In this document: piece after piece, positions 1-33,905 of the stretch
Numbering within the stretch: the first letter of the stretch is position 1
How the letters are laid out: each line of letters begins with the position of its first letter
Source of the DNA: a virus
DNA length: 33,905 nucleotides
Reading direction: 5' to 3' (one strand)
Virus record (IMG/VR): IMGVR_UViG_3300027736_000133
Span: 1 to 33,905 of that record
Position numbers and translations under genes: made by a program
The notes under the pieces: generated by a model
The model's input: the letters and a program-made list of their open reading frames with translations, nothing else
Databases searched by the model: none
Told to the model about the DNA's origin: nothing

Positions 1-13
1 ATGTTTGGTAACC
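1..13. repeat. terminal direct repeat, left copy (candidate cohesive end)
   Basis: The bases ATGTTTGGTAACC open the window and recur exactly as its last 13 bases. Thirteen bases is within the 7-19 nt range of known cos overhangs (lambda has 12) and is shorter than a usual assembler k-mer overlap. The repeat sits where cosN would be expected, just before the terminase small-subunit gene once the ends are joined. That it is a filled-in cohesive end is inference. Confidence 0.55.
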
Positions 14-22
14 TGTTTACCA
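6..22. other. dyad symmetry at the genome end (candidate cosN/terminase site)
   Basis: Two perfect 6-bp arms, TGGTAA and TTACCA, flank a 5-bp centre (CCTGT). The dyad begins inside the terminal repeat and runs out of it. Terminase nicking and binding sites in lambda-like phages are partly symmetric, so this is a plausible recognition element. No nick position can be read from sequence. Confidence 0.4.
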
Positions 23-45
23 GCAGCGCCAAAAGATTCCTTAAA

Positions 46-77
46 TGGGTGGGGGGGGGTGTGGGGTGGCGGGCGGC
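46..77 (+). other. G-quadruplex-forming tract with a G9 homopolymer
   Basis: The plus strand carries GGG-T-G9-TGT-GGGG-TGGC-GGG, which satisfies the four-runs-of-three-G rule for an intramolecular G-quadruplex. It lies in the 104-bp gene-free left end, between the last gene of the operon and the putative cos site, and continues into a GC-rich inverted region around positions 73-94 (GCGGCG with CGCCGC on the minus strand). A role in packaging, termination or replication arrest is inference. The exact G count may be affected by sequencing error. Confidence 0.55.
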
Positions 78-104
78 GCCCTGCCCGGCCACGCCGCAAT
101 AAAT

Positions 105-668
105 TTATTTAATCCATTCGACGGAATATCTTCCGAAGATTGGTCGGAATGTCCCAATACCTAGGATGCCACCCTGCTCGATCATCGCCTTCAGCGTCGG
201 CTCGTTGAGCAATGTGTTCTGCTGAAGCTCGAACCTGAACGAGCATGTCCATCCGGTCGGTATCATTGGACGGCTTTTAGGGTTCGGTATTCCCTTCGGC
301 AGCCGGGCAACGTGAGACATTATCTTGATGCGCAAATCCCTGTAATTCCACAGTTCCCCAGCCTCGTCCTTAAGCGGAGCAAACATGCGATCCTCGCCAT
401 CAAGTGATTCGATGTTGCAAAACGATTTGATGCCCTGAGCCACATCACGACCCTGCTTGCCGTAGAAACGCTTCGCAACCGACGGCGTGTTTTCCGCTGA
501 CAACAGGCTGAATATGTTTAGCACCGGGACTCCACACGTCCCAGCTTCGTCCAGATACATTTTCTCCAAGTCGGGCAGTTTTGTTTTGTTGTCCCCACCG
601 TAGCGGTCGAACATTATGGGCCGGATGCCCCGAAGCTTTGCTGTAATTGTGGTGTATGATGTTTCCAT
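105..668 (-). CDS. conserved-looking phage protein of unknown function
   Basis: A 187-residue protein and the last gene of the leftward unit. The start ATG follows the A/C-rich leader ACAACACAAAC seen before other genes here. The N-terminus (TAKLRGIRPIMFDRY) and C-terminus (GGILGIGTFRPIFGRY) flank an RPMIPTGW segment. From memory, phage proteins of about 200 residues with this layout (N-terminal strand, central RP motif, C-terminal GxGxxRPxFG) are common near recombination genes and have no assigned role. The closing glycine-rich RP.FGR motif loosely recalls RAMP/Cas7-type folds, but I would not assign that. The upstream T5orf172 reading frame overlaps its first 224 nt. Confidence 0.75.
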   Translation of the reverse strand: METSYTTITAKLRGIRPIMFDRYGGDNKTKLPDLEKMYLDEAGTCGVPVLNIFSLLSAENTPSVAKRFYGKQGRDVAQGIKSFCNIESLDGEDRMFAPLKDEAGELWNYRDLRIKIMSHVARLPKGIPNPKSRPMIPTGWTCSFRFELQQNTLLNEPTLKAMIEQGGILGIGTFRPIFGRYSVEWIK

Positions 669-939
669 GTTTGTGTTGTTCTATGACCATGGTTGTTTCG
701 TCGAGAGTTAGGTCAAACCACTCGCCGTGCCCCGTGCCTTTATTGATCCAGCAATGCGCCATCTCAAGATGGATTTGCTTTTCAAGTTGGTCAGGGAAAT
801 CAGTTTCAATCCATCCGACAACATCTAACCGATGCGGCGACCAGACGTGAGCGGCCCAAAGCCGCTGCCTCAAGTCTGGCGTCGTGTGACCGATTTTGCA
901 GTGTTTGCCGTTGTGGAAAAAATATACTTTGCCGCTCAT
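445..939 (-). CDS. T5orf172/GIY-YIG-like domain protein with an out-of-frame tail
   Basis: Residues 1-80 look like the T5orf172 (MUG113) branch of the GIY-YIG superfamily: a KVYFF start, CKIGHT, then RQRL, a central KQIHLEM helix and a GEWFDLT close. Such domains are nuclease-like, but a catalytic role here is unproven. The frame does not stop where the domain ends. It runs another ~75 codons in a different frame through the 5' part of the next gene, giving a basic, low-complexity tail that looks like by-product translation. Either the gene lost its natural stop or the tail is genuinely overprinted. It precedes the genome's last gene and follows the pentamer array. Confidence 0.6.
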   Translation of the reverse strand: MSGKVYFFHNGKHCKIGHTTPDLRQRLWAAHVWSPHRLDVVGWIETDFPDQLEKQIHLEMAHCWINKGTGHGEWFDLTLDETTMVIEQHKHGNIIHHNYSKASGHPAHNVRPLRWGQQNKTARLGENVSGRSWDVWSPGAKHIQPVVSGKHAVGCEAFLRQAGS

Positions 940-977
940 AAAATTGTCACGCTGTTAACCGCCCGCGTGTCTCGTTG

Positions 978-1077
978 TTGCCTTGCCTTGCCAAGCCTTG
1001 CCCTGCCTTGCCTCGCCGCGCCGTGCCAAGCCGAGCCAAGCCCCGCCTCGCCACGCCAAGCCTGGCCACGCCAAGCC
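978..1077. repeat. twenty phased NNGCC pentamers
   Basis: From 978 to 1077 the plus strand divides without a slip into 20 five-base units, each ending GCC and with a variable first dinucleotide (TT, AA, CT, TC, GC, GT, GA, CC, AC, TG). Read on the minus strand it is GGC-NN repeated. It fills about half of the 189-bp gap between the small gene at 1129 and the T5orf172 gene. Conservation of GCC with free NN suggests selection on a 5-bp spaced motif, or decay of an expanded microsatellite. Function unknown. Confidence 0.9.
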
Positions 1078-1097
1078 GCGAGAAATTATCAATGACA

Positions 1098-1113
1098 GCT
1101 CTGTCTCCAGAGC
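1098..1113 (-). promoter_or_regulatory. stable hairpin with GAGA tetraloop
   Basis: On the minus strand GCTCTG-GAGA-CAGAGC forms a perfect 6-bp stem closed by a GNRA tetraloop, about 15 nt after the stop of the gene at 1129. No T-run follows, so an intrinsic terminator is unlikely. mRNA end protection or a processing point ahead of the pentamer array is possible. Confidence 0.4.
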
Positions 1114-1128
1114 CGTGCGTATTCACGT

Positions 1129-1311
1129 TTATAGCCTCTCATATGGCTTAGGCGCGCTCCATAGTTTAGCACAGTGGCTGATTTCTTCCTGTCGTATCTC
1201 CTCACGCCATCTCCTCAGCAGCGCCTCGGCATAGGCCATGACATTCGTATGGCCATCGCCCGACTGCGCTGCTCGTATGATCTGCCGCGCTATCTCGTCT
1301 GGTGTTGTCAT
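1129..1311 (-). CDS. small protein of unknown function
   Basis: A 60-residue, charged, mostly helical-looking protein (TTPDEIARQIIRAAQ, then AEALLRRWREEIR). Its ATG overlaps the TGA of the preceding nuclease-like gene by 4 bases (ATGA at 1308-1311), which argues that it is real and translationally coupled. I do not recognise the family. It is followed by a hairpin and the NNGCC array, so it may be the last gene of its transcript. Confidence 0.65.
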   Translation of the reverse strand: MTTPDEIARQIIRAAQSGDGHTNVMAYAEALLRRWREEIRQEEISHCAKLWSAPKPYERL

Positions 1312-1667
1312 AGTGTTTCCCCCTTAACAATCTCAAGCTGCCTCAATTCTCTCACGCTGCCCTTGCCCTCGTAGCTCATAACTCTAATCCTGCCTCCTGC
1401 CGCCAGCCAGATCCCCGCGCGAGCCTCGGCCTTTATCTTTGCAACCCTCGCGTTGAAGTTGCTTTTCCCAGAGCCACCAGTCACCTGCACGGCCAAGATG
1501 CCTCTACTGGGTGACACGGCTATAAGGTCGAAACATCCAAGGAAGTCGCGCGTAATAAAAGTGTGAGGTATGCGTTGCTCTACGATCCCAACCGTCCAGT
1601 TGTCGGCTTCAAGGTCTTTGACGGCACGACCTGTGGCGTTAAATGGTTTTGATCGTTTGCGTTTCAT
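1308..1667 (-). CDS. PD-(D/E)XK-like nuclease / Holliday-junction-resolvase-like protein
   Basis: A 119-residue protein with a basic N-terminus (KRKRSK) and a core DFLGCFDLIAV (residues 41-51) followed by GILAVQVT (56-63). This resembles the D...(E/Q)xK strand pair of small PD-(D/E)XK nucleases in phage replication regions. Asp47 would be the metal ligand. The second motif reads QVT rather than ExK, as in some divergent phage relatives, so activity is uncertain. The start overlaps the upstream stop by 4 bases and follows an AAACAAA leader. Replication or recombination intermediate processing, or host DNA degradation, would fit the context. Confidence 0.55.
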   Translation of the reverse strand: MKRKRSKPFNATGRAVKDLEADNWTVGIVEQRIPHTFITRDFLGCFDLIAVSPSRGILAVQVTGGSGKSNFNARVAKIKAEARAGIWLAAGGRIRVMSYEGKGSVRELRQLEIVKGETL

Positions 1668-1975
1668 TTTGTTTTTAAATAGTTTTCGACTTCGTCAAAA
1701 TCCATGTCGCTTTCTTTTAGGATCGCTTTGATTTGGTTCACTGTTTTTTGGCGTCGATAGAGGAATAGAAGAACGTCTTCGGCATCGCTGCCGCCTTCGC
1801 CTTCGGCGTCCGACAACGCTAGGTCGTCCATCAATTCTCCCACCTTTTCATGGCCTGCGTCTCCATAGATGATCTTGGCCGCTTCATGAGTGCATTTGCG
1901 AATAACGGCATACGCAGCGTCAATCTGTCCGCATAACAATTTCAATCTTGGTTCATTGTCGATTGCTGTTTTCAT
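1664..1975 (-). CDS. small acidic protein of unknown function
   Basis: A 103-residue acidic protein, probably helical, with an acidic middle (ALSDAEGEGGSDAEDV) and a C-terminal helix of KESDMDFDEVENYLK type. ATGA overlaps join it to the genes on both sides (1972-1975 and 1664-1667). I do not recognise a family. Its place between two small coiled-coil-like proteins and a nuclease suggests an early accessory or host-takeover gene. Confidence 0.65.
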   Translation of the reverse strand: MKTAIDNEPRLKLLCGQIDAAYAVIRKCTHEAAKIIYGDAGHEKVGELMDDLALSDAEGEGGSDAEDVLLFLYRRQKTVNQIKAILKESDMDFDEVENYLKTK

Positions 1976-2334
1976 TTCGTGTTCCTTTGCTGGACGTGAG
2001 GGAGGGAGTTGTAGTCACGAAGCATTTCATCAATTTGACAATCAATCCAATCTTCGCGTGAACCATCTTCTCTAACTATCGGACGGACGTTGCGTATTCG
2101 ATTAGCAAAGTCATCAGCAACCTTCCTGAGTTGGTCGCGTTCTGATTCCAGCCGCGCAATGGTAGCTGACGCTATGCTTGTGGCGGCGAAAGCGGCGGTG
2201 TTCCAATCTTTCGCCTCATTTAACTCTTGTTCGAGTTGTTGTGAGTGTTTAATCAGGTCAACAATGAATCCAGAGTCGCCCATGTCGCTGGATACTACCT
2301 TATCCGTTCGTGGTGTTGGTGTTTTGTTATTCAT
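1972..2334 (-). CDS. 'TPTPRTD' small coiled-coil protein, copy 2
   Basis: A 120-residue protein opening MNNKTPTPRTD, followed by a predicted helix rich in Q/E/L (QQLEQELNEAKDW) and an acidic C-terminal half (DWIDCQIDEMLRDYNSLP). The next gene upstream begins MNNNTPTPRTD and shares the QLE.ELNE segment, and the two share 41 of 43 nt across leader and start, so they are tandem paralogues. Proteins with this opening recur in environmental phages, to my knowledge without function. The start follows a TTAAAACAAA leader with no Shine-Dalgarno. Confidence 0.7.
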   Translation of the reverse strand: MNNKTPTPRTDKVVSSDMGDSGFIVDLIKHSQQLEQELNEAKDWNTAAFAATSIASATIARLESERDQLRKVADDFANRIRNVRPIVREDGSREDWIDCQIDEMLRDYNSLPHVQQRNTK

Positions 2335-2344
2335 TTTGTTTTAA
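2302..2344 (-). repeat. duplicated leader/start block, copy 2
   Basis: These 43 nt (10-nt A-rich leader, start codon and first 11 codons) match positions 2794-2836 with two differences. This fits a tandem gene duplication that carried its translation-initiation region along. Confidence 0.85.
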
Positions 2345-2382
2345 TTATTTTATTTGGCCCGGCATCGGCGTCTCATTTTCAA

Positions 2383-2826
2383 TCATGGCGTTTTGTGTGC
2401 CGGGTCGCTGATCCGGTCGTTAGCCGACATACGACGTTCGGTTTCTTCGACCGTTGCCGCGATGCCCGGCTTTGTCATGTGGTGGTGTTTCAGAGTTCGC
2501 AGGCAGTATTCGAGCGCCCACTTTGTCCGGCGCAGTTCGGCGTGGAGTTCTTTCGCGGCGTGCTCTGCTCTGACGCGAGCTTCTGGTTCACCGCAGCAGG
2601 CCCATTGGTTGACACGCTGGATGTCGGCTAACAAGGCGCTGCTGCCAACAGCCGCCTCAGTGTTGACCTTGCTAATCTCGAAACACTGGCGAACCTCATT
2701 CAACTCTCGTTCGAGTTGGCGGGCGAAGGTAATCAACTCACTCAGTTGATGCCCCACTTGCAAATCTTGCATTTGCACATCTACATATTTCGCATCCGTT
2801 CGGGGTGTTGGTGTGTTGTTATTCAT
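2383..2826 (-). CDS. 'TPTPRTD' small coiled-coil protein, copy 1
   Basis: A 147-residue protein: MNNNTPTPRTD opening, RQLERELNEVRQ helix at about residues 36-48, then a helical Ala/Glu/Arg-rich stretch (RVRAEHAAKELHAELRRTKWALEYCL) with an adjacent WACCGEPE. It is paralogous to the next gene in its first 12 residues and the QLE.ELNE segment but diverges after. The end of the zinc-ribbon frame upstream overlaps its start by 8 nt. Function unknown. Confidence 0.7.
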   Translation of the reverse strand: MNNNTPTPRTDAKYVDVQMQDLQVGHQLSELITFARQLERELNEVRQCFEISKVNTEAAVGSSALLADIQRVNQWACCGEPEARVRAEHAAKELHAELRRTKWALEYCLRTLKHHHMTKPGIAATVEETERRMSANDRISDPAHKTP

Positions 2827-2836
2827 TTTGTTTTAA
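2794..2836 (-). repeat. duplicated leader/start block, copy 1
   Basis: Partner of 2302-2344, 41 of 43 identical. The differences are third-position changes in codons 4 (AAC/AAA, Asn to Lys) and 8 (CCC/CCA, synonymous). Confidence 0.85.
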
Positions 2837-3004
2837 TCCCTCATCTTTCCGCTCGGCTCGTTTAGAATCCTCCACCGCCTCCCAGCAGTCTTGGCATGTG
2901 AAGCGTTCTGGTTTTCTGGAATAAAAGCGCATCCGATTCTGTTGTTCAATCTCTCCACATTTGGAGCAGGTTTCTTGGTCGGTTTCTTAGGTTGTTTTTG
3001 TCAT
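2819..3004 (-). pseudogene. zinc-ribbon small protein with an in-frame TAA at codon 6
   Basis: This ~200-bp gap between the replication gene and the paralogue pair encodes, in one frame, a convincing 55-residue protein: CSKCGE, about 25 residues, then FTCQDCWEAVED and a charged tail ending eight bases inside the next gene's start. The ATG at 3004 follows an A/C-rich leader like other starts, but the frame reads M-T-K-T-T-stop (TAA at 2987-2989) before continuing. No ATG, GTG or TTG lies between that stop and the first CxxC. So it is a recent nonsense mutation, a non-canonical start, stop readthrough or a sequence error. Confidence 0.55.
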
Positions 3005-3028
3005 GTGTTTTGGGTGGTGGTTTTGTTG

Positions 3029-3922
3029 TTAAGCCATCTTGGACATTTGCAGGTTAAGAGATTTTATTTCTGAGCGTAGAGCCTTCCATTCCGCCCTCGC
3101 CTTTGGATCGCTCCAAGTCGTATCCAGTCCAGTTTCAATCGCGTGACGAGACTTCAGCTCATCGGCTCGTTGCTTCTTAGCTTCCATGATCTTGGTTAAA
3201 GCAAACACGGTTGGCTTTCCATTCGGTTGAGATTGCGCCGAGTGTTGCGATTGTTTCGCTCGCCAGCTCTTCAATGCGTTCAAGAGAAGCGGCTCAACCT
3301 TCCTTATAGGCTGTCCGGTTGTGTCAGTCCAGTTCCTGCCGTCGTGGGTATTCCAGAACCATTCGGCACAGTCGTCCGGCACTGCTCGCATCTGGCAAAG
3401 GTGGTCAAAGGCTTTTCGGGACATCGGAGGGATTTCAGGCAAAGCCAGCTCTCTCTCTCTCTTCTTATTCTCTTCTATTCTCTTCTCCTCTCCTCTCCTC
3501 TCCTCTTGGCCGACACTGTCGGGACACTGTCGGGACACTGTCGGGACACTGTCGGGAGTCTTTTTGCTGTTTGGGTTTTGATCGCCAGCCTGATTCTGTT
3601 GTTTTGTTAGCTTTTGGCAGTATTCTGATTGTTTTTTGTCCCACTTGATCACCGATATGTGGTTTTCCTCGATGGCGATGTATCGAATCTCTCTCAAGAT
3701 ATTGACGGCCTCGTTTACTTTCGGAATAGAAATGTTTAGGCGGCGACTAAACCCAAACAGCTCAATCTCGTCTTTTCCCCAGGAGACCTTGCTTCCCTTA
3801 TGTCGGCAGCATTCAGAAAGCAACCCAACCCAAACAGACACAACCTCAGGCAGCTTAGAGATGGCGTATTGAAGCCGCGTCTCGTCTAGGTCGTTTTCGT
3901 AGAATTTGAACCAGTCAGCCAT
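3029..3922 (-). CDS. phage replication initiation protein (lambda O-like organisation)
   Basis: A 297-residue protein. The N-terminal ~100 residues (MADWFKFYENDLDE, then LFGFSRRLNISIPKVNEAVNIL) look like the winged-helix N-terminal domain of phage replication proteins. A low-complexity linker (residues ~115-160) is Gln/Asn-, then Glu/Arg/Lys-rich, followed by a C-terminal helical domain with W.AWFWN-type residues (CAEWFWNTHDGRNW) and a lysine-rich tail. The linker is where the gene itself carries four iterons and a purine tract, matching the lambda arrangement in which the origin lies inside O. It sits with HNH, recombinase and helicase genes. A start ATG after a CA-repeat leader is used. Confidence 0.65.
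   Translation of the reverse strand: MADWFKFYENDLDETRLQYAISKLPEVVSVWVGLLSECCRHKGSKVSWGKDEIELFGFSRRLNISIPKVNEAVNILREIRYIAIEENHISVIKWDKKQSEYCQKLTKQQNQAGDQNPNSKKTPDSVPTVSRQCPDSVGQEERRGEEKRIEENKKRERELALPEIPPMSRKAFDHLCQMRAVPDDCAEWFWNTHDGRNWTDTTGQPIRKVEPLLLNALKSWRAKQSQHSAQSQPNGKPTVFALTKIMEAKKQRADELKSRHAIETGLDTTWSDPKARAEWKALRSEIKSLNLQMSKMA
3449..3507 (+). other. 59-nt polypyrimidine (minus: polypurine) tract beside the iterons
   Basis: All 59 plus-strand bases are C or T except the A at 3467 and at 3477. It includes a CT dinucleotide run and about five TCCTC units. It encodes the Glu/Arg/Lys run at residues ~139-158 of the replication protein. Long mirror-like purine tracts can form H-DNA or melt asymmetrically, so an origin-unwinding role next to the iterons is a reasonable inference. 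Confidence 0.75.
3512..3555. repeat. four tandem 11-bp iterons (GACACTGTCGG), origin candidate
   Basis: Four perfect head-to-tail copies of GACACTGTCGG at 3512, 3523, 3534 and 3545. Each copy contains the 9-bp dyad GACA-C-TGTC. Because 11 is not divisible by three, three copies give an 11-residue peptide repeat (PDSV.PTVS.RQC), seen at residues ~123-137 of the replication protein. Exact 11-bp spacing puts the sites on one DNA face. This is the form of initiator-binding iterons in theta-type origins. That this is the origin is inferred. Confidence 0.7.
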
Positions 3923-3925
3923 AGC

Positions 3926-3957
3926 TGTTTGTGTTGTTTGTTTGTGTTGTTTGTTTG
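3926..3957 (-). promoter_or_regulatory. CA-repeat leader of the replication gene
   Basis: Two and a half copies of a 13-bp unit (minus strand AACAACACAAACA) end 3 bases before the replication gene ATG. There is no purine-rich Shine-Dalgarno. Similar ACAACACAAAC or AAACAAA stretches precede the starts at 668, 1667, 2334, 2826, 5912, 6860 and 31561, so it looks like a translation-enhancer-type leader. Confidence 0.5.
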
Positions 3958-4002
3958 GTGATCGTTTTTTGACATGCGCTCCCCGGCTTGGTTTGTTATG
4001 TC

Positions 4003-4536
4003 CTATCTCATTTCTTTGTTATTAAAGATGTCCTGCTCAGATTTCACATCGGCCAGCCTTTCGAACCATGTAAAAGTCACGCCCTTATGAAATCCAAAGG
4101 CTACGTTAAACCTGTGTCCTTCTTCGCATCCTCCTTCTATTAACATCACAGAGCCCCTAACAAGACCCGGCCTAGCCTCATAATTATCGTTTCCAATAAT
4201 CGTCTTAGAAGTTGCTGAAAGGTGGACATAATCACTACCACAGGCGGGGCAAATTATTTGTTTGAGACCATCTTCATAAACGTCTTCACGATGAAGAGAA
4301 AATGCTAAAACTTTGGATTTGTTTTTGTGAGATTGACTATGGCAGTCCTTACATAAAGTTCTAAAATTATCATCTGGATAGCTCCATGGATCGAGCCCGC
4401 TTTGATACGTTTTGTGGTGAACGTGTAATGTTTTTTTAGTATCGCCACATTCTAAGCACTTAAATCCATCGCGGCTGAGTATTTCAAGCCGCTTCCGCTG
4501 CCAGCGTGGGTCTGTTAGCTTTTCTGAGTATGTCAT
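4003..4536 (-). CDS. HNH endonuclease with a second Cys pair
   Basis: A 177-residue protein. Residues 1-70 are a clear HNH module: WQRKRLEILSRDGFKC, zinc pair CLEC (27-30), catalytic HVHH (38-41), Asn57 in DDNFRTLC, and zinc ligands CKDC (62-65). The second half has CPACG (~96-100) and a later CEEGH, a possible zinc ribbon that may give DNA specificity. The gene is visibly AT-richer than its neighbours and stands alone (81-bp and 49-bp gaps), as expected of a free-standing homing-type endonuclease. A packaging or replication HNH role is less likely because it lies far from the terminase genes. Confidence 0.85.
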   Translation of the reverse strand: MTYSEKLTDPRWQRKRLEILSRDGFKCLECGDTKKTLHVHHKTYQSGLDPWSYPDDNFRTLCKDCHSQSHKNKSKVLAFSLHREDVYEDGLKQIICPACGSDYVHLSATSKTIIGNDNYEARPGLVRGSVMLIEGGCEEGHRFNVAFGFHKGVTFTWFERLADVKSEQDIFNNKEMR

Positions 4537-4585
4537 TTAATGTGGTGGTTATGCGGGTTAGTCACCTCCCCGCGTTGTTGGATTA

Positions 4586-5032
4586 TCAGAACGGAACGTC
4601 GTCGCTTTCGGGAGGTGTGGCGTTGGCCTTTTTCTCGACTGGCTTAGCCGGAATGAAGTCTGCAATCTCATTCTTCGCGGGGTAATCGCCCTGAGCGTCT
4701 TTTACCTTGAGCTTTAACCTACCCTCAACGCCTACGCAGTCATTAGCCTCAAGCGTTCCGGTCTCATACTTTTCAATCATGTTCCCAACCTCGCAAAAGT
4801 GGCGAAGCTGCGCCTCCATTTTGGGATGTAAAACACCGTCAACGAAGCGATACGCGCCGTCCTGATTATAAACGGCCACGCTGATGCGGATGTAAGCCAT
4901 GCCGGGATTCTTCGATTGATCTCCACCAACGGCGGGTTCTGCTTTCTGGACTCGAAAGTCATATTCTCCTTTGGGCCAGAGTTGTGATTCACGGATTTCT
5001 TTTTCGGTCTTAGGTTTGAATTGCATTGCCAT
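4586..5032 (-). CDS. SSB-like / DUF669-type single-strand DNA-binding protein
   Basis: A 148-residue protein with a predicted beta-rich body (KGEYDFRVQKAEPAV, then AYIRISVAVYNQDGAYRFVDGVL) and an acidic C-terminus ending DDVPF, very like the DDxPF tip by which SSBs recruit partners. It starts 4 nt after the Sak4-like gene. That pairing of annealing ATPase and SSB is common in phage recombination modules. I use the ATG at 5032 because an upstream extension to 5152 would translate the end of the previous gene out of frame into a basic, Ser/Lys-rich tail. Confidence 0.7.
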   Translation of the reverse strand: MAMQFKPKTEKEIRESQLWPKGEYDFRVQKAEPAVGGDQSKNPGMAYIRISVAVYNQDGAYRFVDGVLHPKMEAQLRHFCEVGNMIEKYETGTLEANDCVGVEGRLKLKVKDAQGDYPAKNEIADFIPAKPVEKKANATPPESDDVPF

Positions 5033-5036
5033 ATGA

Positions 5037-5912
5037 TTATTTGATTTTGGATTTGAGGGACTCGATGATTTTGTTTGCTTGCGTTTCGTTGAACTCTGCG
5101 ATGGTTTCCGCGTTGGCCTTTTCAAGCCACTTCTCAACCGTAGCCGCATCAATCTTTAGGAGTTCAACGAGCCGATTGATTTCGCCGACCTGCTCCGGAG
5201 TTGCCAGCTTGATTTGCTTCGCTGACTTTTCGATGATGTCTTTGCCGTAACGATCTGCGAAGTCTGTAAACTCCAGTGGGAATGATTGGCCCTCAGGAAA
5301 ACCAATCAGACGCGACTTCTTGACTACAGCTGCGCGAGATGCTCCGCGCTTCTGGCAATGAAGAGCTAGGTCTAGCTCATAGATGAGCTTGTCCCAACAG
5401 TCAGCAACCTTGCCAAGCTCAACCCGGTCTCCTTTAGCGTCCATTCCCCACTCAGCTTTTTCGTGTGCAATGAGAATGACGTTCATGTCCAACCGTCCCA
5501 GAGAAGATACCAATCGCCGCATATAGGCTATGGCGGGCTTTTTATCCGCTCCGAATGCGTTCTTATCCCCAAGCCTCTCCGCCTCACTGGCGACGGCGTT
5601 GTTGAACAGCTTGGAGATGGAGTCGATGACTACCGTCTTGAACTTGTGTTTCTCAGTGGACAGTGCTTTGATTTGGTCAATTACCACCTCGAAATCTAGT
5701 GAGCCTTCCTCGACTCCTAGATACTGGCCTCCGGCCTTGGATAACCTCTCCATGTAGTGTGCGCGGCTTGCGCCTCCCTCGGTGTCTATGTAATAGACGG
5801 AAGGGAATGATAGCCCGAACCATGTCTTGCCTACGCCACTGGCGGAGTAGATAACGAACTTCGGTTTAGTTGGTTCAACCGTTAGCGGGTCTTTTGCTTT
5901 TAGTTTGCTCAT
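5037..5912 (-). CDS. Sak4-like RecA-fold recombinase ATPase (AAA_24 type)
   Basis: A 291-residue P-loop ATPase. Walker A is SASGVGKT (residues 23-30), YYIDTEGG (40-47) follows the next strand, Walker B is VVIDSIS (94-100), and VILIAHEK matches a sensor strand. This layout fits the short RecA-like Sak4 proteins that promote single-strand annealing and repair in phage genomes. The C-terminal ~90 residues (TPEQVGEINRLVELLK and on) are a helical tail, possibly for SSB contact. The next gene is SSB-like, supporting a two-gene recombination unit. An A-rich leader (AAACTAAACAAAAAACAT) precedes the ATG. Confidence 0.8.
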   Translation of the reverse strand: MSKLKAKDPLTVEPTKPKFVIYSASGVGKTWFGLSFPSVYYIDTEGGASRAHYMERLSKAGGQYLGVEEGSLDFEVVIDQIKALSTEKHKFKTVVIDSISKLFNNAVASEAERLGDKNAFGADKKPAIAYMRRLVSSLGRLDMNVILIAHEKAEWGMDAKGDRVELGKVADCWDKLIYELDLALHCQKRGASRAAVVKKSRLIGFPEGQSFPLEFTDFADRYGKDIIEKSAKQIKLATPEQVGEINRLVELLKIDAATVEKWLEKANAETIAEFNETQANKIIESLKSKIK

Positions 5913-5960
5913 ATGTTTTTTGTTTAGTTTCGCCCTCTTTTATAGAGCTTCGGGCTGCGC

Positions 5961-6860
5961 TCAAATTAGCTTCTGCTGTTCCGCCTCGGCTCGCTTGAGG
6001 TAGGAAACTGCGTTCTTGAAATAACCCTCCTTCAACTCAGTCCCCACGAAGCGGCGATTGTATTTCAGCGATTGATAGCCCTCGCTACCGATGCCCATGA
6101 ATGGTGAAAAGACAACCTCGCCGGGATTGCTCCAAAGCACGACGCACCTTTCAATAACGTCGAGTTGAAGCGGGCAGATGTGTTTTTCATCCTGTGCATC
6201 ACGCGCCTCGGATTTGTTCAGGACATTGGTTTGATTTATGTCCATCCAAATCGGAGACGCCCACTGTTGCCACTGAGCAACCGGAAACTCTTCTTTCGTG
6301 TGAGTGACTGGCTTCACGTCCTCTTGGTTTTCATCCTCTGCCCACTTGCGAAATACTAAGATGTATTCCGGCATACCTGCCCGGCTGAATGTTGAATCAG
6401 ATCTTAGCTGCTTCCAAAGCAGGCCATGCGCTTTCGTGCGCTGCATCTCGATGACTGGGTCTTTCCAGATCACTACTTCCGAGTGATATGCCCAACCTGC
6501 TTCTTGATGTAGTCGGATGATGTCGCCTCGGAAGTCGCGTAATCCTGCCATGCCATCGCGCCCTTTGTAGTTCACTAGATTCTTGCAGTGAACGCACGAA
6601 ACACGGCCGGGACGCGTGATGCGATGAAGTTCTTTTACAAGGAAGGCGTATTGTTGCATAAACTCTGCGTCGTCTTTGCAGTTGCCCATATCGCAAGCCG
6701 AGTCAGAGTAGATGTATAGGTTTGCGAACGGCGGGCTATACACAGTCAGGTCGATTGAATTGCTTGGAGCTTGCTGCGAGAAGTCCACGCAATCTGCGTT
6801 GTATGCGCTCCAGCTTGTGCCGTGCGCTTCGTTTAATACTTTCACTTTGTCTTTAGCCAT
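5961..6860 (-). CDS. DNA methyltransferase (beta-type N4-cytosine/N6-adenine)
   Basis: A 299-residue enzyme that would transfer methyl groups from S-adenosylmethionine to DNA bases. The catalytic motif SPPF (42-45) comes first and the AdoMet-binding FSPFMGIGSEG (251-261) near the end, with FVGTELKEGYF after it, which is beta-class order. SPPF occurs in N4-cytosine and some N6-adenine enzymes. Target unknown. A CDMGNC and a VSCVHCK segment add Cys residues after motif IV. The helicase gene upstream overlaps its start by 19 bp. I see no matching restriction endonuclease, so an orphan, protective methylase is the likely role. Confidence 0.88.
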   Translation of the reverse strand: MAKDKVKVLNEAHGTSWSAYNADCVDFSQQAPSNSIDLTVYSPPFANLYIYSDSACDMGNCKDDAEFMQQYAFLVKELHRITRPGRVSCVHCKNLVNYKGRDGMAGLRDFRGDIIRLHQEAGWAYHSEVVIWKDPVIEMQRTKAHGLLWKQLRSDSTFSRAGMPEYILVFRKWAEDENQEDVKPVTHTKEEFPVAQWQQWASPIWMDINQTNVLNKSEARDAQDEKHICPLQLDVIERCVVLWSNPGEVVFSPFMGIGSEGYQSLKYNRRFVGTELKEGYFKNAVSYLKRAEAEQQKLI

Positions 6861-8233
6861 ATTGGGAGAGTCCCTTCGTGTGTTGGTTTGTATGTTTGTT
6901 TGATGTTGTGTGACCGCTGCCTGTCCATGCTGGCAAACTTCATTGCGCCCTTCATTTGATCATGCGCTGAAAGCTTGGCCTGAATTGTCTGCCAGATTGG
7001 CTGCTCCGAGTTTGCAATGATGCAATCAACCCTCACTGGCCTCTTTTGTCCGAAACGCCAGGTGCGCCGAATGGCTTGGTAAAACTGCTCGTAAGAATAT
7101 GAGATGCTGGCAAAAATAACGTGGTTGCAGTGTTGGAAGTTAAGTCCGAATCCGCAGATCGAGGCCTTGCTTATTAGCACGCGAACTTTACCGGCTGAAA
7201 AGGCTTCAAGCTTTTCCTCTTTTGAATCCGCAGAGTCCGCGCCCTTTACTTCGACGCTGTCGGGGATTGCTTTTCGCAGCGCTTCGCTTTCGTCATTGGA
7301 CTCGCACCAGATAAGGCAGTAGTCGCCAGTGCTTGCGAGCTGTCGCGCCTTTTCGACTCTTTCTTTAAGAGTTGCTCGCTTGTCAGCATGCATCGTTGTA
7401 GCGGTTAGCTGTGCCGACTTGAATAGCCAACCTTCATCAATGTCGGATTCCATAACAGAATCAACGCAATGCAAGTTCGTAGTAAGCGGAGGGAGTATGT
7501 GTCGAGAGTCGTCGCCTCCAGCGTCACTTGGTTTTCCAGCGCAAGCTGCCCAGCTTGCTACCCATTCCCAAAAGGACTGGATGGCGTGACCCTTTAGCCT
7601 GTAGCTTCCAAAGTTCATCGTGTCATTGATGAACCAGCGAGTCAGCATTTCATTTGAAGGCATTACGCCGAGGAAGTCGCTATGGTTTCCAAGTTCCATG
7701 TAGTCGTTAGGCGCAGGAGTAGCAGAGCAACAAAGCCGGAATGGTGTTTGCGAAAAGGTATCGCAAAGTTGATTCTTTGTTTTACCCATGAAGGATTTCA
7801 AGATCGAGGATTCGTCTAACACCACTCCGTTAAACTCGTCGGCGTTGAACAAGTGCAACCTCTCGTAGTTTGTGATCGTGATGCCTTCGGATGTTGAGCC
7901 GTCGCGGGAGTGGAGTATATCGACTCCAATTGCTTTCCCCTCCCTGACTGTTTGAGCGGCTACAGCGAGCGGTGCTAAGATTAACTTTTTGCCGGGGACG
8001 TGTTTCGCCCACTCGATCTGGCATCTGGTCTTTCCCAGTCCTGTGTCTAGGAACAAAGCAGCCCGCCCCTTCTTTAACGCAAACTCCGTTACCGTCTTTT
8101 GATAGTCGAAAAGGTAATCTCCGAGCGGCGGGACTTCTTTTAGTCCGTGGTCGCATTGCTTAATCGACTTGCGTTCGATTAGTTGTTGGTAGGTCATCGT
8201 GGTTGTGTTGTGTGTTGTATTTTTATCCGTCAA
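6842..8233 (-). CDS. SNF2-family superfamily II helicase/translocase
   Basis: A 463-residue (or 451) ATPase: Walker A DTGLGKT (63-69), ITNYE (119-123), DESS in motif II (140-143), SATPAPND motif III (170-177), and motif VI QAIRRTWRFGQ (386-396), the signature of SNF2-like translocases. No DNA-binding extension is apparent, so it is a compact phage version. The first ATG overlaps the upstream stop (ATGA), but the next 12 codons (NTTHNTTT) read like an ACA-repeat leader, so ATG 13 (8197) may be the real start. It overlaps the methyltransferase by 19 bp, suggesting that the two act together on DNA. Confidence 0.88.
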   Translation of the reverse strand: MTDKNTTHNTTTMTYQQLIERKSIKQCDHGLKEVPPLGDYLFDYQKTVTEFALKKGRAALFLDTGLGKTRCQIEWAKHVPGKKLILAPLAVAAQTVREGKAIGVDILHSRDGSTSEGITITNYERLHLFNADEFNGVVLDESSILKSFMGKTKNQLCDTFSQTPFRLCCSATPAPNDYMELGNHSDFLGVMPSNEMLTRWFINDTMNFGSYRLKGHAIQSFWEWVASWAACAGKPSDAGGDDSRHILPPLTTNLHCVDSVMESDIDEGWLFKSAQLTATTMHADKRATLKERVEKARQLASTGDYCLIWCESNDESEALRKAIPDSVEVKGADSADSKEEKLEAFSAGKVRVLISKASICGFGLNFQHCNHVIFASISYSYEQFYQAIRRTWRFGQKRPVRVDCIIANSEQPIWQTIQAKLSAHDQMKGAMKFASMDRQRSHNIKQTYKPTHEGTLPIWLKTK

Positions 8234-8493
8234 ATCTCTCTACTCGCCCTCCGGCATAAATCATCCCTCTCCTCACTGGTAAGCGGCATCTCCACAAGGC
8301 GACGATTCTTGATGACATCATCCGCGCCCATCGGGTTGAGCCAGTTTGGAGTCGGCTTTATTAGCGCTGCCTTGGCTGCTTTAAGAGCCGACTCGCGCTC
8401 GGCAATCTCAAGACCCGCTAGCCAGTCGGCCTCTGCGCGTTCCTTGCGGGAGTAGCGAAAGCCCGCGACTCCGATGTGGGTTGGTGGGGTCAT
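8230..8493 (-). CDS. small protein of unknown function
   Basis: An 87-residue, helical, charged protein (RKERAEADWLAGLEIAERESALKAAKAAL) with a C-terminal SEERDDLCRRASREI. Both ends are coupled by ATGA overlaps to the genes on either side (8490-8493 and 8230-8233). I do not recognise a family. Confidence 0.65.
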   Translation of the reverse strand: MTPPTHIGVAGFRYSRKERAEADWLAGLEIAERESALKAAKAALIKPTPNWLNPMGADDVIKNRRLVEMPLTSEERDDLCRRASREI

Positions 8494-8870
8494 GGGTTAG
8501 CCACGCTCCTGGCATGCGCTCGCTTTTGGCTTTGCCAGTCGAGGCAAGATTGGCACGTCACCAAGTCAGCCTTTGGAGGCTCATCGCCGCAGACCTGGCA
8601 TAAGCCCGCCGAGCGCAGCTCGATGCGTCTGACTTGCGTTGTGCGGCGGACTTCTACAATGTGTCCTCGTATTCCCCACGGTTTGCGCGGGACTACTGAT
8701 TTCTCCAGCTCATCGCGCACCTTCCGAGCAGCACCAAGATCAGTGAACCTACCACCGTATAAGTTCTTCGGGCGTCGGGTTATCAAAACGCGGTATTTGC
8801 CTGATGTAAGGTGAATGTTGCGCTCTATTAGAACATACTTCGGCGCTGCGGTTAGTCCTGTGGTGTTCAT
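8490..8870 (-). CDS. AP2-like plus zinc-ribbon small protein, putative DNA-binding
   Basis: A 126-residue protein (start fixed at 8870 by an ATGA overlap with the endolysin stop). Residues ~18-55 (SGKYRVLITRRPKNLYGGRF, then TDLGAARKVRDELEKS) have the shape of AP2/integrase-type DNA-binding folds in phage HNH endonucleases and regulators: short strands then an alanine-rich helix. Near the C-terminus two Cys pairs (CQVCG and CQSC) make a compact zinc ribbon. No HNH or integrase catalytic residues follow. A regulator or endonuclease remnant is possible. Confidence 0.55.
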   Translation of the reverse strand: MNTTGLTAAPKYVLIERNIHLTSGKYRVLITRRPKNLYGGRFTDLGAARKVRDELEKSVVPRKPWGIRGHIVEVRRTTQVRRIELRSAGLCQVCGDEPPKADLVTCQSCLDWQSQKRAHARSVANP

Positions 8871-9427
8871 CGGTAGAACGTATGCGCTCCAATGTTGGTC
8901 GTGACCGTCAGTGATGCCGCCCAATAAGGCAGACCGAAAGCCTTTGTATTTTCCCAATTAGTGGCGCCTCGCGTTATGTCGTTCGTAGCAGACATCGCCC
9001 ATGCCTCCCGCGCCCTCTGCCACACGTAGGCTGGCTGCTTGTCGGCGATAGGATTCTTCACGCCATAAACACCCTTGAGCGTCCCGCGATTTCGGATTGA
9101 GCCTGCCACCGCGAGCATCCCGACGCGCCCTTGATTAGCAGCCTCGCCCACGATTGCGCGGATGGCTTTCGAGTCGTCGATTGCTCCGAACGATTGAATA
9201 GCGCAGAGCGTAATAATGGCAGCCAGCGCATTGAGCCTCGCGGCGTGTCCCTTGCGGACGCCATTGGCAATGCTGTCCTTGTGCGCTTTGGTGAACTTCC
9301 TGACGCCCTTGATTGGAATCTGCGTTCCTGCGTTGGAGTAGTGGCGCTTGATCAAGCCCTTAGCCTCAGCCCTGGCGACAATGCCGGGAGCTTCGGCTAG
9401 CATGGTTGTGATTTGTGTGTTGGTCAT
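8867..9427 (-). CDS. SleB/Hydrolase_2-type endolysin
   Basis: A 186-residue cell-wall hydrolase. From residue ~88 the sequence follows the SleB family: AIVGEAANQG (Glu95 the likely catalytic acid), MLAVAGSIRNRG (104-115), a PAYVWQRA stretch, DITRGATNW, and a C-terminal IGAHTFY. Such enzymes cleave the glycan strands of peptidoglycan. Before it lies a basic 60-residue region and then a hydrophobic run (about 66-82, ALAAIITLCAIQSFGA) that could be a membrane-targeting or signal-arrest segment. The first ATG overlaps the upstream stop, but ATG 9 follows a CA-rich leader and is an alternative start. It lies ~2.3 kb after the holin genes. Confidence 0.8.
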   Translation of the reverse strand: MTNTQITTMLAEAPGIVARAEAKGLIKRHYSNAGTQIPIKGVRKFTKAHKDSIANGVRKGHAARLNALAAIITLCAIQSFGAIDDSKAIRAIVGEAANQGRVGMLAVAGSIRNRGTLKGVYGVKNPIADKQPAYVWQRAREAWAMSATNDITRGATNWENTKAFGLPYWAASLTVTTNIGAHTFYR

Positions 9428-9744
9428 AAATGGTATGCGTAGAGGCCGTGAGCGCGGATGATGATGAAACGGGCAGTGTATCTAATGTTGACGCAGAATC
9501 GTTCAAAGGCTGGTACTGGCTTTGCTGCTTCGGGTTTAATCATTGAGAGCGCGTGCAGGTTTTCCCGCCAAACAAACCGATGCGTCTCAATCTCATTGCA
9601 TCGCCAGCAAACCGGAGCGCCTTCCCAGTCGAGCTTGAACGCCTTCTGGCTGCACGCGCAGGGTTTGTTGATGCGCTTCGCTCGGCTCTTTTGCATCGCA
9701 AGCCGGAAGTAATTGTTGTCGCGCGCTGGCATGGTCGCAGTCAT
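9424..9744 (-). CDS. small zinc-finger-like protein
   Basis: A 106-residue basic protein. CACS at ~29-32 and CWRC about 17 residues later (GAPVCWRCNEIE) could bind one zinc. A basic N-terminus (RLAMQKSRAKRINK) and an aromatic C-terminus follow. I set the start at 9744, where ATGA overlaps the stop of the 68-residue gene, rather than at 9840 where it would run through that gene out of frame. Function unknown. Confidence 0.65.
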   Translation of the reverse strand: MTATMPARDNNYFRLAMQKSRAKRINKPCACSQKAFKLDWEGAPVCWRCNEIETHRFVWRENLHALSMIKPEAAKPVPAFERFCVNIRYTARFIIIRAHGLYAYHL

Positions 9745-9947
9745 GACACGACCTCCACCCTGAACCCGCGCATTTTCATACTCTCGATGGTCACGGTAGA
9801 GCCGTGCGCGTAGTCGCCAGATATGACGTTGTAGAGCCACCGGCCCGGCAACGTGCCGAAGCCCTCTTGGAATCCATGCTTCTTGAGAACCACCAGTGGC
9901 CGCTCAGAGTCCAGCAGGTTAGCGAGGGAATGTTGTATTGAGATCAT
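9741..9947 (-). CDS. small protein of unknown function
   Basis: A 68-residue protein (SLANLLDSERPLVVLKK, then FGTLPGRWLYNVISGDY) with no family I know. Its stop overlaps the next start by 4 bases, which supports it. It is the first gene after the 266-bp structured gap, so any regulation in that gap would act on it and on the endolysin downstream. Confidence 0.55.
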   Translation of the reverse strand: MISIQHSLANLLDSERPLVVLKKHGFQEGFGTLPGRWLYNVISGDYAHGSTVTIESMKMRGFRVEVVS

Positions 9948-10213
9948 AAGTTTATTTTTTAGTTGAAAGCCCCCCTCCCGTTAAGACGGGAGGCGAGCAA
10001 CTTTGGAAGTCAGCGAAAACCTCCACCGGAAGGGGGACTAAATTTGCAGTTGTTATTGCTCATATTGCTCTTTATTTGTCCGGGTCTTACTCCGGGTCAG
10101 CTGCTCTTCGCCTCTGACGATTCAGACATTATCCGAGCAAAAATCATTTGCAATGGGTAAAATAACTTTGCAGGAAAGCTAATAATGAAGCCTCGGACAC
10201 GCTAATGTCCTAC
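9948..10213. other. 266-bp intergenic island with alternating CCTCCC/GGGAGG segments
   Basis: This is the largest gap in the genome. At 9974-9993 CCTCCCGT-TAAG-ACGGGAGG is a perfect 8-bp hairpin. Farther on, CCTCC (10020-10024) and GGAAGGGGG (10028-10036) can pair with its two arms, giving mutually exclusive foldings on either strand. At 10137-10151 GCAAA-AATCA-TTTGC is an operator-like dyad. No tRNA cloverleaf was found, and the largest frame, on the plus strand (9963-10160), is low-complexity and I reject it. The function of the island is unknown. Confidence 0.5.
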
Positions 10214-10306
10214 CTATTCGATTTCTTGAGTGTGGCCACACTCGGGACACAACCAGTATTCTATCATTCGCATCAACCCGCAGCCGCATAGCTCGCACAG
10301 GTTCAT
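10214..10306 (-). CDS. 30-residue zinc-ribbon microprotein
   Basis: A 30-codon gene whose ATG overlaps the preceding TGA by 4 bases (ATGA at 10303-10306). It has CELCGC near the start and CPECGH near the end, separated by LMRMIEYWL, giving the four ligands of a minimal zinc knuckle. The pattern of coupling plus paired CxxC makes chance unlikely, although nothing else can be inferred. It follows the small HTH-like gene and precedes the structured gap. Confidence 0.7.
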   Translation of the reverse strand: MNLCELCGCGLMRMIEYWLCPECGHTQEIE

Positions 10307-10527
10307 TTTGCAGGGCCGTAATAAGGAACTGGATATTGACGTTGCCCGGATTTTATTCTCACTTTTACGACACGAATGCGTCCCGACTCCAATTCGTTTC
10401 TAATAAAGTCTGCGGTGTGACGGCGAGAGTATCCTTTGATTTTTACAATCTCTCGCAGCGAATAAAATCCTTTTGGAGCTTTTTCAGCAATCGCTTCTCC
10501 GGTGAGCTTGTCGAGCCAGTTGGTCAT
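10303..10527 (-). CDS. small winged-helix/HTH-like protein
   Basis: A 74-residue protein: residues ~20-55 (KGFYSLREIVKIKGYSRRHT, then ADFIRNELESGRI) read like a helix-turn-helix followed by basic strands (VVKVRIKSGQRQYPV), as in small phage DNA-binding regulators. Coupled by ATGA to the phosphoesterase upstream and to the zinc-ribbon gene downstream. A regulator role is plausible, not shown. Confidence 0.6.
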   Translation of the reverse strand: MTNWLDKLTGEAIAEKAPKGFYSLREIVKIKGYSRRHTADFIRNELESGRIRVVKVRIKSGQRQYPVPYYGPAK

Positions 10528-11255
10528 ACGATTTTGAAGTCGCTAGGAAGAATCCATTTTCCATCTATTTCTTCAGCCTGATTAACGACGTAAGAACCGG
10601 TGCGCTCGTTGATTATTCCGTAAGCGAACCCGTGAGAGTGAGCCAGAGATCGCAGCTGACGTATCTGATATTCCATCGACAGCTTGCAGAGACAGCCCAC
10701 AGATCGAGCCACGCGGCGTTCCAATCCTGGAATCGAAAATTCGGATACGGTGTGGACGTGTCCAAATATAACTGCTCCGTAAGTGTTGGCCATGACCCGC
10801 GCTGCATAGAGGCCTGTGGAAAACCCGTGAGCGAACTTTGCCCGTCCAATTTTTAGCAATCCTTCCCGATGATGATAGGGAAGCACTTTACATTTGAGCT
10901 TGCTGGCCACGGCATGAATCTCCGCGACTCCTTGTGCTGCATAATCCGACGCCACTCCCTTATCTGCCTCTGCCAGCTCAAACAGCCTGGCATCGTGATT
11001 TCCTAGCAGGAAAAACTTCGGCTTGAATCTCTTTAACCACTGCATCCCGGCGTTGTAATCTTTGGCCAGAGACTCGCGCTTCTCATCGTCGCATGCGCCT
11101 TTTCGTAGCGGTCTAAAGTCCCACAGATCTCCGCCCATGATTCGGATGTCTGGCTTGAATGAGTCCACAAAACGAAACAGCGCCTCGTTCGCCGCCTCAT
11201 CCTGCATGTCTCCGTGGACATCTGAGGCAAAAACGAACTTGGTGAATTTCGACAT
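10524..11255 (-). CDS. calcineurin-like metallophosphoesterase
   Basis: A 243-residue enzyme with the full dimetal set: DVHG (12-15), GGDLWD (41-46), GNHD (85-88), His143 in FAHG and GHVH (165-168). These ligands bind two metals and hydrolyse phosphomono- or diesters. The substrate (nucleotide, DNA end or phosphoprotein) cannot be read from sequence. It is placed between the holin/spanin genes and the endolysin. The start ATG lies 3 nt after the preceding stop; no strong Shine-Dalgarno is seen. Confidence 0.9.
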   Translation of the reverse strand: MSKFTKFVFASDVHGDMQDEAANEALFRFVDSFKPDIRIMGGDLWDFRPLRKGACDDEKRESLAKDYNAGMQWLKRFKPKFFLLGNHDARLFELAEADKGVASDYAAQGVAEIHAVASKLKCKVLPYHHREGLLKIGRAKFAHGFSTGLYAARVMANTYGAVIFGHVHTVSEFSIPGLERRVARSVGCLCKLSMEYQIRQLRSLAHSHGFAYGIINERTGSYVVNQAEEIDGKWILPSDFKIV

Positions 11256-11258
11256 AAA

Positions 11259-11417
11259 TTAGAACTCGGAAAGGTGTTTTCCATTCCAGTGTTTCGGCCT
11301 TGAGACGATGCCGCCGCGCCTGCTTCGCCTCTCACGCTTTCGCCACTGGATGCCGTCGTAGTTCTGCCGAAAGTCCTGCGAAAAGCAGTTGCGTGGTGCT
11401 GATCCTTTGCCGTTCAT
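11259..11417 (-). CDS. small 'NGKGSxPRN' phage protein
   Basis: A 52-residue basic protein. The start at 11417 is fixed by a 4-base ATGA overlap with the lipoprotein stop. Its opening NGKGSAPRNCFSQDFRQNYD matches a small phage family I recognise by its N-G-K-G-[SD]-x-P-R start, of unknown function, often found beside lysis or head genes. The rest is Arg-rich (RKRERRSRRGG), so it may bind nucleic acid. Confidence 0.6.
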   Translation of the reverse strand: MNGKGSAPRNCFSQDFRQNYDGIQWRKRERRSRRGGIVSRPKHWNGKHLSEF

Positions 11418-11629
11418 TTTGGAGGAGGCCCGGCATACCACCCCTCTGGCAATGTGGCTTTTCCTTTTTTTGCCCATGCTCCGTTGTCCCAGACATATAC
11501 GTCCCCGCGAACATTTGACCCCAGACGCACGACATCACTCTGACTGTCCAGAACTACCACCTTTGTCACGCAACCGCTCACGCAGGCTAGAAGCCCAACG
11601 ATCCCTAATAGTTTTAGGAGTGTTTGCAT
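11414..11629 (-). CDS. small phage lipoprotein (o-spanin-like candidate)
   Basis: A 71-residue protein: hydrophobic signal LLKLLGIVGLLACVSG, lipobox Cys at residue 20, then a short mature part ending LPEGWYAGPPPK. It would be exported by Sec, lipidated and sorted to the outer membrane. The final LPEGWY is typical of small phage lysis-region lipoproteins. It overlaps a 59-residue gene by 95 nt in another frame, much as Rz1 sits within Rz, but it is not proline-rich like classic Rz1, so a spanin role is inferred. Confidence 0.7.
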   Translation of the reverse strand: MQTLLKLLGIVGLLACVSGCVTKVVVLDSQSDVVRLGSNVRGDVYVWDNGAWAKKGKATLPEGWYAGPPPK

Positions 11630-11714
11630 CTATAATTGTCCGAGGCGCGCTGGCCTTCTTTTCGAGGAATGCCAGCAGCGCCTCTAGTAATGGTTTTAGC
11701 CAGCCCCAAGTCAC
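11535..11714 (-). CDS. small protein overlapping the lipoprotein gene (i-spanin-like candidate)
   Basis: A 59-codon frame beginning with GTG, which overlaps the holin stop by 4 bases (GTGA at 11711-11714). It opens with a hydrophobic, Trp-containing helix (TWGWLKPLLEALLAFLEKK) followed by a basic, helical tail (NTPKTIRDRWASSLRERLRDK). It ends 95 nt inside the lipoprotein gene in a +1 frame. Coupling, an amphipathic N-terminus and the embedded lipoprotein gene suggest a reduced spanin-like pair, shorter than Rz (about 150). I call the function tentatively. Confidence 0.6.
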   Translation of the reverse strand: MTWGWLKPLLEALLAFLEKKASAPRTIIDANTPKTIRDRWASSLRERLRDKGGSSGQSE

Positions 11715-11911
11715 TTTGCTCCCGATTGTTCACTGGTCACTACGTTGTCACGCGCGAACAGCAAACCGACACAAGCGCTGATGGACGCGATTACGCTAGT
11801 CCAGTCAGGGTTGGTCGCTGGGTTGCCATCGAACAGTGCGTTACATGCTGCCGCTACGACGGTCACGATGCCGCCCACTCCGAATAATGTTGTCCGCCAA
11901 GATGCACTCAT
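11711..11911 (-). CDS. holin-like membrane protein
   Basis: A 66-residue protein with two predicted membrane helices, TTLFGVGGIVTVVAAACNAL and TSVIASISACVGLLFA, joined by a short polar turn (FDGNPATNPDW), and a charged C-terminus. That size and layout fit class II-like phage holins, and the segment between the helices is recognisable from phage holin families. The start at 11911 follows an AAACAAAATG context; an upstream frame extension is basic and unlikely. It couples to the spanin-like gene. Confidence 0.7.
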   Translation of the reverse strand: MSASWRTTLFGVGGIVTVVAAACNALFDGNPATNPDWTSVIASISACVGLLFARDNVVTSEQSGAK

Positions 11912-11936
11912 TTTGTTTTTCCTTTTGTTGTCCGAT

Positions 11937-11957
11937 TTCGCCGCACGATACGGCGAA
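11937..11957 (-). promoter_or_regulatory. perfect hairpin upstream of the holin gene
   Basis: TTCGCCG-loop-CGGCGAA forms a 7-bp stem with a 7-base loop in the 76-bp gap between the two holin-like genes, about 26 nt before the holin start. It has no following T-run. It could modulate translation or mRNA processing; this is inference. Confidence 0.35.
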
Positions 11958-11987
11958 CAAGTTGAATCACCAGTTGTGAAAGTCTCT

Positions 11988-12230
11988 TCACGGGTTTCCA
12001 AACATTTTAACCAGAAACGCCTTGCCACCGAGGATGACACTGCTAACCGCACCGCTGACCAGTGCCGCTTTTATAGTGATAGAGTTGCGCCAAGATTTCA
12101 TTTCCTTCATGTCGTCAACAAGGCCATTGAGACCGATTGCCTTGTCACCAAGCACGGCCTGCTTGATTTCTCTCACATCGCTGGCGATCTGCTCGCGTAA
12201 CCCTTGTTGCTCCTGTTCGCTCATAAGCAT
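11988..12230 (-). CDS. XhlA/holin-like single-span protein
   Basis: An 80-residue protein: a coiled-coil-like N-terminal half (SEQEQQGLREQIASDVREIK; later NGLVDDMKEMKSW) followed by one membrane helix (IKAALVSGAVSSVILGGKAF) and a short basic end. This resembles XhlA-type or accessory holin proteins. I place the start at the ATG overlapping the previous stop (TAATG at 12228-12232); an upstream TTG is possible but less likely. The next gene is the two-helix holin. Confidence 0.65.
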   Translation of the reverse strand: MLMSEQEQQGLREQIASDVREIKQAVLGDKAIGLNGLVDDMKEMKSWRNSITIKAALVSGAVSSVILGGKAFLVKMFGNP

Positions 12231-12697
12231 TATTCCCAACCCGTTGTGATGTTAGCCACGCCCCAAAACCTCATTTGTCCTGGAGGCTGATTTGTGAACC
12301 TACAAAGTTTTTGTATGTTTGTGCCGCCTGTGAAATTCGTTTCCATGCCCGTCAGCCAAAGTTCACCGATGCGGTTGGATGGCCACAATGCGGGGATGGA
12401 TTCGATGCCTCCCAGCATGGCATATACGGCGTAGTGCGTGCCGTTCGTGACGTTGAATCGGTTCGTGCTGACTGACGCGCTGTTAGTCCAGCTATACCTA
12501 GCTCCACCCCATGCGACTCGGTTTGATGCTCCGAGTGGATTGTCCCATGTGAGGACGGTCTGTTTGAATGGCGCAGGCGTCACAGGCAGTGTCAGGCTGG
12601 ATGTGGTTGCCATCTGAACTCCGGGAACGACTTGCGCGGAGTGAACTGCTGACGCGCAGAGGAGCAAGGCTGAGATTATGGAAAAGGCGTGGGTCAT
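12230..12697 (-). CDS. secreted beta-sandwich-like protein with signal peptide
   Basis: A 155-residue protein with a Sec signal (AFSIISALLLCASAVHS, cleavage after residue ~20). The mature part begins AQVVPGV and has Ig/FN3-like stretches (QTVLTWDNPLG and later TNRFNVTNGTHYAVYAM) with WGVANITTGWE at the end. Start and stop are coupled to the neighbours (ATGA at 12694-12697; TAATG with the next gene). Such export is unusual in a tail region, so it may be an outer-surface or receptor-interacting factor, or a captured host gene. Confidence 0.65.
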   Translation of the reverse strand: MTHAFSIISALLLCASAVHSAQVVPGVQMATTSSLTLPVTPAPFKQTVLTWDNPLGASNRVAWGGARYSWTNSASVSTNRFNVTNGTHYAVYAMLGGIESIPALWPSNRIGELWLTGMETNFTGGTNIQKLCRFTNQPPGQMRFWGVANITTGWE

Positions 12698-14742
12698 AGC
12701 CGAATCATGGAAAGATTCGTGATGAGTGTTCCACCACCCACAAACGTAATGTTACTGCTGTTGGTCTGGTTGCACATTACCGTTCCGAGAATGGTTACGG
12801 TTTGAGCATTGGTTGCAGCTAAACACTGAGCGCCAGAAGGAGCAAACAACACGCAATCTTTTAGAATCAATCCTGCCGCTTTGACAAATACTGGATTGTT
12901 AGCTGTATTGGTAGTGGTTGCCGTATCGAGGTAGAGGTTTTCAGCAAATGTTCTTCCGCCTTCGTGCCAAATACCTTTTCCATTATAAACTTTTGCGCGT
13001 CCGCCGTGAATGATGTTTGTGCCGTTTTCAGTCAAGAAACCTCGCGCAGTTCCTGTTGTTCCATTGTCTATGTATTCTTGTGCGGTAATGTCCAGTATTC
13101 CTGTTGTAGCTGAGGCCATGTAAACAAAATTGCCATTTGTAGATGCTATCTTTTGAGATGTAATCCAAGCCTCAGGTGAGCCGCCGTTCGCAAGACTAAT
13201 CGCAGCAGCGCCTGTTTTTGTGGTAGATGTCTTCGAATTTTTTAAGAGATAAAACCTTTGCGTTCCAAAAATAGTTATTGCTTGCCCGCCAGCACTCTCT
13301 AATTGGTCAACGTCAAACCACATTCTGTAATTGGTAGAATTTCCAACTGTATAAATTGCAGGGTTTCCTGATGAATAAATGTAGTGGCCTGTGTGCCAGT
13401 AATTTTCTACGTAACCTTTCGTTATGCCTGCATAATTAGCATAAAATCCATAACCAAAGCCCATGATTGTGTCTACATTGACATGCATTTCTCCATGTTC
13501 CCAATAGATGCCCGCTCCAGAAGAAAAGTTGTACATAGGAGCGTCAAATTCATCTTGCCCTGCGTAAAGTGAATTAGCATTGGTAAAAAAAGGGTCGATT
13601 ATTTCACCCACTTTGAAAGAAGAATAGGAACAATCTTTAACAAAAATTGCTGCAGCGAAGTTTATATTACCCGCAATGCTGTGAACAATTCTTTTGGCTT
13701 CAAACCTCAATTCTGATGCTGGATTGGTAATCATTATTGGGCTGGTTGCGTTCACATTTACAAACGGATTTGTGGCTGTAACAGCGCCTGTGTTATCTGC
13801 CACAGTAGACCTAAAATCTAACAATTTGATTCCACTCACGGTATTGGTAATTGCCCCTTGTCCACGGTCGTCGAATGGCGCAAGAGCAATTCCAGCAGAT
13901 TGAGGTATCTGATTTGAATGTGTAATGGTTACCCCTTGAAAATCATAGTCCACTCCGTTCTTGAGCAGATTGGTTGCGCCTACATTTAGAGCCGTGGCCG
14001 TGATGACATCGCCAGAAGCGGATGCGGTTTTAGCAGCGGATAGGGATGAGTAGTTTGTTGCTACGCCAGATGGCTTGTTTAGCCAAACGGAAGATTTTAT
14101 CGCATAACTCCCCGCCGCGAGGCCGGATTGGGTGACGTTTGCCGTTCCGTGGACTGTCACCAGTGAGCCGTTGGTGACTGTGACGATGTTCGTGCCAGCG
14201 GCGATGGATGAGCCGCCTCCACCAACCTGCCACGCCCCGCTGCCGTCCGCGTTGGTTGCTGTGAGGACATAGCCAACGCTAGCCCCTGCTGGTATCTTAA
14301 ACGTGCCTTGGAAAACTGCGTTCGTGCTTGTGTCTCCTGATACGTTGTGGAATCTGGCGTCTGCTGCTGTTTTGGAATACGAGGTAAGGCCACCATCGCT
14401 GAGTGGAGCGGCAATGTAGTTCACCGCCTCGACAAATCCAGTAACTGTAGAATCAAAGCTGTTGGTGATTACTGTTTCCGTAAATGACCCATGAAGCTCG
14501 ACGCGGTAAGAGCGCCCCACGATTACGTTGCTGACGATAAGCGATCCCAAGCTGCTGTTCGTATAGGTTCGGCGATCTCCCGTGACGATGTTGGTCGAAT
14601 TTGTGCCGTAAGCTGCAATCGGAGTGATATAAACCTTCTTTATCGACTGCGGGCTGCTGGTGAAGTCCACAAAAGTCCAGCGAACGTCAGCCGCAAACGC
14701 GGCAATGGATAGAAACAAAAGAAGTGAGATGAGCTTTTTCAT
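12694..14742 (-). CDS. right-handed beta-helix fibre/tailspike-like protein with Sec signal
   Basis: A 682-residue protein. Residues 1-17 are a textbook signal peptide (MKKLISLLLFLSIAAFA, then ADV). A beta-rich region follows, then SYSKTAADARF (~121-131), a tail-fibre-like connector, and from ~220 on a beta-helix style run with NG, TN and GG turns ('IIHGGRAKVYNGKGIWHEGG'), ending in TITNLSMIRL-like strands. No catalytic triad is evident, so adhesion or depolymerisation is open. The middle (~13.1-13.7 kb) is AT-richer, suggesting mosaic exchange. ATGA overlaps on both sides place it in the tail operon. Confidence 0.7.
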   Translation of the reverse strand: MKKLISLLLFLSIAAFAADVRWTFVDFTSSPQSIKKVYITPIAAYGTNSTNIVTGDRRTYTNSSLGSLIVSNVIVGRSYRVELHGSFTETVITNSFDSTVTGFVEAVNYIAAPLSDGGLTSYSKTAADARFHNVSGDTSTNAVFQGTFKIPAGASVGYVLTATNADGSGAWQVGGGGSSIAAGTNIVTVTNGSLVTVHGTANVTQSGLAAGSYAIKSSVWLNKPSGVATNYSSLSAAKTASASGDVITATALNVGATNLLKNGVDYDFQGVTITHSNQIPQSAGIALAPFDDRGQGAITNTVSGIKLLDFRSTVADNTGAVTATNPFVNVNATSPIMITNPASELRFEAKRIVHSIAGNINFAAAIFVKDCSYSSFKVGEIIDPFFTNANSLYAGQDEFDAPMYNFSSGAGIYWEHGEMHVNVDTIMGFGYGFYANYAGITKGYVENYWHTGHYIYSSGNPAIYTVGNSTNYRMWFDVDQLESAGGQAITIFGTQRFYLLKNSKTSTTKTGAAAISLANGGSPEAWITSQKIASTNGNFVYMASATTGILDITAQEYIDNGTTGTARGFLTENGTNIIHGGRAKVYNGKGIWHEGGRTFAENLYLDTATTTNTANNPVFVKAAGLILKDCVLFAPSGAQCLAATNAQTVTILGTVMCNQTNSSNITFVGGGTLITNLSMIRL

Positions 14743-15101
14743 GCTTCAATGGCGACCTTCAATATGCGGACGGATGCAGTGTTTGCCTTTGCGTAGATGC
14801 TGGCGGTCTGTGGCTTCAGCAGTATGAAATCGCCGTAGGTTACTTTTTGCGGGAAGCTGGTCATTCCGGCTACTGCATCAACCTCTATATAGTTCGCCGA
14901 GTCGAGATTGACAATGAGAAGGAGTTGTGGAGCGCCCGATATTTCGTCAAAGGTCAAAAGCTCGGATGTCGTGCCGATGAGCTGGGTTGATTTTATCATG
15001 TCGTCGCCCGTCATGTCTGACGTTTTTGAAATGGAGTGCTGCACGGACGCTCCACTCTTGACGGCGTTGATTATTGCGCTGTAAGTGATTTCTCTAGCCA
15101 C
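14739..15101 (-). CDS. small virion structural protein, probable tail
   Basis: A 120-residue beta-rich protein with a GTG start (15099-15101). STQLIGTTSELLTFDEI and then LLLIVNLDSANYIEVDAVAG recall phage virion beta-sandwich families whose members wrap around 'NLD..NYIEV'. It lies between the Cys-rich tail protein (15-nt gap) and the fibre (ATGA overlap), so a fibre-attachment or decorating role is likely but unproven. Confidence 0.65.
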   Translation of the reverse strand: MAREITYSAIINAVKSGASVQHSISKTSDMTGDDMIKSTQLIGTTSELLTFDEISGAPQLLLIVNLDSANYIEVDAVAGMTSFPQKVTYGDFILLKPQTASIYAKANTASVRILKVAIEA

Positions 15102-15116
15102 ACTAGTGGCACGGTG

Positions 15117-17771
15117 TCAACTGCCAGACAGATTGATTCCGCTGGCAAGAACAATGGATTTTCCAGATGAACATCCGGGCGGCGGGTCGTTACAAACCAA
15201 CCACGCCGCTCTATAAGCGTGAGCCGTGGCGCGGCTGTAGGGTGTGTAGCAATCCGTGTATCCGCCGCCACCAAATGTCGCTGGCAGTGTGGATGTGACA
15301 ACCGAAGGCTCTACGAGCGGCGGGAATGGATAGGTGTTTGCGGTCGGCGTTCCGCATGGGTCGTTCGTCATTGTCCAACCGCCCCCTACGTAATCGCAAG
15401 GAACGTGAGGCTGCTGCCAATACGGATCGGCCACCGCTTGATAAAAAATTAAGCCCCAGTAAGAACCGTAACAAATGTCGCTCTCGACGTTGCCAAACGG
15501 ATACGACTTTCCGTGAGGGAATGACTCCCCGTTCGGAGTGCAATACAGCACCGAAGGATAGCTGCTCTTTGGCGCGAGCGTGTCATCTGTAAATGTGTAG
15601 TCCACGTTGCCGGCATTTCTTAAATCGCTCTGCGCGGTTGCGACGACATACTTATGCTCCGAACACGGCTGTTCCAAGTCCCACGTGGCTGACGTGATTC
15701 CTACGTTGTGAACCCACCCGGTCAGCGGCGTTGTAACCGTGCCGGAAAGCGTGAATGAGGTGGAGTTGATTACGGTTACCGTGCCGCCGGTTATGCCGCC
15801 GATTCCCGCCACAGTCACCGTGTCGCCGGTGCGTAAGTAATTCGCTGCCGTTGTGATGGTGACCAGCCCTGGCGATGTCTGGACTGCCGTGGCCGATAAA
15901 CGCCCACAGATGCCTCGAGCCGTAGGGAAACGAAGGTTGGCTATGCCGTCACACGGCACTGGAGACGTGATTGATTGGCTGACAAGGGTGTATGTGCTGC
16001 CGCTGCCGCCTGTCACTGTGTAGAGCGTGCTGCCCATGACCACCGTGCCGCTGAGCGCAACGGGAAGGTCTAGCACCACGGTAGTGCCGTCCCACGACGC
16101 CACGCACCCAACATTGGCCTCATCGAACAAATAACGGTCTCGACCGCATGGCCGGATTGAAGACTCGCGCGGCCATGCCTCAAGTGTTTCGCACCACTTC
16201 TGGGCGATTACAACGCTTCCGCCATCTTGCGGACCACCGCCCGAGGGTGAGAAGTAGCCCGTGATCTCAAAGTCTATCAGCCACGCGCCCGGACCAAACA
16301 TCTGCACTCCTTCTTCAAGAGTCGTCCATTGTGTTGCGGCGGCATCAAGCGGATTTGACGCGCCGATGGAATCGAGGCAGCTCGCGCAATAACCGCCGGT
16401 CGTGTCGCCGTAATGGTTCTTGTGGAAGAAATTGTAATACTTGCCGTATCCGCCGCCGGGCAATGGAGCGCCTCGAATGTCGCCGGAGTATTGAGGCGCG
16501 GTTGGTGGCATCTCGCAGGTAACTAAATCAAACGTGCCCGACCCCGGACCGGCGGCGGCAGCGTCTCTAGAAACAAGCGGCATCTGCCATGTGTCGCTGT
16601 CCGTGCGCCACGGGTAGAGTTTGTGGTCGGTCAAATCCCACTGGCTGAGGAGATATTTAACATCCGAAATTACGTTTGCGTATGGATTTTCACCAGAAAG
16701 CACAACGGTCTTTTCGTAGAAATACTCTGTCCTTTCTACTTGCCCTTGCGGATTGTCCAAGCAACCGCCGCTTTGCGTAACGACTTTGTCGCCAGAGTAG
16801 GATACGCTGATCCGAGTGTTGGACAATGACGCGACCAGCGGAGTCCCGGTGTAGGTAGTGACCTGCACGTTTGGCCCAGTGTCTCCGCAAGGGCAAGCGG
16901 TCGTTGAAGACGAACCGGAAGGCATCGCCCATTTGTTAGCGGCGTTAATATCTCCAGGAGTCCCTATAACCTCATCCGCTCCGCAACCCCAGGTTAGAAT
17001 ACCGCAAGCTGCTGTTAGCGGAGCATTTCTATAAAGAACGGCCGTTCCCGCATTGATATATTGGCAAAAGCCCGAACCCGACCCAGAACCCCAAAGCTCT
17101 TCGTTGCAAGAAGCAGTTGAGTAAGCGCTCCCGCCAGTTTGAGAGCTAAGAAACTCAACTGTTTTTACACCCGATATATTTCCGTAGACGTCAACATTCT
17201 CTACAAGCGTAATATTTAGCTGCGAGTATGAAACAACGTCTTCCCATGTAACAGTGCCCGCGCAATGCGTGCCGGAAACTTCAACTCTTTGAGTCACCCT
17301 ATACCACATTGTCTGAGTTGTGGTTCTCGTCAAATAGCGCACCTGCTGCTGGCCTGCTGAGTTGCAACATTCTTCCGCGCCAAATCCCGGAACTCCGCAC
17401 CAGACGGCCTTTGCTTGAACTCCTTTCCAGCCGTATCCGCACGGATTTCCTACCGTTACCTTTGCTCCGGTTTTGGAGTAGTAATTGTTCTCAACCCTAT
17501 CAACGGTTGCGCCAGCGCCAACAGAACCGCCCAAGATGCCGCTGACCTCCCAAGGCTCTGACAGAATTGAGTAATCAAATCCCATCGTCGCGCAGGCGGG
17601 TTGAGTTACCGGAGTTCCGCAGGCCGTAGGGTATCCGCAGTCTGACGATTCACGAGCGTAAGGCGCAATTGTGGATGCGCCGTCGTAGCTCAAGACTTCG
17701 GTTACGTTATCAAACTCGTCAACCTCAACCTCTTTCTCTTTGCAGGCGCAACAACAGCCGCCAATGATCAT
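15117..17771 (-). CDS. large cysteine-rich tail protein
   Basis: An 884-residue protein with 35 Cys by my count, beginning MIIGGCCCACKEKE and rich in Gly/Ser/Thr and aromatic residues. A stretch at ~620-680 (TAANYLRTGDTVTVAGIGGI, then VTVINSTSFTLSG) looks like a phage Ig-like/'TGDTVTV' beta module, and a shorter repeat of that motif (ALSGTVVMGSTLYTVTGGSG) sits before it. No enzymatic motif was found. Gene order (after tape measure and distal tail genes, before the fibre) makes it a tail-tip or host-recognition protein. ATGA overlap with a Cys-rich 101-residue gene suggests joint function. Confidence 0.6.
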   Translation of the reverse strand: MIIGGCCCACKEKEVEVDEFDNVTEVLSYDGASTIAPYARESSDCGYPTACGTPVTQPACATMGFDYSILSEPWEVSGILGGSVGAGATVDRVENNYYSKTGAKVTVGNPCGYGWKGVQAKAVWCGVPGFGAEECCNSAGQQQVRYLTRTTTQTMWYRVTQRVEVSGTHCAGTVTWEDVVSYSQLNITLVENVDVYGNISGVKTVEFLSSQTGGSAYSTASCNEELWGSGSGSGFCQYINAGTAVLYRNAPLTAACGILTWGCGADEVIGTPGDINAANKWAMPSGSSSTTACPCGDTGPNVQVTTYTGTPLVASLSNTRISVSYSGDKVVTQSGGCLDNPQGQVERTEYFYEKTVVLSGENPYANVISDVKYLLSQWDLTDHKLYPWRTDSDTWQMPLVSRDAAAAGPGSGTFDLVTCEMPPTAPQYSGDIRGAPLPGGGYGKYYNFFHKNHYGDTTGGYCASCLDSIGASNPLDAAATQWTTLEEGVQMFGPGAWLIDFEITGYFSPSGGGPQDGGSVVIAQKWCETLEAWPRESSIRPCGRDRYLFDEANVGCVASWDGTTVVLDLPVALSGTVVMGSTLYTVTGGSGSTYTLVSQSITSPVPCDGIANLRFPTARGICGRLSATAVQTSPGLVTITTAANYLRTGDTVTVAGIGGITGGTVTVINSTSFTLSGTVTTPLTGWVHNVGITSATWDLEQPCSEHKYVVATAQSDLRNAGNVDYTFTDDTLAPKSSYPSVLYCTPNGESFPHGKSYPFGNVESDICYGSYWGLIFYQAVADPYWQQPHVPCDYVGGGWTMTNDPCGTPTANTYPFPPLVEPSVVTSTLPATFGGGGYTDCYTPYSRATAHAYRAAWLVCNDPPPGCSSGKSIVLASGINLSGS

Positions 17772-18073
17772 AACTCAGCCCCCCACTTGTTGATCGGGCA
17801 GGCTTCGGGAGCTAGCTTTAGCTTGGAAAGTGCCTTGGCGTCGAGCCAGCAACCGCACTTGCGGCATCGGTGAGTCTCGTTTTGGTTAGGCGGATGCGGA
17901 ACGCATTCGGGACACGAAAGGCAGATTGCGCGGCGAGCGGACACGGTTTCATCCTTCGCAAACACGGGCTTCTCGTTTATGAACGAGGCAGTGACGCGAC
18001 CAATGGCAGCCATCGCATTCACGCCCTGCTTAGCGAGTGACGGCATTTCCTTAGATTGCCCGCAGCATCCCAT
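17768..18073 (-). CDS. cysteine-rich zinc-ribbon-like protein
   Basis: A 101-residue protein with nine Cys: MGCCG at the start, CLSCPEC (~52-58), then HRCRKCGCWLDAK (~68-80) and EACPINKW near the end. The 'CRKCGC.LDAK...APEACPINKW' layout is one I recognise from small phage zinc-ribbon proteins in tail regions. It probably binds one or two zinc ions. It overlaps the Cys-rich tail gene by 4 bp and may assist its folding or be part of the tip. Confidence 0.7.
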   Translation of the reverse strand: MGCCGQSKEMPSLAKQGVNAMAAIGRVTASFINEKPVFAKDETVSARRAICLSCPECVPHPPNQNETHRCRKCGCWLDAKALSKLKLAPEACPINKWGAEL

Positions 18074-18076
18074 ACA

Positions 18077-18517
18077 TCAGATTCCGGTCTTTTGGCCTAC
18101 TTTGATAGAGTGATTGGTTAGCCGCGCTTGATTCATGTTTGATATGCTGATGAGCTTTAGCCATGGATAGGTCACGGCAAAGTTCGTCAGTCCCCAGACC
18201 TCGGTGTTGGTGGCCGTGGCCGTCGATTTCAAAGTGAACTGAAATTGATTGGTGTATCGGCTGCCGTCCATGCTTGATTGCCACGTCGTGATGATGTCGT
18301 TGGTGGCCCAGTGCGGGTAGTCGTTTGTCGCAATCTTAAAAGCGAGCTGGATCTGAACCGCGCTCCCGGCGGCCACAGCGAACGCCGTGTTGTAGGTTGT
18401 GTAAGTATTCGTGGCGATGTAGTCGTTCGTGGCTATGCTCGAAGAATACAAAGTATATCGGTATTGCGCCGAGGCGCTGAAAGCGCAGAGTATGATGATG
18501 GATATGAGTGTTTTCAT
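18077..18517 (-). CDS. secreted Thr/Asn-rich protein with signal peptide
   Basis: A 146-residue protein beginning with a Sec signal (KTLISIIILCAFSASA, cut before QYRY), then a Thr/Asn/Tyr-rich beta-like mature part (SIATNDYIATNTYTTYNTAF and on). The signal closely resembles that of the fibre gene (MKKLISLL...). Neighbours on both sides are tail genes with 1-3 nt gaps. Exported proteins in a tail operon are unexpected; adhesion or host-surface modification is possible. Confidence 0.65.
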   Translation of the reverse strand: MKTLISIIILCAFSASAQYRYTLYSSSIATNDYIATNTYTTYNTAFAVAAGSAVQIQLAFKIATNDYPHWATNDIITTWQSSMDGSRYTNQFQFTLKSTATATNTEVWGLTNFAVTYPWLKLISISNMNQARLTNHSIKVGQKTGI

Positions 18518-18518
18518 G

Positions 18519-19001
18519 TTAGCAAAAGGACGTGATTTGCATCCAATAATTTAAGGCCGAGTCAATGCTCGTCTCGCTGGGTAATGGCAGTCGCGGGATG
18601 TGATACCAGAACACTCCAGAGCCTTGGTCTTCCGGTGATGCGGACTGCAATGCTACCCAGACGCCCGGAAGCGCTACAAGTATTGAGCCTGAGCTTTCAT
18701 AGGAAGCCGCGCCTGCTGTGACGATGGTGTCTAGTGGAAGAATGACAACGACCTCGCCTTCTGAATAGCTTATGTCTTTGTCGTATTTCTTTGGAGTCGC
18801 CCAGCGCCACCCGTTAGATGTCCCGCCATATCCGGACGGGCCTGAATCATCTACCTCATGAAATGTGCCGTGGGTGGTGTGACCAGATCTAGCGCCGGGA
18901 GAGGATACAGGCTGATGCGAGCGCGCGTTCTCAACGGATCGGTTGAACGCATCGCCGGATCGTGTTCCGCTGGTTGTCCTGGCTGGAGGGATTTCTGGCA
19001 T
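18519..19001 (-). CDS. tail protein of unknown function
   Basis: A 160-residue protein. The start at 19001 shares its A with the previous TGA (TGATG), which is more credible than an upstream in-frame ATG at 19130 that reads through the previous gene. The N-terminus is polar, Ser/Arg-rich (PPARTTSGTRSGDAFNRSV); the second half is beta-rich (SYSEGEVVVILPLDTIV). It is likely a distal tail component. Confidence 0.6.
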   Translation of the reverse strand: MPEIPPARTTSGTRSGDAFNRSVENARSHQPVSSPGARSGHTTHGTFHEVDDSGPSGYGGTSNGWRWATPKKYDKDISYSEGEVVVILPLDTIVTAGAASYESSGSILVALPGVWVALQSASPEDQGSGVFWYHIPRLPLPSETSIDSALNYWMQITSFC

Positions 19002-19891
19002 CAGAGTAATACGGCACTGCCGTAGGCTTCGTAAAGCAGGTCGGACGCGGTCGCAACTTCGGTGTAGCTGTAAGAAATTTCCGTGCGCGATCCGTAAGAG
19101 GCTGTCACACGCGGCTTGTCTTTGTGCCATTGAACGCTTACAGGAAGGTCAAACCATCCGTTTTGAGGAATGCCTTCCCACGAAACCACCTCGGCGCTTG
19201 TCCATATTTTTCCCGCGCCAGTGTTGTTTGCTCGGATTGAATTTGAGTTTCCAGCTGTGACACGTCTCCGGAACACGTGGCTGTATTCAAGAAAGCCAGA
19301 CAAGCCGCGAATGACCAGCAGAAGCATTTTGTAGGCGGCCGCCTTGTCGCCCGAGGTAAGTCCAGAGACTAACGCAATGCGATAAAGCCACTCCGCATCA
19401 AGCGCCAGTTCTTTCGTTGCATAATATGTTCCCATCCATTTTGCTTTCATGTCTGCTCCGACCTGGACGAGTGTCGGAAGTCCGCTTCTGTATTTCTGAG
19501 CAATATCACGAATGATCGTTATGCACGCATCCGCACGCGCAGACGACCTTGTGACAGCGACGTAGTCTGAGAACTTGCTTCTGAAAATGGGCGAGTTTTC
19601 CCAGCGCTGATTGATGACGTTGACCTCCAGCTCCATCGTGTCTACGTAGCCCTGATTGTTGCCGTCCTTGTCGTAAGGATACGATGCGCGGAGAGACCAG
19701 TTGCCGTCACCCTTGGCAGAGAGCTTGGTGACGGTTGCTCCGTTCCCCTGGACAATGTAAATGTAATTCCTGCATTCCGCTTCAGAACCTTCCCATACCT
19801 CTACCAAGTTGCTGCCCTTTGCCGCCTTGTCCGTTTCGATTTCGGTAGATGCTAGCCACGGCCCTTGGCCTGTCGTTAATCTGTCACTCAT
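19001..19891 (-). CDS. distal tail protein of unknown function
   Basis: A 296-residue protein directly after the tape measure (ATGA overlap). It is beta-rich in the first 100 residues (LVEVWEGSEAECRNYIYIVQ) and near the end (PVSVQWHKDKPRVTASYGSR), with a helical middle. Position suggests a distal tail or baseplate-hub-like component. No family recognised. Confidence 0.6.
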   Translation of the reverse strand: MSDRLTTGQGPWLASTEIETDKAAKGSNLVEVWEGSEAECRNYIYIVQGNGATVTKLSAKGDGNWSLRASYPYDKDGNNQGYVDTMELEVNVINQRWENSPIFRSKFSDYVAVTRSSARADACITIIRDIAQKYRSGLPTLVQVGADMKAKWMGTYYATKELALDAEWLYRIALVSGLTSGDKAAAYKMLLLVIRGLSGFLEYSHVFRRRVTAGNSNSIRANNTGAGKIWTSAEVVSWEGIPQNGWFDLPVSVQWHKDKPRVTASYGSRTEISYSYTEVATASDLLYEAYGSAVLL

Positions 19892-21084
19892 TTGAAATCT
19901 CCTTCGCCAAGTCTGGCGGTGTTATCGCGGATGCCGGTTAGTAGGTCAATCTGCTGCTGAGCGGTATCGTTTGCTCCCGAATACGCCAGAGACGAGCCAG
20001 TGAACAGACCGACCTGTCCCATGGCGTCCAGGTCAAAAGGCATGGATTGTCGGTCTTGTTTAAGTCGTTCTTTTGGCTCTTTGGTGTCGTGGATTGATCC
20101 GTCTTTCCACTTGTAATTTTTTGTGAGCTTGCCGCCGCCAGCGACCGCGTCAAACTTTGGTTTTGCATCGTTAAGGCTGACCGTTGGGTCTACTTCTTCT
20201 CCGATGGTCTGAGATGCTCCGCCGCCAATAGACGTTCCTTTTCTTGCACCCTTGTTCATCCCCAGCATCCGGACTACGTCCGCTGTGAACATGGTTGTTA
20301 TGTCGTCAAACATGATTCCCACCTTATTAAAAAAGGATTTAGATTTTTTTCGAGCCGCGGCCATGTCTTCAATGTCTTGACCTTCAAAAAAGTTTCCGCT
20401 TTTTGCCGAATCCATCTTTGAAAATGTTTCAGACATCTCAAATCCGCCACGACCAAACAGCCCCTTACTAAGCCTGGCGCGCTTGGCGGGGTCGGTGATT
20501 CCGCCGAACTGCTTTTTGACCTGCATCAGTGTATCGTCGACGGTTTGTCCGGAGGGATTTATTCCGAGTTCCCCAAACAGCTTTTGAGCTTCTGCGTCGC
20601 CCTGGTTGAATGCGCCGGCTTTGGCGTTGAATCGGTTGAGCGCATTGAATGCCGAATCTTTATCTACTCCCGCCAGCTCCGCAGCGCGTCCGAATGTCTT
20701 GAGCATTCCAGCGCTCGCGCCCGTAATGCGAGACTGGCGAGATAGCGCCGATGCCTCAACCATCTTATTTCCAGCGGCGGCCGCCAGTCCAGCCAGCGCT
20801 CCAAGCCCGGCAGATAATGCGCCAATAGGACCAAGCATTCCCGAAAATTTACCCATCAGCTCTCCGGCAACTGGCGATATCTTGCCGATGGTCTCTGCAA
20901 GTTTGTCCATTCCACCCGTTGCTGCCCCGGCTTGAACTACGCTTCCGTATTGTTTTACCGCAGCCGACTGAGCCCCCCACGCCTGAGGCATGGAAGTGTT
21001 CATGGTTTTGAATTGTTGAGTGATCCTGTTGATGGTGTCGCTCAATCCCTGCTGGTCTGCTCCGATTTTGACGATGAGTTCCAT
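19888..21084 (-). CDS. short tape-measure protein
   Basis: A 398-residue protein that fits the tape-measure slot between the probable chaperone and distal tail genes. It has an N-terminal helical region (DTINRITQQFKTMNTSMPQA), a hydrophobic Gly/Ala-rich core (GKFSGMLGPIGALSAGLGAL and AGLAAAAG; ~80-110), then a helical, Lys-rich part and a disordered Gly/Lys-rich C-terminus. At the usual ~0.15 nm per residue this predicts a tail of roughly 60 nm, short for a siphovirus. Confidence 0.75.
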   Translation of the reverse strand: MELIVKIGADQQGLSDTINRITQQFKTMNTSMPQAWGAQSAAVKQYGSVVQAGAATGGMDKLAETIGKISPVAGELMGKFSGMLGPIGALSAGLGALAGLAAAAGNKMVEASALSRQSRITGASAGMLKTFGRAAELAGVDKDSAFNALNRFNAKAGAFNQGDAEAQKLFGELGINPSGQTVDDTLMQVKKQFGGITDPAKRARLSKGLFGRGGFEMSETFSKMDSAKSGNFFEGQDIEDMAAARKKSKSFFNKVGIMFDDITTMFTADVVRMLGMNKGARKGTSIGGGASQTIGEEVDPTVSLNDAKPKFDAVAGGGKLTKNYKWKDGSIHDTKEPKERLKQDRQSMPFDLDAMGQVGLFTGSSLAYSGANDTAQQQIDLLTGIRDNTARLGEGDFK

Positions 21085-21086
21085 TA

Positions 21087-21689
21087 TTAGCTCCGTGCGT
21101 ATTTCTCTGCGTCAGATTCTGTCCAGAATGTCTTCCGCCATTTTGATACGTCTGTGATGCTCTCGGCCTTGGCGATCTCTCCGAGCGTATGATAGTGATA
21201 CCAAGCTGCGGGAAGATACTTCTCAATCGCTTCACGCTCTGAGAATCCGCCCGCCATCAATCTGGCCAACATCAAACACTCCCAAGGAGCGCTGAATTCA
21301 ATTCCGCTGCTCGACATGTGGCGCATGACCGGCGCGCGGCGATAGCCGTCCACGAGATACTTGGAGAACTTTTCAGATTCGGTTTCGTTTGAAAAGCGCG
21401 TGCGCTGATACCAACGAGGCTTTAGCGCTTTCATCCATCGGGCAAACTCGGATTGCCATTCTCCTCTTAGAATGGCTTCCTCGGTCTGTGAATACGGACT
21501 TGAACAAACAAAAACAGCAAGCGCTAGTGCGTCTGCTGTCGCCACTACGTCGCCGTCTGAATCGCCACAAAAAGGAGATCCTATGCGGTTTAGAAGGATG
21601 TGGTGGCCGACGCTAAACGGGCGCAACATCGTTCCCAAGACATTGTGCGCCTCGGGAACTAGGTCTCGTGGTGTTGCGGTTCGGCTCAT
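21087..21689 (-). CDS. probable tail assembly chaperone by position
   Basis: A 200-residue helical protein between tail tube and tape measure, the place of gpG/gpT-type chaperones. The segment LRPFSVGHHILLNRIGSPF (residues ~21-40) and the C-terminal KAESITDVSKWRK are seen; no assigned domain is recognised. I looked for a programmed frameshift product: the other-frame ORF across its end is low-complexity and I see no convincing slippery heptamer. Calling it a chaperone is inference. Confidence 0.5.
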   Translation of the reverse strand: MSRTATPRDLVPEAHNVLGTMLRPFSVGHHILLNRIGSPFCGDSDGDVVATADALALAVFVCSSPYSQTEEAILRGEWQSEFARWMKALKPRWYQRTRFSNETESEKFSKYLVDGYRRAPVMRHMSSSGIEFSAPWECLMLARLMAGGFSEREAIEKYLPAAWYHYHTLGEIAKAESITDVSKWRKTFWTESDAEKYARS

Positions 21690-21692
21690 TCA

Positions 21693-22133
21693 TCAGCTCA
21701 GGGCAGCGAAGGTTTTGGCGACGTGCTTGACGACAGTCAGATTGATGATGCCCTCGCCGTCCGGCGTGTAGCTCACGGAGGCGTCGGTGACGAGGTTTGT
21801 GCCCGCCACGCTCATGTCCGTGTCCGCAGCATCGCCCGCGATTGTGATGGCCGTGTTCTTCTTCGGCATGTCGCCCAAGATGGCAAGCGCGGCGGCTGCG
21901 TTGGCTGCAATCGGCTTGATGGCAAAGCGGAACTGAATCCTGTCATTGCGCGTGCGGACGGCTTGGATTTCTCCGGCATTGTCGACGGTAGTGCTGTCGT
22001 CTGTTACTAGCGTTTTTTCAACGCTGGTGAAGATTGTGCCGGCTCGAGACGTAGCACTGCGGCCCGTCCACGTGACGGTTGTGGCCGGTATGCCCTGGTA
22101 AGCTGCGTAAGCTGTTGTTCCTATATTTGCCAT
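21693..22133 (-). CDS. tail tube protein
   Basis: A 146-residue beta-rich protein (ATTVTWTGRSATSRAGT, ... RNDRIQFRFAIKPIAAN, ... DASVSYTPDGEGIINLTVV), of the length and composition of a major tail tube subunit, and next to the chaperone/tape-measure block. It would form the hexameric rings of the tail. Confidence comes mainly from position and fold character. Confidence 0.65.
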   Translation of the reverse strand: MANIGTTAYAAYQGIPATTVTWTGRSATSRAGTIFTSVEKTLVTDDSTTVDNAGEIQAVRTRNDRIQFRFAIKPIAANAAAALAILGDMPKKNTAITIAGDAADTDMSVAGTNLVTDASVSYTPDGEGIINLTVVKHVAKTFAALS

Positions 22134-22136
22134 AAA

Positions 22137-22343
22137 TTAAACAAGTTGAGTTTTTTTGAGTTCGAGATATCCGCCGGCAACGGAAGCACAACCGTGTATG
22201 CCGTCTGCCAGACCTTTGATGACCTCTGTTGCGCGGCGGTCTCCGTAGATTTCTTTTAGCTTGGCGTATGCGTCTAGCTCGGAGATGTCTTTTCCGTTAA
22301 AAGTCAGTTTTGGTTTGATATCTTCTGGCATAAAATCAAGCAA
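22137..22343 (-). CDS. small protein of unknown function, tail module
   Basis: A 68-residue protein (LTFNGKDISELDAYAKLKEI, then GDRRATEVIKGLADGIHGCASVAGGYLELK). Its start overlaps the stop of the U-like gene by 8 nt; a second in-frame ATG at 22331 (MPEDIKP) is equally plausible. No family known. It lies before the tail tube gene. Confidence 0.6.
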   Translation of the reverse strand: MLDFMPEDIKPKLTFNGKDISELDAYAKLKEIYGDRRATEVIKGLADGIHGCASVAGGYLELKKTQLV

Positions 22344-22818
22344 TCACTGTGGCCGTAAAGTCAACAGACAACGTCCAAATCTCATCTTCATCAAACCCAG
22401 TGGCGATGCGATTGATCTGGAATGCTGTCATCATAAACTCCGTGGAATCCACCACTCCAGCCGCCACAGCTGCGGATGTGATGGCGTCGGCGACTGGCTG
22501 CGGTCTGTCATCTGCAGGAACTAACGTTTCGATTGTCTCTAGCAATGCGTCCTCAAGTGCGTCCGAGATTGTCAGGTTGTCCTCGTTATCGTCTGTGGAC
22601 GGATCTGTCTTGAGCAACAATGAGCCCGTGACTTTCCAGTTCTTTGAACGCTGACGCTCAGCGGATTCTGTGTTGCAGATGAGCAGCGGCAGCGTTTTAC
22701 CCGTAGTCTCTTTTGTTCGAACGACGTTGTCTGTGGTGAGTCCTGAAATGAAATTAGCCACAAAGAACGCTTTGAGTGCGTTGTCTGTTTTCCGGATGAC
22801 ATGAGATGCGCTAGACAT
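22336..22818 (-). CDS. tail terminator-like protein (lambda gpU position)
   Basis: A 160-residue alpha/beta protein (NALKAFFVANFISGL, ... KTLPLLICNTESAE, ... DEDEIWTLSVDFTATVIA) with the 'strand-LICNTES' core frequent in tail terminators. It sits between the Z-like gene and the tail tube gene, as U lies between Z and V in lambda. The assignment is mostly positional. Confidence 0.6.
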   Translation of the reverse strand: MSSASHVIRKTDNALKAFFVANFISGLTTDNVVRTKETTGKTLPLLICNTESAERQRSKNWKVTGSLLLKTDPSTDDNEDNLTISDALEDALLETIETLVPADDRPQPVADAITSAAVAAGVVDSTEFMMTAFQINRIATGFDEDEIWTLSVDFTATVIA

Positions 22819-22840
22819 TCAATTCAAAGGTAGAGTCAAA

Positions 22841-23608
22841 CTAACGAGTTTTAATACTGAGCCGTTGCGCCGTTTTTCTTAACTCTTTCTCAAGAAAAGC
22901 CTGAGTGTCGGCCAGCTCGTCTGCGTAAGCTTTTTTAAGCGCTGGCAGTGCGTATTTCATCAAGCCTTTGTCGCCCTGCCGCTTGGTCATGGCTTTGTTG
23001 ACGGCTACAGCGACGACCTTGTTGCCTGCGGTGGCAAGTGTCCCAAATCCCTTTGGACTTCCTACCGGCTTAAGTCCTGGACTGTTGTCCTGAGGAACGC
23101 TGCTTGATCCGGAGCTGTAAGACAGGAAAGGCTTTTGAGCCGTGGCAATAGCCGACTTGAGATAAGAGATGGATTTCAACCTTGCTCCAATCTTCTTTTT
23201 GACTGCTTTGGCCATCGCTTTGCGACCCGCAGACCTGCTCTTGCCCTTGAAAGGTGAGCCCGATTTGCGCTTTGATAGGATGGCAAATATCATCGGAATG
23301 GACGCTCCCGTCTTTGTCGTGGAGTTTCCCTTTTTGGCAGCTCCTTTAATTTTCCAGCCGCCTTTGAATTTCAGCTTCTTTCCTGATTTGGTGGTCTTCT
23401 CTCCGGACTGATAAAGCTTCATTTGGAGTCCGAGCTTTCTCGCCATGACGTTCTTGTCTGCCTTGGGCGTCAGCCACAGCCAACGGCGCAGCATCCACCC
23501 CATCTTTTTATTGAATGCGGTGGCAAGGTCTTTTCCATTCTCTGCAACAAGCTGACGCGTGGCCAACTCAAGAGCGCTGGTGTCGAATTTGAATAGCGGA
23601 TTGCTCAT
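22841..23608 (-). CDS. basic minor tail/connector protein (lambda Z / HK97 gp10 type)
   Basis: A 255-residue, very basic protein (repeated Lys/Arg/Gly/Ser, as in KGKSRSAGRKAMAKAVKKK) between the FII-like and U-like genes, where lambda has Z. N-terminal helix FKFDTSALELATRQLVAEN is like the start of neck/tail-completion proteins. The C-terminal ~60 residues are helical and charged. A DNA- or neck-contacting role would fit the charge. Confidence 0.6.
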   Translation of the reverse strand: MSNPLFKFDTSALELATRQLVAENGKDLATAFNKKMGWMLRRWLWLTPKADKNVMARKLGLQMKLYQSGEKTTKSGKKLKFKGGWKIKGAAKKGNSTTKTGASIPMIFAILSKRKSGSPFKGKSRSAGRKAMAKAVKKKIGARLKSISYLKSAIATAQKPFLSYSSGSSSVPQDNSPGLKPVGSPKGFGTLATAGNKVVAVAVNKAMTKRQGDKGLMKYALPALKKAYADELADTQAFLEKELRKTAQRLSIKTR

Positions 23609-23928
23609 GCTTTTCGGTTGGCGTCCATGCAGCCAAGACGCAGCACTGAATCTCCCGGAAGTGTAACCACGTCCGAGATCCGATAGAGCGTGTCTTTGTA
23701 AGTTATCTTATCCTTTGGCTGTGGCTGGCCACCTGCATCAAACAGTTCTGAGCGGACAAACAGATTCAGGTCTGTATCTGGGGAGAATCCGCCAGGCGTC
23801 AGGTCTTTGGTCTTTGTGGCGCTAGTGGTAGTGCAGCCATAGATGCTGCCGTTCCAGACGAACGTGGGAGAGCCCAGCGCCCGCTCTAGGCTCTTCTGGC
23901 TGCGGTTCAAGTCAGATGCTATGCTCAT
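23605..23928 (-). CDS. head-tail connector, FII-like
   Basis: A 107-residue protein with N-terminal helix (MSIASDLNRSQKSLERAL), then short strands (FVWNGSIYGCTTT; KDKITYKDTLYRISDVV) ending in a DSVLRLGC strand, as in lambda FII/head-completion folds. It lies after the coat gene and its terminator and is ATGA-coupled to the Z-like gene, matching lambda order E, FII, Z. Confidence 0.65.
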   Translation of the reverse strand: MSIASDLNRSQKSLERALGSPTFVWNGSIYGCTTTSATKTKDLTPGGFSPDTDLNLFVRSELFDAGGQPQPKDKITYKDTLYRISDVVTLPGDSVLRLGCMDANRKA

Positions 23929-23935
23929 AGTTCTT

Positions 23936-23974
23936 AAAAGAAAAGCCGCCCCGCCAGTTTCCTAGCGAGGCGGC
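23936..23974 (-). terminator. intrinsic terminator after the coat gene
   Basis: Minus strand: GCCGCCTCGC, a 10-base loop, GCGGGGCGGC (10 pairs, one G-U) followed at once by TTTTCTTTT. It lies 24 nt after the coat-protein stop and 8 nt before the next gene. This placement is typical of partial terminators that raise coat expression over downstream tail genes. Confidence 0.85.
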
Positions 23975-23997
23975 AAACAACAACAACCAATCAGCTA

Positions 23998-25158
23998 TCA
24001 ACCCAAAAGAACCGCAACATGTTCCGGCTTGATGACCTTCACGCCCCAAGCAATCGAGACGTGATAGACGTTCATCCGGAATCCGGGATAGACAGCAAAC
24101 TCAAAGCTCAATCCGCTGTTAGGATCTGTGACAGTCATACGGTCTGACGCTTGGTCGCCCTCTTCCGGAATCGCAGGCAAGCGAGTTGCCAGCAAGATCG
24201 CGTTGCGGCTGTGAGCGATATTGCGGGCGCTTGTAGCGACCACAGTAATTGCGGCGTTGTCGGCGGCTGCTTGGCGCAGTCCGGGAGCGGCAATAGTGAC
24301 CGTTCCAGATGTCGCAGCCAGGCCAGTTGTCACAACGTATTTGTTAGTGTCACCTGCGAATGTGATAACGTCACCCGCCACGATACCGGTCGTGTTGACC
24401 GTGCCGGTGTCGAACACCACAGCCGTCGCGCCAATCGCAAGAGCGCCGTTGACCAGCGCGCCGGTCATTGCGCCAGCGGTCGTGGATTGAACCTGTGCAG
24501 ATTCATGCAGGCCAAAGCCCATAAGGTTTCCGATTTCGCCACGGCGCAACATCGCGTCCGTTCCGGCTTCGTTAACCTTGAACAATTGGCTTTGCTTGCC
24601 ACGAAGATTGGCGCTAGCGGTCGTGTTCACGATAAGATGGCGATCACTCTTGGGAGCGCCATTATCGTCGAGAATCTTGTAAACCTGCGCGAGGTCGCTC
24701 ATTTCCGCTGCGGTAGCGAAAGGAGTTGTCGCAGCAGTGCCGAATGCGCGGCTGGCTGCATTTTTTGCGGCGGTAGAAATGTCGGTCTCGACTTCATTGA
24801 CAGCAGCGCGAATGGCCTGAGCAATCTGATACTGCTTCAGCGTCAGGAAGCCAGGGCCGTAGTTTACGCTCGCCTGCTCTTCACCAGTCCATGAGAACGG
24901 GAAGAAACGCTGTTTGGTGATCGTCAGCGCAGAGTTTGAAAGTGTTTGGTCGCTTGCACTCGGGAGCGACATCGCCGGAGTGATGTCGGCGCCTGCGGCA
25001 TTGGCCGGTGAAATAGGGATGCGAAGGCTCTGGTTTGCCGCTACGCGGTCGGCCGAGCTGTCGCGAGCGCAGGCTGGAATGAATCCGACGAGTTCGCGTG
25101 AAACGACATCAAGCGCGGAATAGATGTCAGGAATTAGGTTTGTAAGTGTATTTGCCAT
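23998..25158 (-). CDS. major coat protein, P22 family (with I-domain)
   Basis: A 386-residue coat protein. Its start (LTNLIPDIYSALDVVSRELV) and end (GVKVIKPEHVAVLLG) match P22-type coat proteins. The core HK97 fold is interrupted at ~235-295 by a beta-rich insertion (GALAIGATAVVFDTG, ... GDVITFAGDTNKYVV) like the P22 I-domain. An extended SGLSFEFAVYPGFRMNVYHV strand region follows. The coat is made with a scaffold gene immediately upstream. It is combined here with lambda-type packaging and portal genes, so the head module is mosaic. Confidence 0.88.
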   Translation of the reverse strand: MANTLTNLIPDIYSALDVVSRELVGFIPACARDSSADRVAANQSLRIPISPANAAGADITPAMSLPSASDQTLSNSALTITKQRFFPFSWTGEEQASVNYGPGFLTLKQYQIAQAIRAAVNEVETDISTAAKNAASRAFGTAATTPFATAAEMSDLAQVYKILDDNGAPKSDRHLIVNTTASANLRGKQSQLFKVNEAGTDAMLRRGEIGNLMGFGLHESAQVQSTTAGAMTGALVNGALAIGATAVVFDTGTVNTTGIVAGDVITFAGDTNKYVVTTGLAATSGTVTIAAPGLRQAAADNAAITVVATSARNIAHSRNAILLATRLPAIPEEGDQASDRMTVTDPNSGLSFEFAVYPGFRMNVYHVSIAWGVKVIKPEHVAVLLG

Positions 25159-25184
25159 AAACGGTCAGTGATTTGGTTTTGGTT

Positions 25185-25622
25185 TTAGTCAGTGATTTTG
25201 CCACCTGCGCGAACGAACTTGGCGCGCTCAGAGACAGACATTGAATTGAAGTCAGAGCGCTTAACGGCGGACTGCGTTGTGCCAGTGATGGTGGCCGGGG
25301 GCGCGGTGTGAATCGGAGGCTGGCCCTGCGCGGCGGTGATCTGCTGCGCTTGAGCGGGCGCGAGCTTCTGGGCTGCGGCGAGGTCGCTCGTCAGCTTTTC
25401 AACGCTGGCCTTAGCTGATGTGGCTTCCTCGGAGGACTTCTCCAGAGCAGAAGCTTTTTCAGCGAGGGCGGCTTTTGCGGATGCCAGCTCAGCGTTTGAT
25501 TTGCCAAGTTCGGATTTGAGGGAGTTCAATTCGTCCAGGACGGCAGACTTGACGCCCGTGACGATGGTGTTGTTCTGCGAGGAGAACAGTGAAGCGAGTT
25601 CAGATTTAATTTTGTCCCACAT
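25185..25622 (-). CDS. probable scaffolding/capsid assembly protein
   Basis: A 145-residue protein: an N-terminal amphipathic helix (MWDKIKSELASLFSSQN), a long Ala/Glu/Lys/Ser coiled-coil (residues ~28-85), a Gln/Pro-rich linker, and a C-terminal SVSERAKFVRAGGKI of the 'F..L...ERA.F...GGK' kind seen just ahead of many coat genes. It lies between protease and coat, as do lambda Nu3 and other scaffolds. Its start codon lies within a hairpin. Confidence 0.7.
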   Translation of the reverse strand: MWDKIKSELASLFSSQNNTIVTGVKSAVLDELNSLKSELGKSNAELASAKAALAEKASALEKSSEEATSAKASVEKLTSDLAAAQKLAPAQAQQITAAQGQPPIHTAPPATITGTTQSAVKRSDFNSMSVSERAKFVRAGGKITD

Positions 25623-25646
25623 AGAAAATTCTTCTTTCTACATGGG
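25616..25646 (-). promoter_or_regulatory. hairpin over the scaffold start codon
   Basis: In the minus-strand RNA CCCATGTAGAAA and TTTCTATGTGGG form 12 pairs (two G-U) around a GAAGAAT loop. The stem holds the scaffold ATG (25620-25622), and the GAAGAA loop is the only Shine-Dalgarno-like purine run. The G-U pairs exist only on this strand, which supports an RNA role such as limiting scaffold synthesis. Confidence 0.5.
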
Positions 25647-25662
25647 TTTGCGGAGTCAACTT

Positions 25663-26268
25663 TCAGCCATTTAGAAATGCAGCAAGAAGTTCTTCTTCTT
25701 CGATGTTTTCGGGTGAAGGCACGAACTCGCCGTCGTTCCATCCGAAAATCTGTAATTGAAGACGGCCACGATGGGTGAATGCCTGGCGCTTTTTCGGTGG
25801 CGCGTAAAAACCTCCGACCGTGTTCTCGGGTGCTACCACCGGAGCGGAGATCAAGGTGACCGTGGCCGTGCCTCCAGTGATCGCCCCGCCGGAAGATGTG
25901 AAGCTATAAACCGTTCCGCCGGCTGAGACCACTGATGCGGAGGCAGTCCCTGCCGTTTGCGTTCCACCGCTAGACGAGGCGACAAACGTGCGCTTGATTG
26001 TGGCGCTTCCGGCTGTGGTGATTCCGCCGCTGGATGCGGTGGAGAAGGCCCGCTTTACTGCCGCTGTTCCGCCAGCCTGCGCGCCGCCGTTTGACGCCGT
26101 AATGATGGTCCTGCCAATGATTGACGCGCCGGATGTCTGGATGCCGCCGGATGACGCGGTAACAATCGTTTTTGAGACACCGGCGCTGCCGCCAGTCTGG
26201 ATGCCTCCGCTGGCGGTGTGTGAGAATGTCGACGGTCCAGACGACAGTTGCGCCAGCAGCAGGCTCAT
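25663..26268 (-). CDS. repeat-rich virion-surface protein candidate
   Basis: A 201-residue protein: residues ~15-114 are five consecutive 20-residue repeats, consensus TASSGGIQTAGSATIKRT, with GG exactly at 21, 41, 61, 81 and 101, plus a degenerate sixth near 127. A ~60-residue non-repeat end follows (FYAPPKKRQAFTHRGRLQLQ, then acidic PENIEEEELLAAFLNG). The repeats suggest a beta-solenoid or thin fibre. Location between protease and scaffold/coat genes suggests decoration or surface adhesion; that is inference. Confidence 0.7.
   Translation of the reverse strand: MSLLLAQLSSGPSTFSHTASGGIQTGGSAGVSKTIVTASSGGIQTSGASIIGRTIITASNGGAQAGGTAAVKRAFSTASSGGITTAGSATIKRTFVASSSGGTQTAGTASASVVSAGGTVYSFTSSGGAITGGTATVTLISAPVVAPENTVGGFYAPPKKRQAFTHRGRLQLQIFGWNDGEFVPSPENIEEEELLAAFLNG
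25927..26226 (-). repeat. five 60-bp in-phase repeats in the surface-protein gene
   Basis: Coding repeats of 20 codons each, diverged at the DNA level but in perfect register (see the gene). They likely arose by unequal exchange and offer a route for length variation. Confidence 0.75.
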
Positions 26269-26269
26269 T

Positions 26270-26944
26270 TTAGTAGGCCGTCACTTCCGCCCAATCCACC
26301 GTGATGGCTGCCGTCCATGTTCCGGTCGCTGGGACGGCGATGCTGCGGATGACAAACCCCTCGCTGGTGGCCAAGACAAGAGGATGCTCACCATCGGCGA
26401 CCTCGGCTTGCCACAGGATTGTGTCGGGAACAATGATTGACCCGTTGAGAGAGGAGGTGATAGGACCGGCGGCAACAAGTGTTGAAAGCGCTACGGTTTC
26501 CAGCGTCTTTGTGCCTGCCGTCAATGCTGCCGTGGACGATATGCCGATGTCCGACGCAGCAATGAGCGATGATCCCATCGACGTGCGACGCTTGAGCAAC
26601 GCCGCCGGAGTAACGCGTGTGCCGCCTGAGCCTGCCGCGCTCCAGCCAGTAGCTTTTACCAAATCAATTTGAATCGGCACGCCTGCGGCAAAGAACGTCG
26701 TGCTGACGGCGGCAGAGATTTTAATTTTGCGGACGACGCATAAGCGTGTGGCGTCACTCCATCGAAATTGAAAGATTTCCGAGTTTGCGGCCAGCGCTGC
26801 CGGGATGACGCCGGAGATAAGGCCCACAGAGTATGCGCCCAGCGCACCGTGATCTACTGGTCGACTCACCACGCGAGCCGCACGGAATGTTGATCCATCT
26901 ACCTCTTGGATGACGCCGCCGTTACCTTGAATTTGTATGCTCAT
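26270..26944 (-). CDS. virion protein candidate of unknown function
   Basis: A 224-residue beta-rich protein opening MSIQIQGNGGVIQEVDGST, with ATRLCVVRKIKISAAVST and a C-terminal SIAVPATGTWTAAITVDWAE. I recognise this opening from environmental phage structural proteins of unknown function. It belongs to the cassette between protease and scaffold, with 1- to 3-nt gaps to neighbours. Capsid surface or decoration is the likeliest role. Confidence 0.6.
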   Translation of the reverse strand: MSIQIQGNGGVIQEVDGSTFRAARVVSRPVDHGALGAYSVGLISGVIPAALAANSEIFQFRWSDATRLCVVRKIKISAAVSTTFFAAGVPIQIDLVKATGWSAAGSGGTRVTPAALLKRRTSMGSSLIAASDIGISSTAALTAGTKTLETVALSTLVAAGPITSSLNGSIIVPDTILWQAEVADGEHPLVLATSEGFVIRSIAVPATGTWTAAITVDWAEVTAY

Positions 26945-26947
26945 AAA

Positions 26948-27340
26948 TTAGTTCCACACCCACGCAATCGTCCATGTGCCGTAAATTCTGGTGCTATCGC
27001 CTCCATCATCGCGGCCTTGCGCGTCCATCTTGCCCGGCCCAGCGTCTTGGCCCGCTCCAGTAAAACGGGCGGCGCGTGGAGGCGTAACTGGTTCGCTTAA
27101 GGGGTTTGTATTGATGGCGTAGATCGTGAACCCGACTCCTGCAGATATGTTCCCGGCGACCACGCGAATTGTTTCAATGACGTGCTCATCAGCGCTGTGG
27201 TCGGCGGTCGCTTCTGGACGAATCCACGCTTCGACATATGACCCCGTTAAGATGCCGGTCTGACCTGTCACGGCGACACTGGCATCGCTCGCGCCAGGGA
27301 ACGCGCCAAAATCTAACGTTGCTGTGCCGGTTGCGCCCAT
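26948..27340 (-). CDS. virion protein candidate of unknown function
   Basis: A 130-residue beta-sandwich-like protein: ATGTATLDFGAFPGASDASV, VEAWIRPEATADHSADEH, and a C-terminal YGTWTIAWVWN. The opening and closing motifs recall a common phage structural family without known function. The start shares a base with the upstream stop (TAATG). It is a member of the same surface-protein cassette. Confidence 0.6.
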   Translation of the reverse strand: MGATGTATLDFGAFPGASDASVAVTGQTGILTGSYVEAWIRPEATADHSADEHVIETIRVVAGNISAGVGFTIYAINTNPLSEPVTPPRAARFTGAGQDAGPGKMDAQGRDDGGDSTRIYGTWTIAWVWN

Positions 27341-27738
27341 TAGTCGAGAGTTATTTGGACGGTGACTTTGATTTGGTCGCCATTGGCGGCAATGGTGAAA
27401 GGCGCAGATGTGAACCGTTCCGCAAAGGCGATGCGGCCAGAGGTGGCTCGTGTCAGGTAGTAACCGTAAACGCTGCCAAGCGCGCCGGTAAATGTGAACG
27501 TCTGCTCGGCATAGCTGGCGGAGGACGGAGCGCCTTCTGAGACGGTCCAGCTTGCGCCGGTCAGTGTGATGGCGGAGTAGCCGCTGCCACTGGCCTCGGT
27601 ATAAGTAGCGGAGGTGTCCGCTTCTGCCGGAGTGATGTTGTTAGTGAACAATCGCAGCACCAGATTTTCTGGCGTGGATTTGTTGACGATAAACGACAAC
27701 ATGTCCCCTTCTCCGTTGTTTGGAACTAGTAATGCCAT
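27340..27738 (-). CDS. virion protein candidate of unknown function
   Basis: A 132-residue beta-rich protein with LVLRLFTNNITPAEADTSAT and a YTEASGSGYSAITLTGASW segment, then SVYGYYLTRATSGRI. This 'LRLFTNN.TP..' pattern appears in phage proteins linked to virions, with no assigned function. First of four cassette genes; 3-nt gap to the protease gene. Confidence 0.6.
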   Translation of the reverse strand: MALLVPNNGEGDMLSFIVNKSTPENLVLRLFTNNITPAEADTSATYTEASGSGYSAITLTGASWTVSEGAPSSASYAEQTFTFTGALGSVYGYYLTRATSGRIAFAERFTSAPFTIAANGDQIKVTVQITLD

Positions 27739-27741
27739 GGC

Positions 27742-28743
27742 TTAGCTTTCCTCCTCGATTCCAATCATGCGCCCGTCTGTTCCGCGCTTGATGACGACTT
27801 TCTTTTTCTGTTCCGTAGCCGGCGCAATCGAGTTGGTGATGTTAATGTGGATGGGTTGTTCGGATTTTGTCAGAGGCTCTTCACAATCTTCTTCGCACTC
27901 GTCATCGCAATCGTCTTCCATTTCAGCCTCTTCAAATTCAAGGTCTGCCTCGATATCGGCGATGATGCCGTCCACAAAACCAGATGCTTCAGCGTCTGTT
28001 CCTACAAAACACGATCCGTTCAAGTTGCTGCCGTCAATGATCCGGTATTCGTCCACATGGCTGCGGAACATGTCCGCGTATTTGGTGACCATGCGCTGAA
28101 TGTCGTCTCGCTGCTCTTGGCTGAGCGCTGTGCCGGGGATGCCTGCGCCCTTCACGTCTCCGTCTTTGATGACATCAATCCGAATGCCTGCCATATCTGC
28201 GGCCTTGGATGAATCTTCTATGGCCACAAATGCGCCGACGCTGCCCACGATGGCCGACGGGGTGATGAGGATGCGACGAGCGCCTGCGGCAAGCGCATAA
28301 GCAGCGGAACATATCTGGCCATCGCTTACGGCTTCCACGTCGAAGAACTGAGCGGCCTCGGCGATGGCCTGAGCGCATTCGATGTTCCCGACGCATTGAC
28401 CTCCCGGTGAATCAATCACAAGCCTGATCTTGGTGACGCCTGGCGTGGCCATGGCTTCCTTCAAATCTTCCTTGATGTCTTCGTAGCTGACGCAACCGCA
28501 CGCCTTTTCAATCAACGATGCGTGACGGACCAGTGTTCCGATGATTGGAATGGTCGCCGTGTCGAACTCAATCTTCATCTCGGGAAGCGCGTTTCCAAAA
28601 AAATCCATGCCGTCTGACTTCACTTCCGGAAGTGCCGCGCCGGAGAGGTGTGGCTTGATGAGCCTGTGGATGTCCATCCACGCATCGTGCGTGATGCTCC
28701 ATGGCTGGTAATAAACGGCCTGAATGAGTCGTTGAAATTTCAT
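27742..28743 (-). CDS. S49/ClpP-like capsid maturation protease (lambda gpC type)
   Basis: A 333-residue protease. IRLVIDSPGGQCVGN (~106-120) and the nucleophile region GQICSAAYALAAGA (Ser146) are typical of SppA/lambda-C-type enzymes, with Lys198 in VKGAG the likely partner. It would remove scaffold and portal segments during head maturation. The C-terminal third has a strikingly acidic, Cys-containing run (EMEDDCDDECEEDCEE, ~281-296), absent from typical homologues as far as I know. ATGA overlap with the portal gene. Confidence 0.85.
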   Translation of the reverse strand: MKFQRLIQAVYYQPWSITHDAWMDIHRLIKPHLSGAALPEVKSDGMDFFGNALPEMKIEFDTATIPIIGTLVRHASLIEKACGCVSYEDIKEDLKEAMATPGVTKIRLVIDSPGGQCVGNIECAQAIAEAAQFFDVEAVSDGQICSAAYALAAGARRILITPSAIVGSVGAFVAIEDSSKAADMAGIRIDVIKDGDVKGAGIPGTALSQEQRDDIQRMVTKYADMFRSHVDEYRIIDGSNLNGSCFVGTDAEASGFVDGIIADIEADLEFEEAEMEDDCDDECEEDCEEPLTKSEQPIHINITNSIAPATEQKKKVVIKRGTDGRMIGIEEES

Positions 28744-30326
28744 GATTGAGGTGCGGTAGAAGATTGCGGTATTTGCGGCATCTGCGCGCTGACGCTCGGA
28801 GGTCGCAAAACAACCAAAGCCTCTTGAATGGTGATACCATGCTTTGCCGCGAGTCGCCCGGCGCGCTCTAGGTCGCTGTCGGCTTCCCGCTCGCGCTGTG
28901 CGTCCACGTCTTCGAGATACAGACCGCGCCGAGCGCAGGTGAGCTTTCGAGTGGTGATGCCCTGACTGATCTCTTGCAGGTCAACATCAGAATCGTATTT
29001 CTTGTCAGCCGTGATTTCACCCGGGCCTTGGTAGTCCCACTTATACCACTCATCAGACGGTGGCAGGATTCCGAGCTTGATGAAGCGGCTAATGGCGTAA
29101 CCATCGACACGCTGACAGGCTTTGCGAACCATCTTGCGGCGCTTGTCCAAAACGGCGTTGATCTTTTCGACTATGACGCGCATGGGCGCACCCCCCACTG
29201 CCTGCGGATCGAGCGAGAAAAACACATCCCATTCTGTTCCCTTGAACGCATCGCGGAGCTTGTTGGCCATGAAGCTTTGAGTTCCGCCGCCGGGCCGGTC
29301 ATAATGGAATGCCTCAAGTTTGCTGCCCGTGCCCGCTTTAAGGTAATTGATTGTGCCGCCGTCTAGCTTTTGTATGTCGAGCGCGGTCTTGTTGTTGGTA
29401 TCGGAATCGAACGTGGCCGCTTGCTGAATGATGGCCTTGGCAGTGTCGGCTTCGCCGGTCTCGTTCGTCTCTACGATAGTGCGAGTGCTGAACGCTTTCT
29501 GTGCAAGCATCTCGAACCTTGACCATTCGTGCATATCCTGCCAATCGAACACGCTGGATGCGAGCAACGAGAACCCGCGCACCTGGCCCGTTATCATTGG
29601 GCAGAATGACGGGAACATATTGCGCGCTGATATGTCCTGATAAGCAGAGCTAGCGATTGAGTCTTCATAGACTCGATACGCCAAAGGTCGGCTGTAATTG
29701 TCCACAACGACTCCATCAATCACTTGCGCTTCAAAATTGATTTCTGTTGCGGCGGGATATGGCCGATTGTCATCTACCAAGATGCCGTCAATTAGCATTT
29801 GGTTTCCACTGAACTGAATTGAACAGCTCGTGCTGCCATTGATGCGCGATCCTACGCGGTGCGACGGAATGATTTGAATAAGCGGATAGCCGTCTGGAGT
29901 CTCAGTCAGCAATGTGAAATCCTCTCCATCAACCAGTGAGTTGATGACCTTTCCTTGCAAGAAAGAATCGTAATCGTAAGGCCACCCAGCTACGTCCATG
30001 ACCTTGTGCCACTCATTGAGCGCGGATTCGGCCTGTTCTCCCCATGCTTTGTCTTTTCCCGAAAATTGAGGTATGAATGAAGATACGGCTAGATTTGCTT
30101 GTTCAAGAATAGAACCTTGAAGTGATGGATACTTCCAAAACATTTGACGACCAAGCGTAGTGAGCGTTCTGCGTCCCCAGGTGCTGACGCTTCGGTGGAT
30201 GTCGTAATCCAGCATCGGCGATGCCTTTCGGTCGATCGTCTGCGTGGCGGCCTCAATGAGGTTGTTGGAGTTGTTATAACCCGTCGAAGCGCGTCGATCA
30301 ATAATGCGATAAGGTTGCGAAGCCAT
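28740..30326 (-). CDS. portal protein, lambda gpB family
   Basis: A 528-residue portal. It has the family opening (YDIHRSVSTWGRRTLTTLGR), an RGFSLLASSVFDWQDMHEWS stretch and a helical RPGGGTQSFMANKLRDAF region, as in lambda-type portals that form the dodecameric channel at one vertex. Length is usual for the family. The C-terminus is a Pro/Ser/Gln tail. It sits after the gpW-like gene and before the protease, exactly as W-B-C in lambda. Confidence 0.9.
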   Translation of the reverse strand: MASQPYRIIDRRASTGYNNSNNLIEAATQTIDRKASPMLDYDIHRSVSTWGRRTLTTLGRQMFWKYPSLQGSILEQANLAVSSFIPQFSGKDKAWGEQAESALNEWHKVMDVAGWPYDYDSFLQGKVINSLVDGEDFTLLTETPDGYPLIQIIPSHRVGSRINGSTSCSIQFSGNQMLIDGILVDDNRPYPAATEINFEAQVIDGVVVDNYSRPLAYRVYEDSIASSAYQDISARNMFPSFCPMITGQVRGFSLLASSVFDWQDMHEWSRFEMLAQKAFSTRTIVETNETGEADTAKAIIQQAATFDSDTNNKTALDIQKLDGGTINYLKAGTGSKLEAFHYDRPGGGTQSFMANKLRDAFKGTEWDVFFSLDPQAVGGAPMRVIVEKINAVLDKRRKMVRKACQRVDGYAISRFIKLGILPPSDEWYKWDYQGPGEITADKKYDSDVDLQEISQGITTRKLTCARRGLYLEDVDAQREREADSDLERAGRLAAKHGITIQEALVVLRPPSVSAQMPQIPQSSTAPQS

Positions 30327-30329
30327 AGG

Positions 30330-30584
30330 TCAGGCAAAAGAAATCCGCGTGCTTGTCGCAGCGGTGATGTCCGCAATCGGGTATTTTTCAGGGTCTTGAA
30401 GATTCAGAGCGCGCAGGATCATGCGGATGCGCTCTTCGGCAGACTTGGCAATGGCGGCTTCGGTGCGGGCATCTCCAGCCTGTGAAAGCGTGGAGGATTT
30501 TCCCGCCGCTAGGTCGTCTTGCGCTTCTCGCAATGACGCCTCAAGGTCTTTTACAGACCACCCAATGAAGTAATTGATTGCCAT
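30330..30584 (-). CDS. head-tail joining protein, gpW-like
   Basis: An 84-residue protein: helix (VKDLEASLREAQDDLAAGKS), short strand/loop (LSQAGDARTEA) and second helix (SAEERIRMILRALNL), which mirrors the gpW fold that stabilises DNA in the head and attaches FII. Its position between terminase and portal genes agrees with lambda. The C-terminal ~20 residues are extra. Confidence 0.75.
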   Translation of the reverse strand: MAINYFIGWSVKDLEASLREAQDDLAAGKSSTLSQAGDARTEAAIAKSAEERIRMILRALNLQDPEKYPIADITAATSTRISFA

Positions 30585-30602
30585 CTAACCGATGGCGGGA
30601 AG

Positions 30603-31145
30603 TCAAACGAGTCTGGTCTTAATCTGAGCAATGACCGCCTCGAACTTCTCAACCTCCCTGCGGACTGATTCTTTTGTTGATTCTGTCCATTGTCCCGAGG
30701 CTTCAAATTGTCTGAAGAGCTTGTCCTTGGCCGCCGCAAACGTCATAAAAATGGCTGTGTCCGGAGTGGAGTCATGCCGTGTCTGAATGGCTGTGCGATG
30801 TGGCTGATCAATCAATCCAAGCGCGAGCATGGTCTGAGATTCGACATGATTCGCCTCGTCAATGGTGCGCGCTGGTTCTGGCAGCGCAATGGCGATGTGA
30901 ATGCATTTCTGAACCGCCAGATAGTTGAATCCGTCCGGTAGCTGCTTCTTGATGGTCTCGAAAAAAGAAAGACTCATCTGCTCGTGCTGGCATAGCGTTT
31001 GAAGTCCAATCCCTATTTCGCGCCCCAGGTTGACCAGCTCAATCTTTGAGTCGCACACGGCCCTGCCAAGTTCTGAGAGTTTTTTCCAGTCGCGGTTCAG
31101 CTTGTCCAGTGAGGCTGTTTTTGATTGTAGTTCAATCTGTGTCAT
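30603..31145 (-). CDS. helical protein of unknown function, packaging module
   Basis: A 180-residue helical protein (QSKTASLDKLNRDWKKLSE; REIGIGLQTLCQHEQMSLSF, then FNYLAVQKCIHIA). The middle resembles DUF3102/Noc-like helical modules only loosely. The start overlaps the previous stop by 4 bases and an ACAACAACTCCCC leader precedes it. It lies between a second unknown and gpW; such genes are not in lambda. Confidence 0.6.
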   Translation of the reverse strand: MTQIELQSKTASLDKLNRDWKKLSELGRAVCDSKIELVNLGREIGIGLQTLCQHEQMSLSFFETIKKQLPDGFNYLAVQKCIHIAIALPEPARTIDEANHVESQTMLALGLIDQPHRTAIQTRHDSTPDTAIFMTFAAAKDKLFRQFEASGQWTESTKESVRREVEKFEAVIAQIKTRLV

Positions 31146-31561
31146 AGTTTTTTGGGGAGTTGTTGTTTGCGTTTTTCCGACATGTTTTTGCAGCTAACCA
31201 GCTTTCGTTGTCCTATGGCCGGAGGCAGGTTGAGAAAGCCGACACTTTGAAATTTCTTCACCATCTTGCTGACGTTGGCTTTCGTCATCGGGCTTCCATC
31301 GGATTTTTTATATCGCAGCGCAAGTTCTTCCTGAGTCTCGACTCCTGCGGTCTCGTGCCAACCCATCGCCAGCAGCCAGCAATCAAAAGCGAACTCGTGA
31401 CAGCCGCGATAGTCTTTGATTATTCGAGCTGAGTCTTTGAAGAAATCAAGCGCACGCGAAGCAGCTTCTCGATAATGATTGGGCTCAGCTTCAAGCTCGG
31501 CTGTTAGTGGATTGCCTCTGTCAGGCTCGTCGTGTTCGATGATGTCTGCTTCGGTATTCAT
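31142..31561 (-). CDS. HTH-containing protein of unknown function, packaging module
   Basis: A 139-residue protein. Residues ~75-110 (TQEELALRYKKSDGSPMTKA, then NVSKMVKKFQ) look like a helix-turn-helix, preceded by a helical Trp-containing region (FDCWLLAMGWHE) and followed by a Lys-rich end. It is ATGA-coupled to the terminase gene and overlaps the next gene by 4 nt. A regulator of late genes or DNA recognition at packaging are possible. Confidence 0.6.
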   Translation of the reverse strand: MNTEADIIEHDEPDRGNPLTAELEAEPNHYREAASRALDFFKDSARIIKDYRGCHEFAFDCWLLAMGWHETAGVETQEELALRYKKSDGSPMTKANVSKMVKKFQSVGFLNLPPAIGQRKLVSCKNMSEKRKQQLPKKL

Positions 31562-33396
31562 TCGTTCTTGGTGTTGGTTTGTTTTTGTTCACTGCGACTT
31601 AATCTTTCGGCGCATGGATCTGGAACGAGGTCTGCCAGTATTGCGCCCAACACTTGGTGATTTGCCAAATCTCGAGCGTGATCGTTGCGGCCTTCTTTCC
31701 AATACACTCGGGTTTCGTTGGTCTTTTTATCAAACTCTGTGCGCTTGACGCGGCTGCTCATCTGCGCGTTGTATTCTTTCTCGGTGTCTTCATCGCCGGT
31801 GATGGGCTCTTCCCAAAGCAGCGCGTCTATGAGTTCTTGAACTTTTTGGTTCATTTGCGATTTGCTAAATCGTATTACTGGACAGCGCCGGCGGCTGAGG
31901 CTTTGTCCTGATTCTGGGTCGCCATACGCCACGGGCGCATAGCTGCGGCGCACCATATTCCCGCCTACCAGCCTATGAGTGAAGTAATATTCTTTCGCTC
32001 CCATGAGAGCCACCCAGCCGTAGCGGATGCAGGCTGAGTAGACTCCGTTGTCGCCCTTGGGAAGATAGCGTGAGTCAATGAATGTCCGATTCGGCAGCAC
32101 CTTAAACTTCTGACGAATCTCTTCGAGCGCTGCAAACCCGTAGGCTTTCCCAAATCCTAAACGACGACTCCGGTCCGTAGACCAGGCGCGCACAGTCCAC
32201 CAAAACAAGTCTTCCTCCTGACGATCCACGGTGAGGAAGCGCGCCTTCTCATCTGACCAATCGCTCTCGATGTCGTAACTGCTTCGCGCAATGTGAAACG
32301 CGCCTTTGAGCAGCGACTCTTCGTCGCGAAACATGGCGCGCCGCTTCTGGTAAAATTGAATCTTTGGCCTTAGGTCTCCGCGCTTCTCGGCGTTGCTGGC
32401 CTCCAGCCACAGCTCGACCAGCTCCACCCATGGGAAGTCGATTACGGTCTCCCAGTGGAACGACTTGCGTTTGTCGTTGGACTCTCCTTTGGGAATGTAT
32501 TGTCCGGTGCGATTCCATTCGTTCTTTGTTCGGCTTCCATCGAGTATCGGGTGCGCGCAGTGTTCGCACTCAAAGCGAATGGTCGGGATGCACTTGGCAA
32601 TGTTCCAGTCGCCGCTGGGTGTTTGGTGTTTGTCCCATGTCATACCCCAGAAGCTGCCGTCTAAGCGCTGACCGCTGAACACGGGCTCAAAGTATTTTGC
32701 GCAGGCCGGGCATTGAACCGTCCACTCATGAATCTGCGCTCGGTGATAGTGGCGATACCATTCCGAGTTCTCCATCGGCTCGGCAAATCCGTCGCGCGGG
32801 CCAGCTTGACTGATTGCTAAAACCTTCGATGTTTGCGTTTTTAAGTAGTCACCCACGCGCCCAATGGCCTCTCCCATTTTGCCCTGATCCCACATCCAAC
32901 ATTCTTCAAGTCGTAAATAGCGAATGGATTTTGTCTGAAGGTTGGAGATGGCCGGGCCGGAGTTATACCATCCGTGACCGTGGCTGAACATGATCTCATT
33001 GTCTCGAATTTTGTGGCGCTCCGCGGGAAACAAATCTCGAACGGGTTGACAGTTTCTGAAGTTTACCACAGATCGGGATTCCGCAAAAAATTTTGCCTCT
33101 TGGTCTGTCTGGAAAATTTCCATGTATGGCCCAGGGTCGGCGGAGATTCCATACAGGCATATGCCATCGCCAATGAGTGAGCCGCCGCCGCGCACCGGCT
33201 TAAGGATGTTTACCTCTCTGACGCGGTCGTCTTGCCATGCGTCAAACACGGCTATGAAGTGACGCGACCCGCTCACATCAAACGGGCCGGTTTTGGTTAT
33301 TGGTGGCGACAGAACCCAGTTTTTCGACAGCCAGTCGTGGATGCTAGTCCGCTCTGGCGGAGTGAACATGTGGGATATTTGTTCGCCAATTTTCAT
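31558..33396 (-). CDS. terminase large subunit, lambda gpA (GpA) family
   Basis: A 612-residue packaging motor. Its ATP site matches gpA's deviant Walker A: Lys66 in LKPVRGGGS (residues 65-73), with the lysine at the N-terminal side and Arg69; Walker B is YLRLEEC (160-166), with Leu where the usual acidic residue precedes Glu. Zinc-ribbon-like CPAC and CEHC at 229-232 and 277-280 and nuclease-type FLTVDRQ (Asp391) and FIDSRY (Asp441) follow. It cuts concatemers at cos and translocates DNA with the small subunit, whose gene overlaps it by 4 bp (ATGA). Confidence 0.93.
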   Translation of the reverse strand: MKIGEQISHMFTPPERTSIHDWLSKNWVLSPPITKTGPFDVSGSRHFIAVFDAWQDDRVREVNILKPVRGGGSLIGDGICLYGISADPGPYMEIFQTDQEAKFFAESRSVVNFRNCQPVRDLFPAERHKIRDNEIMFSHGHGWYNSGPAISNLQTKSIRYLRLEECWMWDQGKMGEAIGRVGDYLKTQTSKVLAISQAGPRDGFAEPMENSEWYRHYHRAQIHEWTVQCPACAKYFEPVFSGQRLDGSFWGMTWDKHQTPSGDWNIAKCIPTIRFECEHCAHPILDGSRTKNEWNRTGQYIPKGESNDKRKSFHWETVIDFPWVELVELWLEASNAEKRGDLRPKIQFYQKRRAMFRDEESLLKGAFHIARSSYDIESDWSDEKARFLTVDRQEEDLFWWTVRAWSTDRSRRLGFGKAYGFAALEEIRQKFKVLPNRTFIDSRYLPKGDNGVYSACIRYGWVALMGAKEYYFTHRLVGGNMVRRSYAPVAYGDPESGQSLSRRRCPVIRFSKSQMNQKVQELIDALLWEEPITGDEDTEKEYNAQMSSRVKRTEFDKKTNETRVYWKEGRNDHARDLANHQVLGAILADLVPDPCAERLSRSEQKQTNTKNE

Positions 33397-33878
33397 GTCT
33401 CGAATTTTGAAAAGATTTTTTGAAACTCAGCCAGCACGTCGTCTTCCAGCCGCTTCCCGTAGATGCGGGCCTGGGGAACGTCCAATCCAGCAACGGCGAG
33501 CGGGTATTCGTTTTCAAGCTTCTGACGCAGGATCTGTTTGATGGGCTCGGCTACCTTGCGGAAGTCGGCTACGACTAGCAATTTTGAAACCACCAAACCA
33601 TCGGCAATGTCGTTCTCTCTCTTCTTTTTTCTGTGTTCTTCGTCCGCGATGGCTTTCTTCATTTGGGCAAGCGTCTCCTTCTGTTCGCGGTAGTATTTAA
33701 TCAGGCCCTGCACAGTGGCCTTAAGGTCGTATCTTCCACTGACCGGCTCTGGGAAATGACCATCCTTGGCAAGCTGGCGGAAGCGGCGATCTGTTATGTC
33801 TAGGCCGGTGAACTCAATTAACTCTTTGATTGTCGCCCCGCCCTTATGAAACTGAACTGATTTTTTAGATGAACTCAT
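33393..33878 (-). CDS. terminase small subunit, Nu1-like
   Basis: A 161-residue protein: N-terminal winged HTH (TIKELIEFTGLDITDRRFRQ, LAKDGHFPEP, GRYDL; residues ~16-52) followed by a long helical region (QKETLAQMKKAIADEEHRKK), as in Nu1/gp1-type cos-binding proteins. It is the first gene of the genome in transcription order, 15 nt from the terminal repeat, and ATGA-coupled to the large subunit, so it probably binds sites near the genome end. Confidence 0.9.
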   Translation of the reverse strand: MSSSKKSVQFHKGGATIKELIEFTGLDITDRRFRQLAKDGHFPEPVSGRYDLKATVQGLIKYYREQKETLAQMKKAIADEEHRKKKRENDIADGLVVSKLLVVADFRKVAEPIKQILRQKLENEYPLAVAGLDVPQARIYGKRLEDDVLAEFQKIFSKFET

Positions 33879-33892
33879 AGATATCCTTACGA

Positions 33893-33905
33893 ATGTTTGG
33901 TAACC
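33893..33905. repeat. terminal direct repeat, right copy (candidate cohesive end)
   Basis: An exact copy of bases 1-13, ending 15 bases upstream of the small-terminase ATG (33878). See the left copy. Confidence 0.55.

Follow-up and report, generated by a model that had tools for sequence, protein, structure and literature searches.

Do short tandem repeats lying beside a nearly pure purine tract, both within the coding sequence of a predicted phage replication gene, constitute the replication origin of the phage that carries them? That an origin can lie within the gene for its initiator was proposed and proven long ago, yet to our knowledge few phages other than the model systems have a known origin. 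We examined the question in a 33,905-base virus record from IMG/VR, analyzed over its whole length (positions 1-33,905; hereafter, the window). Our results suggest, with a probability of about 83%, that array and tract together form a phage replication origin embedded in its own initiator gene, in the manner of lambda ori within O. The features concerned are as follows:

3029-3922, minus strand: replication initiator gene P0001, DnaD-like (297 aa; PHROG 186 match, weak Phage_rep_org_N)
3584-3922, minus strand: N-terminal domain (aa 1-113), predicted winged helix, presumed to bind the iterons (AF2 mean pLDDT 82)
3512-3557, minus strand: iteron array, four perfect 11-bp units (full copies at 3512-3555; codons 122-137)
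3508-3511, minus strand: 4-bp junction, GGCC, between array and tract, from comparison of the window, L004 and L005
3449-3507, minus strand: 59-nt purine tract (coding strand AAGAGGAGAGGAGAGGAG...; codons 139-158), presumed unwinding or helicase-loading element
3236-3430, minus strand: C-terminal domain (aa 165-229, AEWFWNTHD...), presumed host-replisome contact; recurs in L053 and L055

The initiator gene and its protein

An earlier note on this DNA, made from the letters alone, had placed the repeats inside a replication-protein gene. A profile search bore this out, since P0001 matched PHROG 186, "DnaD-like helicase loader", over residues 3-151 (E = 1.1e-6), and the same family was recovered again separately. 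Pfam's Phage_rep_org_N (PF09681) scored 19.2 bits, below its gathering cut-off of 23.3, but the N-domain alone aligned with almost all of the profile (E = 0.0012); the Pfam RepA_N profile (PF06970) gave no match to P0001 at E up to 1. AlphaFold2 predicted helices and a beta wing for residues 1-113, disorder for residues 114-164 and a helical C-domain. The repeats and tract, which occupy codons 122-158, fall inside the predicted disorder. When the N-domain model was submitted to VIA-align, the top row was 4pql, the N-domain of a RepA_N plasmid initiator (Z 8.1, 85 residues, rmsd 2.2), and the best rows (4pql, 5kbj, 4pt7, and 4pta) were all RepA_N initiators aligned over 85 residues (rmsd 2.2-2.3, Z 7.7-8.1). 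CRP-type winged helices tied with these in Z, but aligned over about 65 residues. Foldseek by itself returned no significant match (E above 0.03). Judging from the models, the N-domain can safely be predicted to be a winged helix, and its kinship with RepA_N may be taken as a lead.

Genes upstream of the initiator resemble SSB and Sak4 recombinase. A helicase gene (6842-8233, minus strand; PHROG 62/16) and an N6/N4 DNA methylase gene (5961-6860, minus strand) each match part of a single PHROG 16 fusion protein, which points to a split helicase-methylase. Immediately ahead of the initiator ATG, the leader (3923-3957, minus strand) consists almost wholly of A/C, contains a 13-bp repeat (CAAACAAACAACACAAACAAACAACACAAACAGCT) and has no Shine-Dalgarno sequence, hinting at a host that initiates translation without one; a repeat at 6881-6908, TGTTGGTTTGA, resembles that of the leader. 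No Rfam families or tRNAs were detected in the window.

Iterons and purine tract in the linker

Four perfect tandem 11-bp copies, each holding a GACA-C-TGTC dyad, had been described in the earlier note, together with a 59-nt, almost pure pyrimidine tract beside them, and both descriptions proved accurate down to their coordinates. TRF returned GACACTGTCGG x 4.2 at 3512-3557 with 100% matches (plus strand; the unit reads TGTCCCGACAG on the coding strand), and the 11-mer pair is single-copy, occurring nowhere else within the 33,905-base record. GACA-C-TGTC lies inside every 11-mer, and a second dyad, TGTC-SS-GACA, bridges adjacent copies. The expectation that the array imposes a repeated peptide on the protein was borne out in part: PDSV does recur (PDSVPTVSRQC-PDSV), but the effect is slight, since 11 is not a multiple of 3 and PDSV alone repeats.

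The tract begins 4 bp from the array, and 57 of its 59 plus-strand bases are pyrimidines. Its segment score is 47; when the whole window was dinucleotide-shuffled 100 times, the highest score was 23. All five of its arginine codons are AGR, versus 22.5% AGR in the other window genes. Across six relatives, AGR:CGN was 23:1 within purine tracts versus 22:72 elsewhere in the same genes (Fisher p = 4e-11), a test that is partly circular, the tract limits being the purine run itself, and that draws on non-independent relatives. The tracts differ in sequence from gene to gene (GAGGAGAGG, TCAGAA, CCAGAA, TCACAA, CTCCTCC, and TCTTTATCTTCT); common to them are simplicity, strand asymmetry and, mostly, absence of self-structure. 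Of 12 genes with repeats, among them lambda O, 9 have their least complex stretch (array excluded) starting -15 to +40 bp from the array end, versus a chance expectation of ~7% per gene, where array limits were set by eye and the window, L004 and L005 are related. In lambda O, this stretch is exactly the known unwinding element. The window gene thus presents, between the regions coding for its N- and C-domains, tandem putative binding repeats and, in position and simplicity, an adjacent low-complexity putative unwinding element, as an origin within an initiator would.

Most tracts gave 0 kcal/mol for folding on both strands, with L055 as an exception; this value is not unusual among 42-mers from genes richer in AT, and unfoldability is supportive only. 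The GC content of the tested 42-mer was 38% in the window, 21% in lambda and 50-62% in L005, L006 and L010, a span (0.21-0.62) that rules out low AT melting energy as the rule for such tracts. Easy melting of the window tract is not evident from its composition, which is not AT-rich, and this counts against the origin reading. The earlier note had contrasted a polypurine tract here with an AT-rich element in lambda; the window's half of that contrast stands, but lambda's element is both AT-rich and purine-asymmetric, with nearly all purines on one strand (PMC5043065).

Repeats in relatives

Relatives, both close and distant, were drawn from searches of viral contigs. Homologous genes with no repeats in this position had been named in advance as grounds for abandoning the origin reading, and the comparison of iterons showed repeats present at this position in homologous genes. 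The window, L004 and L005 have the N-domain and 11-bp core in common, and the end of the array, GGCC and the start of the tract (GTCGGCCAAGAGGAG) are identical in all three. The L004 unit, TGTCGGGACAC, is the exact reverse complement (by one rotation) of the window's TGTCCCGACAG, so that its array runs in the opposite orientation, and the peptide encoded changes from PDSVPTVSRQC to VGTLSGHCRDTV. Therefore, the double-stranded 11-mer is conserved and the peptide is not. In L005, ~seven units alternate with a 22-bp super-period. Since every second L005 unit is without the right half of GACA-C-TGTC, the case for that dyad as an essential element is weakened and the iteron core is probably TCCCGACA.

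Among more distant relatives, L006 (39% identical) carries a 10-bp repeat, GTCCAGAAAA, followed by a GAGGAGAGGAG tract, and L010 (22% identical) carries an 11-bp repeat, ACCCACAAACT, followed by the same tract. The purine tract GAGGAGAGGAG is also present in L007, but that locus has no direct repeats, only CACAWTGTG-type dyads, a point against the origin reading. The initiators of L007 (4001-4870) and L010 (1731-2609), whose N-domains are ~31% identical, each have CACATTGTG-type dyads in the linker. Over the whole set, palindromes were ~2.7 times denser in linkers, as delimited by eye, than outside them.

Neither by DNA search nor by tblastn did P0001 match any isolated phage or plasmid, and a search with the N-domain, run without a positive control, gave no match in genome contigs and 388 genomes from the phylum of Limisphaerales bin L057. 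One C-domain relative within that bin is the only hint of a host. In several records of isolated phages, analogous DUF1376 or DnaD-like genes adjoin helicase or helicase-loader genes. Simple linker tracts were seen in Microcystis phage Mwe-JY08 (L077:883-1719, CCCTAACCCTAACCC) and, with a helicase loader or helicase gene nearby, in Pseudomonas phage AH02 (L074:886-1689, ACAGATACAGATACAG) and Marinitoga phage MPV1 (L081:412-1176, AAAGATAATAAAGATA).

Constraint on DNA versus peptide

Within each gene, synonymous codons were shuffled such that peptide and codon usage stayed the same; with simple tracts masked, we then counted 7-mers that recur 8-30 bp apart. The window gene scored 48, whereas its 200 shuffles averaged 3.2 and peaked at 12. 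Eleven further genes of the set also beat all 200 shuffles, their repeats lying 10, 11, or 12 bp apart or at doubles of these; scores for L043 and L049 did not exceed those of their synonymous shuffles, which also counts against the origin reading. Within the window, the initiator gene has 54 repeat pairs per kb, versus a median of 1.85 in the other genes. As a yardstick, lambda O scored 9, a value that 5 of 200 shuffles equalled or exceeded, and its known spacings of 20 and 23 were recovered; TP901-1 rep showed repeats at 15 bp that were not distinct from shuffles (21/200). Since only the Microcystis and Marinitoga phages among 11 isolated phages beat all or nearly all shuffles (Leptolyngbya and Paracoccus came close), the generality of the layout beyond this gene set is partial. 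Repetition on this scale goes far beyond any demand of the peptide; the DNA, rather than the peptide, is conserved.

Exchange of domains

Between the window and L005, 98 of 114 N-domain residues (86%) are identical, as is the iteron, and 15 linker 8-mers are common to both; their C-domains are unrelated. Conversely, the window C-domain recurs with other N-domains in L053 (50 of 78 residues) and L055 (45 of 69), at 64-65% identity and with no linker 8-mers in common. The C-domain of L005 likewise recurs with unrelated N-domains, some of them DUF1376, in L043-L049 and L062-L069. Each hybrid with a clear array carries iterons of its own: CTGTSACAG in L043 and L067, CGTAACG in L045, GTGACGCCTGCC in L046, TGCGACCGCA in L053, GCACAGCCATA in L055, and TTCAACCGCTG in L062. 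Across these sequences, iteron type tracks the N-domain and not the C-domain, as would be expected if the N-domain binds the iteron. In the more distant N-domain pairs L046/L053 and L048/L049 the iterons differ, which confines the observed coupling to highly identical N-domains.

Comparison with known systems

Lambda iterons are 18 bp long and spaced 20-24 bp apart; unlike these, the window iterons are 11 bp and tight, and the tract beside them is less AT-rich (38% versus 21% GC). A family match between lambda O and P0001 failed. The two are alike in having iterons and a low-complexity, purine-asymmetric element in the middle of an initiator gene, which the same scripts find in both, and lambda ori within gene O is a proven origin (PMC7466680). 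Lambda, the parallel drawn originally, is not the sole one, and pSK41 Rep and the Rep of TP901-1/Tuc2009 are at least as close. The winged-helix N-domain of Rep from pSK41, a Staphylococcus RepA_N plasmid, binds four Rep boxes in mid-gene, the origin-encoded linker is dispensable as protein, and the C-domain contacts host primase (PMC5703833). In pPR9, N-domain and origin were replaced together and the C-domain was kept (PMC5703833), the same kind of natural exchange as the phage domain swaps described here. Like the pSK41 type, the window N-domain model has its best alignment coverage with RepA_N initiator N-domains; unlike it, P0001 has no Pfam RepA_N match. RepA_N boxes are semi-palindromes converging on poly-A (PMC7145576), whereas the window iterons are contiguous 11-mers with GC-rich spacers and the long purine tract is extra. 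Finally, the DnaD-type replisome organisers of the P335 lactococcal phages TP901-1/Tuc2009 bind direct repeats in their own gene at a proven origin (PMC8965321). Unlike the window, TP901-1 has a repeat spacing of 15 bp and an AT-rich linker, and these organisers show no detectable homology to P0001.

What sets the present layout apart is that its iterons are tightly spaced, at 10-12 bp, that the tract need not be AT-rich, and that N- and C-domains can be exchanged independently, also in DUF1376 proteins. In the literature searched, outside which many subscription papers lie, we found no description of tight, contiguous 10-12 bp iterons, a non-AT-rich purine tract, or wide N/C cassette exchange including DUF1376 proteins, whose domain is rarely named there and never in a title or abstract.

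Alternative explanations

Cumulative GC skew, proposed in the earlier note as a check, has its minimum at 12,280 rather than at 3.5 kb. This result is uninformative for origin location, skew being a poor guide here: every one of the main genes examined is encoded on the minus strand, and the contig may be incomplete. The window also holds a GCCNN array (980-1077, plus strand) that separates ORFs 445-939 and 1308-1667, in which GCC recurs every 5 bp through twenty consecutive pentamers with NN variable; (GCCNN)4GCC gave 16 matches versus 0 expected. This array could be an alternative origin.

An initiator that binds the iterons only for repressing or roadblocking its own transcription, with the origin elsewhere (e.g., at GCCNN 980-1077 or an intergenic site), would fit the skew, which is not extreme at the array, the presence of that second repeat, and the ability of intragenic binding sites to block elongation. 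We nevertheless consider it improbable: autoregulation has no need of an adjacent low-complexity tract, the closest characterised systems use sites at this gene position as origins, and none of the 83 loci examined, most of which do not cover the equivalent region, has the GCCNN array. A neutral linker is slightly easier to entertain, though also improbable. Here, slippage would have made both repeats and tract, tolerated since the linker is disordered and serving no function as DNA. Perfect TRF-type repeats can indeed arise by slippage, and linker peptides vary wildly among relatives (EERRGEEK, SESES, PEPEP, TTTT, and SLSSS), so protein constraint is weak. Slippage leaves unexplained, however, why iteron type tracks the N-domain, how the strand could flip with the double-stranded unit kept, why array offsets are 10-12 bp or doubles, and why two different adjoining elements keep a constant order.

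Domain swaps do map to the linker, as they would if tract and repeats were kept for promoting N-/C-domain exchange between phages. Swap partners have different iterons, however, and hence no shared homology, and selection for future recombination is weak; this is the least probable of the explanations considered, and swaps at the linker are more likely a consequence of the origin and cassette structure. The proposal that array and tract are a likely origin draws its support from the repeats in homologues, the conservation of DNA, the coupling of iteron to N-domain, and the identical anatomy that the same scripts recover in lambda O.

Proposed mechanism and significance

We infer a mechanism, from binding through melting to origin activity, because of this anatomy and the proven cases of lambda, TP901-1/Tuc2009 and pSK41/pPR9. 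The four 11-bp iterons, each a helical turn from the next and facing the same side, would be bound by the N-terminal winged helix, and the bound iterons would form a compact nucleoprotein array, straining and opening the adjacent 59-bp tract. Since the purine and pyrimidine strands hardly fold on themselves, they would remain single-stranded, and the replicative helicase could then be loaded onto them by the C-terminal domain together with host (or phage) helicase machinery. The same DNA encodes the predicted disordered linker joining the two protein domains, and therefore the origin would cost no extra genome. N-domain and iterons travel as one cassette and the C-domain as a second, which phages swap by recombination around the linker.

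More tentatively, and as a generalization that we regard as possible but rather doubtful, what is conserved in such phage origins may be not AT-richness but a strand-asymmetric, unfoldable simple tract beside helically phased 10-12 bp iterons, with N-domain and iterons as a portable origin-specificity cassette among tailed phages and DUF1376 proteins as origin binders. If the layout holds, both the origin and the specificity domain could be read from the initiator-gene linker in uncultured phages, DUF1376 proteins would gain a testable function, and the view that AT-richness is what defines an unwinding element would be called into question.
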